From Nitrospirota bacterium (lineage in GTDB: Bacteria; Nitrospirota; Thermodesulfovibrionia; Thermodesulfovibrionales; Dissulfurispiraceae), in NCBI GenBank assembly GCA_040752355.1, contig JBFMHE010000005.1, positions 62,001 through 126,000 of the forward strand: a stretch of DNA of 64,000 bases, written 5' to 3'. Below the pieces are notes generated by a model. It saw only the letters and a list, made by a program, of their open reading frames with translations. It searched no databases and was not told where the DNA came from. The position numbers and the translations under genes were made by a program. Numbering within the stretch: position 1 is the first letter of the stretch; every line of letters begins with the position of its first letter. Shown here piece by piece: positions 1 to 64,000 of this stretch.

Positions 1-1
1 C

Positions 2-1369
2 GCCCGGGTCGTCGCCTTCGGCAGCACCCACCGTCCGAAGCACAAGGCCAAGGATGACCATAACCTGAAGGCGCTGGTCGATGCGGAGACGCCGGTCATC
101 ACCATCTTCGGCAAGACCTGGGACTTCCATGTGAAAGAGGCGCTCAAGGCGACGCTGCCGGAGAACCTCGCTATCATTCATGATTCCGTCGCATTCCTCA
201 AGAAGTATGCCGAAAAGGTCTTCTTCGATGCGGAGCACTTCTTCGACGGCTACAAGGACAACCCCGAGTACGCGGTGAAGTGCCTCCTCGCCGCCCGGGA
301 CGCCGGAGCCGACTGCCTCGTCCTCTGCGATACCAACGGCGGCACACTCCCCGACGAGCTCAGGAAGATCGTGCAGCAGGTGAACAAGCAGGTGAAGAGC
401 CCCCTCGGCATTCATGCCCACAACGACTCGGAGTGCGCGGTGGCGAATTCACTCGTCGCTGTCGAGCTCGGGGCAGTGCAGGTGCAGGGCACGATCAACG
501 GCATCGGCGAGCGGTGCGGCAACGCCAATCTCTGCTCGATCATCCCGAGCCTCCAGCTGAAGATGGGGCTCAAGGCGCTGAGCGGCGATAACCTGAAAAA
601 GCTGCGCGATGTGTCGCGCTTCGTCAACGAGATCTCGAATATCCGCCACTTCAAACGCCAGCCCTTTGTCGGCGACAGCGCGTTTGCCCACAAGGGCGGC
701 ATGCATGTGAGCGCTATCCGGAAAAGACCCGAGACCTACGAGCATGTCAGACCTGAATCTGTCGGCAATTCGCAGCGCGTGCTGATCTCCGATATGGCGG
801 GAAAGAGCAATGTCCTCAGAAAGGCCGAAGAGTTCGGCATCCATCTCAAACCCGATTCACCCGAGGTGCAGGTAATCCTCGACAGCATGAAAGACCTCGA
901 GCACCAGGGCTTCCAGTTCGAGGGCGCCGAAGCCTCCTTCGAGCTCCTCATCAAAAAGGCGCTCGGCCTCCATAGGAGATTCTTCGACCTCATCGGCTTC
1001 AGGGTCATCGACGAGAAGAGGAGAGAGAGCGAGACTCCCATAAGCGAAGCGACGATCATGGTCAGGGTCGGCAAGCATGTCGAGCACACCGCCGCCACCG
1101 GCAACGGCCCGGTGAACGCCCTCGACCACGCGCTGAGAAAGGCGCTCGAGAAGTTCTATCCCGAGCTGAAGAAGGTCAAGCTCTACGACTACAAGGTCCG
1201 CGTCCTCGCCGCCGGCAAGGGAACCGCAGCCCGCGTCCGCGTCCTCATCGAATCGGGCGATGACGTGCACAAGTGGGGCACCGTCGGCGTCTCCGAAAAC
1301 ATCATCGAGGCCTCCTGGCAGGCCCTGGTAGACAGCATCGACTACAAGCTGCTGAAGGAGAAAGAGTAA
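2..1369 (+). CDS. cimA: Citramalate synthase (CimA), 3' part
   Basis: The frame is open from the left edge, so the N-terminus lies outside the window. The translation starts with AFGSTHRP and continues through [16 protein letters not shown], typical of the HMGL-like TIM barrel of (R)-citramalate synthases of the LeuA/CimA family. The metal-ligand HAHND motif is at about 420 and [12 protein letters not shown] at about 487. A C-terminal LeuA-type allosteric domain follows, containing [11 protein letters not shown]. The enzyme condenses pyruvate and acetyl-CoA to citramalate, the first step of the threonine-independent isoleucine route. The GSTHRP start favours CimA (TIGR00977-type) over LeuA. 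Nothing is recognisable in the short gap before hicB. Confidence 0.9.
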
Positions 1370-1462
1370 AGAGGGGCGGTTCCCGTTATCGCGAAGAAAA
1401 TAGAACTTCCCTGCTTATTTATGCAGTTATGCAGCGGCAACCTTTCTCCGTCGATCTGCCGA

Positions 1463-1792
1463 TCAACGGCTTAGCTTGGCGGCGACAAGGCGGTTCAGGC
1501 TCACTCCGGTTTCAGCCGACCGGATAGCGAGGGCCCTATGTGTTTCAGGGGTAACGCGCACTACAAATCTCCCGCTGTAGCGGCGGTTTGCAATCGGCTC
1601 CGGTATCGCCTCTCCGGTCTTCTTCATGTCGTTTATCACCGCTGCAACAATCTTGCGGATACCTTTCAGCGCGCCCTCGGGTGTTTTTGCCAGCCAGCTT
1701 AACCCGGGGAATTCGGAGCACAGTCCGACATACTCGTTGTCTTCCGGAGACCACGTCACCCTATACGTGTAATGGTCATTCTTCAACGTCAC
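1463..1792 (-). CDS. hicB: HicB-family antitoxin
   Basis: A 109-residue protein with an N-terminal HicB fold (YRVTWSPEDNEYVGLCSEFPGLSWLAKTPEGAL pattern, residues about 9-42) and a C-terminal ribbon-helix-helix-like segment (FVVRVTPETHRALAIRSAETGVSLNRLVAAKL). HicB proteins neutralise the HicA mRNA interferase and repress their own operon through the C-terminal DNA-binding part. The start is a GTG preceded by GGAGGTGAATT, a strong Shine-Dalgarno inside the end of hicA. The 17-base overlap with hicA implies translational coupling. The order is toxin first, antitoxin second. Confidence 0.85.
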   Translation of the reverse strand: MTLKNDHYTYRVTWSPEDNEYVGLCSEFPGLSWLAKTPEGALKGIRKIVAAVINDMKKTGEAIPEPIANRRYSGRFVVRVTPETHRALAIRSAETGVSLNRLVAAKLSR

Positions 1793-2036
1793 AATTCACC
1801 TCCAAGAGCTCAATGGCTCTGAGAACCTGTCTTACCTGATATGCCTTTGCCTTCCCTCTGTCGTTTTGAATATTAATCCTCGGATCTCCCGGCCACGGTG
1901 TTTTATATACCCTATGGCTGCTCCCTTTATGGCGGGCTGCTCCGAAGTAATGGTCGCAAACGAGGCACAGATCAGCAAATCGAATGTTCCGGGCATTGTT
2001 TCGCATGTGAAGGACTATCTCTGCAATCCGGTCCAT
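1776..2036 (-). CDS. hicA: HicA-family mRNA interferase toxin
   Basis: An 86-residue protein with the HicA double-stranded-RNA-binding-like fold. The conserved GSSHRVYKTPWPGDPRINIQ stretch includes the His expected to act in RNA cleavage, and a C-terminal helix KAYQVRQVLRAIELLE follows. HicA toxins cut mRNAs when freed from HicB. The reading frame is open further upstream (to a TTG at 2072), but that TTG is part of the -35 box. The ATG at 2036 gives a normal HicA N-terminus (MDRIAEIVLHMRNN). There is no Shine-Dalgarno before it and the promoter -10 box ends 8 nt upstream, so the mRNA is probably leaderless. Confidence 0.82.
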   Translation of the reverse strand: MDRIAEIVLHMRNNARNIRFADLCLVCDHYFGAARHKGSSHRVYKTPWPGDPRINIQNDRGKAKAYQVRQVLRAIELLEVNCDVEE

Positions 2037-2044
2037 GGATAAGT

Positions 2045-2072
2045 ATAGTATCAATAGTGGTACTGTTGTCAA
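2045..2072 (-). promoter_or_regulatory. Sigma-70-type promoter of hicAB
   Basis: On the minus strand, TTGACA (2072-2067), a 16-bp spacer and TACTAT (2050-2045). Transcription would start at about 2038, two bases before the hicA ATG. Confidence 0.6.
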
Positions 2073-2105
2073 CTGAGGCGTTACACTATTTCTTAGCCTG
2101 GTGAA

Positions 2106-2133
2106 AGAGGTGGACCCTGGAATTCGGACAGTC
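2106..2133 (+). repeat. Left terminal inverted repeat of IS3-family remnant
   Basis: Begins AGAGGTGGACCC and ends GGACAGTC. It pairs with 2500-2527 and is flanked outside by the GGTGAA direct repeat. Confidence 0.7.
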
Positions 2134-2160
2134 GTATAAAGTGTAAAATACGATGAGAAC

Positions 2161-2466
2161 GAGGGATGCCAGTTTACCAGCTTTGCTTTTACTCAGACGC
2201 TGAGGGATGCTGAAGTGAAGATATCTATGGACGGCAGAGGGCGTTGGATGGATGATGTCATGATTGAACGGCTCTGGCGATCTCTGAAGTATGACGGTGT
2301 TTATTTGCAGGCGTTTGAGACGGGCAGCGAGGCAAGAAAAGGTATAGGCAAGTGGTTCAGACGCTACAACGAAGAGCGTCCCCATTCTTCTCTGGACGAC
2401 AAAACGCCCCATGAGGCATACTGGAATCTGCCCAAGGCAGGTTGTCCGGGGAAACTGGCGGCATGA
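2161..2466 (+). pseudogene. IS3-family transposase (orfB) C-terminal fragment
   Basis: The frame reads GCQFTSFAFTQTLRDAEVKISMDGRG, then RWMDDVMIERLWRSLKYDGVYL and FRRYNEERPHSSLDDKTP. This is the end of the rve integrase catalytic domain of IS3/IS150-group transposases, including the region of the last catalytic Glu (IERLWRSLK). The N-terminal helix-turn-helix and the first catalytic Asp are absent. No start codon with a ribosome site precedes it, so it is treated as a non-functional relic. Confidence 0.8.
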
Positions 2467-2499
2467 TGGCTGGTGGTTTCCACCTTACTTCAGCCGCCA

Positions 2500-2527
2500 A
2501 ACTGTCCAACCAATAGGAGCCACCTCT
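2500..2527 (-). repeat. Right terminal inverted repeat of IS3-family remnant
   Basis: Read on the minus strand it begins AGAGGTGG and ends GGACAGTT, matching the left end. The GGTGAA direct repeat follows at 2528-2533. Confidence 0.7.
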
Positions 2528-2593
2528 GGTGAACGTCGCCTCGCACGACTACTATCGGACCGCAGAGCCGGGCAGGCTGGCGTGCGCATTGCG

Positions 2594-3487
2594 TCAGCGC
2601 CCCGGCAGGTTTCCTCCGCTGCGTTCCCCTTCCGTCTTCTCGCCTTTCCGCTTGCCTTTCGGGCTGTAATGCTCGAGCAGGGCATTGATCTCCGAGCCGA
2701 TGAGGATCACCAACCCCGCGATGTAGAGCCACAGCATGAGAATGATCACCGCGCCGATACTGCCGTAGGTAGCGCTGTAATCGGCGAAGTTGCGGGTGTA
2801 CACGGCAAACACGAGCGATGCGATAATCAACAGGGTCACGCCGAGCACGCTGCCCGGGGTGATAAAGACGAACTTCTGCTCTACGTTCGGACCGTAGCGA
2901 TAGATTATAGCGAAGCCGAGCAGCAGCGCGACCACGATCACGATCCAGCGGAACATGGCGAAAAACGTGAGCAGCGCATCGGAAAACCCGAACCGGGAGC
3001 CGATCCATTCCTGGATGACTCCTCCGAGTACCACGAGAGAGAACGCGCCGATCACCAGCAGGGCGAAGAGCAGGCTCAGCATGAGCGCTGTCGCACGGGC
3101 GCGTATGAAGCTGCGTCCCTCTTTCACATCATAGGTGATGTTGAGCTGCTGCATGATCGCGTACATTCCCGAGGACGCCGCCCAGAGCGTCGCCAGAATG
3201 CCGAACGACAGCAGCCCGCCGCGCCGTTCACTGGTGACCTCGTTCACCACCCCCGAGACCATACCGAAGGCCTCCTGAGGCAGCGCCTGTCCCAGCAGGT
3301 CCATGATCGCTTTATCCACATTGCGGATCGGCAGATAAGGAATGAGGGTGAGCAGCAGAATCATCGCCGGGAAGAGCGCCAGGGTCAGGTAGAAGCCTAG
3401 CGCCGCAGCGCCGTTGAAGACATTGTCGTCACTGATCTCCTGTTTGAGCTGGAGCAGAAACTGTTGTGGGGAAACGCCATGAATCAT
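2594..3487 (-). CDS. YihY/virulence factor BrkB family membrane protein
   Basis: A 297-residue inner-membrane protein. A cytoplasmic N-terminus (FLLQLKQEISDDNVFNGAAALGFYLTLALFPAMILLL) leads into about six hydrophobic helices, with the family-typical segments LWAASSGMYAIMQQLNITYD and NFADYSATYGSIGAVIILMLWLYIAGLVILIGSEINA near the end. The family was once called RNase BN, but its transport or structural role is unsettled. The frame extends 30 codons upstream, but the ATG at 3487 has GAGGAG eight bases before it and gives the normal N-terminus. The C-terminal tail is charged (KGKRKGEKTEGER). Confidence 0.85.
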   Translation of the reverse strand: MIHGVSPQQFLLQLKQEISDDNVFNGAAALGFYLTLALFPAMILLLTLIPYLPIRNVDKAIMDLLGQALPQEAFGMVSGVVNEVTSERRGGLLSFGILATLWAASSGMYAIMQQLNITYDVKEGRSFIRARATALMLSLLFALLVIGAFSLVVLGGVIQEWIGSRFGFSDALLTFFAMFRWIVIVVALLLGFAIIYRYGPNVEQKFVFITPGSVLGVTLLIIASLVFAVYTRNFADYSATYGSIGAVIILMLWLYIAGLVILIGSEINALLEHYSPKGKRKGEKTEGERSGGNLPGR

Positions 3488-3706
3488 CGCGGACTCCTCG
3501 GATGAGGGCGGACAGCGTGTGGAGCGGTAAGGCCCCGATTGGTATCGGTTAAGAGTGTAATCCCCGGTAACTGCCACTAACTTCTATTGATATAATTATA
3601 GCACCCGCTATCCCGGTGTAAACCCTGAGAGCGTGTCACAAAAGTCCCCCTACTGCGGTCGGCTGCAGGTTTCCCGTGCTGCGTTTTCGGGAAAAACAGT
3701 CCTCGA

Positions 3707-3722
3707 CGTATCTGCAGATACG
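3707..3722. repeat. 16-bp perfect palindrome in convergent-side spacer
   Basis: CGTATCTGCAGATACG reads the same on both strands. It sits in the 263-bp gap upstream of the YihY gene and downstream of the aminotransferase. The surrounding sequence (about 3630-3750) has no open frame. It looks like an intergenic repeat unit, but no second copy occurs in this window. Confidence 0.45.
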
Positions 3723-3750
3723 CCTCCGGGCTCTTTTCCTTGCGGCGCGC

Positions 3751-4926
3751 TTACAATATCTTTTTGATCTTGGCAAAGGCTTCTTCGATTATATGCGGCT
3801 CCGGGAGGAAGGTGGTGCGGAAGTAGACGCCGTCCTCCTGTCTGCCGAAGCCCGAGCCGGGGACAAAGACGACTCCCTCTTTGAGCGCCGCCTGCACGAA
3901 CTTGATATCTTTTTTCCACTTCGGCGACTCGATCTTTATGAAGGCGTAGAACGCGCCGTTCGGGATCGGGAACGAGAGCGGCAGCTTTTTGGTCATCTTT
4001 ACGAAGGTGTCCCGTCTCTCGACAAGCTTTTTCTTCATGTCGTCGAGGTAGTCCGGGTAGGAGCGGTCGGTTATGGCCGCGGCAGCAGCCTTCTGGTACT
4101 CCCAGTTCACCGAGAGTCGCTGGTTGCAGAGGAGGAAGAAGGCGTTCTTGACCTCTTCCCAGCGCTCCCCGTGAAACGCGACCCATCCTATGCGCGCGCC
4201 GGGATAGCTGAAGTTCTTGGAGAGCGAGCTCCCGTAAATAAACGGCACCTTTCCCTTCGCTATCTTCCTGAAGTCCAGTGGCTTGCCCTCGTAGATGAGC
4301 TGGTCGTAGGAGCCGTCGTAGAATATGGGGACATCGTGCTCGGCGCAGAGCGCAACGACCTCTTCGAGATTCTTTTTCGTGTAGACGCAGCCGAGGGGAT
4401 TGTTCGGGTTGATGATCACCATCGCCTTGGCGCCCTCGATCTTTCTCGAGAGGTGCTCCAGGTCTATCTGACCCTCGGGATCATGCCGGTAGAAGACGCT
4501 GTCGCCTTCGAACTGCTTGGCCTTGCTGATGTAGAGAGGATAGGTCGGGTTGGGAAGGAGCACCTTCTCGCCGAAGCCTATGAAGGAATGGAAGAAGAAG
4601 TCGATGCCTTCGGTGAGCCCGGCGACAACGAAGACATCGTCGGGATCGCACTTCTCGATCTTCGCCACCGTCTTCCTGAGCTGCTCGTCGCCTGCGGACG
4701 GCGCATAGCCCCTGCAGTTTTCGTCGAGGGCGCTCTTTACCCGCGCGGCGATGCCGGTGAAGGGCTCGAAGCCGTACTGGGGGGGATCACCGATGTTGAG
4801 ATAGATCATCTTTTTCCCCTTCGCCTCTTCGCGCTTCGCTTCCATGACTATATCCCTGATCGGGTAACTCACCACGTTCATTCTTTCTGTCGGCCGATAC
4901 GGCAGCTGTCGTCTCAAATGGAGCAT
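3751..4926 (-). CDS. Class I/II PLP-dependent aminotransferase (alanine aminotransferase-like)
   Basis: A 391-residue fold-type I aminotransferase. Visible motifs are YLNIGDPPQYGF near the N-terminus, VVAGLTEGIDFFF, the substrate/PLP loop NPNNPLG, the aspartate stretch IFYDGSYDQLIY, the PLP-lysine motif SSLSKNFSYPGARIGW and the C-terminal Arg region YFRTTFLPEP. The sequence resembles AlaA/AlaT-type enzymes that interconvert pyruvate and alanine with glutamate, but substrate specificity cannot be fixed by eye. The start at 4926 has GAGAGGA upstream; an internal ATG at 4881 (MNVVSYPIRDIV) also matches the usual family start and is the alternative. Confidence 0.82.
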   Translation of the reverse strand: MLHLRRQLPYRPTERMNVVSYPIRDIVMEAKREEAKGKKMIYLNIGDPPQYGFEPFTGIAARVKSALDENCRGYAPSAGDEQLRKTVAKIEKCDPDDVFVVAGLTEGIDFFFHSFIGFGEKVLLPNPTYPLYISKAKQFEGDSVFYRHDPEGQIDLEHLSRKIEGAKAMVIINPNNPLGCVYTKKNLEEVVALCAEHDVPIFYDGSYDQLIYEGKPLDFRKIAKGKVPFIYGSSLSKNFSYPGARIGWVAFHGERWEEVKNAFFLLCNQRLSVNWEYQKAAAAAITDRSYPDYLDDMKKKLVERRDTFVKMTKKLPLSFPIPNGAFYAFIKIESPKWKKDIKFVQAALKEGVVFVPGSGFGRQEDGVYFRTTFLPEPHIIEEAFAKIKKIL

Positions 4927-5372
4927 GTCATCTTCCTCTCAGTCTTAAAAGCTTCACTCCCTGTCCGCACGGGCAGAGACCGGAACCGGCGGAACCGCTG
5001 AAAAGCCGGTATTACGCACATCGGAAAGGATAACACTGAAAAAAGGAAATAAACAAGAGAGGGAAGCGGCGCCCAGGGGTAAAGCGGCTGGTGAGTATAA
5101 CGAATCACCGTATGATGATGGCTCCGCCGGCTTCCGGCTCCTGCGAGGTGCATGTCGCTTGTTGGCGAATCCGTGCTAAGATATAGGAACATGCCTTTCA
5201 AAATCAAGTTGTTAGGAGAATGCGCAGGACACGGCAGTGGCCGGTCTCCCTGGCGGCCGGAAGATCGCGGCAGGAGATCGGGCAGCCGTGCGCACTGCCT
5301 GCAACAGCCGCAACTCGGCTTCTGAAAGGGAATATTTACTGCCTTATTGCATATATAGTACGATAGAGTGAT
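4927..5372. other. Non-coding interval
   Basis: This is the 446-bp divergent gap between the aminotransferase and the RseC-like gene. I see no convincing coding region. A 44-codon frame at 5219 has its AGGAGA abutting the ATG and was not accepted. A/T-rich stretches at about 5330-5365 probably hold the promoter of the RseC-like gene, but no clear -35/-10 pair can be named. Confidence 0.5.
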
Positions 5373-5813
5373 ATGGAAGAAATCGGCATCGTAAAAGAGA
5401 TCAGCGGCCCCAAGGCGTTCGTTACCGTACAGAAGCAGAGCTCCTGCGAATCCTGCCCCGGCGGATCGGTATGCAAGGCGGTCGGCGGGAGCGAGGCGGC
5501 GGTGGAGGCGGTCAACGAGGCCGGCGCGCGGGTCGGTGACAGGGTGCGGGTCACCTTCAAACCGTATACCTACCTGAAGGGGACCGCGCTGATCTACGGG
5601 ATTCCCTCCCTGATGCTCATCGTCGGCGCGGTCATCGGCAAAGAGTATCTGAGCGGGTTCTTTCCCTCCATCGACCCTGATCTCATGTCGGCCATCGGCG
5701 GGTTCGGCCTCTTTGCAATCACTTTTCTGCTCCTCAAGCTCTGGTCCGTGCGCTATGAGGGTAAAAAGGAGTACATGCCGGTAATCGTAGAAATACTAAG
5801 TCCGAAGCACTAA
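5373..5813 (+). CDS. RseC/MucC-family membrane protein
   Basis: A 146-residue protein starting MEEIGIVKEISGPKAFVTV, followed by a cysteine cluster (C25, C28, C34 in CESCPGGSVC). There are two closely spaced transmembrane helices (about residues 68-88 and 102-122) and a short cytoplasmic tail. This is the RseC/MucC (PF04246) layout, a family linked to sigma-E control and to reduction of SoxR; its role outside enterobacteria is open. It stands alone, about 80 bp before the EF-G paralogue. The cysteine spacing suggests a redox or metal site. Confidence 0.82.
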   Translation: MEEIGIVKEISGPKAFVTVQKQSSCESCPGGSVCKAVGGSEAAVEAVNEAGARVGDRVRVTFKPYTYLKGTALIYGIPSLMLIVGAVIGKEYLSGFFPSIDPDLMSAIGGFGLFAITFLLLKLWSVRYEGKKEYMPVIVEILSPKH

Positions 5814-5895
5814 GTCCTAAGAGAATCCGGTCGTCCGCTATAGGTTAGGATTTGGTGCTTGGGATTTGGGAAATTAAATTGAAGGGGGTAGTCAT

Positions 5896-7992
5896 ATGTC
5901 GAGAGTGGATGCAGGGCATATCAGGAATGTGGCAGTCGTCGCTCACAGCGGAGCGGGCAAGACCTCGCTGACCGAGGCGCTCCTGTTCAATGCGAAGGTG
6001 ATCGACCGCATGGGAAGCGTCGAGGCGGGCACGACGACCACCGATTACGAGCCCGAGGAGATCGCGCGCAAGATCAGCGTCACCTCCGCCGTCGCCTTCT
6101 GCGACTGGAAGGGCACGAAGATGAACCTGATCGATACCCCCGGTTTCATCAACTTCATCGAGGACACGAGGGGGAGCCTCAGGGTCGCGGACGGGGCGGT
6201 GGTGATCGTCAGCGCCATCTCGGGCGTCAAGGCCGAGACCGAGAAGATATGGAAGTACGCCTGCGAGTTCGAGGTGCCGCGGATGGTCTTCGTCAACAAG
6301 ATGGACAAGGAGTCGGCGAACTTCAACCAGGCCCTGAGCGACCTCGAGAAGTCGTTCGATTCGGAAGCGGTCCCCCTCTTCATCCCCGTCGGTGAGGGCG
6401 CCGGCCTCGAAGGCGTGGTCGACCTGATCACCATGAAGGCCTATCTCACCAGGGACGGCAGGACTGCCGAGGCGGAGGTGCCGTCGTCCGTGCGGCCCGA
6501 TGCCGATGAGTTCAGGAAGAGGCTCGTCGAGAAGGTGGCCGAGTCGGATGACGCGCTCCTCGAGAAGTATCTCGAAGGAACGGACCTGACCGAAGAGGAG
6601 ATCAGGAAAGGCGTCCGCGAGGGCTCGCTCACGAGGCGGTTCATCCCGGTCGCCTGCGGCGCGGCTACGATGAATATCGGCGTGCCCCAGCTCCTCGACG
6701 CCATGCTGCTCTGCCTGCCCTCTCCGGTCGATATGAGCAGGATCAAGCCGGTCAGGGGCGTTCAGCCCAAGGACGGCAAGGAGGTGGAGCGGAAGCCCGT
6801 CGACACCGACCCGCTTACGGCCTATGTCTTCAAGACCGTCGCCGATCCCTTTGCCGGCAAGATGTCGGTCTTCAGGGTCTATGCGGGCGTGCTCAAGGCG
6901 GACTCGACGGTCCTGAATGCGACGACCGGCTCGAAGGAGCGGATCGGGCAGGTCTTCTATCTCCAGGGGAAAAAGCATGTCCCTGCGAGCGCCGTCGGCC
7001 CTGGCGATATCGCGGCGGTGGTAAAGCTCAAAGAGACGAACGTCGGCGATACGCTCTGCGAAGAGCACCATCCCCTTGTGCTCGAGAAGGTGAAGTTCGC
7101 CGAGCCGATAATTTCCTACGCCATAGCGCCCAAGGCCAAAGGCGATGAGGAGAAGGTGAGCACCGGGCTCCACCGTATCCTCGAGGAGGACCCGACGCTC
7201 CACTTCAGCAGGGACGAGGAGTCGAAAGAGATGATCCTCTCGGGGATGGGCCAGGTCCATCTCGAAGTCGCGCTCGAGCGGCTGAAGAGAAAGTTCGGGG
7301 TCGAGGTCGTGATGAAGACGCCGAAGATCGCTTACCGCGAGACGATCAAGGCCTCGGCGAAGGGGCAGGGGAGGTACAAGAAGCAGTCCGGCGGACGCGG
7401 GCAGTACGGCGACTGCTGGATCGAGATAGAGGCGATGCCGCGCGGCGCGGGCTACCAGTTCGTCGACAGGATCGTGGGCGGCGTTATCCCGCAGCAGTAC
7501 CGGCCTGCCGTCGAGAAGGGCGTCTCGGAAACGATGCACGAGGGTGTCATCGCGGGCTACCCGATGGTCGATGTCAAGGTGACGCTCTACGACGGCTCGT
7601 ACCACTCCGTCGACTCATCGGAAATGGCATTCAAGATCGCCGGGTCGATGGCGCTCAAGAAGCTGGTGCCCGAGGCGAAGCCGGTCCTGCTCGAACCGGT
7701 CATGAGGGCCGAGATCGTCGTGCCCGACGATACCCTCGGCGCGGTCATCGGCGACCTGAACACGCGGCGGGGTAAAGTGCAGGGCGTCGAACCGCAGGCA
7801 GGAGGCAACCAGAAGATCATCGCCCTTGTCCCCATGGCGGAGATGCTCACTTATGCGAATCAGCTCCAGAGCATCACGTCGGGCCGGGGGCTCTACTCGA
7901 TGGAGGCTTCCCACTACGAGGAAGTGCCGGCCCATATCGCCCAGAAGATCATCGCCGAGCGGCAGAAGCAGAAGACGGAAGAGCACGAGTAG
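5896..7992 (+). CDS. Elongation factor G-like GTPase (EF-G paralogue)
   Basis: A 698-residue translational GTPase with all EF-G domains: G domain (residues 8-280), domain II, and domains III-V ending in the [21 protein letters not shown] region. The P-loop is AHSGAGKT (16-23) instead of AHIDAGKT, and NKMD is at 134-137. The switch-II motif reads DTPGF (80-84), with Phe in place of the usual catalytic His. These are features of the EF-G-like paralogue subfamily (FusA2/EF-G2 type) rather than the canonical factor of the str operon. No rps12/rps7/tuf genes are nearby. The Shine-Dalgarno is AAGGGGGT. The argH start follows the stop by two bases. Confidence 0.85.
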
Positions 7993-7994
7993 CC

Positions 7995-9371
7995 ATGAAG
8001 AAGCCCTGGGGCGGCCGGTTTACCGAGCAGACATCGAAGAGCGTCGAAAAGTACACCGAATCGATTTCGTTCGATTGCCGGCTGTGGCGGTACGACATCG
8101 AAGGGAGCGTCGCCCACGCACGGATGCTCGCAAAGCAGGGCATCATCACGAAAAAAGATGCCGGCAGGATCGTCAAAGGGCTGAAAGAAATATATAAGGA
8201 GATCGAGGAGGGCAGATTCGTATTCAGGGAGGAGCTCGAAGACATCCACATGAATATCGAAGCTGCCCTTGCTGCGCGGATCGGCGAGGCCGGCGGCAAG
8301 CTGCATACCGCCCGGTCGCGGAACGACCAGGTGGCCCTCGATATACGGCTGTATCTCAGGGCCTCGGTCAGGGAGATCGTCGCCCTTCTCAAGAGGCTCG
8401 AAGGAGTGCTCGCCGAGAGCGCCGAGCGGCACCTCGGCGTCATCATGCCCGGATATACGCATACCCAGAGGGCACAGCCGGTGCTCCTCTCGCACCACCT
8501 CATGGCGTACGCCCAGATGTTCCGCCGGGACCGCGCGCGGTGCGGGGATGCGCTGAAGCGGATCAATGTGCTGCCCCTCGGCTCCTGCGCGCTTGCCGGC
8601 ACCACGCTGCCGATCGACCGCCGCTACGTCGCCGAGCTGCTCGGGTTCGATGCGGTCTCGGAGAACAGTATGGATTCGGTGGCCGACAGGGATTTCGCCC
8701 TCGAGTTCCTCTCCGCTTCGGCGCTGATCATGATGCATGTCTCCCGGCTTGCCGAGGAGCTCATCCTCTGGTCCTCGGAGGAGTTCTCGTTCATCACGCT
8801 GCCCGACGCCTATACGACGGGCTCGAGCATCATGCCGCAGAAGAAGAACCCCGATGTCGCCGAGCTGATGCGCGGCAAGACCGGCAGGGTCTACGGCAAT
8901 CTCGTCAACCTCCTCACGGTGATGAAAGCGCTGCCCCTCACCTATAACCGGGACATGCAGGAGGACAAGGAGCCGGTCTTCGACTCGGTCGATACCGTCA
9001 CCGCGACCCTCTCCCTGCTCGGTGAGATGCTCCCCAAAGCAGCCTTTACTGCGGCCAGGATGGAGGCCGGCGGCGATGCCGCTTATGCCACCGCTACGGA
9101 CATCGCGGAATACCTCGTGCGCAAGGGCGTTCCTTTCAGGACCGCCCACGAGATCACCGGGAAGATCGTCCGCTACTGCATCGATAGCGGAAAGAAGCTC
9201 TCCGAGCTGAGCGGAGGAGAGTACCGGTCTTTTTCGCCCGTGATAGGAAAGGATATCTACCGCTTCATCAGCACGCATGCCTCGGTCAACGCCAAGCAGT
9301 CCTTTGGCGGCACCTCCCCCCGGTCGGTCAGGGCGCAGATACAGCGGTTCAGAAGAGACCTCAAGAAATAA
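7995..9371 (+). CDS. argH: Argininosuccinate lyase
   Basis: A 458-residue member of the fumarase/aspartase superfamily. The signature [12 protein letters not shown] and the early motif [21 protein letters not shown] are diagnostic of Arg[12 protein letters not shown] and the [10 protein letters not shown] loop hold active-site residues. It splits argininosuccinate into arginine and fumarate in the last step of arginine synthesis. It follows the EF-G paralogue by two bases with no Shine-Dalgarno of its own, so translation is probably coupled. The length is normal. Confidence 0.96.
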
Positions 9372-9431
9372 CTGACCGGGAGCAGCCTCTCGCGTCCCTT
9401 TTGCTCTGTCTATGCTCCGCCGCTGCGCTGA

Positions 9432-9440
9432 TGCTATAAT
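9432..9440 (+). promoter_or_regulatory. Extended -10 promoter of FN3 lipoprotein gene
   Basis: TGCTATAAT forms an extended -10 (TG-N-TATAAT) 36 bp before the GTG start. No clear -35 box is seen. Confidence 0.55.
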
Positions 9441-9476
9441 AGCTGCACCATTCATTACGACACGAGGGGACGTGCT

Positions 9477-10448
9477 GTGAGCTGCTATCACCACCTGCGT
9501 ACGATAACCATTCTTTTCGGCCTGCTCGCGGCAGCAGTGCTGGCGTCTGCCTGCGGCAAGAAGGGAGATCCCACCCTCAAGACCTTCGAGCAGCCGCTTC
9601 CGGTTGCCGCGCTCTCCGTGTCGCATACCGAAGAAGGGCTCGTCGTCAGCTGGCCCTATCCGCAGGCGAACAGGGAGTCGATCAAAGGCTTTTATATCGA
9701 GAAGGCGGAAGGAGACCGCTGCGAGGGGTTTGCGAATGCCGCTTTCCTGAAGGGCGATGCGGATCGCTTCGTGGACAGGGACTTCAGCCCCGGACGGGTC
9801 TATTGCTACCGGATACGGGTCTACAGCCTCCGGGATATCATCAGCGACAGCTCGCCGGTCTTCAAGGCCGCGCCGGTCGCCCTGCCGGCGCCTCCCGAGC
9901 GGGTCTTCTTCACGGTTAAAAAAAATGCCATCGAAATCGGATGGGAAGGCAGCGGCGAGGTCTCGGGCTTCACCCTCTATAAAAGCGCGGCAAAGGAAGC
10001 CGCTCCTCTTCCCTCTCCCCTGAATAAAGCCCTCCTGAAGGAACGTTCCTTCGTCGATGCGATCGATACAGCGCGGCCGGTTTACTATAGGGTCCGATCG
10101 GTCGTCGAGAGCGGGATCGTCAATGAGGGGCCTGCGTCGCAGCCCCTGGAGGTAGACCCCGCCTCCTTTGTGCCTTCGCGGCCCGCCGGGCTGAGATTCG
10201 TCGCCATGCCGAAGGCGGTGCATCTCCAGTGGAACGAAAACCCCGAATCCTGGGTCAGGGGGTACCGGGTGTTCAGGAGAGCGGGACAGGAAAAGGAGTT
10301 TGTCGCCATCGGTGATGTGGTCGCTCCTGCTTTTGCCGACCCCGACCCGGCTGCGGGAAAGGCGTTCTATGCGGTTGCAGCGCTCGGTCCCGCACAGGAG
10401 AGTCCCCTCTCCGAGCCGGTGGCGGTCTCTCCCTATATCGAGCGCTGA
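9477..10448 (+). CDS. Lipoprotein with fibronectin type III-like repeats
   Basis: A 323-residue protein with a lipoprotein signal peptide (hydrophobic ITILFGLLAAAVLASAC, lipobox LASAC). Immediately after the Cys comes GKKGDP, resembling the short LptM/LPAM-type lipoprotein motif. The mature part has about three FN3-like beta-sandwich repeats (each with W.. and Y.V.A patterns, e.g. KGFYIEKAEG, YYRVRSV and GYRVFRRAG). The GTG start has GAGGGG upstream. It is probably anchored to the outer membrane facing the periplasm; its function is unknown. The location downstream of argH is independent, since the gene has its own promoter. Confidence 0.75.
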   Translation: MSCYHHLRTITILFGLLAAAVLASACGKKGDPTLKTFEQPLPVAALSVSHTEEGLVVSWPYPQANRESIKGFYIEKAEGDRCEGFANAAFLKGDADRFVDRDFSPGRVYCYRIRVYSLRDIISDSSPVFKAAPVALPAPPERVFFTVKKNAIEIGWEGSGEVSGFTLYKSAAKEAAPLPSPLNKALLKERSFVDAIDTARPVYYRVRSVVESGIVNEGPASQPLEVDPASFVPSRPAGLRFVAMPKAVHLQWNENPESWVRGYRVFRRAGQEKEFVAIGDVVAPAFADPDPAAGKAFYAVAALGPAQESPLSEPVAVSPYIER

Positions 10449-10520
10449 GCAGGCGGCTGCTCCTCCCCGCAAACGGACTCTGCAGAGGCCTGGTGCGCCC
10501 CCTCCGGCCAGCACGAAATA

Positions 10521-10529
10521 TGCTACAAT
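10521..10529 (+). promoter_or_regulatory. Extended -10 promoter of surA-like gene
   Basis: TGCTACAAT matches TG-N-TAnnnT, about 67 bp before the ATG of the SurA-like gene. Confidence 0.45.
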
Positions 10530-10595
10530 ACCTGTTAGCTCGGCGCAGTAGAGTGCTGCACCGGAAGGAGCGCCGGGCGTGAGGGAGGTTTGCGT

Positions 10596-11546
10596 ATGTC
10601 TGTAAAAGCACGCGTGTTCATGGGGATGGCGCTGCTGCTGGGCGCTGCAGCGGCGGCGCAGGGCGCTATCGTTCTCGACAAGGTCATGGCGATCGTCAAC
10701 AAGGAGGTTATTACCTGGAGCGACCTTTACAAGGGAATGGAGTTCGATGCAGTGGACGAGGTCAAGGCGTTGAAGCCCGAAGAGCGGCGGAAATTTTTCA
10801 AAGACAACGAGGCGACCTACCTCGAGAGCATGATCGATATGAAGCTGCAGCTCCAGGAGGCGCGGCGAGAGGGCATCGGAGCGAGCACCAGCGAGGTGGA
10901 GGCCGCCATCGCCACCATAAGGGATAAGTACGGCATGTCGGAAGAGGCCTTCAGCGAGACGATCAAGAAAGAGGGCTTCGCCCTGGCCGAATACAAGAAG
11001 AAGCTCGCCGAGCAGATCACCATAAGCCGCATCGTGGAGCAGGAGGTCCGGAGCAAGATATTCGTGACCGAGGCGGACATCGACCGGTATCTCGCGGAGC
11101 ACAAGGAGCTGGCGAGGGATTACGAGGGGTTCACCATCAGCCAGATATTCCTGAAAGACACCGGAGACCGGAAGCAGGTGGAAGAGAAGGCATCGGAGAT
11201 ATATAAACGCGTCAAGGCAGGAGAGAGTTTTTCCGAGCTCGCACGGCGTTATTCCGAGGATGCCAGTGCCCGATCCGGCGGGAGTCTCGGCTTCATCCGC
11301 AAATGCGATCTCTCGAGCGCTTTTGTCTCGGCCTGCTCGGGCCTGAAGACCGGCGAGGTGAGCGAACCCTTCTGGAGCGAGAGCGGCATGCACATCATCA
11401 GGGTGAATGATGCGCGCACCTTGAAGAACCCCCAGGAGCTCCGGGATATCGTACGCGAGAGGCTGCTCAACGAGAAGTTCGAGCGGGACTACAAGAACTG
11501 GATAAAGGGCCTCCGCGAAAGGGCGTACGTCGAAGTAAAAATATAG
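10596..11546 (+). CDS. SurA-like periplasmic peptidyl-prolyl isomerase
   Basis: A 316-residue secreted protein. It has a signal peptide (FMGMALLLGAAAAAQG), then a SurA N-terminal chaperone domain (VLDKVMAIVNKEVITWSDL, a typical SurA start) and one parvulin domain (KAGESFSELARRYSEDASARSGGSLGF to ESGMHIIRVND). The family folds outer-membrane proteins in the periplasm. Escherichia coli SurA has two parvulin domains; here only one is seen, as in many non-enterobacterial homologues. The ATG at 10596 has GGGAGG seven bases upstream; an in-frame TTG two codons earlier is less likely. Confidence 0.85.
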   Translation: MSVKARVFMGMALLLGAAAAAQGAIVLDKVMAIVNKEVITWSDLYKGMEFDAVDEVKALKPEERRKFFKDNEATYLESMIDMKLQLQEARREGIGASTSEVEAAIATIRDKYGMSEEAFSETIKKEGFALAEYKKKLAEQITISRIVEQEVRSKIFVTEADIDRYLAEHKELARDYEGFTISQIFLKDTGDRKQVEEKASEIYKRVKAGESFSELARRYSEDASARSGGSLGFIRKCDLSSAFVSACSGLKTGEVSEPFWSESGMHIIRVNDARTLKNPQELRDIVRERLLNEKFERDYKNWIKGLRERAYVEVKI

Positions 11547-11661
11547 GTGAGGCGTGGGAGATGAGAGGTAGGAAGTTGCTGAAGCAGTCCGGAAAGTAAA
11601 ATTAAAATGTTCCGTCTTGCTTCTCACTTTTTACTTCTTACTTTCTGCTTTTTTATTGGAT

Positions 11662-12381
11662 ATGGAACAGCGGATTCAGAAGATACTCGCTCAGATGGGG
11701 GTGGCTTCCCGGAGAAAGGCTGAAGAGCTTATCGAGGAGGGACGGGTCACCGTGAACGGCGCGCCGGCGACGCTCGGGATGAAGGCGGACGCTGCGCGGG
11801 ACCATATCAAGGTCGACGGCAAACTTATCACCAAGCCGGAGCCGAAGGTCTACTATGCGTTCAATAAGCCGAGGGGCGTGGTCACCTCGCTCTCGGACCC
11901 GGAGGGCAGACCGACAGTCAAGGATTTCCTCGGAAAGGTGCGGTTCAGGGTCTTTCCCGTCGGCAGGCTCGATTACGATTCCGAAGGGCTCCTGCTCATC
12001 ACGAACGACGGCGACTTCGCCCAGTCGGTGCTGCATCCCTCGAAAAAGATGCCCAAGACCTACTATGTGAAGGTCAAAGGCATTATCGATGACGAGACGA
12101 TGGAGCGTTTGCGGCGCGGCGTACGGCTCGAGGACGGCGTAACCGCACCGGCAAAAGTCAGAAAGGTGCGCGAGACCGAGAGCAACTCCTGGCTCGAGAT
12201 GGTCATTCATGAGGGGAAGAAGCGCCAGATACGGAGGATGCTCGAAAAAGTGGGCTACCCCGTCATCAAGCTCAGGAGAACGGCCATCAACGGCCTGGCG
12301 CTCAAGGGCCTGGGCATCGGTGAACTGCGTCCGCTCACCCCTGAAGAGGTGCAGCTCATCAGCAGGGAAAGCAGCGCATGA
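11662..12381 (+). CDS. rluB: RsuA/RluB-family pseudouridine synthase
   Basis: A 239-residue protein: an N-terminal S4 RNA-binding domain (QRIQKILAQMGVASRRKAEELIEEGRVTVNG), then the synthase domain with the catalytic Asp in GRLDYDSEGLLLITNDG. The C-terminal motif EGKKRQIRRML is also typical. Homologues modify 23S rRNA (RluB, U2605) or 16S rRNA (RsuA); the S4 and sequence type favour RluB. The frame is open 15 codons upstream, but the ATG at 11662 (MEQRIQKI) matches the family start. Confidence 0.88.
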   Translation: MEQRIQKILAQMGVASRRKAEELIEEGRVTVNGAPATLGMKADAARDHIKVDGKLITKPEPKVYYAFNKPRGVVTSLSDPEGRPTVKDFLGKVRFRVFPVGRLDYDSEGLLLITNDGDFAQSVLHPSKKMPKTYYVKVKGIIDDETMERLRRGVRLEDGVTAPAKVRKVRETESNSWLEMVIHEGKKRQIRRMLEKVGYPVIKLRRTAINGLALKGLGIGELRPLTPEEVQLISRESSA

Positions 12382-12447
12382 CGAACGGCCGGGGCGTGTT
12401 CGCCGCTCATGATGACGAGGCGATAACTTTATGACGGTGGAGGATCT

Positions 12448-14247
12448 ATGATTCGCAGTAAGGGATGCGGTGAGCTCAGGGAGTCGGATATCGGCGCCAC
12501 GATCGGTCTTGCCGGGTGGGTGTACCGGAGAAGAGACCACGGCGGGCTGATCTTCATCGACCTGAGGGACCGGAGCGGTATCTGCCAGGTCGTGTTCAGT
12601 CCCGAGGTGTCGGGTGCGGCCCACGAGAAGGCCCACGACCTGAGGGCCGAGTACGTCATCGCTGTCTCGGGGACCGTACGGAAGCGGCCCGAGGGAACCG
12701 AGAATCCCCAGCTCCCCACCGGAGCGGTAGAAGTTTACGTGCAGCAGCTGGAGGTGCTCAACGAGGCCGCGCCGCTGCCCTTCAGCATGGAGGAGGCAGC
12801 CGATGCAGGCGAGGCGCTGAAGCTGAGGCACCGCTACCTCGACCTGAGGAGGCCGGAGATGCAGCGGAACCTGATGCTGCGCCACCGCGTCACGAAACTG
12901 ATCAGGGACTATCTCGATGCGCGCGGCTTTCTCGAGATCGAGACACCCATGCTCACCAAATCGACCCCTGAAGGCGCCCGCGACTACCTTGTCCCGAGCC
13001 GTCTCAATCCGGGGCAGTTCTACGCGCTGCCGCAGTCGCCGCAGCTCTTCAAGCAGATCCTCATGGTGGCGGGGTTCGAAAGGTATTTCCAGATCGTGAA
13101 GTGCTTCCGCGACGAGGACCTGAGAGCCGACCGCCAGCCCGAGTTCACGCAGGTCGACCTCGAGATGTCGTTCGTAGACCGGGAGGACGTCCTTTCCCTC
13201 ATCGAAGGCATGATGCAGCAGCTCTTCAAGGAAGCGCTGGGAGTGGAGATAGCGATCCCCTTTCAGCGGCTGAGCTTTCATGAATCGATGGAGCGCTTCG
13301 GCAATGACAAGCCCGACCTCCGCTTCGGGCTCGAGCTGAAGGACATGGCGGACCTCGCCGCGAAAGGGACCTTCAAGGTCTTTACGGATGCGCTCCAGGC
13401 GGGCGGCATGGTGAAGGCGCTCAACGGCAAGGGCATGGCAGGATTGTCGCGAAAAGAGATCGATACGCTCACCGCCGAGGCGCAGGCCTTCGGGGCGAAG
13501 GGGCTTGCCTGGATCAAGGTGAAAAACGGGTTCGAATCGCCCATCGCCAAGTTCTTTCCCGAGGAGGTCCTCAGGGAGATGGCGGCACGGCTCGGCGCCG
13601 GAGAGGGCGACCTGATGCTCTTCATCGCGGATAAGCCGAAGGTGGTCTATGATGTGCTGAGCCGCATGCGGCTCGAGCTCGGCAGGCGCCTCAACCTGAT
13701 CGAGCCCGGCTTCACGTTCGCCTGGATCATCGATTTCCCGCTCCTCGAGTGGGATGACGAGGAGGGGAGATTCCAGGCAATGCACCATCCCTTTACCGCG
13801 CCCATGGATGAGGACGCGGAGAAACTCTTCTCTGCCGACCTCTCCACGGTAAAGCCTCGTGACCAGCAGTACGAGCGCCTCGTCTCGGTCAGGGCAAAGG
13901 CGTACGATATCGTGCTGAACGGCTACGAGATCGGCGGCGGCAGCATCCGTATTCACAACCAGGAGCTGCAGCAGCAGATGTTCGGGGTCCTGGGTATCGG
14001 TGAAGAGGAGGCACGGACGAAGTTCGGGTTTCTTCTCGATGCGCTCCAGTTCGGCGCTCCGCCGCACGGCGGGCTCGCCCTGGGGCTCGACCGGCTTGTC
14101 ATGCTCGCAGCCGGCGCCTCGTCCATACGGGATGTCATCGCCTTCCCGAAGACGCAGAAAGCGGTCTGCCTTATGTCCGGGGCTCCCTCTCCTGTTGAGC
14201 AGAAACAGCTCAGGGAGCTGCACATCAAGGTCAATACTCCGCTGTAG
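12448..14247 (+). CDS. aspS: Aspartyl-tRNA synthetase, probably non-discriminating
   Basis: A 599-residue class IIb synthetase. An N-terminal OB-fold anticodon-binding domain (GWVYRRRDHGGLIFIDLRDR) is followed by class II motifs 1-3 (motif 2 FRDEDLRADRQPEFTQ; motif 3 GLALGLDRLVM). A bacterial GAD insertion lies between motifs 2 and 3, ending with MHHPFTAP. It charges tRNA with aspartate. Residue 31 is His, as in the Pseudomonas-type enzyme, where His31 goes with charging of both tRNA-Asp and tRNA-Asn (a later GatCAB step is then needed). Shine-Dalgarno GGAGG. Confidence 0.95.
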   Translation: MIRSKGCGELRESDIGATIGLAGWVYRRRDHGGLIFIDLRDRSGICQVVFSPEVSGAAHEKAHDLRAEYVIAVSGTVRKRPEGTENPQLPTGAVEVYVQQLEVLNEAAPLPFSMEEAADAGEALKLRHRYLDLRRPEMQRNLMLRHRVTKLIRDYLDARGFLEIETPMLTKSTPEGARDYLVPSRLNPGQFYALPQSPQLFKQILMVAGFERYFQIVKCFRDEDLRADRQPEFTQVDLEMSFVDREDVLSLIEGMMQQLFKEALGVEIAIPFQRLSFHESMERFGNDKPDLRFGLELKDMADLAAKGTFKVFTDALQAGGMVKALNGKGMAGLSRKEIDTLTAEAQAFGAKGLAWIKVKNGFESPIAKFFPEEVLREMAARLGAGEGDLMLFIADKPKVVYDVLSRMRLELGRRLNLIEPGFTFAWIIDFPLLEWDDEEGRFQAMHHPFTAPMDEDAEKLFSADLSTVKPRDQQYERLVSVRAKAYDIVLNGYEIGGGSIRIHNQELQQQMFGVLGIGEEEARTKFGFLLDALQFGAPPHGGLALGLDRLVMLAAGASSIRDVIAFPKTQKAVCLMSGAPSPVEQKQLRELHIKVNTPL

Positions 14248-14309
14248 CCGCGAGCGGTCTTCATTATCGTCCGTCTGGCGTTCCGAATCCGGGAGCCGTC
14301 GCCATCGTA

Positions 14310-14325
14310 ACGGGCATCCGCCCGT
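14310..14325 (+). terminator. Weak hairpin downstream of aspS
   Basis: ACGGGC-ATCC-GCCCGT forms a 6-bp stem 62 bp after the aspS stop. No T-run follows, so it is a weak candidate. Confidence 0.3.
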
Positions 14326-14542
14326 CTCCTGAGCTCTCTCCGGCGATCTCGCGTAAAAGACGCGTATCGTGACGGCAGTCACATCTTTCCATTCCTGCTT
14401 TTCTTATCCTACATCAGCTGTTTGAGGACGTGCTGCGACGGTGCGACGGGCCGAAGCAGCGATTCTCAAAGAGCTTTTTTTAAAGTTTTTGAAAGAGCAC
14501 CCGATAACAAAACTGTCATTTTTATGACGAAAGGGAGTTCCA

Positions 14543-15601
14543 ATGTTCTCGAAGAAAAAGTCGCCCATAGGAATCGATATCGGGTCGAGCTGCATCAAGG
14601 CCGTCCGCCTGAACGAGACGAAGGACGGCTATGAGCTCGTCTTTGCCGATGTGGTATCTCTCCCCCATGAGGTCATCGTCGACGAGGCGATTGCGGATAA
14701 GCAGCAGCTCGTCGGCGCATTGAAAGAGCTGCTCGGCAGGGCGGGGATCAAGTCGGGCGAGGCGGTCATCGGTGCGTCGGGGCACTCCTCGGTCATCATA
14801 AAGAAGATCACCATCCCCCTCATGACGGAGGAGGAGCTGAGCGTCTCGATAAAGTACGAGGCCGAGCAATATATCCCCTTCGATATCAACGATGTGAATA
14901 TCGATTTCCAGATTGTGGGGCCCAGTCCCGAGGGAGAGGGGCAGATGGATGTCGTCCTCGTCGCGGTCAGGAAGAATATCATCGCCGATTATGTCGGAGC
15001 CGTCGAAAAGGCGGGACTCGAGCCGGTGGTCATGGATGTCGACGCCTTCGCCCTCGGCAATATCTACGAGCTGAACTATGGTATCCCCGAAAGGAAAGTG
15101 ATAGCCCTCGTCAATATCGGCGCCAGTAAAACGAACATCAACATCCTCCATGAAGGGACCCCGATCTTCACCAGGGACACTTCCATCGGGAGCAATAACC
15201 ATACCGATGCGCTGATGAGGGAGCTCGGCGTATCCCGTGAGGATGCGGAGCGCATCAAGAAGGGCCAGGCGGTAGAGGCTGCCTCCCCGGAGAGCGCGCA
15301 GCACATCCTCACCGGCGCCTCTGACGAAATTTATACCGAAATATACCGGACCTTCGAGTATTTCAAGAACAGCGTCGCCGATGAAGAAGTTGATCGGATT
15401 ATCCTCAGCGGCGGAGCCGCGCTGATGAAGGGATTCGCCGAAACCATGGCGGAGCGGCTCGGTATCCCGGTGGACATGGCTGATCCCTTTATGAGTATGA
15501 AGCTCTCCGAAAAAATCGACCAGGCGTATGTAAAAGAAATAGCTCCCCTTACGGCAATTGCGGCAGGGCTGGCGCTGAGGAGGATCGGAGACCGCGAATG
15601 A
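14543..15601 (+). CDS. pilM: Type IV pilus inner-membrane platform protein PilM
   Basis: A 352-residue actin-like ATPase of the PilM/FtsA fold. It begins KKSPIGIDIGSSCIKAVRL (phosphate-1 motif) and has ALVNIGASKTNINIL (phosphate-2) and RIILSGGAALMKGF (adenosine motif). PilM binds the cytoplasmic tail of PilN and links the pilus motor to the alignment complex. It is the first gene of pilMNOPQ. The 295-bp gap upstream carries A/T-rich blocks, including a small GTCAT-ATGAC hairpin just before the ribosome site AAAGGGAG, but no promoter I can name. Confidence 0.95.
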   Translation: MFSKKKSPIGIDIGSSCIKAVRLNETKDGYELVFADVVSLPHEVIVDEAIADKQQLVGALKELLGRAGIKSGEAVIGASGHSSVIIKKITIPLMTEEELSVSIKYEAEQYIPFDINDVNIDFQIVGPSPEGEGQMDVVLVAVRKNIIADYVGAVEKAGLEPVVMDVDAFALGNIYELNYGIPERKVIALVNIGASKTNINILHEGTPIFTRDTSIGSNNHTDALMRELGVSREDAERIKKGQAVEAASPESAQHILTGASDEIYTEIYRTFEYFKNSVADEEVDRIILSGGAALMKGFAETMAERLGIPVDMADPFMSMKLSEKIDQAYVKEIAPLTAIAAGLALRRIGDRE

Positions 15602-16140
15602 TCAGAGTCAATCTCCTCACCGAAAAAAGGAAGAAAAAGGCGAAAGGCGGACCGGCGCCTTTCCTCGTGATGCTCGCAGCCGCGGTTCTCGTCGCCCTCC
15701 TGGCGGCAGCCGCCGGGATCGCTATCGTCACATCGAAGGTCGCGAGTCTCAACGAGCAGCAGGCAGCGAATACAGGGGTTATCGCCGATCTCTCCAGGAA
15801 GATCGATGAAATCAAACGCTACGAGAAGCTGAACAAGGAGCTCGAGCAGAAGAGCGGCCTCATTGAAACGCTCAGGAAGAACCAGTTCATCCCGGTAACG
15901 ATGCTCGACGAGGTGAGCGGGCTCGTTCCCGAAGGCCTCTGGCTGGAATCGCTCACCTGCAAGGACAACGGCATTACGCTGGAAGGATATGCATTTACGA
16001 ATATCGATATCGTTGCGTATGTGGACAACCTCAAGAAGTCGAAAGCCTTCAGCGACGTCTACCTCGAAGAGTCGAGGGAGGCAGAGATCGAGAAGGTGAA
16101 GGTCTATCGGTTCAAGATGAGCTTCAGGGTGCGGGTATAA
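15598..16140 (+). CDS. pilN: Type IV pilus assembly protein PilN
   Basis: A 180-residue bitopic membrane protein. It starts with the PilM-binding motif MIRVNLLTEKRKKKA (INLLP-like), then a transmembrane helix (residues about 21-47), a coiled coil and a ferredoxin-like periplasmic domain. Its ATG overlaps the pilM stop by four bases. With PilO it forms the periplasmic heterodimer that aligns the motor and the secretin. Confidence 0.93.
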   Translation: MIRVNLLTEKRKKKAKGGPAPFLVMLAAAVLVALLAAAAGIAIVTSKVASLNEQQAANTGVIADLSRKIDEIKRYEKLNKELEQKSGLIETLRKNQFIPVTMLDEVSGLVPEGLWLESLTCKDNGITLEGYAFTNIDIVAYVDNLKKSKAFSDVYLEESREAEIEKVKVYRFKMSFRVRV

Positions 16141-16143
16141 GCG

Positions 16144-16776
16144 ATGGACGTGAAACTGAAGATCGACATACAGAATCTCTCGCCGCTCAAGAAGAATCTC
16201 CTGCTGGCGCTGCCGCCGGTAATGATCGTCGTGGTGGCTGCGGTTCTCTTTATCATGCCGGGCATGGAGCAGATCAAGCAGCTGGGCGCCGAGGTCGAAA
16301 AACAGCAGGCCGAGATTACAACGCTCAAGCGGAGCTCGGCCAAGCTCCCCTCGCTCATCGAGGAGAACAAGCGGCTCGCGGCAAAGCTTCTGGAGCTGCA
16401 GCAGCAGCTCCCGGAGGAGAAGGAAGTATCGGGTCTGTTGAAGCAGGTCTCGGAGCTGGGGGTCAAATCGGGGCTGCAGGTAGCATTATGGAAACCCCGG
16501 GAGCGAAGCGTCCATCCGAGCAAAGAGGTGCATGAAATTCCGGTCGAAGTGATCATGCGCGGGACTTATCACCGGTTCGGACAGTTCTACAGCAATATTA
16601 CCGGGTTGAGCAGGGTCGTGAACATCGGGAATGTCGTCATGAGAGTCGGTGATGCGAAGGCGCAGCAAAAGAATATTACCGCATTGAATGTGAGCTTCAC
16701 GGCCATGACCTACTCCCTGCTTTCCGAGGCGGAGCGAAAAGAGCTCGAGAGGGCGGAGAAAGAGAAGAAGAGATGA
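16144..16776 (+). CDS. pilO: Type IV pilus assembly protein PilO
   Basis: A 210-residue bitopic protein with a cytoplasmic N-terminus. A transmembrane helix follows (LLLALPPVMIVVVAAVLFIM), then a coiled coil (about residues 40-90) and a C-terminal ferredoxin-like domain (EVIMRGTYHRFGQFYSNITGLSRVVNI), characteristic of PilO. It lies 3 bp after pilN and pairs with PilN. The C-terminal tail is strongly charged. Confidence 0.93.
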   Translation: MDVKLKIDIQNLSPLKKNLLLALPPVMIVVVAAVLFIMPGMEQIKQLGAEVEKQQAEITTLKRSSAKLPSLIEENKRLAAKLLELQQQLPEEKEVSGLLKQVSELGVKSGLQVALWKPRERSVHPSKEVHEIPVEVIMRGTYHRFGQFYSNITGLSRVVNIGNVVMRVGDAKAQQKNITALNVSFTAMTYSLLSEAERKELERAEKEKKR

Positions 16777-17351
16777 GCAAGAGACAGATTATCCTCGCCT
16801 CCCTCCTGGGGATCGTAGCCGTCGCGGCCCTTGTCGTCCTCTTCGCGGGGAAGCGGACCGACAGCGGGGCGCCGTCACCGGTAAAGGGCCCAGCGGCGCA
16901 GAAGAACGGTCCTGCGCCGGCTCCCGGTGCTGTGCCGGGCAGCGCGCCCGCTGCTGCTCTCGGGAAGCCAGTTCCGGATAAGGAGCCGGAGAAGGAGACG
17001 GCGGCCGCCTACGAATACACCGCATTAGGGAGGAGGGACCCCTTTACCCCGCTCGTGGTGAAGGCGGATACCGATAAGAAGAAAGGCGTTCCGCCCATAG
17101 AGAATTACGAGGTCTCGGAGTTCAAGCTTATCGCCGTGCTCTGGGGCAGGGACGGCTACTATGCGGTTATCACGCTGCCCGACGGAAAGTCCTATACGAT
17201 TCGAGAAGGCATGAGACTGGGGCTCCATAAAGGCAAGGTCTTCAGAATACTGCGCGACACCGTCGTCATCAGAGAGCAGGTGAGAGATTACAGCGGCGTC
17301 GTGAGCGCTAAAGACACTGTTTTAAAACTCCGCAGGGAGGAAGAGGGATGA
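16773..17351 (+). CDS. pilP: Type IV pilus pilotin-like protein PilP
   Basis: A 192-residue protein with an N-terminal hydrophobic segment (IILASLLGIVAVAALVVLFAG) and a Pro/Ala-rich linker. The C-terminal PilP beta-domain contains YTALGRRDPFTPLV and GRDGYYAVITLPDGKSYTIREGMRLGLHKGKVFRI. Many PilP proteins are lipoproteins. No lipobox Cys is visible here, so a membrane-anchored helix is more likely. It overlaps pilO and pilQ by four bases each and connects PilNO to the secretin. Confidence 0.9.
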   Translation: MSKRQIILASLLGIVAVAALVVLFAGKRTDSGAPSPVKGPAAQKNGPAPAPGAVPGSAPAAALGKPVPDKEPEKETAAAYEYTALGRRDPFTPLVVKADTDKKKGVPPIENYEVSEFKLIAVLWGRDGYYAVITLPDGKSYTIREGMRLGLHKGKVFRILRDTVVIREQVRDYSGVVSAKDTVLKLRREEEG

Positions 17352-19552
17352 AAAGGTGGTCGGAGGTCATCGCCATGAACATGCATAAAGGCATTTTCCT
17401 TATTACCGCAGCGCTTGTGCTGCTCGGCAGCCTGGTTGCAGCAGAGGGCGGCTACGCCCAACCGAACGCTGCCGAGATTACCGGTATAGAGGTGCTCGAT
17501 AATGTCGTCAGGATAACGGTTGCCGGACCTCTCCATTATAAAGTGAACAAGACCGATGACCCCTTCAGGGTTACCGTGGATGTAGAGGGCGCGTCGCTCG
17601 GCAGTTTCAGAGATAAAATGTTTTCGAAGGGGAAAGGTATAACCGAGATCGTGCCGACCCAGGTGCAGAATCCGCCTCTTGCGCGGCTCTCGGTTCTCCT
17701 GCAGAATCCCTCTACCGTCAGCTCCGAGGTGAGCGGCGATACGATCACGATTACCGTAAAAGAGGAGCAGGGCGCTGCCGCTGTCGCAGCGGCCGAGGCA
17801 GCGAGCGGCAAGGGAGATGCCGCGGCGGCTGTCGTGCCGCCTGCTCCACACGACGACGAGGCGGCAGGCAGCAGCGATCCGGCAGAGCAAATAACGGAGA
17901 TCGCGTTCAACAAAACAGCCGAAGGAGCGGAGCTGATCATCAAAGGCGACGGCGCTATGCCCGACCCCGCGGTATTCGAGCTCGAAGGGAAGATCATGGT
18001 GGATGTTCCCGGCGTCTCGATGAAGGCGCCGCTTCCGCAGGAGACGCCATCGCCCGTGAGGCGGCTCAGGCATAGAGCCGATGACGACAAAGTCAGGTTC
18101 GTCCTCGATATCGAAAAGGGCGCAGGCGTCGAGGTCGTGGCGCTCGACGATGAAGTGATCGTCGAAGTGCGGCACAAGGACAGGGGCGTAAAGAACAGGG
18201 ACGGTCAGGGCAAGCCGATGGCGAGCTCCGATCAGGCGCGCGGCCTGGCCATGGTGAAAGAGACTCCTAAGTTGATATCGCTCGACTTCCAGGACGCCGA
18301 TATCATTCCCATCCTGCGGCTCCTCGGCGATGTGAGCGGCTACAACATCGTCGTCCATCCGGACGTTAAGGGCAAGATCACGATGAAGCTCATGAACGTG
18401 CCCTGGGAGCAGGCGCTGGATATCGTCCTGAAGACCTTCGCCCTTGAGAAAATAATAGAGGGAAACATCATCCGGGTCGCGACGCTGAAGGCCTTTCAGG
18501 ATGAGAAAAAGGCGGTCGCCGACACCAAGGAGGTCTTCGGCAAGGCGGAAGATATCGAGACGAAAGTGTTTACGGTGAACTACGCAAATGTCGAGAAAGT
18601 AAGAGAGTCTATTGATAAGGCGAAGGTGCTTTCACCGCGAGGAAATATCAGTTTCGATACAAGGACCCGCTCCCTGATCGTGAAGGATATTGCATCTTCC
18701 CTTGCTGATATACAATCGCTGGTGATAGCCCTTGACAAGCCTACCCCGCAGGTGCTCATCGAGGCAAGAATGGTAGAGGTCAATAAGAATCTCGCAAGGG
18801 ACCTCGGGGTTCAGTGGGGCGTTGCGCAAACTGATGGGAGAGTGTCCTTTGGGGGGACGAGGGCGCCGGTAACTGACGTTTCGACGTATACTTCCTCTCC
18901 GGTAACGCAAGTGGGCACGGGCCAGGCTTCAGCGGGGACTACTGTCTCGCAGAATCTCCTCCCTCTTGTGGTCAATCTTCCTGCTGCAGTTGGACCTGGC
19001 GCGGGTGCAACCTTCGGGTTCGGCTGGCTTAACAAGAACGGAACCTTGATGCTTGATTTCAGGCTGTCTGCTCTTGAATCGAGCGGCAAAGGGAAGGTTG
19101 TCTCCAGCCCTAAGATCATGACACTCGAGAATGAGCAGGCGATCATACGGCACGGGGCGCAAATTCCGGTAACAACCAGAATGCCTGACGGCACCTTTTC
19201 GACGACCTATAAGGATGCGAATATCAAGTTGGCGGTTATTCCTCAAGTGGCTCCCGATGGTACGGTCCTGATGAAGCTCGAAGTAACTAAAGATGAACCT
19301 GACTTCTCTCGTGTTGATGAGCTCGGCAATCCTACCATTAATTCGAGAGCGGCAACAACACAGGTTCTGCTCAAGAGCGGGGAGACTATAGCTATCGGTG
19401 GAATACTCAAGAGTAACGAGACAGAAAGTGAATCAGCAGTTCCAGGAGTCTCGAGGATTCCGATCTTAGGTCGGCTGTTCAAGCGTGATACAAAAAGTGC
19501 AACAGTAGAGGAGCTTCTAATCTTTATTACACCAAGTATTGTTAATCAGTAA
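17348..19552 (+). CDS. pilQ: Type IV pilus secretin PilQ
   Basis: A 734-residue outer-membrane secretin. It has a signal peptide (GIFLITAALVLLGSLVAAEGGYAQ), two AMIN domains (about residues 40-130 and 180-275), then STN/N0 (LISLDFQDADIIPILRLLGDVSGYNIVVHPDVKGKI pattern), an N1 module (VFTVNYANVEKVRESI) and the secretin core ending LGRLFKRDTKSATVEELLIFITPSIV. It is the pore for the pilus fibre and closes the pilMNOPQ operon. Codon use becomes visibly more A/T-rich after about 18,580 without any break in the frame. Confidence 0.95.
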   Translation: MKRWSEVIAMNMHKGIFLITAALVLLGSLVAAEGGYAQPNAAEITGIEVLDNVVRITVAGPLHYKVNKTDDPFRVTVDVEGASLGSFRDKMFSKGKGITEIVPTQVQNPPLARLSVLLQNPSTVSSEVSGDTITITVKEEQGAAAVAAAEAASGKGDAAAAVVPPAPHDDEAAGSSDPAEQITEIAFNKTAEGAELIIKGDGAMPDPAVFELEGKIMVDVPGVSMKAPLPQETPSPVRRLRHRADDDKVRFVLDIEKGAGVEVVALDDEVIVEVRHKDRGVKNRDGQGKPMASSDQARGLAMVKETPKLISLDFQDADIIPILRLLGDVSGYNIVVHPDVKGKITMKLMNVPWEQALDIVLKTFALEKIIEGNIIRVATLKAFQDEKKAVADTKEVFGKAEDIETKVFTVNYANVEKVRESIDKAKVLSPRGNISFDTRTRSLIVKDIASSLADIQSLVIALDKPTPQVLIEARMVEVNKNLARDLGVQWGVAQTDGRVSFGGTRAPVTDVSTYTSSPVTQVGTGQASAGTTVSQNLLPLVVNLPAAVGPGAGATFGFGWLNKNGTLMLDFRLSALESSGKGKVVSSPKIMTLENEQAIIRHGAQIPVTTRMPDGTFSTTYKDANIKLAVIPQVAPDGTVLMKLEVTKDEPDFSRVDELGNPTINSRAATTQVLLKSGETIAIGGILKSNETESESAVPGVSRIPILGRLFKRDTKSATVEELLIFITPSIVNQ

Positions 19553-19588
19553 ACATGCAGCAGATGGTCGCTCCGATTGTGATATGCG

Positions 19589-19831
19589 TCAGCTATCCCA
19601 TATCGATCTCGGCTCGTCGAGGAGACGTACGCCGGTGAAGTAGCAGCAGAGCTCGTTGTTGATGTCGTTGATGAAGGAGCGCTCCTTCCCGTCCTGGAAG
19701 AGGATGCGCACGATACAGAACCCGCCCGGCAGGTCGGAATGCCGCTCTTCGACCACCTCACCTATTCCCCATGCGAAATACCTGATGTGCCTTACTCTAT
19801 CACCGACCTGCAAGTACAATCTGCACTTCAT
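19589..19831 (-). CDS. Small DUF3553-like protein
   Basis: An 80-residue protein with LQVGDRVRHIRYFAWGIGEVVEE, a beta-barrel-type pattern like the CarD-N/DUF3553 family (GDxVxHxxxGxGxV). The remainder is GGFCIVRILFQDGKERSFINDINNEL. Such small domains often bind nucleic acid or RNA polymerase, but no function is assigned. A strong promoter lies immediately upstream, with its -10 box 6 nt before the ATG, so a leaderless transcript is likely. The gene is convergent with pilQ. Confidence 0.65.
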   Translation of the reverse strand: MKCRLYLQVGDRVRHIRYFAWGIGEVVEERHSDLPGGFCIVRILFQDGKERSFINDINNELCCYFTGVRLLDEPRSIWDS

Positions 19832-19837
19832 TATCCT

Positions 19838-19866
19838 ATTATAATTTCTCTCCGCTGCTTTTGTAA
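19838..19866 (-). promoter_or_regulatory. Sigma-70 promoter of DUF3553-like gene
   Basis: Minus strand: TTACAA (19866-19861), a 17-bp spacer, and TATAAT (19843-19838). Only 6 nt separate the -10 box from the ATG at 19831. Confidence 0.7.
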
Positions 19867-19996
19867 GGGGGAATAAAAATGAGCTGCGAAATGAAACACT
19901 TCCTTTTTCTCCGGAAGAACCCGGGAGAAAAACAGCTCGGGCGAAGAGGGCAACAGGAGCACGCGCCTGCTGTTCGCCGGGACTATCCGCCTCGGC

Positions 19997-20917
19997 CTAG
20001 CGTACGTAATACCCGTGCAGGGTATAGACGAAATGTCCCGTGATGGTGAGCGCGTCCTCCTTAACGCTCTCGGGAAGGGGCCAGAACGGTTCGGCGTCAC
20101 GAAGGGCCCGCATCGCCGCTTCGTCGAGGCTCTTGTGCCCCGAGGTGCGTACCAGTTCGACGGCGCCGAGGCGACCGTCTTTCTTTATGGTAAACCGTAT
20201 GTACAGATCGCCGTAGACTCCTCGCGCCGCAGCATCCATGGGATAGTTCCAGATACCCTCGATCTTCTCCTTGAGGCGTTGCATATACCCGAAATACCGG
20301 TAATCTTTCGTATCGAGGGTTATCGTGCTCCCTTGCTTCATCCCGCTGCTCTCATTCGTTGAGCGGTCTGCCTGCGCGAGGTCGCCGATCACCTCCTTAT
20401 CGAAAAACTTTTCCCTGAATGTCTTGGGTCCGGGCTTTCCGGGAGACGCCTTTCCCGGTGATTCACCTGTTGCATCTCTTTCCGGTATCGTATCGTACGT
20501 TTCTGCAGGGCGTTTTGTATCGAGCCCCTGCCCTTCGGCAAGATTGTCCGGCCGTGCCCGCTCTTTTCCGCCCTGACCATCCCGGGGCATGCGCTGTTGC
20601 AGCGTGCCTTCCGACGATCCTTCCGACCGGCTGCCTTTGGGCACAGAGGAGAGCTCCCGAGGCGGCGGTAAATTCTTGGGCAGCTGCGGTATGACGGCCG
20701 GTCGTTCGCGCAGATCGTCTCCCGGGACCGCAGGGACTTTCCTCATCCTCTTCGGCGGCGTCCCCGGTCGCTGCGGGACCGTCTGCAGCTCCTCCGGGGT
20801 AACAATCCTGGCAGCGAACGGCTGCGGTGTCCGCTTCACCTGCTCTCGCACAAAGACGAATGCCGCAACAGCGACGAGGCAGTGCAGAATGAGGGAATAC
20901 AACAGATACCGTTTCAC
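19997..20917 (-). CDS. TonB-family energy-transducing protein
   Basis: A 306-residue protein. It has a short cytoplasmic start and transmembrane helix (RYLLYSLILHCLVAVAAFVFV), then a long Pro/Arg/Lys-rich periplasmic linker. A TonB C-terminal domain follows (YRYFGYMQRLKEKIEGIWNYP, then GDLYIRFTIKKDGRLGAVELVRTSGHKSLDEAAMRAL). It should couple the proton gradient to outer-membrane receptors or to another machine, but no exbB/exbD is in the window. The start chosen is a GTG (VKRYLL) that lies 8 nt after an extended -10 box. The open frame runs further upstream without a credible start. Confidence 0.82.
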   Translation of the reverse strand: MKRYLLYSLILHCLVAVAAFVFVREQVKRTPQPFAARIVTPEELQTVPQRPGTPPKRMRKVPAVPGDDLRERPAVIPQLPKNLPPPRELSSVPKGSRSEGSSEGTLQQRMPRDGQGGKERARPDNLAEGQGLDTKRPAETYDTIPERDATGESPGKASPGKPGPKTFREKFFDKEVIGDLAQADRSTNESSGMKQGSTITLDTKDYRYFGYMQRLKEKIEGIWNYPMDAAARGVYGDLYIRFTIKKDGRLGAVELVRTSGHKSLDEAAMRALRDAEPFWPLPESVKEDALTITGHFVYTLHGYYVR

Positions 20918-20925
20918 GATAAGGT

Positions 20926-20934
20926 ATTTTACCA
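20926..20934 (-). promoter_or_regulatory. Extended -10 promoter of tonB-like gene
   Basis: Minus strand TGG-TAAAAT (20934-20926), 8 nt before the GTG at 20917. There is no good -35 box. It implies a leaderless or near-leaderless mRNA. Confidence 0.5.
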
Positions 20935-21131
20935 CAGCATTTTGGCATGAAATGAGCAGAAGTGATAAAAAAATATTTTTCCGCGAACATGTCGGAGCGG
21001 ATACGATTTCTTCGCGCGAATTCTGCACAAAGCAAGAGCTGGAGCCGTTTTGCGCGGGATGAGGGACATGCTGTTCTTTGCAAGAGGTGCAGGCGGAGGA
21101 TAAAAAAATGTTTGACATGTGCTGTTTTCTC

Positions 21132-21160
21132 TTGAACTTTTTGAAATGAATAGGTATATT
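21132..21160 (+). promoter_or_regulatory. Sigma-70 promoter of Lys/Ala-repeat gene
   Basis: TTGAAC (21132-21137), a 17-bp spacer, and TATATT (21155-21160). A start near 21167 would leave a short leader with AAGGAGG before the ATG at 21190. Confidence 0.65.
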
Positions 21161-21189
21161 TATTTACAAAAATTTAAGGAGGCTTCAGA

Positions 21190-21396
21190 ATGGCAACAAC
21201 GAAGAAACCTGCTGCAAAGAAGGCCGCAAAGAAACCCGCTGCAAAAAAGGCCGCAAAGAAACCTGCTGCAAAGAAAGCCGCAAAGAAGCCCGCAGCGAAG
21301 AAGGCTGCAAAGAAAGCCGCAAAGAAGCCCGCAGCGAAGAAGGCTGCAAAGAAAGCTGCAAAGAAGCCCGCAGCGAAGAAGACCGCAAAGAAATAG
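21190..21396 (+). CDS. Histone H1-like Lys/Ala/Pro-repeat protein
   Basis: A 68-residue, extremely basic protein made almost wholly of the unit KKPAAKKAA (three 9-residue copies, then two 13-residue copies extended by KKAA, then a partial copy). This composition matches the C-terminal tails of bacterial H1-like proteins (AlgP/HctB/Hc1 types) that bind DNA non-specifically. It has its own promoter, an excellent AAGGAGG ribosome site and a strong terminator hairpin, so it is a genuine monocistronic gene. The role is probably nucleoid binding; this rests on composition only. Confidence 0.75.
   Translation: MATTKKPAAKKAAKKPAAKKAAKKPAAKKAAKKPAAKKAAKKAAKKPAAKKAAKKAAKKPAAKKTAKK
21202..21393 (+). 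repeat. Coding tandem repeat (27/39-nt units)
   Basis: Near-identical 27-nt units (three copies), followed by 39-nt units (two copies) and a partial copy, encode the KKPAAKKAA repeats. Such arrays can change length by slippage. Confidence 0.75.
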
Positions 21397-21413
21397 ACCG
21401 CTGCTGAAGTTTT

Positions 21414-21460
21414 CCTGTGCATTGAGTTGTATGCGTCCGGCATACAGCTCAATGTGCAGG
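21414..21460 (+). terminator. Long terminator-type hairpin after Lys/Ala-repeat gene
   Basis: Arms 21414-21434 and 21440-21460 form a 21-bp stem with few mismatches around the loop GTCCG. No long T-run follows. It ends the monocistronic unit 18 bp after the stop codon. Confidence 0.6.
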
Positions 21461-21507
21461 AAGCGTTGTTCCTTGCCTTCGTTTCCCCCCGAATGGTATC
21501 TTAAAAA

Positions 21508-24015
21508 GTGAACCTCTCGCGTTTTCAGAAACCAAGCCGCTACATTGATAGTGAGTATAATGCAGTAAAGCACCGGAACGGTCCTGCCTCCCCCCGCACC
21601 GTCCGCTTTGCCCTCGCCTTCCCCGATATTTACGATGTGGGCATGTCGCATCTCGGCCTGAGAATCCTGTATGGCCTCCTCAACAGTCATCATGCCGTGA
21701 CGGCGGAGCGGGTCTTCTCGCCGTGGATCGACCTCGAGGCGTACCTGAAGAGCAATAAGCTCGCCCTTTCCTCGCTCGAGACGAGCACGCCGCTGCACCG
21801 GTTCGATGTCGTGGGATTCAGCCTCCAGTATGAACTGTCCTACACCACGGTCCTCGCGATGCTCCGGCTCGGCGGCATCCCGCTCCGCACGGAAGAGCGG
21901 CTCCAGACCCGCCGGGACCTTCCCCTCATCGTTGCGGGAGGTCCCTGCACGGTCAATCCTGCGCCGATGGCCCCTTTTATCGACGCCTTTCTGATCGGCG
22001 ACGGCGAGAGGGCGGTGATGCAGCTCGCCGATGCCGTGAGCGCATGGAAGGAGAGCGGCGCCGGGCGCGAGGCCGGGCTCAGGGAGATAGCGAAGCTCGA
22101 CGGGTTCTACGTGCCTCTCGTCCACGGCGCCGATGTGCGGGTGCGGCGGCAGTTCGTCGCCTCTCTCGATGATGCCCCGTATCCTGTGCGGCCGGTGGTG
22201 CCGTACACCTCCATTGTGCATGACCGGGTGACGATCGAGGTGTCGCGGGGATGCACCAGGGGCTGCAGGTTCTGCCAGGCGGGCATGGTCTATCGTCCTC
22301 TGCGGGAGCGTTCTCCCGAGAGGGTCCTCGCCATTGCGGAGGAGTCGCTGAGGGCGACCGGCCATGACGAGGTGTCGCTCACCTCGTTGAGCGCAGGAGA
22401 TTACTCCTGCCTCCTGCCGGTCGTCAGAGAGTTCAACCGCCGGTACAGCGCTTCGAAAATAGCGCTCTCGCTCCCCTCGCTGCGGGTGGGCGCTGTCAGC
22501 CAGGACGTCCTGCGTGAGATACGGTCGATACGGAAGACCGGCTTTACCATGGCCCCGGAGGCGGCTACGGAGCGGCTGCGGAGCGTCATCAATAAGGATT
22601 TTAGTGCCGAAGACTACGAGCGGGCACTGAGGGCGCTCTTCGAAGAGGGGTGGCAGACGCTCAAGCTCTATTTCATGATAGGGCTTCCTACGGAGCGGGA
22701 CGAGGATATAGAGGCGATCCCCGAAATGATCATGCAGGCATTGCGCATCGCCAAGAAGCATACGGGAAGGTTCGTGACGATCAATACCACGATCTCTCCC
22801 TTCGTTCCCAAGGCGCATACCCCTTTCCAGTGGTGCGGACAGATACGCCACGACGCAATGCGGCGAACGCTGCAGTATCTGAAAGAGGTGCTGGGCCGGA
22901 AGAAATTCAAGTACAAGGGCCATGACGACCGGATGAGCCTGCTCGAGGCGGTCTTCGCCCGGGGAGATGCGGGGCTCGCTCCGCTCATAGAGCAGGCGGC
23001 CGAGCTGGGGTGCAGGCTCGACGGATGGTCTGAAGTCTTCGACTTCGACCGCTGGCAGGAGGCGATGGACAGGACGGGCATCGATGCAGCGGCCTATGCC
23101 GAGCGATGCTACGCAAAAGAGGAACGGCTTCCCTGGGATACGATAGACATCGGCGTAAAAAAAGAGTACCTCTACAGCGAGTACGAACGGGCGCTTTCAG
23201 GGGAGCGGTCTCCCGATTGCCGGCAGTCGTGCATCGGCTGCGGCCTGAAGTGCGCTGGGGAGAACGCGCCGGCGCCGTTCGGGAACGCGGAGGGTGCTCT
23301 CTCCATGGAGAAGAAAGCGCCGGAAACAGGACCGGAAATAGCGAAGGTCCGTGTCAGGATGGAGTTCTCGAAAGCCGGCGTGCTGCGGTATCTCTCGCAT
23401 CTCGAGGTGACGACCGCCCTCATACGCGGGTTTCGGCGGGCGGGGATCCGCTTCGATTTCTCCAAAGGGTTCCACCCTGCGCCTAAGGTCTCGTTCGGCC
23501 CCTCCCTCCCCACCGGCATTGCGGGAGAGCGGGAGTATCTCGATATAGAGGTTTTTACCCCCTTTGATATAGAATCATATATGCCGAAGGTGAGGGCATC
23601 CATGCCCGAAGGGATCGAGATCAGGCGGATGGCGGTCATCCCGGTGCATGAGCCCTCGCTGAGCACGTTCGTCACCAGGTACGCGTATACCGTGTCGATC
23701 GATCGCGGGCAGTATGCCGCGTGCGCCGGACAGGTGGCCGCGCTGCATGAGCGGCTGCAGAACGGCGAAGCGCTGATCGTGCAGCGCGACGATAAAGCCG
23801 TTGATATCGCGCCCTGCATCGAGACTATGGAAATGGATGCGGCAAACGAAGAGACGGGCGAAGCCTCACTGGCCCTGATCCTCAGGGACTACGAGACGGT
23901 TAAGGCGAGAGTCGGGGAAGTTGTCGAGGCGGTGACCGGGTTGAACGCACGGGACCTCGCCATCACCAGAACGGCCCTGTACGGCTGGCGAGACGGGTGG
24001 GTGGCGCCGCTCTGA
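21508..24015 (+). CDS. Radical SAM protein (TIGR03960-type) fused to DUF2344
   Basis: An 835-residue two-part protein. The N-terminal part has a B12-binding-like fold (FALAFPDIYDVGMSHLGLRILY) and a radical SAM domain with the 4Fe-4S motif CTRGCRFCQAG. The C-terminal part (from about residue 610) is DUF2344 (RMEFSKAGVLRYLSHLEVTTALIRGFRRAGIRF). A Cys cluster C..CGLKC lies between them. The fusion typically sits next to RNase G, as here, hinting at an RNA-related modification that is not established. The GTG start at 21508 has only a weak ribosome site. Confidence 0.85.
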   Translation: MNLSRFQKPSRYIDSEYNAVKHRNGPASPRTVRFALAFPDIYDVGMSHLGLRILYGLLNSHHAVTAERVFSPWIDLEAYLKSNKLALSSLETSTPLHRFDVVGFSLQYELSYTTVLAMLRLGGIPLRTEERLQTRRDLPLIVAGGPCTVNPAPMAPFIDAFLIGDGERAVMQLADAVSAWKESGAGREAGLREIAKLDGFYVPLVHGADVRVRRQFVASLDDAPYPVRPVVPYTSIVHDRVTIEVSRGCTRGCRFCQAGMVYRPLRERSPERVLAIAEESLRATGHDEVSLTSLSAGDYSCLLPVVREFNRRYSASKIALSLPSLRVGAVSQDVLREIRSIRKTGFTMAPEAATERLRSVINKDFSAEDYERALRALFEEGWQTLKLYFMIGLPTERDEDIEAIPEMIMQALRIAKKHTGRFVTINTTISPFVPKAHTPFQWCGQIRHDAMRRTLQYLKEVLGRKKFKYKGHDDRMSLLEAVFARGDAGLAPLIEQAAELGCRLDGWSEVFDFDRWQEAMDRTGIDAAAYAERCYAKEERLPWDTIDIGVKKEYLYSEYERALSGERSPDCRQSCIGCGLKCAGENAPAPFGNAEGALSMEKKAPETGPEIAKVRVRMEFSKAGVLRYLSHLEVTTALIRGFRRAGIRFDFSKGFHPAPKVSFGPSLPTGIAGEREYLDIEVFTPFDIESYMPKVRASMPEGIEIRRMAVIPVHEPSLSTFVTRYAYTVSIDRGQYAACAGQVAALHERLQNGEALIVQRDDKAVDIAPCIETMEMDAANEETGEASLALILRDYETVKARVGEVVEAVTGLNARDLAITRTALYGWRDGWVAPL

Positions 24016-24109
24016 GACGCGGCCCGGCAGCCTGTCCCCTATCCGCCCGCTGGTCTGCCTGCATTCTGTCTGCGAGCTGCCTACTATAGAGATGAATGGA
24101 GAAGCATAG

Positions 24110-25618
24110 ATGACCGGAGAATTGCTGATCAATGTGACGAGAGAAGAGAGCAGGGTTGCGCTCCTCGAGGGCGGTCAGGTCGTCGAGCTGTATATCGAAC
24201 GGAAGCGCGATGCGAGCCTGGTTGGCAATATCTACAAGGGGCGGATCCTGAAGATACTGCCGGGTATGCAGTCCTCCTTTGTCGATATTGGCCTCGAAAA
24301 GGCCGCCTTCCTGTATGTGGCCGATATCATGACCGACATGGATGAGTACTACGCGGCGTTTCTCGATGCGGAGACGGAAGAGCAGGATCTCTACGAAGGG
24401 GCCGAGCGCTTCAGGGCGGCGCTGCCTATCGAGGAGCTCATACAGGAGGGGCAGGAGATCATCGTGCAGGTCTCGAAGGACCCCATCGGCACGAAGGGCG
24501 CCCGGGTCACCTCCTATATCACGCTCCCGGGCAGGTATGTCGTGCTCATGCCGAATGTCGAGCATGTGGGCATCTCCCGGAGGATAGAAAACGAAGAAAA
24601 CCGTGCCCGGCTGAAGGCCGTTGCCGCCGAGCTCAAGCCCAAAGGGTTCGGCGTGATCATGAGGACCGCCTGCGAGGACGCGACGGTGGACGAGATCAAG
24701 CGCGACCTCGAGTTCCTCCTCCTCCTCTGGGAGAACATACAGAAGAAGAAAGACCGGGTCTCCGCACCCGCACTCCTCTACAGCGACCTCGACCTCGTGT
24801 TCAGGAGCGTACGGGACTTCATGAGCCAGGAAGTGGAGCGGCTGGTGATCGATTCGGCCGAGGAGTACGAGCGGTTGAAGGAGTTCGCCGGCGCCTATTT
24901 CCCGAGGCTCATCGACAAGATAGAGCTCTACGAGGGCAGAGAGCCGCTCTTCGACGCCTTCGGCATCGAGATGGACATATCCCGCGCCCTGGGGCGCAAG
25001 GTGTGGCTGAAGTCCGGAGGCTATATCGTCATCGACCAGACCGAGGCGATGACGGTCATCGATGTGAATACCGGCAAATTCGTCGGCAAGGAGAACCTCG
25101 AAGACACGATCCTGAAGACGAATATCGAGGCGGTCAAGGAGATCGCCTACCAGATACGGTTCAGGAATCTCGGCGGGATTATCATCACCGACTTCATCGA
25201 TATGGAGAAGCCCGAGAACCGGGAGAAGGTCTTCAAGGCCTTTGTCGAGGCGATGAAGAGGGACCGGGCGAAGAATACGATTTATACCATCTCGGAGCTG
25301 GGGATCATCCAGATGACGAGGAAGCGCGTGCGGGAGAGCCTCGGCCGCGTCCTGTGCGAGCAGTGCCCGTATTGCGAAGGGAAGGGGTTCATCAAGTCGA
25401 CGAGGACCGTGGCCTACGAGATATTCAGGAAGCTCAGGAAGATGAACCTCGGCAGCGGTACCATGGCGATGATCAAGGCCCATCCCGCTGTCGCGGAGCT
25501 CCTCTCCTACGAAGAGCGGCAGGGTATCGAGGAGATCGAGGGCGCCTACGGGATTCAGCTTATCATCAAGGAAGACCTGCGTTTTCACCAGGAAAACTAC
25601 GAGATAACGGTCCTCTGA
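24110..25618 (+). CDS. rng: Ribonuclease G
   Basis: A 502-residue Rne/Rng endoribonuclease. It starts MTGELLINVTREESRVALLEGGQVVELYIER and has an S1 domain (residues about 35-125, VGNIYKGRILKILPGMQSSFVDIGLEKAAFL), the RNase H-like/DNase I-like catalytic core with VIDVNTGKFVG and IIITDFIDM (catalytic acidic residues), and the zinc-link CEQCPYC. The long C-terminal degradosome scaffold of RNase E is absent, so RNase G is the better name. It processes rRNA 5' ends and turns over mRNA. Confidence 0.93.
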   Translation: MTGELLINVTREESRVALLEGGQVVELYIERKRDASLVGNIYKGRILKILPGMQSSFVDIGLEKAAFLYVADIMTDMDEYYAAFLDAETEEQDLYEGAERFRAALPIEELIQEGQEIIVQVSKDPIGTKGARVTSYITLPGRYVVLMPNVEHVGISRRIENEENRARLKAVAAELKPKGFGVIMRTACEDATVDEIKRDLEFLLLLWENIQKKKDRVSAPALLYSDLDLVFRSVRDFMSQEVERLVIDSAEEYERLKEFAGAYFPRLIDKIELYEGREPLFDAFGIEMDISRALGRKVWLKSGGYIVIDQTEAMTVIDVNTGKFVGKENLEDTILKTNIEAVKEIAYQIRFRNLGGIIITDFIDMEKPENREKVFKAFVEAMKRDRAKNTIYTISELGIIQMTRKRVRESLGRVLCEQCPYCEGKGFIKSTRTVAYEIFRKLRKMNLGSGTMAMIKAHPAVAELLSYEERQGIEEIEGAYGIQLIIKEDLRFHQENYEITVL

Positions 25619-25623
25619 CAGCC

Positions 25624-26412
25624 GTGGCAGATACCTATCAAAAGCTCCTCGCCCTTCTGCGGGAGATGCCTTCCGTTCTTCTCGCCTACTCGGGAGGCGT
25701 CGACAGCACCTTCCTGTTAAAGGCGCTCGGGGACTCCGGGGTCCGCTCCCTCGCGGTCATAGCCGTCTCGGCGACCATGCCCGAACGGGAGCGGCGCGAG
25801 GCGGAGGAGACGGCGCGGCTGCTCGGCGCCGACTGCAGGGTTATCACTACCGACGAGCTGAGCAATCCCGACTTCGTCCGCAATCCCCGCGACCGCTGCT
25901 TCTATTGCAAGGACGAGCTCTTTTCCCGGCTTGCCGGGATCGCCCGTTCGGAAGGATATGCCGTTATCGTCGACGGCAGCAATGCCGATGACCTCGCGGA
26001 CTGGCGGCCAGGCCGCAGGGCCGGCCAGAAGCATGGCGTCAGGAGCCCCCTCATCGAAGCGGGCCTGGCGAAGCAGGAGATCAGGGAGCTGTCGCGGGCG
26101 CTGGGATTGCCCACCTGGTCCAAGCCTGCAGCCCCGTGCCTTTCATCCCGCTTCCCCTACGGGACCGAGATAACCCTCGAAGGGCTCAAGCGGGTCGAGC
26201 AGGCCGAAGAGATATTGAGGGAGCTGGGATTCGGGGAGCTGCGGGTCAGATCCCACGGAAGCCTCGCCCGCATCGAGGTGCCGAAACACCAGATCGAGCG
26301 CTTTTTCGAGAGGAACCTGCGGGAGACCGTGACGGACAGGCTGAAAGCCCTCGGCTTCACCTACGTGACCGTAGACCTCGGGGGCTTCGTAAGTGGAAAC
26401 TTCAACTTTTAA
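25624..26412 (+). CDS. larE: LarE-type ATP-dependent sacrificial sulfur transferase
   Basis: A 262-residue PP-loop ATP pyrophosphatase. SGGVDST, VSATMPERE and CFYCKDELF are visible, as is PCLSSRFPYG, which holds the Cys that LarE-type enzymes sacrifice as sulfur donor for the nickel-pincer cofactor. The GTG start lies six bases after the rng stop, so translation is probably coupled. No larA, larB or larC is present in the window, so the partner substrate is unclear. A related sulfur-insertion role is possible. Confidence 0.85.
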   Translation: MADTYQKLLALLREMPSVLLAYSGGVDSTFLLKALGDSGVRSLAVIAVSATMPERERREAEETARLLGADCRVITTDELSNPDFVRNPRDRCFYCKDELFSRLAGIARSEGYAVIVDGSNADDLADWRPGRRAGQKHGVRSPLIEAGLAKQEIRELSRALGLPTWSKPAAPCLSSRFPYGTEITLEGLKRVEQAEEILRELGFGELRVRSHGSLARIEVPKHQIERFFERNLRETVTDRLKALGFTYVTVDLGGFVSGNFNF

Positions 26413-26439
26413 AGTTTTACAATAGAAGAACGGTTTGCT

Positions 26440-26541
26440 ATGAGAACGATGCGCTCTATAACCTCCTGCCGGACGGATATCCATCCGCTCTCGACCCTCT
26501 GCCGCGAGTCTGTGTCGATAGCCTCCGCTCACGCGGGGTAA
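26440..26541 (+). other. Possible 33-codon upstream ORF before glcF-like gene
   Basis: ATG at 26440 opens 33 codons ending in TAA three bases before the GlcF-like ATG. TACAAT at 26418-26423 could be its -10 box. There is no ribosome site. It may be a chance frame or a coupling leader peptide. Confidence 0.2.
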
Positions 26542-26544
26542 GCC

Positions 26545-27795
26545 ATGCAGGTACTCCACGATACCGCTGCCGGCGCTCCGGCAGGCCCCGCGGCCAGCGC
26601 CTCTGATGATAAAGCATGCGGCGCGCCGGCTGCCGGTCCGCTCGAGAGCTGTGTGCGCTGCGGGAGCTGCAAGGCACAGTGCCCTACCTATGCGGAGGAT
26701 GCTGCCGAAGGGATGGGCGCTCGCGGAAGGGTTATGCTCCTCATGCAGCTGGCCGAAGGGGCGCTGGAGCCCTCGGAAACGCTTGAGCACCGGATCTTCA
26801 GCTGCCTTCTCTGCGGCGCCTGCACTGCGTCGTGTCCCCTCGGGGTCGATGTCACCGAGGCGCTGTATGAGGGGAGAGCGCGGCTCAGGAGACTCAGAAA
26901 ATCGAAGGATTTTCTCGGCCTCGGCCTCCGCCTCGGGCTTAAACGCGCGCCGTCGAGCATTAAGGTCCTCAGGTTCTTCCAGGATATGGGCGAGGTCTTC
27001 CCCCTGCACCGCATCCCGCCCTTCAGGCAGCTGAAAGCGCTCGGCATCATTGCACCCGATGCCTCGCTGCGGGACGGGGCTTCGCTCTACAAGGCAGCCA
27101 GGCCGAAGGCGCGGATCGCCGTTTTCGCGGGCTGCACGGTGAATTTCCTTTATCCGCATATCGGGTATGCATTGATACGGAGTCTTAACGCATTGCACTA
27201 CGATGTCGTCCTGCCGAAGGGCGAAGTCTGCTGCGGAGCGCCGCTGCGGGGCCTCGGGTTCGAGGACGATGCGATCGAGATGGCGGAGCGGAATCTCGCG
27301 GTATTCAGAAAGATGAACGTCGAGGCGGTGATCGGGCTCTGCCCTACCTGCGTCCATACTGTCCGGGATGAGTACCGGAAGAGGGGGGGAGACGGGATCG
27401 ACAACGCGGTGGAGGTGGCGCGGTTCTTCAGCGACAAGGCGCCGCAGCTCCACGCTCTCAAAGGCAGGACGGAGGGAGGGCAGCAGATTGTCTACCATGA
27501 GCCCTGCCACTCCCGTTATAGCCTGAGCTCCGGAAAGGAGCCCCAGCGCCTTCTGGCCTCACTGGGAGTCCCGCCCGTCGAGGCAGAGCAGGGCTGCTGT
27601 GGATTCGGAGGCCCTTTTAGGGTATTATATCCGGACCTCGCCGAGGCGCTTCTGGAGAAACGCGCTGCCGCGTACCGGCATGCAGAGGTGATCGCCACTT
27701 CCTGCCCTAATTGCATACTCCAGCTCAGAAGCGGAATGAAGGATAAGAGCATAAAACACCTCATCGAAGTGATCGATGAAACGATAACGGGATAA
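26545..27795 (+). CDS. GlcF-like (Fe-S)-binding CCG-domain oxidoreductase subunit
   Basis: A 416-residue protein with two ferredoxin-type 4Fe-4S sites (CVRCGSCKAQCP and CLLCGACTASCP) and two cysteine-rich CCG domains (CTVNFLYP to CCGAP, and YHEPCHSRYS to GCCGFGG). This is the layout of glycolate oxidase subunit GlcF and lactate dehydrogenase LutA/LldE-type electron-transfer subunits. The FAD subunit GlcD usually lies next to it but is not here. It would pass electrons from a 2-hydroxyacid dehydrogenase to the quinone pool. Confidence 0.82.
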   Translation: MQVLHDTAAGAPAGPAASASDDKACGAPAAGPLESCVRCGSCKAQCPTYAEDAAEGMGARGRVMLLMQLAEGALEPSETLEHRIFSCLLCGACTASCPLGVDVTEALYEGRARLRRLRKSKDFLGLGLRLGLKRAPSSIKVLRFFQDMGEVFPLHRIPPFRQLKALGIIAPDASLRDGASLYKAARPKARIAVFAGCTVNFLYPHIGYALIRSLNALHYDVVLPKGEVCCGAPLRGLGFEDDAIEMAERNLAVFRKMNVEAVIGLCPTCVHTVRDEYRKRGGDGIDNAVEVARFFSDKAPQLHALKGRTEGGQQIVYHEPCHSRYSLSSGKEPQRLLASLGVPPVEAEQGCCGFGGPFRVLYPDLAEALLEKRAAAYRHAEVIATSCPNCILQLRSGMKDKSIKHLIEVIDETITG

Positions 27796-27824
27796 CGGTT
27801 CCGGCATAAGGAGACGGTACGGCG

Positions 27825-28604
27825 ATGAAGAGAAAGACGATTGCGAAAAAGCTCGATATACTCACCCCCCAGAGGCTCGAGAGCGGCGACCGGCCGCAAC
27901 GGATGCGCCTCGAACGGAGGACGAGCTGCGTACGCTGCGGCAAATGCTGCACCGCGAGCAGCCCCTCCCTGATGAAGGAGGATCTGCCGCTGTTCGTGGC
28001 GGGAGTCCTCTCCTGCGATACGACGTATACGATACGCGACGGCGAGCGGGTGCGCTCCCGCCAGGACGGCGCCGTGTATGAATCGTTCACGGAGCTGATA
28101 AAGCTGAAAGAGGGCGAGGGGACGGGCGGCTGCATGTTCTACCGGGGAAAGGAAGGCTGCAGCATCTACGAGCATCGGCCCTCGCAATGCAGGGCCTACA
28201 AGTGCTGGGCCCCCGAAAACCTCTACGAGGGACTGGAAGCATCATCCCTGAAACGGCGCGATCTCTTCGCTTCGGTCGACCTGCTCCTGGAGGTGATGAA
28301 CAAGCACGATGAAAAGTGCTCCTACCGGAGACTCGCCGACGCCTTCGACCGGCTTGCCGGGGGCGACGAGCAGGCGGTCGAGGAGATCATGGATATGCTG
28401 CAGTACGATACCTATGCCAGGCCGTTCCTGCAGGAGAGATTCAGTGTTCCCGAGAGCGCCCTGGACCTGATACTCGGAAGACCGCTCGCGGAGCGGATCG
28501 CTGAGTTCGGCTTCAGAGTCGTTCGGCAAGGAGACGACTACGTTGTGATGCCCATAGAGGATACGCCGGAGAACGAGCCGGGAAAGGAGAAGGAGGCAGA
28601 ATGA
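27825..28604 (+). CDS. YkgJ-family cysteine-cluster protein
   Basis: A 259-residue protein with CVRCGKCC, then [23 protein letters not shown]. This is the CxxCxxCC...C...RPxxCRxY pattern of the YkgJ/UPF0153 zinc- or iron-chelating family (PF03692). The C-terminal 120 residues are helical and acidic. The function is unknown. The stop overlaps the fsa start by four bases, so the genes are co-translated. Confidence 0.8.
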
Positions 28605-29248
28605 AATTTTTTATCGATACCGCTAATATCGAAGAGATCAAGAAGGCCTGGGAGGTCGGTGTGATCGACGGCGTGACGACCAATCCCTCGCTGATCGCCA
28701 AGGAGAAGAGGGAGCCTGTTGCGCTCCTCAGGGAGATATGCGGCATCGTCGACGGTCCTATCAGCGCCGAGGTGATCGGGCTCACGGCCGAGGGGATGGT
28801 GAACGAGGCTGAGGAGCTCGCCAGGATCCACGAGAATATCGTCGTCAAGATCCCCATGACCGAGGACGGGCTCAGGGCGGTGAAGCGCCTTGCGGCAGCG
28901 GGAATCAAGACGAATGTCACGCTCATCTTTTCCCCGAGCCAGGCGCTCCTCGCGGCCAAGGCGGGAGCGACCTATGTGAGCCCCTTCGTCGGGAGGCTCG
29001 ACGATATAAGCCATGTCGGCATGGACATCATCGACGATATCAGGGTGATCTTCGAGAACTATATGTTCACCACCGAGATCATCGTCGCGAGCATCAGGAA
29101 CCCGCTCCATGTGGTCGAGGCTGCGAAGATCGGCGCCGACGTCGCCACCATCCCCTACAGCGTCATCGCCCAGCTCGCCAGGCACCCGCTCACGGATATC
29201 GGCATAGAGAAGTTCCTCAAGGATTGGGAGAAAGTGCAGGGGAAATGA
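28601..29248 (+). CDS. fsa: Fructose-6-phosphate aldolase / TalC-type transaldolase
   Basis: A 215-residue short transaldolase-family TIM barrel. It begins [35 protein letters not shown], has the Schiff-base Lys in [12 protein letters not shown], and [31 protein letters not shown]. The length of about 215 is that of the FSA/TalC subfamily rather than full transaldolases (about 310). It cleaves or forms fructose-6-phosphate (dihydroxyacetone plus glyceraldehyde-3-phosphate), or acts as a transaldolase. Shine-Dalgarno AGGAGG. Confidence 0.92.
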
Positions 29249-29493
29249 GTGACGAGTGGGTCGAGGTCTTCGTCACCGCCGATGCTCTCGAAGCGGAGAT
29301 GATCAAGGACCTCCTCGAGAGCGGCGATATCCCGGTTGCGCTCCGGTCCTCCAAGATACGCCCCTATCCGGTCAATATCGGCAAGATCGGGGAGATACGG
29401 ATACTCGTCAGAAAGTCCGATAAAGAGGTCGCGGAGCAGGTGATCAACGGGATGCCGCCGGGTGATACGCAGGGGGAATCCCAGGGCTCATGA
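29245..29493 (+). CDS. DUF2007-type small protein
   Basis: An 82-residue protein: [33 protein letters not shown], then [20 protein letters not shown]. This matches the ferredoxin-like DUF2007 fold (putative signal-transducing protein). The ATG overlaps the fsa stop (ATGA), and its own stop overlaps the next gene, so it is part of a tightly coupled operon. The function is unknown. Confidence 0.75.
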
Positions 29494-29696
29494 GAGACCA
29501 GGGGACGATACTCATCAACAACGCGCGAGCTATCGCGCAGGAGACGGGCAGCCATATCGATGGTTTCTCAAATCCATACTTTTCCGAGGATAGGAACATC
29601 GTCGTCGTCTCCGAGAGCACCGGGAGGGTGACGCTCTTCGAGGAGGGGCGGGTCATCTCGACCCTCGAGCCGGTCATCAGCAGGCGGCTCGTCTAG
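29490..29696 (+). CDS. Small unidentified protein, possibly related to a DAC-domain segment
   Basis: A 68-residue protein, last gene of the ykgJ-fsa operon, starting in an ATGA overlap. GTILINNARAIAQETGSHIDGF and NIVVVSESTGRVTLFEEGRVI are its most ordered parts. The second recalls the VVSEETG turn of diadenylate cyclase (DisA_N/CdaA) domains. The protein is far too short for a full cyclase, so this is only a resemblance. I do not recognise it otherwise. Confidence 0.6.
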   Translation: MRDQGTILINNARAIAQETGSHIDGFSNPYFSEDRNIVVVSESTGRVTLFEEGRVISTLEPVISRRLV

Positions 29697-29715
29697 CCGT
29701 CGTATTCAGCGACGG
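29697..29715. terminator. Short hairpin between convergent fsa operon and lexA
   Basis: CCGTCG (29697-29702) and CGACGG (29710-29715) form a 6-bp stem in the 25-bp convergent gap. There is no T-run. It is a weak bidirectional terminator candidate. Confidence 0.35.
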
Positions 29716-29721
29716 ACTGCA

Positions 29722-30321
29722 TTACAGCTTCCGGATCACGCCGATCACCTTACCGGCTACCACCACCTCATCGGCATCGTAACGCACCGGCTTCATGGTC
29801 TTGTTTTCGGGCTTGAGGAGCACGGTGTGCTTCTCCTTGAAGACCCTCTTCACCGTCGCCTCATCGCCGACGAGGACCACGCCGATCTCGCCGCTCTCGA
29901 TGGTGCGCTGCTGTTTGACGATGACATAGTCGCCTTCGAAGATGCCCGCCTCGACCATGCTGTCTCCGGTCACCCGCAAGCAAAAGGAGTCCGCTGCTGG
30001 GAAGAGCGACGCATCGACGAGCAGATGGGCATCGACGTCCTCTGCTGCCAGGACAGGCCTCCCGGCCCGTATGGTTCCTGCAACGGGAAGCAGGGAGCCT
30101 TCCCGAGGGGTGAAGCCGACGATCTCGATCCCCCGCGAGATAGCGGGATTGAGGCGGATAAAGCCCTTTCTCTCGAGGGCCCGCAGGTGTCCCCGGGCTG
30201 CAGCCCAGAGAAAGCCGAAATGCTCCCCGATCTCCCGCACCGTAGGCGGGTAACCGTTCTTCTTAACGGAGGAGACGAGGAAATCGAGCACCTTTTTCTG
30301 CTGGACAGTGAGCTCTTTCAT
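29722..30321 (-). CDS. lexA: LexA repressor, SOS response
   Basis: A 199-residue LexA: winged helix N-terminus (MKELTVQQKKVLDFLVSSV, NGYPPTVREIGEHFGF), self-cleavage site Ala86-Gly87, catalytic Ser121 in TGDSM and Lys158 in ATVKRV. The recognition-helix region FLWAAARGHLRALERKG differs from that of Escherichia coli, suggesting another operator. A perfect inverted repeat and a promoter sit directly on the start codon, so the gene is probably autoregulated. No Shine-Dalgarno is present; the mRNA should start 2-4 nt before the ATG. Confidence 0.95.
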   Translation of the reverse strand: MKELTVQQKKVLDFLVSSVKKNGYPPTVREIGEHFGFLWAAARGHLRALERKGFIRLNPAISRGIEIVGFTPREGSLLPVAGTIRAGRPVLAAEDVDAHLLVDASLFPAADSFCLRVTGDSMVEAGIFEGDYVIVKQQRTIESGEIGVVLVGDEATVKRVFKEKHTVLLKPENKTMKPVRYDADEVVVAGKVIGVIRKL

Positions 30322-30322
30322 A

Positions 30323-30336
30323 TATACATTTGTATA
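30323..30336. promoter_or_regulatory. Putative LexA operator at lexA
   Basis: TATAC-ATTT-GTATA, a perfect 5+4+5 inverted repeat that overlaps the lexA -10 box and ends one base before the start codon. Neither the enterobacterial CTGT-N8-ACAG nor the GAAC-N4-GTTC box is present. Confidence 0.55.
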
Positions 30337-30358
30337 CTAAGAGGCGGGCGCCTGTCAA
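30331..30358 (-). promoter_or_regulatory. Sigma-70 promoter of lexA
   Basis: Minus strand TTGACA (30358-30353), a 16-bp spacer, and TATACA (30336-30331). The predicted start is 2-4 nt before the ATG at 30321. Confidence 0.65.
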
Positions 30359-30371
30359 GATGAGGCGCGGT

Positions 30372-30401
30372 TTGGCATACGCGCCGGTAGGTAATTAGAA
30401 T
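30372..30401 (+). promoter_or_regulatory. Sigma-70 promoter of glycosyltransferase 9 gene
   Basis: TTGGCA (30372-30377), an 18-bp spacer, and TAGAAT (30396-30401), divergent from the lexA promoter. Confidence 0.4.
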
Positions 30402-30432
30402 AAAGCAGTACGTGTTTGCGTTCAGGAGGGCT

Positions 30433-31431
30433 ATGGCGGAGCGACTCTTCATTCACCACGACGGCGCGCTCGGGGACGTGCTGCTTTCGCTCCCTGCCTT
30501 CTCCCTGCTGGGAGGGGGAGGAGAGCGTCTTCATCTGGCGGGGAGACCGGATGTCGCGGGCTTTTTGCAGACTGCCGGGGTCGTTGCCGGGGCTCACGAC
30601 AGCGGCAGCAGCCTGTTCTCGTCGCTGTATGCCGGGAGGCCGGATAATGCGGCGAAGGCCTTCTTTGCAGGATTCGATAGGGCTGTTGTTTTTACCAGGG
30701 GCCGCGATGCGGTGTTCGTCGAGACGCTGCGGTCGCTGCTCCCGCGTACCGCGGTCGTGACTACGATTCCCCCGGAAGGAGAGCGGATGCATGTCTCTGC
30801 GTTCCGCATGCAGCAGATAGCAGCGCCCGGACGATACCGGCACCGGGGTCTGCCGAGTTGCGCGCTTGAAATTCCCGCACCGTTCAAGGAGAGGGCACGG
30901 GCATTGCTCGCCCGCAAGGGCTATGACGGCAGGAGCAGGCTGGTAGCGATGCATCCCGGGAGCGGGGGGAGACGAAAGTGCTGGCCCTTCGAGAGTTTCA
31001 TCAGCCTTGCTGCGCATATCAGGGCTGCCGGCGACTTCTTTTTCGTCTTTCTCTCGGGACCCGCCGAGGAGAGCGCGGCGACGGCGGCGCTCGCGGTCTA
31101 TGCGGAGAGCAACCCCGGCGTCCTCCATGTCCCTGGTGAAGAGCTGGCCATAGTCGCCGCCCTGCTGCAGTCGTGCTCGCTCTACATAGGAAACGACTCG
31201 GGCATAACCCATCTGGCTGCCGCAGCCGGCGGGAAGGTGCTCGCCCTCTTCGGCCCCACCGACCCGGGGCTCTGGAGCCCTCCCGGAGATCATGTCCGGG
31301 TCGTGGCCTCCGGGCATGCGTGCGCTCCCTGCGGTCTGCAACCGCTGCACCGAGTACAGGAATGCGGGCAGGAGTGCCTCAGAGATATCGGCGTGGGGCG
31401 GGTGATGGACGCGATCGGCGCCTTTGCATAG
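30433..31431 (+). CDS. Glycosyltransferase family 9 (heptosyltransferase-like)
   Basis: A 332-residue GT-B transferase. LFIHHDGALGDVLLSLPAF is the N-terminal acceptor motif (GD.L...P), HPGSGGRRKCWPFESFISLAAH is the inter-domain motif, and YIGNDSGITHLAAAAGGKVLALFGPTDPGLWSP binds the nucleotide sugar in ADP-heptose:LPS heptosyltransferases. It probably builds the LPS inner core. The ATG at 30433 has AGGAGG close by; an upstream in-frame GTG at 30412 is possible. It is divergent from lexA. Confidence 0.85.
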   Translation: MAERLFIHHDGALGDVLLSLPAFSLLGGGGERLHLAGRPDVAGFLQTAGVVAGAHDSGSSLFSSLYAGRPDNAAKAFFAGFDRAVVFTRGRDAVFVETLRSLLPRTAVVTTIPPEGERMHVSAFRMQQIAAPGRYRHRGLPSCALEIPAPFKERARALLARKGYDGRSRLVAMHPGSGGRRKCWPFESFISLAAHIRAAGDFFFVFLSGPAEESAATAALAVYAESNPGVLHVPGEELAIVAALLQSCSLYIGNDSGITHLAAAAGGKVLALFGPTDPGLWSPPGDHVRVVASGHACAPCGLQPLHRVQECGQECLRDIGVGRVMDAIGAFA

Positions 31432-31460
31432 CCTCGACGCCGCGTCCGCAGGGGGACAGC

Positions 31461-31949
31461 TTAAAGTCGTGCGCCGATGCCGACGCCGAACGATATCGGC
31501 AGGGAGCGGTACCCTCTGGGCTCGATCAGATGGATCTCTCTGCCTCTCATCATCAGGTAGGGATAATCGATCTCATCGAGACGGCGCGTCTGCCTTCCGA
31601 TAACTTCTCCTGCAACGGTTATCTCTTTCCCGCGCGAATAGATCGCGGTGTCGAGGTAGCCGCCGTACAGGACAAGGAACCTGCCGTACGAGGCATCCAC
31701 GTCTTCGGGCCTGCCCCGGCTGTCGAGGGGCTTCTGCACCACTTCGATGTAGGTCCCCTCTTTCGTGTTTTTGGAGCCGACGATGACGCCCCCGAGTATG
31801 ACGACCTCGCCCTTGTACGCATCGGGGTTGCCGAGGAGCGTTGCCGGGGGGACATCCCGCGCCTTGTCCCGCAGGCTATCGGAAACGACATGCGCACAAC
31901 CGGCGAGGAACAGGACTCCCAGAACCATGATGAGCACGTGGCGCTTCAT
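31461..31949 (-). CDS. slp: Slp-family outer-membrane lipoprotein
   Basis: A 162-residue protein with a lipoprotein signal (MVLGVLFLAGC). The Slp-type body starts AHVVSDSLRDKARDVPPATLLGNPDAYKGEVVILGGVIVG and contains TYIEVVQKPLDSRGRP, as in the starvation-inducible Slp/YeaY family of outer-membrane lipoproteins. The frame is open 16 codons upstream, but the ATG at 31949 gives the signal peptide. TATAAT lies only 6 nt before it, and no ribosome site is seen. Confidence 0.85.
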   Translation of the reverse strand: MKRHVLIMVLGVLFLAGCAHVVSDSLRDKARDVPPATLLGNPDAYKGEVVILGGVIVGSKNTKEGTYIEVVQKPLDSRGRPEDVDASYGRFLVLYGGYLDTAIYSRGKEITVAGEVIGRQTRRLDEIDYPYLMMRGREIHLIEPRGYRSLPISFGVGIGARL

Positions 31950-31955
31950 GAGGTA

Positions 31956-31984
31956 ATTATAGCCGAATTCACAGTGCAAGTATA
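31956..31984 (-). promoter_or_regulatory. Promoter of slp-like gene
   Basis: Minus-strand TATAAT (31961-31956) lies 6 nt before the ATG. The hexamer 17 bp upstream (31984-31979, TATACT) is only a partial -35. Confidence 0.5.
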
Positions 31985-32067
31985 TCGCCGGTCTCATCGC
32001 TTACAATGCTGCGGAAAATCACGTATAGTAGTTTTAGGAGGGCCGGAATGAGAAAGGAGGGCATGCT

Positions 32068-32829
32068 ATGAAGCTCCGGGAGAAAGTGGCGCTGGTGACC
32101 GGCGGAGGGCAGGGGATCGGCAAGGCCATCGTGAAGCGGTTCCTCGAGGAAGGGGCGGGCGTCGTCGTCGCGGACGTCGACGAAGAGGCGGGAAGAGAGA
32201 CCGAGCAGGAGCTCTCCGGCATCGGCTCCCTCGCATTCGTGCCTGCCGATGTGGCGGTCGAAAAGGATGTGGAACATGCCGTAGCGCAGACAGCGGCCCG
32301 GTTCGGGAGGCTCGACATCCTCATCAATAATGCCGGCATCTTCTCCAGCGCTCCCCTGGAGCGGCTTTCCCTCGATGCATGGAACCGGATCATCGCCGTG
32401 AATCTTACCGGAGCGTTCCTTTGCGCCAAGCATGCCGCCCCTCTGCTCAGGGAGCGCGGCGGCGCGATCGTGAATATCGCTTCTACGCGGGCATTGATGT
32501 CGGAGCCCCATACCGAGGCGTATGCCGCATCCAAAGGAGGCGTGGTCGCCCTGACGCATGCGCTCGCCGTGAGCCTTGGCCCCGCCATACGGGCGAACTG
32601 CATCAGCCCGGGGTGGATAGAGGTGAGCGGGTGGAAAAGGCGGAGCGCCAGGCATGCTGCGTCGCTCAGGGAGGCGGACCACCGTCAGCATCCTGCCGGA
32701 AGAGTAGGAGCACCCGAGGATATTGCGTCATTGACGCTCTACCTTGTCTCTGAAGAGGCCTCTTTTGTCACCGGAGCCAACTTCGTTGCCGACGGCGGCA
32801 TGACGAGAAAGATGCTGTATATCGAGTGA
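32068..32829 (+). CDS. SDR-family oxidoreductase (glucose/ribitol dehydrogenase type)
   Basis: A 253-residue classical short-chain dehydrogenase. It has the Rossmann glycine motif TGGGQGIG, NNAG, the catalytic Ser in NIASTRA, YAASK, and the C-terminal NFVADGGMTRKM. The acidic residue after beta-2 (ADVDEE) favours NAD(H). Substrate unknown; FabG-like and sugar dehydrogenases share this pattern. Ribosome site AAGGAGG. It stands alone between slp (divergent) and the secreted-protein island. Confidence 0.85.
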   Translation: MKLREKVALVTGGGQGIGKAIVKRFLEEGAGVVVADVDEEAGRETEQELSGIGSLAFVPADVAVEKDVEHAVAQTAARFGRLDILINNAGIFSSAPLERLSLDAWNRIIAVNLTGAFLCAKHAAPLLRERGGAIVNIASTRALMSEPHTEAYAASKGGVVALTHALAVSLGPAIRANCISPGWIEVSGWKRRSARHAASLREADHRQHPAGRVGAPEDIASLTLYLVSEEASFVTGANFVADGGMTRKMLYIE

Positions 32830-33067
32830 GTCACTGTAAGCATAGGGCATTCCGGAGCTCCACGATGAGCCGGTGCAGCGCTGTTACATGGCACAGTCTT
32901 GTGCCGGTACAGGTGTGTGTCATGTCTCACTGTATGTTGATGCAAGCGGGTAAGGAACTTTTTTTACCCCGGCAGCGCTTTCCCTCCTCATTCCGGCCAA
33001 AGTCGGGTGCAATACCAAACGGATAGTATGGTCTGCTCCGCGAGCGCTCGGGCGGGCATGCCGATTC
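32830..33067. other. Non-coding interval with hairpins
   Basis: This region up to the sigma-54 site, together with 33084-33130 (a 301-bp gap in all), holds no convincing gene. GGCAC-GTGCC (about 32889-32904) and GGGTAA-TTTACCC (about 32948-32970) form small hairpins; the second could end SDR transcription. Confidence 0.4.
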
Positions 33068-33083
33068 TGGCATACAAGTTGCA
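33068..33083 (+). promoter_or_regulatory. Sigma-54 (-24/-12) promoter
   Basis: TGGCATACAAGTTGCA matches the TGGCAC-N5-TTGCA consensus with exact GG/GC spacing. It lies 48 bp before the first (S/T)xRG protein gene. Confidence 0.7.
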
Positions 33084-33130
33084 GCTATACGATTCAGGAA
33101 ACCAAAAAACCGAAAAAAAGGAGGAAATGT

Positions 33131-33847
33131 ATGAAAGGTGTAAAGCGTCTGCTTGCGGTAGCGCTGATAGCGCTTATGGTAACAGCAGTTCCCTCACTGG
33201 TAGTTTACGCCAACGGCACGGCCTCATCGATGGGCGCGTCGGACAGCAGCACCAGGGGAGCAGCGACGGATGTCCCTTCCGGGTCTGACGGGGTACTGCA
33301 CGATGTCCCTGCCGAGACTATGGAAAGAGGAGCCACGGCTCCCCCCAATGAGGGACAGGTAGGCGGGATGGGATACGGCAGCGCTCCCGGGTATCCTCCG
33401 GCATCGGGACCCGGAAATGTGCCTCCCTTTATGGAGGAGAGCGGCGCGACGAGGGGAGAGGACACACAGAACGGAACGACGAGGGGCGGCGACACCTCTG
33501 GAAGCATGGGCGGAACTGCGGGTACTGCCGACTCGATGAGAGGATCCGGCATGCAGCAGGATCGGTCCATGATGCAAGACCGGTCGATGATGCAGGACCA
33601 GTCCATGCAGCGCGGCGCAGCAGCGGACGCATCCATGAGAGGAGATTTCCGGAGCTCGTACCAGCAGGGATACTCCGAGGGCTTCACCGACGGCTTCGGC
33701 AAGAGCGAGGCGCAGCACGGTTCCATGATGGGAGCCCCGAGGGGAGACATGAGAGGCGCCGGCATCGGGGACTTCACATCGCAGCATGGATGGATCCAGG
33801 GATACCAGGACGGCTATACGCAAGGTTTCAAAATGGGATTGCAGTAA
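33131..33847 (+). CDS. Secreted (S/T)xRG-motif protein 1
   Basis: A 238-residue protein with a Sec signal peptide (LLAVALIALMVTAVPSLVVYA). The mature part is low-complexity, with scattered STRG, ATRG, TTRGGD, SMRG and MQRG tetrads and an internal repeat SMMQDRSMMQDQSM. The C-terminus has YxxGYxxGF blocks (YQQGYSEGFTDGFGKSEAQHG and GYQDGYTQGFKMG). Ribosome site AAGGAGG; sigma-54 promoter upstream. I know no named family. It is a paralogue of the next gene, with which it shares 167 identical bases. It is probably a periplasmic or surface protein. Confidence 0.72.
   Translation: MKGVKRLLAVALIALMVTAVPSLVVYANGTASSMGASDSSTRGAATDVPSGSDGVLHDVPAETMERGATAPPNEGQVGGMGYGSAPGYPPASGPGNVPPFMEESGATRGEDTQNGTTRGGDTSGSMGGTAGTADSMRGSGMQQDRSMMQDRSMMQDQSMQRGAAADASMRGDFRSSYQQGYSEGFTDGFGKSEAQHGSMMGAPRGDMRGAGIGDFTSQHGWIQGYQDGYTQGFKMGLQ
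33554..33720 (+). repeat. 167-bp perfect direct repeat, copy 1
   Basis: Base-for-base identical to 34383-34549. It lies in phase in both genes and encodes the SMMQDRSM to GKSEAQHG segment. Flanking coding sequence is much less similar. Confidence 0.9.
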
Positions 33848-34019
33848 CGTGTCTGTTCAGCGCAGTAACCACTACCGAGAATAACCGCCTCGATCCCTCA
33901 ACAAGGCCTGAACACAACCAGCAGAAGCCCGCACTCACGGTGAGTGATTCTCTACTCCCCTAAGGATTCCAAACCAGCGGCTTTTACAACAAACTCTACC
34001 TGAGGAAGGAGACCCTATC

Positions 34020-34682
34020 ATGAAGAGAGCTGAGCAAGTGCTCATAGTTGCCATTACTGTGTTTGCCGTTGCGGTGCTGTCATCCCTGACGGCATATGCC
34101 GAGTGGACCGACAAGGGCTGCATCGGAGGGCCGGACAGCAGCACGAGAACGAATATATCGGCTGTATCGACGAGAGGCGGAAATGCCTCCGGTGAAACGT
34201 CGCCCGGCATTCAGCACAATGTCCCTGCTGAAACGCAGAGAGTGGAAGACGGCGCAACCCGGGGCACTGATGTCGGCGCTGCCGGGTATGGCAGCGCTCC
34301 CGGGTATCCCCCGACGGCGCAGCCGGGCAATGTTCCTCCGTTCAATGCACCGGCTGACAGTTCGATGCGGGGCTCCGGCGCACAGCAGGATCGGTCCATG
34401 ATGCAAGACCGGTCGATGATGCAGGACCAGTCCATGCAGCGCGGCGCAGCAGCGGACGCATCCATGAGAGGAGATTTCCGGAGCTCGTACCAGCAGGGAT
34501 ACTCCGAGGGCTTCACCGACGGCTTCGGCAAGAGCGAGGCGCAGCACGGGGACTTAGGGGCGGCTACACGGGGAGGCATGATGAGAGGCCACCCGATAAG
34601 CGAGGCGCAGAAGGGGTGGCTGAAAGGCTACCGGGACGGCTACCGGGAGGGCTTCAAGGCCGGGGCGCCCGGACTCCAGTAA
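34020..34682 (+). CDS. Secreted (S/T)xRG-motif protein 2
   Basis: A 220-residue paralogue of the preceding protein. It has a signal peptide (VLIVAITVFAVAVLSSLTAYA), then a region with STRGGN, ATRGTD, SMRG and ATRGGM, the shared identical block, and a C-terminal GWLKGYRDGYREGFKAG. Ribosome site GAGGAAGGAG. A small CACTCAC-GTGAGTG inverted repeat lies upstream, but no sigma-54 site, so it may be read through from gene 1 or have its own promoter. Function unknown. Confidence 0.72.
   Translation: MKRAEQVLIVAITVFAVAVLSSLTAYAEWTDKGCIGGPDSSTRTNISAVSTRGGNASGETSPGIQHNVPAETQRVEDGATRGTDVGAAGYGSAPGYPPTAQPGNVPPFNAPADSSMRGSGAQQDRSMMQDRSMMQDQSMQRGAAADASMRGDFRSSYQQGYSEGFTDGFGKSEAQHGDLGAATRGGMMRGHPISEAQKGWLKGYRDGYREGFKAGAPGLQ
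34383..34549 (+). repeat. 167-bp perfect direct repeat, copy 2
   Basis: Identical to 33554-33720, 829 bp apart, in the same reading frame. Confidence 0.9.
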
Positions 34683-34778
34683 GCCGTGATATTCACCCGC
34701 GGGGCGGCGCGAGAGACCGCCGCAAGATAGCGGATAACACGGTATGCGACAATATAACGTGGTTATCAAAACCATGAA

Positions 34779-34900
34779 GGCAGGATACAGTAATTGAGCA
34801 GCTTCATTTGATAGGGTTTGCTTATCAAAGCCCCCGCACGAGGGGAGCTCAGCGGCGTGCGCCGCTGAGATGAAGTAAAGCAAAAGTACTGTATCCTGCC
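34779..34900. other. Cloverleaf-like inverted-repeat element
   Basis: Outer arms GGCAGGATACAGTA (34779-34792) and TACTGTATCCTGCC (34887-34900) are perfectly complementary. Inside, CTTCAT (34802-34807) pairs with ATGAAG (34870-34875) around three hairpins: TTTGATA/TATCAAA (34807-34829), CCCC/GGGG (about 34832-34845) and CTCAGCGGC/GCCGCTGAG (34848-34869). It could be a structured leader or ncRNA, or a small MITE-like insertion. The rest of the 310-bp gap (34683-34992) shows no gene. Confidence 0.6.
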
Positions 34901-34992
34901 CTTTCGTATCTTGTCAGTACAGCAGGGTCTGCTCCCCGGAAGATTACGACCCCGGCTGTTCTGCAGAGCAAAGAGCTAAGGAGGTAATGTTC

Positions 34993-35700
34993 ATGAGACG
35001 AACGCACCTATTCATTATTACGATTGCAGCAGCCTTTGTGGTCGGTATGCTTCTGGTCCCTCCGGCCGCGCAACAGGCATGGGGAGGGGACTACGGCACG
35101 CCGCGCGGCACTGAAAGCGGTACCGGCAGCGCAGCGATGGACTCCTCGGGGACCTCATCAGGATCGATGCGCGGCGGCGCCGATAGCGAATCATCGGGAT
35201 CCGATACGCGAGGGAGGACCAACTTCCAGGATACCCCTACCTGGAGAGGAACCGACCCGTACGGGACGACTAACGGGACGACCGGCACCACCAGGGGAGA
35301 CGGTGTACAGGACGGCACTACGAGAGACGGCGGTACTACAGAAGGCGCTACCGGCACCGGTACCGACGCGGGAACGGACACAGGGACCACGCGGGGTGGT
35401 GACATCGGCACCGAATCGTTTGAGCGGGGCAGCATGGGGACTCCCGATTCGGGTATCGGGACGACTGACGGCGCTGCCGGGACGGGCGGAACAGGGGCGA
35501 CCGATGATACGACCGGCACTACGCGGGGCGGCGCTGACCTTGAAGGCGGCAATACCCAGCTTGACTCTCTTGACGGCACCACGCGGGGCGACGGTACGAT
35601 GAATGAAACAACAGGCGACACCGGCACGACCGGAGGCGGTACCGATAGGGGAACTGCCGGCGGTACCACGGGAGGCGACGCTGCAGGCAGCGGTATGTAG
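34993..35700 (+). CDS. Secreted Gly/Thr-rich (S/T)xRG-motif protein 3
   Basis: A 235-residue protein with a signal peptide (LFIITIAAAFVVGMLLVPPAAQQAWG). The long Gly/Thr/Asp-rich mature part repeats TTRGDG, TTRGGD, SMRGGA, TPRG and DTRG about every 15-25 residues. No Cys or folded domain is apparent, so it is probably intrinsically disordered. The ATG at 34993 has AAGGAGG at good spacing; the ATG two codons earlier is too close to it. It follows the cloverleaf-like element. Confidence 0.68.
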   Translation: MRRTHLFIITIAAAFVVGMLLVPPAAQQAWGGDYGTPRGTESGTGSAAMDSSGTSSGSMRGGADSESSGSDTRGRTNFQDTPTWRGTDPYGTTNGTTGTTRGDGVQDGTTRDGGTTEGATGTGTDAGTDTGTTRGGDIGTESFERGSMGTPDSGIGTTDGAAGTGGTGATDDTTGTTRGGADLEGGNTQLDSLDGTTRGDGTMNETTGDTGTTGGGTDRGTAGGTTGGDAAGSGM

Positions 35701-35754
35701 CGCTTCGCTAATGAGTAATTCCGTCACTATGATGAACCAATAAGGAGACCGACT

Positions 35755-36180
35755 ATGAAAAGATCAATGATCCTTCTCGGTATGCTTGCAGTTGCCGTAC
35801 TTGCGCTCTCGACGGGCTTCTCGTCTGATGCATATTCCTCGACCATGCTTGACAGGAGCACGGACCTCGCCATGGGCGGCGGGCAGCGGGGTGAGGAGCA
35901 GGAGACCACCAGGGGCACGCAGCCTCCTCCGGGTGAAGGGACTTCCGGAACAACCGGCGGAACAACCGGGCAGACAGGGACCGGTACAGGCACGGACACG
36001 GGAACGGGGACTACGAGAGGTACAGGGGATACCGAAACCGGTACGGGCACCGGCACGATGAGAGGCGGTGATACGGGGACGACCGACAGCACGACCCCGG
36101 GAACGACCGGCGGTACGACACGCGGCAGTGGTACGCAGAGCGGCACGGGAGGAAGCTCGGGCAGCTCCAGCCGTTACTAG
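35755..36180 (+). CDS. Secreted Gly/Thr-rich (S/T)xRG-motif protein 4
   Basis: A 141-residue protein with a signal peptide (MILLGMLAVAVLALSTGFSSDAYS), then TTRG, TMRGGD and TTRGSG motifs inside Gly/Thr/Ser stretches. It ends GGSSGSSSRY, so its C-terminus is aromatic. It lies 54 bp after protein 3 and probably shares its transcript. A strong terminator follows at 36245. Function unknown. Confidence 0.65.
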   Translation: MKRSMILLGMLAVAVLALSTGFSSDAYSSTMLDRSTDLAMGGGQRGEEQETTRGTQPPPGEGTSGTTGGTTGQTGTGTGTDTGTGTTRGTGDTETGTGTGTMRGGDTGTTDSTTPGTTGGTTRGSGTQSGTGGSSGSSSRY

Positions 36181-36244
36181 GAGAGGGGAGAGGCGACTTC
36201 TCTTTCCCGGTACGTAACGGGTCCTGCCCGTTGCGTGCCGGGGC

Positions 36245-36286
36245 ATACAAGAAGGGAGGCCCTGCCATGGGCCTCCCTTCTTGTAT
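36245..36286. terminator. Bidirectional terminator hairpin
   Basis: An 18-bp perfect stem (36245-36262 with 36269-36286) and a 6-nt loop. It lies between the convergent (S/T)xRG protein 4 gene and the small glycine-zipper gene and can serve both strands. Confidence 0.75.
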
Positions 36287-36318
36287 GGATCGTACTGAGC
36301 GCTGCCATCCTGCAGCGC

Positions 36319-36579
36319 TCAGGTGTATCCCAGCTCATCGCTTTCCTGGTAGAGCGGTGAGGACGAGCTGTAGAGCTCGATTTCCGCTTCGGCAGCGCGC
36401 CGCTCATGGATGCCGCCGAGCACCGAGCCGGCTACGAGCCCCGCTGCAGCACCGATAACGCCTCCCCGCGACGGGCGCTCCGGATCGGCCAGCACTCCCA
36501 GGGCGGTCCCCACTGCGGTCGATGCCCCGATCCAGAGAAGATACCGTACGCTGATCATGTCCCCTTCTCTCCTGCTCAT
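36319..36579 (-). CDS. Small glycine-zipper membrane protein
   Basis: An 86-residue protein with two hydrophobic glycine-rich segments (YLLWIGASTAVGTALGVLA and GGVIGAAAGLVAGSVLGGI) and an acidic Ser/Tyr-rich tail. The layout is that of glycine-zipper membrane proteins. Its ATG overlaps the stop of the TPR gene (ATGA), so it is translationally coupled. A second in-frame ATG at 36558 has a better ribosome site and may be the real start. Role unknown. Confidence 0.6.
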   Translation of the reverse strand: MSRREGDMISVRYLLWIGASTAVGTALGVLADPERPSRGGVIGAAAGLVAGSVLGGIHERRAAEAEIELYSSSSPLYQESDELGYT

Positions 36580-38012
36580 GAAGCTGTCCTGCGAATCCTT
36601 TCGAGCGCGGAGAGCGCCTCGCGGTGCTCGAAGGGGTAGTACTCGGACGTAAAGACCTTCAGTGCATCGTCGTATGCGCGAGCTGCCTTGGTCAGATACT
36701 CTTCCTTATCGATGAACTTTGAAAGCCGGCGATAGAGAGTGCCGAGGCGGTACTGCAGCGAAGCATAGTCGTACGGATGGGCGAGGATGGTTTTTATCGT
36801 GAGCGCCTCGCCGTAGGCATGAAGAGCGGCGCGTACCGCCCCTTCCTCCTCCTTCACTTCGAGGATCGCTGAAAGTACGTCGCCGATGCGCTCTTGTACC
36901 GATGCATAGTCGAGGGGAGCGCTTTCAGGACGGTACACGTTCAGCGCTTCACGGTACGCGCCCGCGGCCCTGGAGAGATTTTCCTCCTTATCCCTGTGCT
37001 CGGCGAGGGCGCGGCAGGCATCGCCCCGCTTGAGCTGTGTCTCTGCACAAGCGAGCGGATGGGCCTCGACGGTAGAGACGCGCAGCGCCCTGTCATATGC
37101 CCGGATGGCGTCGACGAGCGGCTCCGGCTCGTGCCTGAGCTCGGCGAGGGTCCTGCAGCAGTCGCCGATTGCCCGTTGTGCAAACGCGTACTCCTGGGGG
37201 AAAGTCTCGGCCGTCTGGACCCTCAGCGCCTCCTCATAGGCGTCGACCGCCTTCAGGAGGTTCTCCTCCTGGCTGCGGAGCTCGGAGAGTGAACGGTAGA
37301 GAGTGCCGAGCATGCTGCAGGCCGCTCCGTAATTGAGAGGATAGGTTTCGAGGGTGTATATCCTGAGCGACTCCTCGAAAGCGCGGGTCGCCTTGCCGAG
37401 GCAGTCCTCCTTACTGCGGAAGTCTGCGAGCGCCCTGTAGGCATGGCCGAGATTCGTCAGCGCCATTGCGTAATTCACCGGGAAGGCGTCTGCTGTGTAT
37501 ACCTTGAGCGATTCGGTAAAGGCGTTGACCGACTTGGCAAGGTACTTCTCTCTCTCTTCGAATTCCGCCACCCTGAAGCAGACGTCGCCCCGGCTGTACT
37601 GGATCAGGGCATAGTCGTCGGCATCCTGCTGGAAGGGCGTATACCGGAGCGCCTCCTCGTATGCCTGGAGCGCCTTCAGCAGATGCTCGTGGGGCGACCG
37701 CGAGAGCGCCATGTGCGCGTAGCAGTTCCCTTCGCTCTTTTTGATGCGGGCGTACACCCCCGTATCCCACTCTTTCCGGAAATTGAGGAGGAGGTCGCTG
37801 TAGATCGCCAGGGCATCCCTGGGCATGTTCTCTTTGAGCAGCATATCGGCCGTGTCGAGCCGGCTCATGAGCTTGCTCCGGTAGAGTTTTTTCCTTCTGT
37901 TATCGGAAAGGTAATAGACGATGCCCAGTATGATGCTGGCGGTCAGTGCTCCGAGTACGCCGCCGATCAACCCAACGACCCATCGGCTCGGGTCGAAACC
38001 GTCGAAAGCCAT
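36576..38012 (-). CDS. Membrane-anchored TPR-repeat protein
   Basis: A 478-residue protein with one N-terminal transmembrane helix (VVGLIGGVLGALTASIILGIVYYLS), then seven or more long TPR-type repeats. Each contains A..AYEEALRVYT.E.FP.NYA......G..YR.LAE.R.KEENL. This repeat type is common in bacterial scaffold proteins and in CHAT or STAND proteins; no such effector domain is present here. The frame extends 24 codons upstream, but the ATG at 38012 has AAGGAG. A promoter is at 38085-38113. Confidence 0.75.
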   Translation of the reverse strand: MAFDGFDPSRWVVGLIGGVLGALTASIILGIVYYLSDNRRKKLYRSKLMSRLDTADMLLKENMPRDALAIYSDLLLNFRKEWDTGVYARIKKSEGNCYAHMALSRSPHEHLLKALQAYEEALRYTPFQQDADDYALIQYSRGDVCFRVAEFEEREKYLAKSVNAFTESLKVYTADAFPVNYAMALTNLGHAYRALADFRSKEDCLGKATRAFEESLRIYTLETYPLNYGAACSMLGTLYRSLSELRSQEENLLKAVDAYEEALRVQTAETFPQEYAFAQRAIGDCCRTLAELRHEPEPLVDAIRAYDRALRVSTVEAHPLACAETQLKRGDACRALAEHRDKEENLSRAAGAYREALNVYRPESAPLDYASVQERIGDVLSAILEVKEEEGAVRAALHAYGEALTIKTILAHPYDYASLQYRLGTLYRRLSKFIDKEEYLTKAARAYDDALKVFTSEYYPFEHREALSALERIRRTAS

Positions 38013-38084
38013 CGATTGCCGCTCCTTGAGAAGTCCCCCGAACACGCCGCAGTGCACGATGCTGATCCCTCCGGCGTTGTGCAT

Positions 38085-38113
38085 ATATTACCAGGTTGAC
38101 CGTATATGTTCAA
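38085..38113 (-). promoter_or_regulatory. Sigma-70 promoter of TPR gene
   Basis: Minus strand TTGAAC (38113-38108), a 17-bp spacer, and TAATAT (38090-38085). Confidence 0.6.
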
Positions 38114-38547
38114 TCGCGGAAGCCTCCCGAACTTGACAGGTGCGGTAAAAGGGGCTATGGTTTAAGTAAAGAAAATAGTAGTGGCCTGTGTTCCGCAAGG
38201 GAGAGCGTTACCGTAGTGTGGAGCGTACGTCCGACAGCGCACTGAGGTGCATACACGCTTCTCTTTCTCTCTCTCCTAATAAAGCTTTCCCTGAAATCTC
38301 CAGTCAGCGATAACCCGGCGGTCCTTAACAAAGGCAGCATCACCGAGGCAGGGACTAACCATGGAGCGATAGTGAGCGCCGCTGAAGCCGCATGACCTCT
38401 CCAGCGATGCCGGCCCTATTGTCAGCAGCCTTAACAGCTAGGTGGGGCCGTCGCGGGGCGGGCGGAATGCTCTCTGAACGGTATGTTCTGGCAGTGGAAC
38501 CGAAAACGGCAGCGATGATTTTAAACGTCCATAAGGAGGTGCTTGGT
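38114..38547. other. Non-coding divergent interval
   Basis: A gap of about 430 bp before the YHS gene. It holds the forward promoter at 38133-38161 and otherwise no convincing gene. The frame that continues upstream of the YHS ATG lacks a ribosome site. The transcript would have a leader of about 380 nt, long enough for a structured RNA, but I could not match a known class. Confidence 0.4.
38133..38161 (+). promoter_or_regulatory. Candidate sigma-70 promoter toward YHS gene
   Basis: TTGACA (38133-38138), a 17-bp spacer, and TATGGT (38156-38161). Confidence 0.45.
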
Positions 38548-39219
38548 ATGGCGTACGATCCGGTGTGCAAGATGGAGGTCAGCGAGAACGAGACGCAGTA
38601 TACGAGCCAGTACGGAGGGAAAACCTACTATTTCTGTTCGTCGGGCTGTAAAACCGAGTTCGATGCATACCCGGAGCGGTTTGCGACGGCAGAGAGCGCC
38701 GCCAGGACCATAGGAGTGGAAGGGGGAGCGGCAGGGTATGGCGCCGGCGCCTCAGCAAAAGGAAAGGCATCGGAGACCTACCAGAAATTCAGGGAGAGCC
38801 AGACGTACCAGAAGGCCCTCGGCAAGGGGCATGAATTGACAGACAAGGCAAAAGGCCAGGCCAGGACCATGATCGACAAGCAGCGCGACCGCAGCTCCAG
38901 TATGCTGGGAAGCGTGGCTTCCGCGTTACGGCAGACAGCCCAGCAGCTCCAGTCGCAGGAGCAGGGCTCGATCGCCCGCTATGCGGACAGCGCTGCCGCC
39001 AAGGTGGACCAGCTCTCGGGGTACCTCCGCGACAAGGATGCCGACCAGCTCATCGGCGAGGCGGAGCGCATGGTGCGGCGCCGGCCGGCAGTCTTCCTGG
39101 GTGGAGCCTTCGCGCTCGGATTCGCCCTTTCGCGGTTTCTCAAGAGCTCCGGCATGCGTGCAGGCAGTCCCGGCGGCCACGGCGGATCAAAGAGCTATTC
39201 CGCGGGGATGAGCGCATGA
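38548..39219 (+). CDS. YHS-domain protein with amphipathic-helix tail
   Basis: A 223-residue protein. Residues 1-50 form a YHS/TRASH-type metal-binding domain (YDPVCKMEV with KTYYFCSSGCKTEFDAYPERF). A helical region follows, then SQEQGSIARYADSAAAKVDQLSGYLRDKDADQLIGEAERMVRRRPAVFLGGAFALGFALSRFLKSS, which resembles the C-terminal membrane-anchoring part of nutrient-deprivation-induced and DUF883-like proteins. The ATG at 38548 has AAGGAGG. It is the first gene of a three-gene stress-type cassette. Confidence 0.75.
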   Translation: MAYDPVCKMEVSENETQYTSQYGGKTYYFCSSGCKTEFDAYPERFATAESAARTIGVEGGAAGYGAGASAKGKASETYQKFRESQTYQKALGKGHELTDKAKGQARTMIDKQRDRSSSMLGSVASALRQTAQQLQSQEQGSIARYADSAAAKVDQLSGYLRDKDADQLIGEAERMVRRRPAVFLGGAFALGFALSRFLKSSGMRAGSPGGHGGSKSYSAGMSA

Positions 39220-39286
39220 CGGGGGGCTCATGCAGTGTTAAACGGCAAAGGCCTTAGCAGGGAGGCCCTAGCAGGGAGGAATGACT

Positions 39287-39676
39287 ATGAATCACACGCG
39301 CGAAGAACAATCGCTCGGCGAGCTTCTCTCGGATCTCTCCCAGGAGACGCAGAGACTGTTTCGCCAGGAGGTCGAGCTCGCAAAGACGGAGATGTCGCTC
39401 AAGATGTCTCACGTACTAAAGGATATTGCCTTTCTCGCCATCGGCGGCGCGGTCGCCTATGCGGGATTGCTGGCGCTGATAAGCGCCGTCATCCTCGGCC
39501 TCGGCACGGGAATCCCCTGGTGGCTTTCGGCGCTCCTTGTCGGTGCGGTTGTCGCAGGGATCGGCTATGTGCTGGTGAAGAAGGGTATGGACGATCTCAA
39601 GAGAAAGGAATACGTGCCGAAGCAGACCCTTGAAACGATTAAGGAGGACAAACGATGGCTGAAAGAGAAGATGTGA
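39287..39676 (+). CDS. Phage holin family (holin-X/YqjE-like) membrane protein
   Basis: A 129-residue protein. Its N-terminal amphipathic helix is SLGELLSDLSQETQRLFRQEVELAKTEMSLK, with two transmembrane helices (LAIGGAVAYAGLLALISAVILGL and LSALLVGAVVAGIGYVLV). This is the Phage_holin_3_6/YqjE layout. Despite the name, these are chromosomal proteins next to DUF883/DUF3618 genes, not lysis proteins. The start at 39287 is favoured by GGGAGG spacing over an ATG two codons earlier. It overlaps the next gene by 22 bp. Confidence 0.8.
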   Translation: MNHTREEQSLGELLSDLSQETQRLFRQEVELAKTEMSLKMSHVLKDIAFLAIGGAVAYAGLLALISAVILGLGTGIPWWLSALLVGAVVAGIGYVLVKKGMDDLKRKEYVPKQTLETIKEDKRWLKEKM

Positions 39677-40584
39677 ATGTGGTCCGCAGCCGGAGAGGGG
39701 CTGCCTATACGGCGCCGCGCGGCGGAGCGGCTTCCGGAGGCGGCGAAGAGCGAAACCCGGATGAGATCAGGTCCGATATCGAACAGACAAGGGCCGAGCT
39801 GGGCGACACGGTCGAAGCGATCAAGGAGAAGTTCTCATCCGAGCACATGAAGGCTCAGGTCAAAGAATCAACGGTGGGGAGGGCGAGGAGAATGAGCAGG
39901 AGAGCGCAAGGGAGGGCACGAGAGATGGGTTCGAACATTGCCGATACCATTCGCAGCAACCCGGTCCCGGCCGCCATGGTGGGAGTGGGCCTCGGGTGGC
40001 TTATCATGAAGGGGGCGCGCGGCGACGGTAACGGGCGCGAGACGACCCTGAGCGAACGCGAAACCTTCGCGTATGCCCCGGGCGGACAGATCTGGACCGA
40101 GGAGGGGCAGGGGACCGGCGGCGGATATGAGCAGCAACCCTCTGCCCGGGAGACAGCGAAGGGAAGGGCAGAGCAGTTCGCCGGGCAGGCCCGCGCCAAG
40201 GCCGAAGAGGTGACCGGCCAGGTGCGCGAGAGGGCCGGGCAGATGACCGGGCAGGCGCGGGAGAAAGCGTCCCAGCTCACCTCCAAAGCCAGGGAGCAGG
40301 CCGACAGGGTAGGGGGAATGGCCAGACAGCGGGCGCGGCAGACGAAAGAGAACGTGCGGGATATGATGCAGAGCAATCCGCTCGGCGTCGGCGCAATGGC
40401 GCTGGGACTTGGAGCGCTCTTCGGTCTTATCATCCCCGAGTCGCGGCGAGAGGAAGAGCTCATGGGCGGGGCGAGCGAGAGCCTCATGGGCAAGGCGAAA
40501 GAGACTGCCCAGGGCATCATGGAAAAGGCCCAGCGGTCTGCCGAGAAAGCGAAAGAGGCGGCTATGGAAGAGGCCAGGAGCTAG
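39655..40584 (+). CDS. DUF3618-domain protein with LEA-like helical repeats
   Basis: A 309-residue protein. Residues about 33-75 carry a DUF3618 motif (NPDEIRSDIEQTRAELGDTVEAI). Two short hydrophobic segments (NPVPAAMVGVGLGWLIM and NPLGVGAMALGLGALFGLIIP) flank a long amphipathic region of repeated ARAKAEEVTGQVRERAG/AREKASQLTSKAREQA units, as in LEA or apolipoprotein-like stress proteins. It starts inside the end of the holin-X gene. It probably coats or bends the inner membrane under stress; this is inferred. Confidence 0.78.
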   Translation: MAEREDVNVVRSRRGAAYTAPRGGAASGGGEERNPDEIRSDIEQTRAELGDTVEAIKEKFSSEHMKAQVKESTVGRARRMSRRAQGRAREMGSNIADTIRSNPVPAAMVGVGLGWLIMKGARGDGNGRETTLSERETFAYAPGGQIWTEEGQGTGGGYEQQPSARETAKGRAEQFAGQARAKAEEVTGQVRERAGQMTGQAREKASQLTSKAREQADRVGGMARQRARQTKENVRDMMQSNPLGVGAMALGLGALFGLIIPESRREEELMGGASESLMGKAKETAQGIMEKAQRSAEKAKEAAMEEARS

Positions 40585-40626
40585 TGTCCGTTCCCGGACA
40601 TAGCGAGCGGCCGTGCAGGAGGACCT

Positions 40627-40646
40627 GCCCGGCAGCGCTGCCGGGC
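40627..40646. terminator. Terminator-type palindrome
   Basis: GCCCGGCAGCGCTGCCGGGC, a 20-bp perfect palindrome between the convergent DUF3618 gene and the TPR gene that ends the signalling operon. No T-run. Confidence 0.5.
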
Positions 40647-40648
40647 CC

Positions 40649-41257
40649 CTACTTTGTAAGCTGCCTGTAGTTCTCGCAGGCGACCTGGTTTCCCCTGTCG
40701 CAGACCCTCTTGAAGTCCGCCGCCGCTTTCATGGTGTATGCAAAGCCGCGGGAGAAGATCGCTTCGCTGTACTCGGGCCGGAGGCCGATCGCCTTGTTGA
40801 AGTCCTCGATGGCCTCGTCGTACCGCTCGAGGCGCGAGTAGGCGATGCCGCGATTATGGTAGGCCTCGGGAAACTTCGGGTTCAGCTCGATGACCCTGGT
40901 CTCATCCTCGATGGTCTTGTCGAAGCGCCCTTTTTTGAAGTGCGAGAGCCCCCGGTAGTGGTATATCTCCGCATCCCGGGGGGCTGCGGAGAGGACTTTG
41001 TTGAAATCTTCGATGGCCCTGTCGTAATCTCCGGACTTGTAGTAGGAGAGTCCGCGGTTATAATAGGCGTCGGTGAAGTCGGCGTAAAGCGCGATCGCCT
41101 TGCTGTAGTCGACGATCGCCTTGTCGTAGCGCCCGTCGTTGAAGAGGGTATTGCCACTGTTGAAAAAGTGCAGCGCCTCTGCCTCCGACGCCCGTGCGGC
41201 GCCGTGTGCAAAGAGAACCGCTACGACTACCAGGAATGCCATGCTCACTTTTTTCAT
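40649..41257 (-). CDS. Periplasmic TPR-repeat protein, last gene of signalling operon
   Basis: A 202-residue protein with a signal peptide (MAFLVVVAVLFAHGAARA). Four to five canonical 34-residue TPRs follow (AEALHFFNSGNTLFNDGRYDKAIVDYSKAI pattern), then a Sel1-like end, CDRGNQVACENYRQL. It begins 16 bp after the REC-kinase gene with GGAGCG before the ATG, so it is probably its co-transcribed neighbour. It may bind an envelope partner of the signalling system. No such partner is identifiable. Confidence 0.78.
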   Translation of the reverse strand: MKKVSMAFLVVVAVLFAHGAARASEAEALHFFNSGNTLFNDGRYDKAIVDYSKAIALYADFTDAYYNRGLSYYKSGDYDRAIEDFNKVLSAAPRDAEIYHYRGLSHFKKGRFDKTIEDETRVIELNPKFPEAYHNRGIAYSRLERYDEAIEDFNKAIGLRPEYSEAIFSRGFAYTMKAAADFKRVCDRGNQVACENYRQLTK

Positions 41258-41273
41258 GCTCGCTCCGGCGCCG

Positions 41274-42833
41274 CTATGAAGACTTCAGGGCGGGGAAGTA
41301 AAGGGTGAATACCGTCCCGCGTCCTTTTGCGCTCTCCAGGACGATCTCGCCGCCGTGATTCTTGACGATGCCGTATACGGCGGCGAGCCCGAGACCGGTG
41401 CCCTTCCCGGTCTCCTTGGTGGTGAAGAACGGCTCGAAGGCGCGCGCCTTCGTCGCTTCATCCATGCCTATGCCGGTGTCCGCAACGCGAACGCGGACAA
41501 ACGGCCCTTCGAGCTGCCCGTCCGGGGAATACCTTCCGTTCAGCAGGCCGGGAAGGAGACGGTCCTGCCTGCTGTCGACCATATCCGTGGTTATGGTGAT
41601 CGTGCCGCCGTCGGGCATGGCGTCGCGGGCGTTGATAATGAGGTTCATGATGACCTGGCCTATCTGGGTGCCGTTCCCCTTCATTATGTGCACGGAAGGA
41701 CTGAAATTATTCCGGAGGGCGATCTTGGGATTGAGGAGCTTGGAAACCATGGCTGCCGCGGCTTCCACCGCCTCGTTGATGTGCAGGGAGGTGAACTCGC
41801 TGTTGCCCCTCCGTGAAAAGCTCAGCAGCTGCGAGACCACCTGGGACGCATGCTGCGCGGCCGTCTCTATCACCTCGAGCTTGTTCAGCACGCTTTCGGT
41901 GAGCGTCTCCTTGTCATAGGTGAGGATCATCTCGGTCTGGCCGAGGATCGCCGTAAGGATATTGTTGAAGTCGTGGGCCATCCCGCCGGCGAGCGTTCCG
42001 ATCGACTCCATCTTCTGCGTACGGAGCAGCTGCTCCCGCAGCCGCTTCTTTTCGGTGATGTCCCGGCAGAAGGCCTGTATGATCTGGCCCCCGTCCATCT
42101 CGATCATCTTCGCGCTGACCTCGAGAGATATCCGGTCCCCGGTCTTCGTACGATGTTCCGCCTCGAAGAGCAGCGGTCTCCCGGTCGAGAGCCAGGCAAG
42201 GTGCTTTCGCCACTGCCCTGCGGCCTCGTCGCCTTCGAGGAGAGCGATGCTCTCTCCCAGCAGCTCTCCGATAGTGTACCCCAGCATCTCGCAGGCGCGG
42301 GGGTTGAGGTCCAGGAACATGCCGTCGGCGCTCATGATCACGATGCCGTCGGTGGCGTGGTTGAATAATTCCTTGCGCAGTTTCTCTGCGATGGTCAGAT
42401 CCCTGGTGCGCTCGTCTACGAGGTCCTTCAGCTCGGAGTGCTCCTTCTCGATCTCCTGAGCCTTGATGCGCTTATGCATGCCCTTTTCGACCGCCTTGAG
42501 CACATCGTTCTTGTCGAAGGGCTTCAGCAGGTAATCGAAGGCGCCGTACTGTATCGCCTTCCGGGCGGTCTCAACCGACGCATAGGCGGTCACGATCAGC
42601 ACCTCGGCGTCGGGGCGCATCCTCTTTATCTCCTGGAGCGCGGTAATGCCGTCCATCTGCGGCATCCTCAGGTCGAGGAGTATGACGCTGATCTCGTCCT
42701 GGGACAGGAGCTTCAGTCCTTCCAGGGCGCTGCTGGCGGTCTGGACCGGGTAGCGGTCCTTGATGATCATCTTCAGCGATTCCCGCGGACCCGCGTCGTC
42801 ATCGATAATCAATACTTTCGTTGCTGTGCTCAT
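41274..42833 (-). CDS. Receiver-PAS-histidine kinase hybrid (PhcR-like layout)
   Basis: A 519-residue protein. The N-terminal receiver has the acidic pocket D11-D13, phosphoacceptor Asp54 in LLDLRMP and KPF. A coiled-coil linker and PAS domain (about residues 150-265) follow, then HisKA with H in GGMAHDFNN, and a complete HATPase (N box NLIINARDAMP, G1 DTGIGM, G2 GKGTGLGL). A receiver followed by a kinase, without DNA-binding output, is the arrangement reported for Ralstonia PhcR. Ribosome site GAGGGGG. It is probably the phosphorylation target and relay of the two kinases upstream. Confidence 0.85.
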   Translation of the reverse strand: MSTATKVLIIDDDAGPRESLKMIIKDRYPVQTASSALEGLKLLSQDEISVILLDLRMPQMDGITALQEIKRMRPDAEVLIVTAYASVETARKAIQYGAFDYLLKPFDKNDVLKAVEKGMHKRIKAQEIEKEHSELKDLVDERTRDLTIAEKLRKELFNHATDGIVIMSADGMFLDLNPRACEMLGYTIGELLGESIALLEGDEAAGQWRKHLAWLSTGRPLLFEAEHRTKTGDRISLEVSAKMIEMDGGQIIQAFCRDITEKKRLREQLLRTQKMESIGTLAGGMAHDFNNILTAILGQTEMILTYDKETLTESVLNKLEVIETAAQHASQVVSQLLSFSRRGNSEFTSLHINEAVEAAAAMVSKLLNPKIALRNNFSPSVHIMKGNGTQIGQVIMNLIINARDAMPDGGTITITTDMVDSRQDRLLPGLLNGRYSPDGQLEGPFVRVRVADTGIGMDEATKARAFEPFFTTKETGKGTGLGLAAVYGIVKNHGGEIVLESAKGRGTVFTLYFPALKSS

Positions 42834-42857
42834 TCAAACCCCCTCGGGTGCATCGGT

Positions 42858-44813
42858 TTACGCGGCATTCTTTGCCGGCAGAGAGATCAACAGCGCGCTG
42901 CCGGACTCGACCTCTTTGATCGTCAGCCCGCCTTTGTGCGCCTCGGCTATTTTCTGCATGATGGCCACATCCAGGTTCTCGCTCAGTATATCGGAGGTGA
43001 ACGGGGACACGGCCTCTGCCGGGATATCCATGAGCTGCGTGTCGGGAGAGCGTATCGCTATCTCGATACGGGGCACCTTGTTCCCGTTGATGTTCGTCTC
43101 GACGATGATCTCCTTGCCCGGACGCAACCGCTCCGAGAAGGACACGATGAGGTAGTACAGCGCCTTCGAGAGCAGGGAAAGGTCGGCGTTGACCAGAGCG
43201 GGCTTTTCCGTTTCGCGCACCACCAGGCCGACCCCTTCGGGCGCCTCCTTGCGCGCGGCGCTGACCGCGTCCCTGATGATGATGTTCACATCGTGCACAT
43301 CGGGGTTGCATTCGAGCGATCCGGAGAGGAACAGGATCTTGTCGATGAGCGTATTGAGCCGGTGCACGGACTGCAGCACCGTCGTCTTGTAAAAGCTCCG
43401 GAACTCGGCATCGTTGAACTTGGTGTCGATGAGCTGCGAAAAGGTGGTTATCGACGAGAGGGGGTTCTTTATGTTGTGCGCGATCTGCGCGGTGATGCCG
43501 TGCATCATCTTCAGCTTCTCGGCCTCCCTCTTCTCCGCCTCGTACTTTTTCAGGCTCGAGATATCCGTGAAGATCATCCCCGCGCCGACCACCGCGCCCC
43601 CGTCGTCGCAGAGGCGGTAGCTGTTGATGCCGAGCTCCATTCCCCGGGGGCTCAGGAGGACCTCGTGCCGCTTGTAGAAGATCCCGTCGACCATGGTCTC
43701 GTACAGGATGTCACCGAGGGGAGAGGGGAGGTTCCTGAGGTCCTTTCCGAGGATGTCCTCGAGGCGGATGCCGAGTATCTCGGCTGCGGTCGGGTTGAAG
43801 ATGCGTATCCGCTCGCTCTTGTCGATGGTGATGACGCCGCTGTTGATGTTGGCGAGGATATTCCTGATGAACTCTTTCTGGCGGTGTATCTGGTGGTACA
43901 GGTCGATGTCCTTAATCGCGGCGGCCTGGTAGTTGCACAGGGTGTAGATCATCTCGAGCTCGTCGCTGTAGAAGGGCTCGCCGGTGATCTTTTCCCCGAT
44001 ATTGACGATCCCCTCGAGCTTCCCTTTGTACATCATGGGAAAGGAGAAGAGGCACTGCAGCCGGCTCATCTCCTGGAAGGTCTTCATCTTCTCCTGGTTC
44101 GCCGGGTCGACCGCCCTCTGGATGATGCCCCCGTTCTGGGCGAGGTGCCTGACCAGCGCGCTTTTGTAGTTGAGCTTGAGGTTCTGTGCGATATACGGGT
44201 CCATGTTCTTATGGGCCCTGACAGCGAAGCTGTTCCCCTCCCTGAGCATGATCGATATCCTGTTGGTCCGGGCGATCTCGCTCAGCGACTCCATGAAATG
44301 GCTGAGTATCTTGTCGATATCGAAATTCGCGGTCAGGATCTTCGCCAGATTCACCAGCACGTGCCGGTGCAGCCCCTGGCCCGGCGCGGCTTCCTTCGGA
44401 ACGCCGGAAGAGAGCGCTCCCTCTCCGTGATGACGGGCATAGTCGCCGGGGAGCGGCGTGCCGTTGTGCGGGCACGCCCTGCGCGCGGCGAGCGCGGTCT
44501 CGAGCACGGTCTCGAGCCCGGTATGCACGGCGTCGGACGCGACGAACAGCGGTACGGTCTCGAGCTTGCGCATATCGAACCCCGCATGCCTGACGAGGAT
44601 CACCGACTCCTTGCCGAACTGCTTGATGATGGTAGTGATCAGGGATGTCTCGACCGACTCGGTATCGACGACGAAGAGGTCGAACGTGTAGTCGATCAGG
44701 GTTTCCTCGAGCTCAGCAAGATCTTTTACCGCGCGGACGGTATAGTCCTGCAGCGCGGCCCTGATCGCCTCGGCGGTCTTCTGGTTTCTGCAAAGAAGCG
44801 CTACTAGTTCCAT
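42858..44813 (-). CDS. GAF-PAS histidine kinase with degenerate ATPase domain
   Basis: A 651-residue soluble protein. It has an N-terminal receiver-like fold without an obvious phosphoacceptor site (DLFVVDTESVE), then GAF (about 150-310), PAS (FIRNILANINSGVITIDKSERI) and HisKA with an intact His in QIAHNIKNPLSS. The ATPase-like end lacks the N box Asn (LLSKALYYLIVSF), the DxGxG G1 box and the GLGL G2 box. It can probably dimerise and accept phosphate but not bind ATP. Its ATG overlaps the end of the upstream kinase by 10 bp, so they are made together. Confidence 0.8.
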   Translation of the reverse strand: MELVALLCRNQKTAEAIRAALQDYTVRAVKDLAELEETLIDYTFDLFVVDTESVETSLITTIIKQFGKESVILVRHAGFDMRKLETVPLFVASDAVHTGLETVLETALAARRACPHNGTPLPGDYARHHGEGALSSGVPKEAAPGQGLHRHVLVNLAKILTANFDIDKILSHFMESLSEIARTNRISIMLREGNSFAVRAHKNMDPYIAQNLKLNYKSALVRHLAQNGGIIQRAVDPANQEKMKTFQEMSRLQCLFSFPMMYKGKLEGIVNIGEKITGEPFYSDELEMIYTLCNYQAAAIKDIDLYHQIHRQKEFIRNILANINSGVITIDKSERIRIFNPTAAEILGIRLEDILGKDLRNLPSPLGDILYETMVDGIFYKRHEVLLSPRGMELGINSYRLCDDGGAVVGAGMIFTDISSLKKYEAEKREAEKLKMMHGITAQIAHNIKNPLSSITTFSQLIDTKFNDAEFRSFYKTTVLQSVHRLNTLIDKILFLSGSLECNPDVHDVNIIIRDAVSAARKEAPEGVGLVVRETEKPALVNADLSLLSKALYYLIVSFSERLRPGKEIIVETNINGNKVPRIEIAIRSPDTQLMDIPAEAVSPFTSDILSENLDVAIMQKIAEAHKGGLTIKEVESGSALLISLPAKNAA

Positions 44814-46933
44814 AGCTTCGGCTGCTCCGCCCGCCGCTCGCCCGCCAAAGCCTCGGCAGGGTCAAACAACAGGGTCAGCACAGTCCCCTCTCCCTGTTTG
44901 CTCGCTACGCTGATGCTGCCGCCATGCTCTTCGATTATCTTCTTGCTGATGGTGAGCCCGAGGCCGTTGCCCATGTCCTTGGTCGTGAAGAACGGGTCGA
45001 AGATCTTCTCGAGATCATGCTCGCTGATCCCCACGCCGGTGTCCTCGACAGCGACCATCCCTTTATTGTTCGTGAACCCTGCTGAAATCTTTAACTTTCC
45101 TCCGCCCGGCATCGCCTGGCAGCTGTTCGCGATAATATTCAACAGCGCCTGCTTGAGCCGGTCAGGGTCGCCTTTTATGGAAAACGGCGTCTCGAAATGC
45201 TTGATGACGGCTATCCCTTCCTTGTGGATCTGTTCGGACATGAGCTTAAGACACTCCTCCATCACGGCGATAGGCTCTATATCTCCAGGGTGCTGGCCCG
45301 ACGGGGCCCTTTTGGTGAACATGAGCAGCTCTGTTACCAGCCGGTCTATGCGCTCTATTTCAGGCGGAACGATCATCGAAAAGGTCTCGCGGAACTCCCT
45401 GTCGCCGTACTTCTCGGGCAGCAGCTGGGTAAACGTCTTGATCGAGGAGAGCGGGTTCTTGATCTCGTGCGCAAGCGTTGCTGCTGTGGAGCCGAGGGTT
45501 GCAAGCCTCTCCGAGCGCAACTTCTCGGCATAGAGGAGGGCGCTCTTGAGGCTCAACGAGGTGTCGCCGGCAATGGTCCTGAGCAGGTTGACGTCGCCGT
45601 CCGAGAAAGGATCCCCGGATATCTTTCCCCCCAGCAGGATCATTGCCTTCATCTCCCCATCGATAAGGATCGGCACCGCGACCTCCCCCCGAAAAGGCGC
45701 TGTCTCCCGGGCAACCGGGACAGCCCTCTCCGGCCCGATAAGATTCGGCAGCTCCTCTATGACGACCACATCCCTGGTCTCCTGCAGCAGTCCGACCAAT
45801 GCACCGTTTCCCTTGATCCGGGGCGTCTTTTCATCACCGGCCAGGCTTCTGTCTAACTTCTTGTAATATACTGTAGAATAATTTTTTTTTCCAGTGCAGA
45901 GGAAATAGGCGTCCCGCAGCTTGAGGGTCGAGAAAATAGTATCCGTGACAATCTTCTGGATATCCTTCTCGTATATCTTCGAGGAAAGCTCGTTGCCGAC
46001 CCGCTGGATCACGGTGTAATAGTCGTACGATGCCTTGTAAAACAGCTTGTCGATAAGTGATTGTATCCTCTCCCTCAGAGGATTGAAGAGCAGGGCGATG
46101 ACGAGGGCTGCAAGGATATAGATGCCGAGAGCATTTGAGCCGGCCAGGTCGGTGAGGGTCTTCGAGAGGAGGTGGATAACAATGACGAGAACGCCGGTGA
46201 GGAGCCCTGCGGAGAGGGAGTAGACCATCGTTTTTTTGATGGCGACTTTTATGTCCATCAGACGATGCCTGACAATGGTGTAAGCAACAACACCTGCATA
46301 TATCGGAACTGCGTACGTGCCATAGGGGTAAATGGGGAAAGGTTCCGAATTTACCAGTATTAAAAGGTGCTTTAACCCTCCGGTATATCCCAATAATGAG
46401 GCTGCAAAGAAATACTTTAACTGATTTCTCCTGACGCCCGAGGAGGTCCAGTATGCTTGGTATAATTTGAACAAGCCGTATATGACACTGGAAAGAAAAT
46501 AGAGGACAAAGAACGGATAAAGTTCAGCAGGAGTAGGAAAGCTATAGTAGGCCTTACGTGTTGTTCCGTTTACCAGCAAATCAGTAAATAAGCTAATAAG
46601 CAGGAAGAAACTTGCAGCTGTGTAGCCTGCCAGCAATACTTTTCTGCTTTCATGCTCTCTCTCGATAAAAACCAAAATGAAGTGCACAAAGAGTATAGCA
46701 AAAAGTATCGCTCCTACATGCAGCATGCGCCCCCAGAACAGCTCATTGCCGTCGAAATCTGGGGTATACTGGGCAACGCAAAAACTCCATAGTGATATGC
46801 TCAAAGAGTAGAAGGTGAATATGCGGTATGACTTTATTTTCCATCTTTTTTGAGAAATTACAAAAAAGCCAAGCAGAAATGTAGTAATGGCGGTCAGATA
46901 AGCCGAGACGGTAAAATGATTAAAGTTATCCAT
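44804..46933 (-). CDS. Multi-TM sensor histidine kinase (HisKA_7TM-GAF)
   Basis: A 709-residue kinase. Seven to eight N-terminal transmembrane helices (residues about 8-290; helix pattern as in HisKA_7TM sensors) are followed by a GAF domain (about 310-465). HisKA contains His in ATLAHEIKNPLSS, and a full HATPase follows (N box LLNIIANSCQAMP, G1 EDTGVGIS, G2 GNGLGL). The membrane part would suit a hydrophobic ligand. It overlaps the methyltransferase gene by 8 bp and the next kinase by 10 bp. Base composition changes from A/T-rich (membrane part) to G/C-rich (kinase part) near 45,850. Confidence 0.87.
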   Translation of the reverse strand: MDNFNHFTVSAYLTAITTFLLGFFVISQKRWKIKSYRIFTFYSLSISLWSFCVAQYTPDFDGNELFWGRMLHVGAILFAILFVHFILVFIEREHESRKVLLAGYTAASFFLLISLFTDLLVNGTTRKAYYSFPTPAELYPFFVLYFLSSVIYGLFKLYQAYWTSSGVRRNQLKYFFAASLLGYTGGLKHLLILVNSEPFPIYPYGTYAVPIYAGVVAYTIVRHRLMDIKVAIKKTMVYSLSAGLLTGVLVIVIHLLSKTLTDLAGSNALGIYILAALVIALLFNPLRERIQSLIDKLFYKASYDYYTVIQRVGNELSSKIYEKDIQKIVTDTIFSTLKLRDAYFLCTGKKNYSTVYYKKLDRSLAGDEKTPRIKGNGALVGLLQETRDVVVIEELPNLIGPERAVPVARETAPFRGEVAVPILIDGEMKAMILLGGKISGDPFSDGDVNLLRTIAGDTSLSLKSALLYAEKLRSERLATLGSTAATLAHEIKNPLSSIKTFTQLLPEKYGDREFRETFSMIVPPEIERIDRLVTELLMFTKRAPSGQHPGDIEPIAVMEECLKLMSEQIHKEGIAVIKHFETPFSIKGDPDRLKQALLNIIANSCQAMPGGGKLKISAGFTNNKGMVAVEDTGVGISEHDLEKIFDPFFTTKDMGNGLGLTISKKIIEEHGGSISVASKQGEGTVLTLLFDPAEALAGERRAEQPKLWN

Positions 46934-47963
46934 TCTTTTTCAGATTGAGGAAAAGATAACTCGGGCATTCTTGGGGTCTCTCAAAAAATACGGCTGCCTC
47001 CCCCTCGTATCCTTTCGTCCATGCTAGCATTTCCTCTTCGGTCCTGTAGATCATGTGCCATTCGCCTAGTGTTTCAATATATGCTCGATGGCTGTTGTTA
47101 TTCAGACTCGCATTGCAAACGATCAGGGAGCCCTCTTTCTTTAGAAGCGTATAGAGGAGTGAGAGGAGGCTCTTTGCGGTGTTTCTGCGCAGATAATCGA
47201 AGAGCCCTGAAGCGTAGATTAAATCATTCTCGCCCAGATTGCTCGTCATCTTTTGGTTATCAATCAGGCTGAAGATGTCCTGCTCCACAAGAGAGATAGA
47301 AAGGTGCTGTTTGTTTGGAATGTCTATCTGTGCGATTTCACTTCTGATATAGTCGAGCGCCCTTTTCTCAAAATCGATGCAGGTGAAGGTAAGAGGCTTC
47401 GTGATTTTATTTTCCTTCAGTAGCTCCAGCAGTTCGCGTACCGAACCGCATCCTACGCTCAGTATCTTCGGGTTTCCTTCTTCCCGTAATGTTTTCAGAA
47501 TCTTGTTTTTAAAGTAATCTTTTCTTTTGATGTTAGATCTAGAAAAGGGAATTGTGCAGGTATAATTATTAATTAGCATCTCATAGGAGGTGCTTCCTAG
47601 ATAATTGTTATGATGATAATCATAGATATAGTTCATTGTGATGAAATCGCCGGCATAGCCCAAAGGCTTTTTATAAATATGCGTATTGATCTCTATATCT
47701 GAACCCAATAAACCGACTAGTTTCTCTTGATAGAAAAGCTGATACTCCCTGTAGCTTTCCCTATCAAGTTTTTGCAGGACGTGCCAGGCAGCGGAAAAAT
47801 AGGTGTCCAGCTGATTGAAAATGGCCTGCCTTTCATCTTCGATGAATAGTATTCGCTCGGTGACTGATGGATGACAGATATCGAAAGCATTGCATTTGCT
47901 TTTTGTATTCTGCAGAAAGTTTGCCGTATCTCCGGCTAAAGTGATGAATTCGCTACTTATCAT
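46926..47963 (-). CDS. SAM-dependent methyltransferase, PhcB-like
   Basis: A 345-residue protein. The middle part KPLGYAGDFITMNYIYDYH and the class I SAM motif ILSVGCGSVRELLEL, with acidic motif II (TCIDFEKRAL), follow the pattern of Ralstonia PhcB-type fatty-acid methyl-ester synthases (RGYAGD...GCGPxRE). Such enzymes methylate 3-hydroxyacyl chains to the 3-OH-PAME type of signal. The ATG at 47963 has AGGGAAC upstream and sits 22 bp after the ACP gene; the open frame continues to a TTG at 48014. Visibly A/T-rich compared with its surroundings. Confidence 0.75.
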   Translation of the reverse strand: MISSEFITLAGDTANFLQNTKSKCNAFDICHPSVTERILFIEDERQAIFNQLDTYFSAAWHVLQKLDRESYREYQLFYQEKLVGLLGSDIEINTHIYKKPLGYAGDFITMNYIYDYHHNNYLGSTSYEMLINNYTCTIPFSRSNIKRKDYFKNKILKTLREEGNPKILSVGCGSVRELLELLKENKITKPLTFTCIDFEKRALDYIRSEIAQIDIPNKQHLSISLVEQDIFSLIDNQKMTSNLGENDLIYASGLFDYLRRNTAKSLLSLLYTLLKKEGSLIVCNASLNNNSHRAYIETLGEWHMIYRTEEEMLAWTKGYEGEAAVFFERPQECPSYLFLNLKKNG

Positions 47964-47985
47964 TGAGTTCCCTACGAACTGCGTG

Positions 47986-48237
47986 TCATTGCTTTGATGC
48001 AACGTAAGCAACAATATCTTTTACTTTTCTGGCTTTTCTGAAATCTTCTGGGGAGTACTCGATATCGAACGCCTCCTTGATGAGAAACATGAGCTCAACC
48101 GCTCTGAAAGAATCTATTCCAAGGTCTTCTATTAATAGGGTTTCCTGCGTAATTTTGGTTAACGGAACACCGAGCTCCTCAGATAGAGCCTTGATGATCT
48201 CTCTTGCAATGATGTTTGTTGCTGCTTCTGCGCCCAT
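47986..48237 (-). CDS. Dedicated acyl carrier protein
   Basis: An 83-residue ACP of helix-bundle type: IIKALSEELGVPLTKITQETLLIEDLGIDSFRAVELMFLIKEAFDIEYS. The phosphopantetheine Ser lies in GIDSF (canonical DSL). It is located between a ketosynthase and a methyltransferase, so it probably carries the acyl chain for signal or specialised lipid synthesis rather than bulk fatty-acid synthesis. Its start is 19 bp after the ketosynthase stop, with a GGAGAG ribosome site. Confidence 0.88.
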   Translation of the reverse strand: MGAEAATNIIAREIIKALSEELGVPLTKITQETLLIEDLGIDSFRAVELMFLIKEAFDIEYSPEDFRKARKVKDIVAYVASKQ

Positions 48238-48256
48238 GATAATCTCTCCTTGATCT

Positions 48257-49501
48257 CTAAATCTCTCTGTACTTCTTCATAATGATGCAGGCATTATTAT
48301 TTCCGAAGCCGAACGAATTCGACAGAGCGACGTTCACCCTGGCTTTCCGGGCCTTATTCGGTACATAGTCCAGGTCGCATTCAGGGTCAGCATGCCTGTA
48401 ATTGATTGTCGGCGGGATAAGATTATTCTCTAGTGCCAGTGAGCAGACAGCTGCTTCGATTGCCCCTGCTGCTCCGATGCAGTGCCCTATCATTGACTTT
48501 GTTGAGCTTATTGGAATGTTGTACGCCCTCTTTCTAAAAATCTCTTTAATTGTTTTTGTTTCTAACCGATCATTTGCTTGGGTGGATGTGCCATGCGCAT
48601 TGATGTAATCTATTTCTTCGATCTTAATATCGGCGTCTTTCAGCGCCGCCGCTATAACTTTAGCCGCATCTTTTCCTTCGGGCTCAGGCATCACCATATG
48701 GTATGCTCCGGAATTGGACGCGTATCCGATCACTTCCGCGTAAATACGAGCTCCCCGTGCTCTTGCGAGATTCAATTCCTCTAAAACCAGCATTCCGCCG
48801 CCCTCTCCGATTACAAAGCCGTCCCGTTCTCTGTCGAAGGGCCTGCTCGCCTCTGTCGGCGCGTCATTCCGCTTTGAGAGGACGTGCAGGGAGCTATAAG
48901 CACTGAAGCAGAAAGGGGTGATTGGCGCCTCTGCACCCCCGGCAATGACAATATCAGCCTCGCCGTTTTGTATTATTCTGAATGCCTGTCCGACGGCATT
49001 GGTTCCCGAAGCGCATGCATTGGAAATAGTTATATTGGGTCCGGTGACATTGAACAATATGGAAATGTAGCTTGCAATGGCATTCGCCGTGATCTTTGGA
49101 AGGCACGAAGGGGGAATTTTGTTAAGGCCTTTCTGTATCCCCACTATTATTTGTTCCTCGTGAAACGAAACTCCTCCTGATCCTGAACCGACGCAAATGC
49201 CGACATTATCCCGGTCGTACGCGGCTAGGTCTAAGGCGGCGTCGGCGACTGCCAGTTTAGCAGCGGCTGTCCCTAGTTGTACAAAGCGGTCGGTCCGTTT
49301 GGTAATATCAGAGGGTAAGTAGTCCGACGGGGTAAAAGACTTTATCTGGCCGGCGATCTGTGTGTTCAGCTTCGTCGCATCAAACCCTTCGATAAGGCTT
49401 ATCCCGGACCTCCCCTCGATATTGGCCCGCCAGAACTCCTCCTTGCCAATCCCGTTAGGGGCTACGACCCCCAGACCTGTTACGACGACTCTTCTTCTCA
49501 C
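48257..49501 (-). CDS. FabF-type beta-ketoacyl-ACP synthase II
   Basis: A 414-residue thiolase-fold condensing enzyme starting RRRVVVTGLGVVAPNG. The catalytic triad is Cys in NACASG and His in INAHGTST and STKSMIGHCIGAAGA. It elongates acyl-ACP with malonyl-ACP. The adjacent single ACP and methyltransferase, and the absence of other fab genes, point to a specialised pathway. It starts with GTG. There is no clear ribosome site, and a TAAATT box lies about 6 nt before it. First gene of the operon and divergent from the fadL-like gene. Confidence 0.9.
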   Translation of the reverse strand: MRRRVVVTGLGVVAPNGIGKEEFWRANIEGRSGISLIEGFDATKLNTQIAGQIKSFTPSDYLPSDITKRTDRFVQLGTAAAKLAVADAALDLAAYDRDNVGICVGSGSGGVSFHEEQIIVGIQKGLNKIPPSCLPKITANAIASYISILFNVTGPNITISNACASGTNAVGQAFRIIQNGEADIVIAGGAEAPITPFCFSAYSSLHVLSKRNDAPTEASRPFDRERDGFVIGEGGGMLVLEELNLARARGARIYAEVIGYASNSGAYHMVMPEPEGKDAAKVIAAALKDADIKIEEIDYINAHGTSTQANDRLETKTIKEIFRKRAYNIPISSTKSMIGHCIGAAGAIEAAVCSLALENNLIPPTINYRHADPECDLDYVPNKARKARVNVALSNSFGFGNNNACIIMKKYREI

Positions 49502-49678
49502 TTATGTAATTTAAAGTATTTAATCTAAAACTTCAATCGATTGCTCGACCGGAGCATGAAAGGGGAGATAAGGATTCTTTATAGAACCTGCTGAAAGATA
49601 GAATAAAATACCACGCTGTCCAGGAACGGGGTGAGCGGAGGAGTTTCGGAAAAAAGAAGAGGACATGGTGTTCAATTT

Positions 49679-49708
49679 TTGACGCATTCTCACGATATAT
49701 GCTTATAT
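49679..49708 (+). promoter_or_regulatory. Promoter of fadL-like gene
   Basis: TTGACG (49679-49684), an 18-bp spacer, and TTATAT (49703-49708) preceded by TGC. The divergent ketosynthase promoter should lie in the same 250-bp A/T-rich gap (49502-49750). Confidence 0.45.
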
Positions 49709-49750
49709 AACGGCATGTTGCGGGGGAAATACCTTTCAGGGGAGATAACG

Positions 49751-51010
49751 ATGAAGAGGTGCGGGCGGCTTTTTGTTTGGGGATTGGCTGTTTTTATTCT
49801 CGCTGTAAATCAACGGGCGTACGGCTCCGGGTTTGCCATATACACACAGGGAGCTTCTTCTCTAGGTCAGGCAGCAGTAACGATTGCGCACAGCGATGAT
49901 CCTTCAACGATTTTTTACAATCCGGCACTGATCAATAAGTTCGATGGAACGCAGATACAGGCCGGGACAACATTGATGTTCATTTCAAGGGAATTCGAGA
50001 GCGCCTCCTCTGGCCGGACGTTTAAGACAAAAGACGATGTCTTTTATCCCTCGACGTTTTATATTACGCACAAGCTCAACGACAAGCTCAGCGCCGGACT
50101 GGGAGTCTTTACTCCCTTCGGATTGGGGACGGACTGGGGTGACGACTGGGCCGGGAGATTTCTTACGACGCGCGCAGAGCTCCGGACCGTTGATATCAAT
50201 CCCGTGCTCTCCTGCAGGATAACCCCGAATATCGCTGTCGCGGCAGGCGCTGATTTCGTCATTCTCGATACGACGCTCGAGAGTAAGATCAACTTTGGTG
50301 CACCTCTCGAGGGGACTAAAAAGTTCAAGGGGGACGGCACCGGCCTTGGCTACAACCTGGGGCTTCTCATCGATCTGGCGAAAGATATCTCGTTCGGCGC
50401 TTCGTACCGGAGCCAGGTGCGGGTCGATATCGACGGAAGAGCTGAGTTCAGCCTGCCCGCCCCGGCTTTCAGGCCGTTCTTCCCCGATACCAACGGCAGT
50501 GCTCATCTCAAGCTTCCTGACCGGCTTCATGCGGGCATCAGCTACCGGGGCTTCGATCCGCTTACACTCCAGGTAACCTATCGCTGGGAGGGGTGGTCGT
50601 CCTTTAGGGAATTACGAATCAATCTCGACCAGCCGGTCAATGGATCGCCGGTCGATGTCACTCCGAAAAGGTGGAAGGATACCTCTGCCGTGATCGTGGG
50701 AGCAAAGTACCGGCTCGATGATTCGGCAGCGCTCCTCGCCGGTTATCTCTACAGCAAGAACCCGGTGCCCGACGAGACCTTCGAGCCCTCGCTGCCGGAT
50801 GCCGACTGGCATCTCTTCAGCGTCGGCACGGAGCTGCGCCGGAAGCAGCTGAAGCTGGACTTGGCGTACAGCTTCATGATACTCGAGAGCAGGGACAAGC
50901 GCTCGAACGAGATCGACGCCGGGCTCGGCCTAGTCGGTGAGGAGAGGGCGAACGGCACCTATAACACCCAAATCCACATGATCGCGGCGAGCCTCACCTA
51001 TGCGTTCTGA
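49751..51010 (+). CDS. FadL/TodX-family outer-membrane transporter
   Basis: A 419-residue protein with a signal peptide (LFVWGLAVFILAVNQRAYG). The FadL start SGFAIYTQGASSLGQAAVTIAHSDDPSTIFYNPALI matches the hatch region with the NPA motif. Alternating beta-strands run to the C-terminal LTYAF, with terminal Phe, typical of outer-membrane barrels. FadL proteins pass long-chain fatty acids and other hydrophobic compounds. The ATG at 49751 has GGGGAG; the longer frame upstream has no signal peptide. It is divergent from the acyl-signal operon, suggesting transport of its product. Confidence 0.88.
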   Translation: MKRCGRLFVWGLAVFILAVNQRAYGSGFAIYTQGASSLGQAAVTIAHSDDPSTIFYNPALINKFDGTQIQAGTTLMFISREFESASSGRTFKTKDDVFYPSTFYITHKLNDKLSAGLGVFTPFGLGTDWGDDWAGRFLTTRAELRTVDINPVLSCRITPNIAVAAGADFVILDTTLESKINFGAPLEGTKKFKGDGTGLGYNLGLLIDLAKDISFGASYRSQVRVDIDGRAEFSLPAPAFRPFFPDTNGSAHLKLPDRLHAGISYRGFDPLTLQVTYRWEGWSSFRELRINLDQPVNGSPVDVTPKRWKDTSAVIVGAKYRLDDSAALLAGYLYSKNPVPDETFEPSLPDADWHLFSVGTELRRKQLKLDLAYSFMILESRDKRSNEIDAGLGLVGEERANGTYNTQIHMIAASLTYAF

Positions 51011-51084
51011 GGAGCGGCAGGCGCTGAGACGGCTGGAGCACGGGCGGGACGTATTCGCTCTGCGGGAAGAGGACGGCGTCTGCG

Positions 51085-51261
51085 TTATCGCGAGACTTTC
51101 TTGAAGACCGTATACCCGAGCACCAGGAAGATGACGAACAGGACGAGGAAGAGTATGAAGAGGAACTGCGCGATCGACGAGGCGACGCCCGCGATCCCCG
51201 AGAAGCCGAGCAGTCCTGCAACGACTGCGATAATGAGGAAAATAATAGCCCACTTGAGCAT
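51085..51261 (-). CDS. DUF1328-family (YtjA-like) small membrane protein
   Basis: A 58-codon gene starting at 51261 with AAGGAGG before the ATG. The peptide [20 protein letters not shown], then [18 protein letters not shown], is the DUF1328/UPF0391 family: two hydrophobic helices and a short basic end (FKKVSR). These stress-induced membrane peptides have no settled function. It is convergent with the fadL-like gene. Confidence 0.9.
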
Positions 51262-51681
51262 GGTTGCCTCCTTTCAGGGAAACCGTTCCCTTACCTAAAG
51301 TCTCCCACACCCGAGAGTTGTTTGCAACACGAAAGCATCTCAGTAGTCAACGGGAGAGGCACAGCAGGTTCGACTCATTCTCGGACGGCATCCAGGCCGT
51401 CCTCCGAGGCGGGGCAGCTCGGAATCGAGTCGTACCGACCCGCTTCACCATCCCTGGCTTCGCCTGGGCTGCCCAAGCCGCTCACCTGCCATGCCTCCCC
51501 CGTTGATGATGAACTACTTCTGTATTGCTAACCCTCATTCCGTCATTTTGAAATGAGTTAAAATTCATTTATAATTGTATTAGGGAATTTCAACACGCTG
51601 CTCGACGGAAAGAACGCACCATCCCCGCACGGTTTTGCCCTTACTACCCTCAACCGCATATGCGTGACAAGAGGTGCATCC
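51262..51681 (+). other. Non-coding interval with promoter
   Basis: A 420-bp gap divergent between the DUF1328 gene and the HEVGH protein. A good sigma-70 promoter lies at 51548-51575. I see nothing else, apart from a GGGAAACCG/CGGTTTCCC-type short symmetry near the DUF1328 start. Confidence 0.5.
51548..51575 (+). promoter_or_regulatory. Sigma-70 promoter of HEVGH-protein gene
   Basis: TTGAAA (51548-51553), a 16-bp spacer, and TATAAT (51570-51575). A leader of about 100 nt follows. Confidence 0.6.
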
Positions 51682-52401
51682 ATGATAAGCCACGACATTT
51701 TTCTTTATATAGCGTGCATAGCAGCCGGGGTGCTGATCGGAGCGGGCGCGGTCCGCATTGCGTTCAGAAGAGCACGGTTGACGAGGAATGCCGACAATAC
51801 CTGTTCGCTCCGCCTGCCCCTGTGGGGGAGCACAGTGCTCGCCGTGAGCTCCCGTGCCCCGGGAGTCGTTATCGACGAGGTGTTCGAAATAAGAGAGCGG
51901 CTCGAGAAGCTGCGGAAATTCATCGATACCGAGGTCATGCTCAGGTATGCAAAGGAGTTCAGGATAAACTACGTCGGCACTGAAGGGGATCGCGACGACG
52001 GCGGCTGGAGCCCGGGCAGGCTTGCGTACTGCACGGTGAGCTCGGGATGCAAAGGAGGGTACGAGGTCTATCTGAATCCCGGCCTCGACCTTCAGAGTGT
52101 CGCCTCGTGCCTGAGCAGGGACCTGAAGACGACGATTCTCCCTGAAGAGGTCTATCCGTTTCTCTATCTCCACGAGGTGGGGCACACCGCCCAGGCGGGC
52201 AACCAGGATTTTTACACCGCCGTCGTCAATTATGCCCTTTCGGGCGGCAGGCGCTCTCCGAAGCGCCGCCGCGAGCTCAAAAAGCTGAAGTGCGATATCG
52301 AGTGCTTTGCCGACCGCTTCGCCCTGCGCGAGCTGAGGCGCTGGCGCGAAAGCGCGGCACTGCAGCGCCGTTCCTCTCCGCAAGCCGGCCGCAGCGGTTA
52401 G
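51682..52401 (+). CDS. Membrane-anchored putative zinc metallopeptidase (HEVGH)
   Basis: A 239-residue protein with an N-terminal transmembrane helix (IFLYIACIAAGVLIGAGAV). The body has HEVGH at residues 164-168 and a downstream acidic motif DIECFAD (205-211) on a helix, the spacing of gluzincin-type zinc peptidases (HExxH plus Glu). The family is not recognised. The ATG at 51682 has AAGAGGTG. Its stop region overlaps the end of the convergent Cys-rich gene by four bases. Enzyme activity is inferred from the motif only. Confidence 0.6.
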   Translation: MISHDIFLYIACIAAGVLIGAGAVRIAFRRARLTRNADNTCSLRLPLWGSTVLAVSSRAPGVVIDEVFEIRERLEKLRKFIDTEVMLRYAKEFRINYVGTEGDRDDGGWSPGRLAYCTVSSGCKGGYEVYLNPGLDLQSVASCLSRDLKTTILPEEVYPFLYLHEVGHTAQAGNQDFYTAVVNYALSGGRRSPKRRRELKKLKCDIECFADRFALRELRRWRESAALQRRSSPQAGRSG

Positions 52402-52670
52402 CCTTTCCCGACGGGCTGCATCTGTTCGCCGCAGCAGATGATATCGCAGAAGTCGACGCACCCGCAGGCTTCGTCCACGCTCATGACGAGGCCGCAGACG
52501 CCGCAGCCGTACTGTGCGCCGGGAGCGAGCTCTTTCTGCTGTTTCGGGGAGGTCTTTCGTGCCGCCTTAGCGGGCGCTTTCGATCTCAGTGCGTTCTGCC
52601 TCTTCGATGCAGGCGCGGCTTTTTTGGCTGCCGAAGTCTTTCGAGGTGCTGCCGTCTTTTTCGCGGGCAT
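52398..52670 (-). CDS. Lys/Ala-tailed cysteine-rich (desulforedoxin-like) protein
   Basis: A 90-residue protein. Residues 1-45 are Lys/Ala/Pro-rich (PAKKTAAPRKTSAAKKAAPA), like the H1-like repeat protein at 21190. Residues 53-85 form a compact Cys cluster (C56, C59, C69, C71, C75, C79, C80; YGCGVCG and IICCGEQM). This resembles the desulforedoxin/rubredoxin-like knuckle with CC, probably binding iron or zinc. Its own promoter (52702-52730) and AAGGAGG are present. A DNA-associated metal or redox protein is a possible reading. Confidence 0.7.
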   Translation of the reverse strand: MPAKKTAAPRKTSAAKKAAPASKRQNALRSKAPAKAARKTSPKQQKELAPGAQYGCGVCGLVMSVDEACGCVDFCDIICCGEQMQPVGKG

Positions 52671-52701
52671 ACGTCCTCCTTGTTATGCGCGGTTTTATAC
52701 A

Positions 52702-52730
52702 ATTATAGCAGCTAATCGCGCGCAGGGTAA
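52702..52730 (-). promoter_or_regulatory. Promoter of Lys/Ala-Cys-rich gene
   Basis: Minus strand TTACCC (52730-52725), a 17-bp spacer, and TATAAT (52707-52702), 31 nt before the ATG. Confidence 0.6.
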
Positions 52731-52764
52731 GTGACCTCCTGCAAGAGGGGGCAGGCAGGAGATG

Positions 52765-54189
52765 CTATCGGGCTGCCTGTTCGGCGTAGGAAGAGACCGG
52801 TTCGGACTGCAGGATGCCGGTGAGGAGCTCATCGCTGAGCGGAATCCATTCGCCGCCGGACGTCCTGAGGGCGATGGTCTTGCTGTAATCATCGCTGCCG
52901 GTGATCCTGATATCGAGAACGAGCCTGCTGTCGGGGTGGGGAAGGCGGCGGAGACGGTTATGGTCGAACAGCGGTTTGAGCCGGCTGTTGATGAAGGTGA
53001 TGATATTCCTCCCCAACTGGTTGTCGACACCCCGGCTGTACTTGGCGATATTCTTTATCGCCTCCGCTACCGGCACATTGAAGACCTCGAGAAAGGTGAG
53101 CTCCGGGTACGCTGCGAGTGAGGCCTCATGGACGGTCATGGCGCCGCTGCCTCTGAAGAGGTGCTTCACCGTAAGACCGCTGCAACGGGAAGTCGCTTCA
53201 TAGCCGTCCTCTCTCTGTTCAACCGTTATGGGATTTTCGGCGACAGCGGCGAGGGCGCGCTCGGCGATGCCGGTGACCGGAGCAGTATCCTCGACTGCGG
53301 GAATCATAACGCTCATCGCTGTGATGCCGGAGGGGGTGTCAACACCGGAGGAGGCAGGGGCATGCCGGCGATGCCCTGTATCGGCAGCGGGAGCCGCAGC
53401 TTTTGCCTGGAGCAGGAGCCGCTCTCCGGGGGCTTTCCGCTTGATATAGTAATCGGCGATAAAGACATCGCCCTCCACCGGAACCCCGTTGATGCTGATG
53501 ACGTTACGCATCGTCCACTCGGCGCCGCCCCGTGTCAGCGTATAGGCCTTGGAACCGAGCACGACCGAGGCGCCCTTGGGCACGGTGCTCCCCAGCGCGC
53601 AGCGCAGGCGCATTCCCGCCTCATCCCTGAAAAGCACTCCCTGGGCCTCTACGCTCCCCCTGCTCTCGGCCTCAATGAGATACACCTTTCCTACCCTCGA
53701 AATGCCGTATCCTCCCGAGCCGAGGGATGCGAAGACGAGCTTCTGCCCGGCGCTGCCGAAGGAGACGGTCCTGGCCGGCGGGGCAGCGCTCTGGCGCTGT
53801 TTCAGGGCAACGGGCTTTTTCCTGAGCTCTTTCTGAATGCCGTATGGCGTTGCAGTGCGGTGGCAGACGGTGCATTCTTTTGCAAAAGGCTGCGCCGCGG
53901 TGGATGAATAGGAGACAGCGGGAGGCGCCAGGAGGACGAAAAGGGCCGCTGCTGCAGCCAGCGGTTCGAGGATGCGTTTCAGTCCTTCTGCAAGAGTAAC
54001 GGGCGTTGCGGCAGCCATAACGAGCGCATGGATATGGTCGAACTCGGGATGATGCTTGTGGCTGTTGAGCCAGCGCGCAACCGCACGGCGTCCCCGGCGG
54101 AGACGGAGGAGCGATGCCACCGTCCCCGGCATCGTAAGGTCGAAGCGGGCTCCCCTGATGGTGATGCGGGCCTCGGGTGATGCGCTCAT
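52765..54189 (-). CDS. Unidentified membrane protein with one CxxCH motif
   Basis: A 474-residue protein. It has a cytoplasmic N-terminus of about 70 residues with a His-rich patch (NSHKHHPEFDHIH), a hydrophobic segment (about 74-94), and then CTVCH at 106-110, a single c-type haem site if exported. The remainder looks beta-rich, followed by a C-terminal region EVFNVPVAEAIKNIAKYSRGVDNQLGRNIITFINSRLKPLF. I do not recognise the family. It has its own strong promoter and lies downstream of the sigma-factor gene. Confidence 0.6.
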   Translation of the reverse strand: MSASPEARITIRGARFDLTMPGTVASLLRLRRGRRAVARWLNSHKHHPEFDHIHALVMAAATPVTLAEGLKRILEPLAAAAALFVLLAPPAVSYSSTAAQPFAKECTVCHRTATPYGIQKELRKKPVALKQRQSAAPPARTVSFGSAGQKLVFASLGSGGYGISRVGKVYLIEAESRGSVEAQGVLFRDEAGMRLRCALGSTVPKGASVVLGSKAYTLTRGGAEWTMRNVISINGVPVEGDVFIADYYIKRKAPGERLLLQAKAAAPAADTGHRRHAPASSGVDTPSGITAMSVMIPAVEDTAPVTGIAERALAAVAENPITVEQREDGYEATSRCSGLTVKHLFRGSGAMTVHEASLAAYPELTFLEVFNVPVAEAIKNIAKYSRGVDNQLGRNIITFINSRLKPLFDHNRLRRLPHPDSRLVLDIRITGSDDYSKTIALRTSGGEWIPLSDELLTGILQSEPVSSYAEQAAR

Positions 54190-54221
54190 CGTTCTGGCTG
54201 CCCCCTGGTACTTTAATCTAT

Positions 54222-54250
54222 ATCATAAAGCAGAACGGCTCCTATGTCAA
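54222..54250 (-). promoter_or_regulatory. Sigma-70 promoter of CxxCH-protein gene
   Basis: Minus strand TTGACA (54250-54245), a 17-bp spacer, and TATGAT (54227-54222). Confidence 0.7.
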
Positions 54251-54265
54251 AGGATTTGACCGGCG

Positions 54266-55768
54266 TCAGCACAGGGACCGGTCGACCGACTGCCCGAGCT
54301 TTCGCATCGCCCTCACCTGGAGCTGCCGGATGCGCTCCCGGGAGACCGAGAGCTCCTCGCCGACCTCCTCGAGGGTTGCGGCTTCCTCACTGCCGATGCC
54401 GAAGCGCTTGCGAATAACCAGTTCCTCTTTCGGCGAGAGGGTATGGAGCATTCTCTCTATATGGCACCTCAGGCTCTCCTCCATCACTCTGTCGAGGGGG
54501 GACGGCGTCGAGCGGTCCTCGATGAAGTTTTTCAGCATCGAATCGTCATCCTCGCCGACCGTGAGCTCGATCGAAAGGGGCTCCCTGGACAGCCTCAACG
54601 CGGTCCTGACCTTTTCGAGAGGGATACGCAGCCGCACCGCAATCTCCTCAGGTCCCGGCTCGATACCGCACTCCTGAACCGTCTCCCTTACGACCTTGTT
54701 GATGCGGTTCACGGTATCCGTCATATAGACGGGTATACGGATGATGCGTCCCTGGTTCGCCAGTGCCCTGCCGATCGCCTGACGGACCCACCACGTGGCA
54801 TAGGTGCTGAATTTGTAACCCCGCCGGTAATCGAATTTGTCGACGGCATGCATGAGACCTATATTCCCTTCCTGGATAAGGTCCTCGAGGCTCAATCCCT
54901 TTCCCGCATAGTGCTTGGCAATGTTGACGACGAGACGGAGATTGGCTTCGATGAGCCGGCCCTTGGCGCTGCTCAGCTCCTGCTCGGCCGCTTCCAGCTC
55001 GGCAACAGACGCGCCGGGCTCTTCGGAGCGCAGACCCGCGGCCTCGCCGGCAGGCCGCTGCAGCTCGCGACGCCACGGGCCGCCGGACCTGCTGCCCTCG
55101 GCCCGGCGGGTGCGGCTCTGCCTTCTGCAGAGCGCCTTCGGCGCTGAGTACAGCGCCTTGAGCTCCCGGGAGAAAGACGCGATGACAGCGGGTTTAAGCG
55201 CGAGCTCCTCTACCTTCTGCAGAATGAGGCTCCTGCTCCTGCGGAGCCTTTCGGCAGAAAGCCGGTCGGCGATCTCCGCCGATCTTCCGGCCTCCCGGCA
55301 GGGATTTCGTCCATTCCTCTCATCGGCAGCAGGATCGACCATAAGGGTATACAGCGATTCCGTGATCGTCTCGAACTGGAAGGCCCGGCGCCGGAGCTCG
55401 TCGTCGGGCAGTTCCTCGGCATCGCTGACCACGTCCCGCAGGGGGACCACGCCGCTGCCGACGAGCCGGCCGAGCTCTCTCATCTGAGCGATAATGGAGG
55501 GGGTGGTGAAGAGGATGCCGCGTATGGTCCCGGCGCACTCCTCGATCGTGCGGGCGACGGCTATCTCTCCCTCCCTCGAGAGCAGGGGGGTCATGCTGAT
55601 GCCTTTCAAATAGGCGCGCAGCGGTGAATAGTCGCAGGTAATCGATACGGAGGGGTCGCGGGCTTCCGAGGATTCCTTGTCCTCGAGGGATACCGGGGAG
55701 TCCGGACCCTCCAACCCTTCAAAATCATGCAGGAAACCTTCTTCATAGGCACGGAGCGGCTCTTCCAT
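54266..55768 (-). CDS. Group 1/2 sigma-70-family RNA polymerase sigma factor
   Basis: A 500-residue factor. Region 1.2 ([29 protein letters not shown]) is followed by a non-conserved insert (about 95-250), then region 2 ([62 protein letters not shown] pattern), region 3, and region 4 with [32 protein letters not shown] and the helix-turn-helix [19 protein letters not shown]. Region 1.1 is missing or diverged. It is probably an RpoS-like alternative factor rather than the housekeeping one. The leader carries a GEMM-like element and a terminator. Confidence 0.85.
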
Positions 55769-55817
55769 TGCTTCCCTCCCTTGTGCGATGTGCGCCGTAC
55801 TTCACCTGCCTGAAATG

Positions 55818-55860
55818 AAAAAGACCGGGCTGCCGAAGGGACTCCTTCGGCAGCCCGGTC
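55818..55860 (-). terminator. Intrinsic terminator in the sigma-factor leader
   Basis: A 17-bp perfect stem (55860-55844 with 55839-55823), a 4-nt loop, then TTTTT on the minus strand, 50 nt before the sigma-factor ATG. The 5' arm is shared with the 3' end of the aptamer-like region, as in transcription-terminating riboswitches. Confidence 0.75.
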
Positions 55861-55920
55861 GTCCGTCTCTTGCGGACCCGTCGCTTTCCTCCCCCTCCTT
55901 GCGAAAGGGTCGGCTTTGTC
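55844..55920 (-). ncRNA. GEMM/c-di-GMP-I-like riboswitch aptamer
   Basis: On the minus strand the leader reads GACAAAGCCGACCC, a CGCAAG loop, GGGGGAGGAAAGCGACGGG, a second GCAAGA loop, then CCGGGCTGCCGAAGG. This lines up with the GEMM-I order GGCAAACC, tetraloop, GGGACGCAAAGCCACGGG, then GCCGGGTTGCCGAA. Several conserved bases differ, so the ligand could be c-di-GMP, cGAMP or neither. The overlap with a terminator stem supports a switch. Confidence 0.5.
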
Positions 55921-55945
55921 GGGAGTAGTTGCTTTTTGTCCCTCT

Positions 55946-55975
55946 ATTAAACGATATCCGCCGGGTGAATATCAA
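55946..55975 (-). promoter_or_regulatory. Promoter of the sigma-factor leader
   Basis: Minus strand TTGATA (55975-55970), an 18-bp spacer, and TTTAAT (55951-55946). The leader would be about 170 nt. Confidence 0.5.
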
Positions 55976-56209
55976 ATTGAAATTGCTAATGGAACCCATA
56001 AGTAAAAGTTAAAGATTGCCGGCGCGAGCCGCCGCGGTCTTCACCCGGCAAGGGGACGAGCATCCTGCTGCGTGCGCACCCGCCACAGAGTGTGATGCAA
56101 AAAGCAAGGAGCGGGAAAAGGCTGGCTTGCCTCTTCCCGCTCTCCGAAAAGACGGGTGGGGGAAAGGGTGGGCGTTGCTTATCGTACTCCGTACAATTCC
56201 GTGTCCGTA

Positions 56210-56761
56210 CTACCAGGCAGGCTGAATGCCGTAGAAGCGGTAGACCTCGGCGATCCACTGCCTGTCGGCAGCTTTTGCCCACTGGTCTTTCGTAAAGCTG
56301 GGGGCGCTCTTCAACCTGTCCTTGGTCAGATTGACGATCAGCACGTCCGGCGCGGTGCCGCTCGTGGTGAGCGCCTGCGTGGGGATAGCGTAGAGCCGGT
56401 CGCCTTCTTCCGCCTGCATGACCACGTAGGCTGCGCGTCCCTGGCTGGGGTCGATGACGATATCGGTGATCTTGCCGAGCTTTTCTCCCTGCATGTTCTG
56501 GACGTTTTTATCCATGAGCTGGCTCGCCCTGCTCGTCTGCTGAAGCTGACGGGTCTGCATCCCCGCGCCTCTGGTCGAGTCGTCTCCCCGCATCGACGGG
56601 CTCTCCGCTCCTCTCGTTGCGCCGCTGTCCGGAGCGACCGCTCCATTGATCCTTTCGGAAGGGAGCGCCGAGGGGTCCGCAGTGCTGCCGTCGGCAAACA
56701 CGTATGGTGCGATCATCAGAGCGAGCGCTAACGACAGCGCCGGAATAATCGTTCTTTTCAT
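56210..56761 (-). CDS. Secreted PRC-barrel protein with (S/T)xRG linker
   Basis: A 183-residue protein with a signal peptide (IIPALSLALALMIAPYVFA). A disordered linker holds ATRGAE, SMRGDD and STRGAG, and then a PRC-barrel domain (LMDKNVQNMQGEKLGKITDIVIDPSQGRAAYVVMQAEEGDRLYAIP). It ends WIAEVYRFYGIQPAW. The linker is the same motif type as in the four secreted proteins at 33-36 kb, linking a recognised domain to that unknown family. Ribosome site AAGGAGG. Confidence 0.78.
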   Translation of the reverse strand: MKRTIIPALSLALALMIAPYVFADGSTADPSALPSERINGAVAPDSGATRGAESPSMRGDDSTRGAGMQTRQLQQTSRASQLMDKNVQNMQGEKLGKITDIVIDPSQGRAAYVVMQAEEGDRLYAIPTQALTTSGTAPDVLIVNLTKDRLKSAPSFTKDQWAKAADRQWIAEVYRFYGIQPAW

Positions 56762-57078
56762 AATCGTTCCTCCTTGGTATAGGTTGTGCCCACCCGGATA
56801 TGCAGCCGTTGCGCCGGGTACGGCAAATCCCCGGCCCCGGTCCTGCAGGCGAGGTGTTTACGTGATGGTGAAGAACATAGTCGGAGTAACCGGCAACACA
56901 GCGAATTCCTTACTGTAAAGGGTAGCGGAAAAGAAACGGAAGGTCAAATGGCGGAGCTCTCGAGGGAGCGCGTACTTTTTACAAACCCCTTTTCTTCGGG
57001 TATGCTTTAACTATAGTCCTGCTGCCCTGTGCAGTGTCCATCACCATCTTACGCAAGATCATCCCGGGAGGCGCGCCT
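56762..57078. other. Non-coding divergent interval
   Basis: A 317-bp gap between the PRC-barrel and sugar dehydrogenase genes. Apart from the forward promoter at 56978-57006 I see no gene or strong structure. Confidence 0.5.
56978..57006 (+). promoter_or_regulatory. Promoter of sugar dehydrogenase gene
   Basis: TTTACA (56978-56983), a 17-bp spacer, and TATGCT (57001-57006). Confidence 0.5.
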
Positions 57079-58245
57079 ATGACCAGGAAGAGAAGTCTGC
57101 TCATCACTAGTATGCTCATTGCCGTCGTCATTATGGGGGGAGGGGGGCGCTCTGCCGACGCCCGATCAGAAGGCAGAATGCCCCCCCTCTCGTTCGCGAA
57201 AGTCGCCGGCGGACTGCAATCCCCGACGCATATCACGCACGCCGGAGACGGCAGCGGCAGGCTGTTCGTGACAGAGCAGCAGGGGAGGATCAGGATCGTA
57301 AAGGACGGCAGGCTGCTCAAAAAGCCGTTCCTCGATATAACGAAGCGTGTCAGCTGCTGCGGCGAGCGCGGCCTCCTGAGCGTCGCCTTCCCGCCGGACT
57401 TCGTTCAGAAAAAGTATTTTTACGTAAACTACACGAACAGCAAAGGCGATACGGTCGTTTCGCGCTTCTTCGTCTCATCGGATCCCGATGCCGCAAATCC
57501 TGAAAGCGAGTCGATCATCCTTACCATCGACCAGCCTTATGCAAACCATAACGGCGGACAGATCGCGTTCGGCCCCGACGGGTATCTCTATATCGGCATG
57601 GGAGACGGAGGCGCGGGCGGCGATCCCAAGGACTACGCGCAGTCTCCCGGCTCGCTCCTGGGGAAAATGCTGCGCATCGATGTGGAGTCGAAGGTGCTGC
57701 CGTACGGAATCCCCGACACCAATCCCTTCGTGAAGACCAGGGGCTACCGTGACGAAATCTGGGCACTCGGCCTGAGAAACCCCTGGCGCTTCTCCTTCGA
57801 CCGGCAGACAGGCGATCTCTATATCGCCGACGTGGGGCAGGACAGGTATGAGGAGATACACGTTCAGCCTGCCGCCAGCAGGGGAGGGGAGAATTACGGA
57901 TGGGATATCATGGAGGGGGCGCACTGCTTCGAGCCGCCGGTGAACTGCGACCGGAGCGGCCTCGTCATGCCCGTCACGGAATACGACCACTCCCGGGGCT
58001 GTTCGATAACGGGCGGCATGGTCTACCGGGGCGGGTCGTACCCTTCGCTGCAGGGCGTCTATCTCTACGGCGATTACTGTTCAGGCCGCGTATGGGGCAT
58101 GAGACGCTCCGGCTCGGTCTGGCAAAGTGAACAGCTCGCCGATACCGATTACGCCATCTCGACCTTCGGCGAAGATGCCGAAGGCGCCCTGTATCTCGCG
58201 GACCACGCGGCCGGGGTGATCTACAGGATCGAAGCCCGCAAATGA
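57079..58245 (+). CDS. PQQ-dependent soluble aldose/sorbosone dehydrogenase-type protein
   Basis: A 388-residue secreted beta-propeller. It has a signal peptide (LLITSMLIAVVIMGGGGRSADA), then VAGGLQSPTHITHAGDGSGRLFVTEQQGRIRIV, ERGLLSVAFPPDF, ANHNGGQIAFGPDGYLYIGMGDGGAGGDP and IWALGLRNPWRFSFDRQTGDLYIADVGQDRYEEI. All are motifs of the GSDH/YliI family. It probably oxidises aldose sugars in the periplasm with PQQ. The ATG at 57079 has GGGAGG; a frame upstream lacks a signal. It ends before a strong terminator. Confidence 0.88.
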   Translation: MTRKRSLLITSMLIAVVIMGGGGRSADARSEGRMPPLSFAKVAGGLQSPTHITHAGDGSGRLFVTEQQGRIRIVKDGRLLKKPFLDITKRVSCCGERGLLSVAFPPDFVQKKYFYVNYTNSKGDTVVSRFFVSSDPDAANPESESIILTIDQPYANHNGGQIAFGPDGYLYIGMGDGGAGGDPKDYAQSPGSLLGKMLRIDVESKVLPYGIPDTNPFVKTRGYRDEIWALGLRNPWRFSFDRQTGDLYIADVGQDRYEEIHVQPAASRGGENYGWDIMEGAHCFEPPVNCDRSGLVMPVTEYDHSRGCSITGGMVYRGGSYPSLQGVYLYGDYCSGRVWGMRRSGSVWQSEQLADTDYAISTFGEDAEGALYLADHAAGVIYRIEARK

Positions 58246-58348
58246 CCTCCGCATGCCGTTTTTGAACTGACAGCCATAGTAAGTTCCTGAGCGGCAAGCG
58301 CTTATCATTTCCCCCTTGCAACATTTCACGGCTTTATTCTAATATGGG

Positions 58349-58381
58349 TGCGCCTGAAGATGATCAGGGCGCATTTTTTTT
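58349..58381 (+). terminator. Rho-independent terminator after sugar dehydrogenase
   Basis: TGCGCCTGA (58349-58357) pairs with TCAGGGCGCA (58364-58373, one bulge), followed by eight T. It lies about 100 bp after the stop. Confidence 0.85.
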
Positions 58382-58538
58382 GAGAGGAGCAGTTGCAGTA
58401 CGTGGGATTAAGGCCGTTTGCAGGGAATTGCCGCAGCAGATATCTTGTGGTCCGTTGCCGCCATAGCTTCGTGAAAAGTACCCTTCCCCTTATGACGCCG
58501 GTGTTAAAGCTCTCCTATGTTCTGCCGATATTAGTTGT

Positions 58539-59336
58539 ATGAAAAAGATAGGTATAGCAGTGCTCGTCATTATCGCTCTTTTCGGGGGATTATCGTTTGG
58601 CGCAGTGCAGGGAAGGGAGAGCCGGGAGCGCGCCCCCGAGGTGAAGGTCCCCATTCTTCTCTACCACCGCTTCGGTCCGACCGTGGCGGACAGCATGACC
58701 GTGACGACCCCGGTCTTCGAATCGCACCTCACGTATCTCAAGGAGAACGGCTACACCGTCATACCGCTGAGGCAGCTCGTCGACTACCGCCTCGGGAAAG
58801 GGCCGACCCCGCCGCCCAAATCGGTGGTCATCGTTGTCGACGACGGCCATAAAACGGTCCATTCCGACATGCTCCCCCTGGTGAAGAAATACCGCGTTCC
58901 GGTGACGCTCTTCCTGTATCCCTCGGCCATATCGAGGGCCTCCTACATCATGACCTGGGAGCAGATCAGGGAGCTCAAGAAGACGGGGCTCTTCGACCTG
59001 CAGGGACACACCTACTGGCATCCGAACTTCAAGCGGGAGAAGAAGAAGCTCCCGCCGGACGAATACGAGAAGCTCGTCGCCATGCAGCTGAAGAAATCGA
59101 AGGAAAAACTCGAGAAAGAGTTCGGCATCAAGGTCGACCTGCTCGCCTGGCCCTTCGGTATTTACGATGACCACCTTGCTGCCAGGGCCGCCGAAGCAGG
59201 GTACACCGCCGCCTTCTCCATAGAACGGCGGCATGTGAGCAGGTCCGAGAACATCATGACGCTTCCGCGTTATCTACTAAACAATGCCGAAAGGGGAAAG
59301 GTATTCGAGAGGCTGCTGGCAGGCCAGGCTTCTTGA
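58539..59336 (+). CDS. Polysaccharide deacetylase (NodB-type), secreted
   Basis: A 265-residue protein. A signal peptide or anchor (IGIAVLVIIALFGGLSFGAVQG) is followed by a NodB carbohydrate esterase 4 fold: VPILLYHRFGP, the metal motif SVVIVVDDGHKTVHSDML (DD pair), HTYWHP (HxxxH), and LLAWPFGIYDDHL. It should de-N-acetylate peptidoglycan or an exopolysaccharide. There is no ribosome site before the ATG, and a GATATT box lies about 8 nt upstream, so the message may be near-leaderless. It is followed directly by a putative glycoside hydrolase. Confidence 0.87.
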   Translation: MKKIGIAVLVIIALFGGLSFGAVQGRESRERAPEVKVPILLYHRFGPTVADSMTVTTPVFESHLTYLKENGYTVIPLRQLVDYRLGKGPTPPPKSVVIVVDDGHKTVHSDMLPLVKKYRVPVTLFLYPSAISRASYIMTWEQIRELKKTGLFDLQGHTYWHPNFKREKKKLPPDEYEKLVAMQLKKSKEKLEKEFGIKVDLLAWPFGIYDDHLAARAAEAGYTAAFSIERRHVSRSENIMTLPRYLLNNAERGKVFERLLAGQAS

Positions 59337-59353
59337 GTGCGGGAATCAGACCA

Positions 59354-60733
59354 ATGAAAAGGATCGGGACACATCTCATCGTCACGCTGGCAGTGCTCTT
59401 CGTAATGGTACCCGGGCTCGTTATGGGGGCTGCAAAAGGAAAAGTATCGGGACGCGTCGTCGACGCGTACACGAAGAAGCCCATAAGCGGGGCTTTCGTC
59501 GCGCTGAACGGGGTCACCATGCAGACCGACGCGAACGGCATGTTCGCCTACACCGGCACGGGGGAGAGACTCTCCGCGAGGGCCTACGGCTATACGCGGG
59601 CCGAGCAGACGCTCACCCCGGCGACGGCAGGCTTTCCTGTCGAGATGAAGCTGACGCCCTTTACCCCGAAGGCGCTCTACCTTACGTTTTACGGGATCGG
59701 CGACCGGGGGATCAGGGAGAACGCGCTCAGGCTCATCAATGAAACCGAGCTCAATGCTCTGGTCATCGATGTGAAGGGCGACCGGGGCGCGGTGACGTAC
59801 AAGACATCGGTTCCCCTCGCCGGCCAGATCGGCGCGCAGAAGCTCATCATCGTCAAGGACATAAAAGGCCTCATTCAATCCATGAAGGAGCGGGGCATCT
59901 ACACGATCGCCCGTATCGTCGTGTTCAAAGACAATATGCTCGGCGAGGCGCGGCCCGACCTGACGGTGCGGAAGCAGCAGGACGGAAGCGTCTGGCGCGA
60001 CCGGGAGAACCTCGTCTGGGTAGACCCTTCCAAGAGAGAGGTGTGGGAATACAATATCAACCTCGCTGTCGAGGCTGCGCAGAACGGGTTCGACGAGATA
60101 CAGTTCGATTATGTCCGCTTCCCGGACAGAAAAGGGCTCAAATTCGCGATCGAAAATACCGAGGAGAACAGGGTCAACGCCATCTCCGGCTTCCTTGCCG
60201 AGGCGAAGCGGCGGCTCGCCCCCTACAATGTCTTCCTCGCAGCCGATATCTTCGGGTATGTTCCGTGGAATCCCGACGACACGCAGATCGGCCAGCGGCT
60301 CGACAAGCTGATCCATTGCGTCGACTACATCTCGCTCATGCTCTACCCGTCGGGGTTCCAGTTCGGCATACCGGGGCACCGGAATCCCGTGGCGAATTCC
60401 TACGAGATCGTTTACAAATCCCTCAAGAAATCACAGGAGCGCACCAATATCGCATCGGTCCGGTTCAGGCCGTGGCTCCAGGCGTTCAGAGACTACGCCT
60501 TCGACAAGAGGTTTTTCACCGGCACCGAGATCAGGAGCCAGATCAGGGCCGCCGAAGAGTTCGGTGCGAACGGCTGGATGCTCTGGAATCCCCGTAACGC
60601 CTACTCCTCCGACGGCTTGAAGAGAGAGACGGCGACCCGGTATACTACGCCCGGTACTCCTGCGGCAGGGACGGTCGCGCCCGGTGCGAAACCGGTGGCG
60701 CAGAACGAAGAGACCTTTAACAAGCGTTCGTAG
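59354..60733 (+). CDS. Putative glycoside hydrolase (DUF4015 type)
   Basis: A 459-residue secreted protein. It has a signal peptide (HLIVTLAVLFVMVPGLVMG), a carboxypeptidase-regulatory-like beta-sandwich (residues about 30-90, KVSGRVVDAYTKKPISGAFVAL), then a TIM-barrel GH13-like DUF4015 domain (LNALVIDVKGDRGAVTYKT, VWVDPSKREVWEYNINLAVEAAQNGFDEIQFDYVRFPD). The C-terminal tail is Pro/Ala-rich. The DVKGDRG and FDYVRFP residues probably line the active site. It starts just after the deacetylase stop and is probably co-transcribed. Confidence 0.82.
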   Translation: MKRIGTHLIVTLAVLFVMVPGLVMGAAKGKVSGRVVDAYTKKPISGAFVALNGVTMQTDANGMFAYTGTGERLSARAYGYTRAEQTLTPATAGFPVEMKLTPFTPKALYLTFYGIGDRGIRENALRLINETELNALVIDVKGDRGAVTYKTSVPLAGQIGAQKLIIVKDIKGLIQSMKERGIYTIARIVVFKDNMLGEARPDLTVRKQQDGSVWRDRENLVWVDPSKREVWEYNINLAVEAAQNGFDEIQFDYVRFPDRKGLKFAIENTEENRVNAISGFLAEAKRRLAPYNVFLAADIFGYVPWNPDDTQIGQRLDKLIHCVDYISLMLYPSGFQFGIPGHRNPVANSYEIVYKSLKKSQERTNIASVRFRPWLQAFRDYAFDKRFFTGTEIRSQIRAAEEFGANGWMLWNPRNAYSSDGLKRETATRYTTPGTPAAGTVAPGAKPVAQNEETFNKRS

Positions 60734-60739
60734 GGTCGT

Positions 60740-63163
60740 ATGGGCATTGTCTTCCGTGCAGCATTTCTCTGTGTCATCGCAGGGCTGCTTGCAGCGATCA
60801 CTGCGCCTGCGCCGGCAGATGCCGGCGCAGGCTTTAGTGTGCGCAGCGAGCAGCTCGCTTCCCTGGAACCCCTCATCGAGCAGGAGATAAAGAGCGGCAA
60901 CATCCCCGGCGCCGTGGTCATCGTCGGAACTCCCGAACGCGTCATCTATCGCAAGGCCTTCGGGTACCGGGCCCTCCTCCCCGAGCGGCTGCCGATGCGC
61001 GAGGACACGATCTTCGACATCGCCTCGGTCACCAAAGCCGTGGCCACGACCACGGCGGTCATGCAGCTGGTCGAGAAGAAGAAGCTGTCGCTCGACGCGC
61101 CGGTCCACCGCTACTGGAGCGCCTTCAAAAAGAACGGCAAGAAAGACATCACGGTCCGCCATCTCCTGACCCACTACTCGGGGCTCAGGGCCGACCTGAA
61201 GCTGAAGCCGAAATGGTCGGGCTACAAGACGGCGATGAAGAAGATCATTGCGGAGAAGCCGCTCCTCCCTGCCGGCTCGTCCTACCTCTACAGCGACATC
61301 AATTTCGAAGTGCTGGGCGAGCTCGTGCACCGCGTGTCGGGAAAGCCGCTCGATGTCTACTGCGCCAAGAATATCTTCAAGCCGTTGGGCATGCACGAGA
61401 CGATGTTCAGGCCCGGCGCTGCCCTTCGCCCCCGTATCGCGCCGACCCAGTTCCACGAGCGCAGGCTCCTCCAGGGAGAGGTGCATGACCCTTCCGCCTA
61501 CCGCATGGGAGGCGTCGCAGGCCACTCCGGCGTCTTCTCGACTGCCGACGACCTCGCCCTCTTCGCCCGGATGGTCCTTAACGGCGGCAGCCTGAACGGC
61601 GTGCGCATTCTCAGCCCGCAGACGGTCGAAGCGATGACCATCCCCCAGTCGCCCCCGGGCAAAAAGGCCCTGAGAGGGCTCGGCTGGGAGATAGAGCCCC
61701 CCCTGGCCGCGAACCGAGACGAGCTCTTCCCGGTCGGCTCCTGCGCCCACCTCGGGTACACGGGAACGGCGCTCTGGATCGACCCCGTGACCGAAACATT
61801 CATCGTGCTGCTCACCAACAGGGTGCATCCCGACGGCAAGGGAGACGTGAAATATCTGCGCGAGCAGGTGAGGGCGATCGTCGGCGCAGTGCATGGCCCG
61901 CTCTCCCCGGAACAGGTCCTGGCGAGCCGCCCCTCGCTCCACGCCTTTTCGGAGCAGATGAGAGCTCACCAGTATTCTCCCTCCCAGGCCGCTGGACCGT
62001 CTGCAGGCGCGGGGCATCTCCGGGCAGCACGCAGCAGCAGGGTATGGCCGGGGATCGATGTGCTGCGCAGCGACAACTTCTCCGCCTTATCAGGGCTGCG
62101 GGTGGGACTGATTACGAACCATACCGGGCTCGACGGAGCAGGACGGCGCACGCTCGACCTCATCCGCCAGGCCCCGAATGTACACCTCGCGGCGCTCTTC
62201 AGCCCCGAGCATGGGCTCTTCGGCACGCTGGACGAGAAGGTCGGCTCGATGAGAGAGCCCAAGACCGGCCTGCCGGTCCACAGCCTCTACGGTTCCGTCC
62301 TGAGGCCGACCGACAAGATGCTCGACGGTCTCGACGCGCTGATCTTCGATATCCAGGACGCCGGCGTCCGCTTTTACACCTATATTTCGACCATGGGCCT
62401 CGCCATGGAGGCGGCTGCGAAGAGGGGGATCCCCTTTTTCGTGCTCGACCGGCCGAACCCCATCAACGCGTCACTGGTCCAGGGACCGGTGATGGACAGG
62501 GAGCTGAAGTCCTTTACCGGCTATTTCCCCATGCCGATACGGCACGGGATGACGGTCGGCGAGCTGGCGGCCATGTTCAACACCGAATACAACATCGGCG
62601 CCGCGCTCCATATCATAAAAATGAACGGCTACAACCGCGCCGACTGGTATGACGAGACCGGCCTCGCCTGGGTGAACCCCTCGCCCAACCTGCGCAGCCT
62701 TACCCAGGCCACCCTCTACCCCGGCGTCGCCCTGGTCGAAGGGGCGAACGTGAGCGTCGGACGGGGGACCGGCCGCCCCTTCGAGCTGCTCGGCGCGCCA
62801 TGGATCAACGGACAGAAGCTCTCCGCTCATCTGAACAGCCGCGGCATACGCGGCGTCAGGTTCATGCCGGCGACCTTCGTCCCTGCGAGCCATATTTACA
62901 AGGGTAAAAAGTGCTCCGGCGTCCGCATCGAGCTGGTCGACCGCCAGAAGCTCGACCCCACTGCCATGGGGATCGAGATCGTCAGCGCGCTCTACCGGCT
63001 CCATCCGAAGGAGTTTCAGGTCGACAGCACGCTCGGCCTCATCGGCACCCGCGCCACGCTCCAGGACATCAAGGAGGGCCGGGACCCGCAGTCAATTGTG
63101 CTGAACTGGCAGAGCCCGCTCGAAGAGTTCCTCAAGATCAGGTCCAAGTACCTTCTTTATTAA
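60740..63163 (+). CDS. Beta-lactamase-fold serine hydrolase fused to NamZ (DUF1343)
   Basis: An 807-residue secreted fusion. A signal peptide (FLCVIAGLLAAITAPAPADA) is followed by an EstB/class-C-like serine hydrolase with Ser96-Val-Thr-Lys99 and YSD at 184-186. From about residue 440 comes a DUF1343 domain (VGLITNHTGLD, FSPEHGLFG, FDIQDAGVRFYTYISTM), the fold of exo-beta-N-acetylmuramidase NamZ. The protein probably acts on peptidoglycan fragments or envelope polymers, together with the two genes before it (six bases downstream of the hydrolase). Confidence 0.87.
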   Translation: MGIVFRAAFLCVIAGLLAAITAPAPADAGAGFSVRSEQLASLEPLIEQEIKSGNIPGAVVIVGTPERVIYRKAFGYRALLPERLPMREDTIFDIASVTKAVATTTAVMQLVEKKKLSLDAPVHRYWSAFKKNGKKDITVRHLLTHYSGLRADLKLKPKWSGYKTAMKKIIAEKPLLPAGSSYLYSDINFEVLGELVHRVSGKPLDVYCAKNIFKPLGMHETMFRPGAALRPRIAPTQFHERRLLQGEVHDPSAYRMGGVAGHSGVFSTADDLALFARMVLNGGSLNGVRILSPQTVEAMTIPQSPPGKKALRGLGWEIEPPLAANRDELFPVGSCAHLGYTGTALWIDPVTETFIVLLTNRVHPDGKGDVKYLREQVRAIVGAVHGPLSPEQVLASRPSLHAFSEQMRAHQYSPSQAAGPSAGAGHLRAARSSRVWPGIDVLRSDNFSALSGLRVGLITNHTGLDGAGRRTLDLIRQAPNVHLAALFSPEHGLFGTLDEKVGSMREPKTGLPVHSLYGSVLRPTDKMLDGLDALIFDIQDAGVRFYTYISTMGLAMEAAAKRGIPFFVLDRPNPINASLVQGPVMDRELKSFTGYFPMPIRHGMTVGELAAMFNTEYNIGAALHIIKMNGYNRADWYDETGLAWVNPSPNLRSLTQATLYPGVALVEGANVSVGRGTGRPFELLGAPWINGQKLSAHLNSRGIRGVRFMPATFVPASHIYKGKKCSGVRIELVDRQKLDPTAMGIEIVSALYRLHPKEFQVDSTLGLIGTRATLQDIKEGRDPQSIVLNWQSPLEEFLKIRSKYLLY

Positions 63164-63304
63164 CCGCAGCACCCCCTGCTGATTGGGAAGCCTTCCGCAG
63201 TTCGCAGCCTAAAATGAGCCCGATCCGTCAATATGGGCTGTCCACGCTGAACAGAGAATAGTTCTGTTCTCATCCAAGCTCTTGAAAATAATTAAATTTA
63301 TCTT

Positions 63305-63320
63305 TGGCACCGTACTTGCA
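63305..63320 (+). promoter_or_regulatory. Sigma-54 promoter of pilZ-domain gene
   Basis: TGGCACCGTACTTGCA, a perfect -24/-12 element (GG and GC 10 bp apart), about 80 bp before the PilZ start. Confidence 0.8.
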
Positions 63321-63398
63321 AACGCAAGAAAGACCGGAAAGCCGCTTCGCCCTGAACGCAGCACGATACCGCGATGACGCTATGAGGAGGAGAGGGAG

Positions 63399-63716
63399 AT
63401 GAACGATAAACGGGAATTCGGAAGGCGGGCTTGCGAAGGAGTAGTCGATTATCTGGTGATCGGGCTCGAGGATGTGAACTGGCGGGGCATGAGCCTGAAG
63501 GCCCGCATCATCGATATCAGCGAAGGGGGAGTCGGCATAGAGACGGAGTACCCGCTGGAGGCAGGGCATGCCGTGCACTTCAACGGCGACATCGGCGAGA
63601 TAGGCGCTGTCCGGTGGAGCGAGCGCCGCGGCAGCTGCTACAGGGCCGGCATCGCCTTCTTGAAAGCCCGTGCCCGCAAGCCAGCCCATGCGGTATCCGC
63701 GCTCTGCGAACCGTGA
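63399..63716 (+). CDS. PilZ-domain c-di-GMP-binding protein
   Basis: A 105-residue single-domain protein. The N-terminal RxxxR motif (KREFGRRA) and DxSxxG (DISEGGVGIE) are both intact, so it should bind c-di-GMP. The rest follows the PilZ barrel (RGMSLKARIIDI, EAGHAVHFNGDIGEIGAVRW, YRAGIAF). It has an AGGAGGAG ribosome site and a sigma-54 promoter. It may regulate pili, motility or exopolysaccharide. Transcription looks nitrogen- or activator-controlled rather than constitutive. Confidence 0.9.
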   Translation: MNDKREFGRRACEGVVDYLVIGLEDVNWRGMSLKARIIDISEGGVGIETEYPLEAGHAVHFNGDIGEIGAVRWSERRGSCYRAGIAFLKARARKPAHAVSALCEP

Positions 63717-63969
63717 GCCCATAGCCTATGAAGGGGAGCTTCTTCTTGACTCCCTTTCTTATACGCGCTAGCATTGTAATATAAGTTGCTTGTCCCAGGT
63801 AATCCGCACAGGAAGCACGAGAGTGCCTGTCCCTCAGCATTACCTGCCTGCTGCTGCCGCACGGAGTTTCCACCAACACACGCCACGCGCTTTCATGCTG
63901 CCTTGCCGGAACGGTGTAGACGACTGCGCCATTCATACTCCTTGCTGAACGCGTGAAAGGAGGTATACC

Positions 63970-64000
63970 ATGGCAGATCCCGGCAGACCACGGGAATCGG
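63970..64000 (+). CDS. Start of a gene cut by the window edge
   Basis: ATG at 63970 with AAGGAGG seven bases upstream opens MADPGRPRES before the sequence ends. Product unknown. In the gap before it (63717-63969), TTGACT and TAGCAT near 63746-63774 could form a promoter. Confidence 0.6.
   Translation, partial: MADPGRPRES

Follow-up and report, generated by a model that had tools for sequence, protein, structure and literature searches.

Repeated arginine–glycine dipeptides within disordered, glycine-rich chains are found in the RG/RGG-box regions of eukaryotic proteins, which take part in multivalent interactions and are defined by tight clustering, with neighbouring sites lying within ~4 residues of each other. 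Hydrophilins and LEA-like proteins are also glycine-rich, hydrophilic and disordered, the criteria for hydrophilins being >6% glycine and a hydrophilicity index >1 on the published scale. In the PEP-CTERM/exosortase system, one short motif is carried by many non-homologous exported proteins, at the C-terminus and together with a membrane helix and a basic tail. The anionic domain of LbpB, a secreted bacterial low-complexity region, has been reported to form droplets with cationic peptides (PMC11022072).

The locus described here has something in common with each of these systems. It lies in a stretch of 64,000 nucleotides (the window, G000:C5:62001–126000) from the genome of an uncultured Nitrospirota bacterium (the home genome) and comprises four adjacent forward-strand genes between positions 33131 and 36180. 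As an earlier note on this DNA had proposed, all four encode proteins with signal-peptide-like starts (called with a simple rule and visual inspection), and each is preceded by a good ribosome-binding site. Gene A (33131–33847) encodes an exported disordered protein of 238 amino acids with nine RG sites, including STRG, ATRG, TTRG and two copies of SMRG, and with C-terminal helical repeats of the form GYxxGYxxG; the GYxxG(F/Y)xDG repeat region (33659–33844, forward strand) gives a weak Yae1_N-like signal. Gene B (34020–34682, 220 amino acids) encodes a paralogue of A, 65% identical in protein alignment, with STRG, ATRG, two copies of SMRG and further RG sites. The two genes have in common a 220-nt block (33533–33752 in A, 34362–34581 in B) with 91% DNA identity that appears to be a recent duplication or gene conversion. 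Genes C (34987–35700, 237 amino acids) and D (35755–36180, 141 amino acids) encode exported G/S/T-rich proteins. In the mature part of the former, 10 of the 12 arginines are followed by glycine and there are no lysines at all, whilst the latter has a conserved LAMG head and the series TTRG, TTRG, TMRG and TTRG, LAMG...TRG being invariant among D orthologues. Scans of the region for sigma-70 promoters and terminators found nothing above chance. Between genes B and C (34779–34901) lies a 14-bp inverted repeat (GGCAGGATACAGTA...TACTGTATCCTGCC); the ~95 bp that it encloses contain a GC-rich hairpin. The element resembles the remnant of a small mobile element and is single-copy in the genome.

No family in Pfam or NCBIfam describes the products of this cassette, nor do any of the four match the PRC domain (PF05239). 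Membership of the Yae1 and FliH families was considered for A and B and set aside, as scores fall under the curated cut-offs: 22.1 bits for A and 19.3 for B against 27.5 for Yae1_N (PF09811), in the GYxxG repeats only, and 16 for B and 11.5 for A against a cut-off of at least 200 bits for FliH (NCBIfam). A search of the literature on TTRG/ATRG/STRG, on exported bacterial proteins with RG motifs and on the function of PRC barrels likewise produced no such family, in keeping with the earlier view that none has been described. The AlphaFold model of B is largely disordered (mean pLDDT 46.7, with 167 of 220 residues below 50) and, at this low confidence, places helices only in the signal, QQDRSMM and GYxxG regions.

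Set against the systems outlined above, the cassette proteins resemble each in part. Like RG/RGG-box regions they are disordered, glycine-rich chains with repeated Arg–Gly, but they are exported bacterial proteins in which no RNA-binding domain is seen, the residues before the arginine are specified as [TSA][TM] and the sites are mostly 8–40 residues apart. The full range of spacings is 4–56 residues, nearly all above 4, which places A–D outside the RG/RGG-box definition and is also wider than the interval of 10–25 residues claimed in the earlier note. With 15–34% glycine in the mature parts examined, the proteins satisfy the glycine criterion for hydrophilins; unlike hydrophilins and LEA-like proteins, they are exported and have a conserved motif in common with folded PRC-barrel proteins. 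As in the PEP-CTERM/exosortase system, one short motif is found on many non-homologous exported proteins, but here it is internal or N-terminal and reiterated, and A–D end in KMGLQ, GAPGLQ, AAGSGM and SSSRY, respectively, with no hydrophobic segment and thus none of the PEP-CTERM arrangement of membrane helix and basic tail. Unlike that system, too, there is to our knowledge no cognate enzyme for a TRG-type motif. The likeness to LbpB lies in the low-complexity region of a secreted bacterial protein; A–D differ in having only a mild net charge and a specific motif.

The amino acid composition of these proteins does not explain the motif. The earlier note had named an equal frequency in shuffled sequences as the outcome that would refute it, and this is not what is seen. 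In the pooled mature parts of A–D, [ST].RG occurs 19 times against a mean of 2.7 in shuffled sequences, a count reached in 0 of 5000 shuffles; individually, A, B, C and D have 4, 3, 8 and 4 copies, with shuffled means of ~0.4, 0.4, 1.0 and 0.8. The stricter form [STA][TM]RG is also present 19 times in A–D, against 0.8 expected from composition, ten cassette proteins from three related genomes contain 35 motifs against 5.0 expected, and other home-genome ORFs have a background of 0.52 [ST].RG per 1000 residues. The recurrence of (S/T)xRG noted earlier is therefore real, but the true motif is more specific. In a profile of 91 RG sites (18 proteins, five genomes), glycine is preferred at position −3, threonine, serine or alanine at −2 (Thr/Ser in 61, Ala in 15) and threonine or methionine at −1 (46 and 13, respectively), with acidic residues enriched ~2- to 3-fold at −5, −4 and +2 to +4. 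The R and G columns of this profile are invariant by construction, since the sites were picked for their RG; independently of that choice, glycine follows 91 of 155 arginines, compared with 23% by composition. The refined motif, copies in relatives included, is G-[TSA]-[TM]-R-G with acidic residues nearby. An RGD-type adhesion motif was considered and dropped, as aspartate follows RG at only 14 of the 91 sites.

How widely is the cassette distributed? A- and D-type proteins were searched for in 60 relatives, in the family (31 genomes), in the order (176 genomes) and in a sample of the phylum (395 genomes), and were found only in the home genome (G000) and in G006, G015 and G019. No A-type gene was found elsewhere among the 176 genomes of the order. 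Orthologues of A and C-like proteins are present in G006, G019 and G015, although a homology search with protein C alone matched only itself. A fifth cassette genome, G002, was found via synteny and encodes two exported proteins with TTRG, STRG and SMRG, located between a conserved TPR gene and a glycosyltransferase gene. The cassette is also next to these two genes in the home genome and G015, a site thus conserved in two of the genera. The earlier note had raised the question of distribution across related genomes: the cassette is carried by five genomes, which represent three genera in a single GTDB family of the Nitrospirota. Records under the names Nitrospira sp. Ru_enrich_NS and Nitrospirales bacterium SJ299 carry it. 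The TPR gene itself is present in 12 of the 31 family genomes, mostly in ones without the cassette, and in six family genomes with the TPR gene and no detected cassette there is no motif protein within 102 kb around it.

Some further features of the relatives were observed in passing. The cassette proteins of some relatives have a lysine-rich block (e.g. EKKKKKKKHKKRK; L116:2248–2769, L014:9197–9727, L013:233–805) that is found in none of the home proteins. In G019, a near-identical segment, GAVTGAPGG...GEIVPG, is common to the C-type (L013:890–1603) and A-type (L013:1772–2431) proteins, indicating that cassette genes have exchanged segments. A scan of contigs with the A-type alignment returned two cassette genomes and, in a Blastocatellia MAG (L030:9761–10036), a weak and distant match that is 32% identical to the C-terminal GYxxG repeats.

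The motif is not restricted to the cassette. The earlier note had placed it in the linker of a PRC-barrel protein encoded at 56210–56761 on the reverse strand (PRC1), and this is borne out: the linker contains GATRG, SMRG and STRG and the barrel matches PF05239. Searches of the home genome detected three exported PRC-barrel proteins, the others being PRC2 (C5:127385–127939) and PRC3 (C20:46164–46649, on another contig), and all three carry the motif. Their PF05239 scores (40.8, 47.6 and 21.6 bits for PRC1, PRC2 and PRC3, respectively) are above the cut-off of 21.2. In each case, the motif sits between the signal peptide and the barrel, with one to three copies per linker in PRC proteins of cassette genomes. 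A home-genome PRC protein without a signal (on contig C12) has no motif. The motif is also present in exported PRC proteins from G006, G002 and G015, so that, among those whose linker can be read, 6/6 exported PRC proteins of cassette genomes, three of them from the home genome, are motif carriers; a second PRC gene in G015 is cut within the linker by the contig end and shows no motif in the visible part. Exported PRC-barrel proteins of other Nitrospirota share the order of signal peptide and PF05239 barrel, with recognisable barrel homology, but have short linkers. Among PRC homologues of other families, 0 of the 21 that are readable have RG in the first 100 residues (by eye, ~13 of the 21 have a signal-like start), and alignment shows the motif stretch to be an insertion confined to cassette genomes. 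In the PRC2 model the linker is disordered (pLDDT 45–48) and the barrel confident (mostly 92–95), the linker confidence being too low to judge contact with its own barrel. The coupling between PRC linkers and the cassette is the strongest result of the analysis. As only five related and phylogenetically close genomes are involved, however, the association may reflect just one or two evolutionary events.

A motif scan of the home genome (3.57 Mb in 44 contigs) covered stretches totalling 1.10 Mb, or 31%, a non-random sample in that it includes the contigs with the already known PRC genes. Eight ORFs in these stretches have two or more copies of [STA][TM]RG: A–D, PRC1–3 and one evidently spurious frame. 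Over this part of the genome, then, the only credible multi-motif ORFs are the four cassette genes and those of the three exported PRC proteins.

Several observations point to selection on the motif at the level of the protein. In pairwise alignments, the spacers diverge and the RG sites are retained, the arginine of RG being kept in 74 of 116 comparisons and other arginines in 40 of 101 (Fisher p = 0.0004, with pairs taken in both directions and the comparisons hence non-independent). The 24 copies of [STA][TMSIP]RG in A–D and PRC1 are encoded by 23 different 12-mers, and four arginine codons (AGA, CGG, AGG and CGC) are used. Since 23 of 24 copies differ in DNA, the constraint acts on the protein; a DNA-level cause such as an uptake sequence or microsatellite was dropped on this ground and because tandem arrays, of which the region has few, leave the motif copies unexplained. 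The same observations bear on whether recombination or gene conversion among linked genes might have spread the motif with no selection for function. The 220-nt block in A and B and the segment common to the C- and A-type proteins of G019 are what such a process would produce, yet the DNA sequence differs in nearly every motif copy, PRC3 lies on another contig, and the PRC genes of G006 and G002 are on contigs other than that of the cassette. We consider this explanation very unlikely. The counts and alignments instead support a motif that is shared, and apparently selected, across non-homologous exported proteins. The proteins had been described earlier as otherwise dissimilar, which is true of the A/B pair, C, D and the PRC protein relative to one another, but not of the paralogues A and B.

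The genes around the cassette offer some hints of function. A Slp-family outer-membrane lipoprotein gene (31461–31997, reverse strand) adjoins the cassette on one side. On the other lie two reverse-strand genes without the motif, one for a small glycine-zipper-like protein (36319–36579; a weak match, found in the same order beside the G015 cassette) and one for the TPR protein (36576–38084), which has an N-terminal membrane helix. YHS and DUF3618 genes are also nearby, the former in G006 as well as in the home genome. Genes of the YHS, DUF3618 and Slp types are associated with envelope or stress functions, and their presence is suggestive of an envelope or stress role. A second Slp-family gene (L016:2072–2659) adjoins PRC2, on the same contig as the cassette. 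Elsewhere in the window, GC content falls to 0.44–0.48 between 46000 and 50000, compared with ~0.60 in the rest, a possible acquired island, and a 474-amino acid ORF without a Pfam match (52765–54189) adjoins a sigma-70 factor gene (54266–55768).

These neighbours are among the features expected if A–D were exported hydrophilin- or LEA-like protectants against osmotic or drying stress, whose function depends on their low-complexity G/S/T composition, the motif being either incidental or left over from the expansion of repeats. The glycine content, the hydrophilicity of the proteins examined (Kyte–Doolittle GRAVY −0.63 to −1.47) and the internal repeats of some members fit such a role. The motif would then have to be a by-product, which is difficult to reconcile with its excess over composition, with the retention of RG sites between diverging spacers and with its occurrence, in different codons, in the PRC linkers. 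As a full explanation it seems rather unlikely, but a protectant may carry a selected motif as well.

What, then, might the motif do? Non-homologous exported proteins keep its sequence whilst spacing and number are free, which suggests recognition as a short linear motif. The many copies, the free spacers and the insertion of the motif beside folded barrels lead us to favour, tentatively and at somewhat less than an even chance, a role as a multivalent docking tag joining the disordered and PRC-barrel proteins in the envelope. A–D would act as flexible disordered strings carrying many G-[TSA]-[TM]-R-G binding sites, and the exported PRC-barrel proteins bear the same motif in the flexible stretch that joins their signal peptide to the barrel. 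Strings and PRC-barrel proteins alike would attach to one putative partner, which might be a surface polymer, some other envelope protein or the PRC barrels, and so assemble into a network, either periplasmic or on the cell surface. That the motif binds, that binding is multivalent, where the network is located and any part in envelope stress are what we infer. The PRC2 model offers nothing in favour of a linker docking on the barrel of its own protein.

The preference for particular residues N-terminal to Arg-then-Gly fits a protease or a modifying enzyme equally well. The leading rival to docking, itself unlikely in our estimation, is that the motif is a site for an exported Arg-specific protease, with G-[TSA]-[TM]-R as P4–P1 and the following G as P1′; the cassette proteins would be cut to peptides and the PRC-barrel proteins trimmed free of their linkers. 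As in protease specificity, the strongest preferences lie directly before the arginine and at the next glycine, all sites are in disordered stretches, and the PRC linkers have redundant sites ahead of the barrel. Set against this, the two obvious clan CD Arg-specific families are absent from the cassette genomes, and a scan of genes next to the cassette turned up no protease gene other than LexA. C11 (clostripain) is present in 0 of the 31 family genomes and C25 (gingipain) only in G008, leading us to drop these two families as readers of the motif, an exclusion that covers C11 and C25 only. The G008 match (G008:C19:8305–9330) is a gingipain-type C25 peptidase domain in a 1313-residue frame; no cassette was found in that genome.

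Modification of the motif, by O-glycosylation of Thr/Ser or a change to the arginine, for example, would tag or cross-link the proteins. The frequent Thr/Ser at −2 and Thr at −1 and the conserved core of Arg and Gly are in its favour, but with alanine and methionine admitted at these positions there is no invariant hydroxyl residue, and no modifying enzyme was found directly beside the cassette. We regard modification as improbable and, like incidental composition and recombination, less likely than docking or cleavage. The shared site suggested in the earlier note thus stands as a motif selected at the protein level across genera, and it may serve for processing, modification or binding.

Returning to docking, the motif is a candidate tag, a docking (or cutting) motif of the cell envelope that is specific to this lineage and undescribed so far, and it ties disordered proteins that lack a family assignment to PRC-barrel proteins exported by the same cells. 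In known cases, short motifs on unrelated exported proteins have pointed the way to an enzyme or receptor that recognises them, and here a peptide of five to seven residues provides a direct handle for fishing out the partner. A more specific proposal, and one we think unlikely to hold in full, is that of a lineage-specific envelope assembly in which a dedicated receptor, possibly the PRC barrel, reads the TRG-type motif to build an extracytoplasmic network or condensate. Such a system would add a bacterial, extracytoplasmic case to the motif-driven assembly of disordered proteins.
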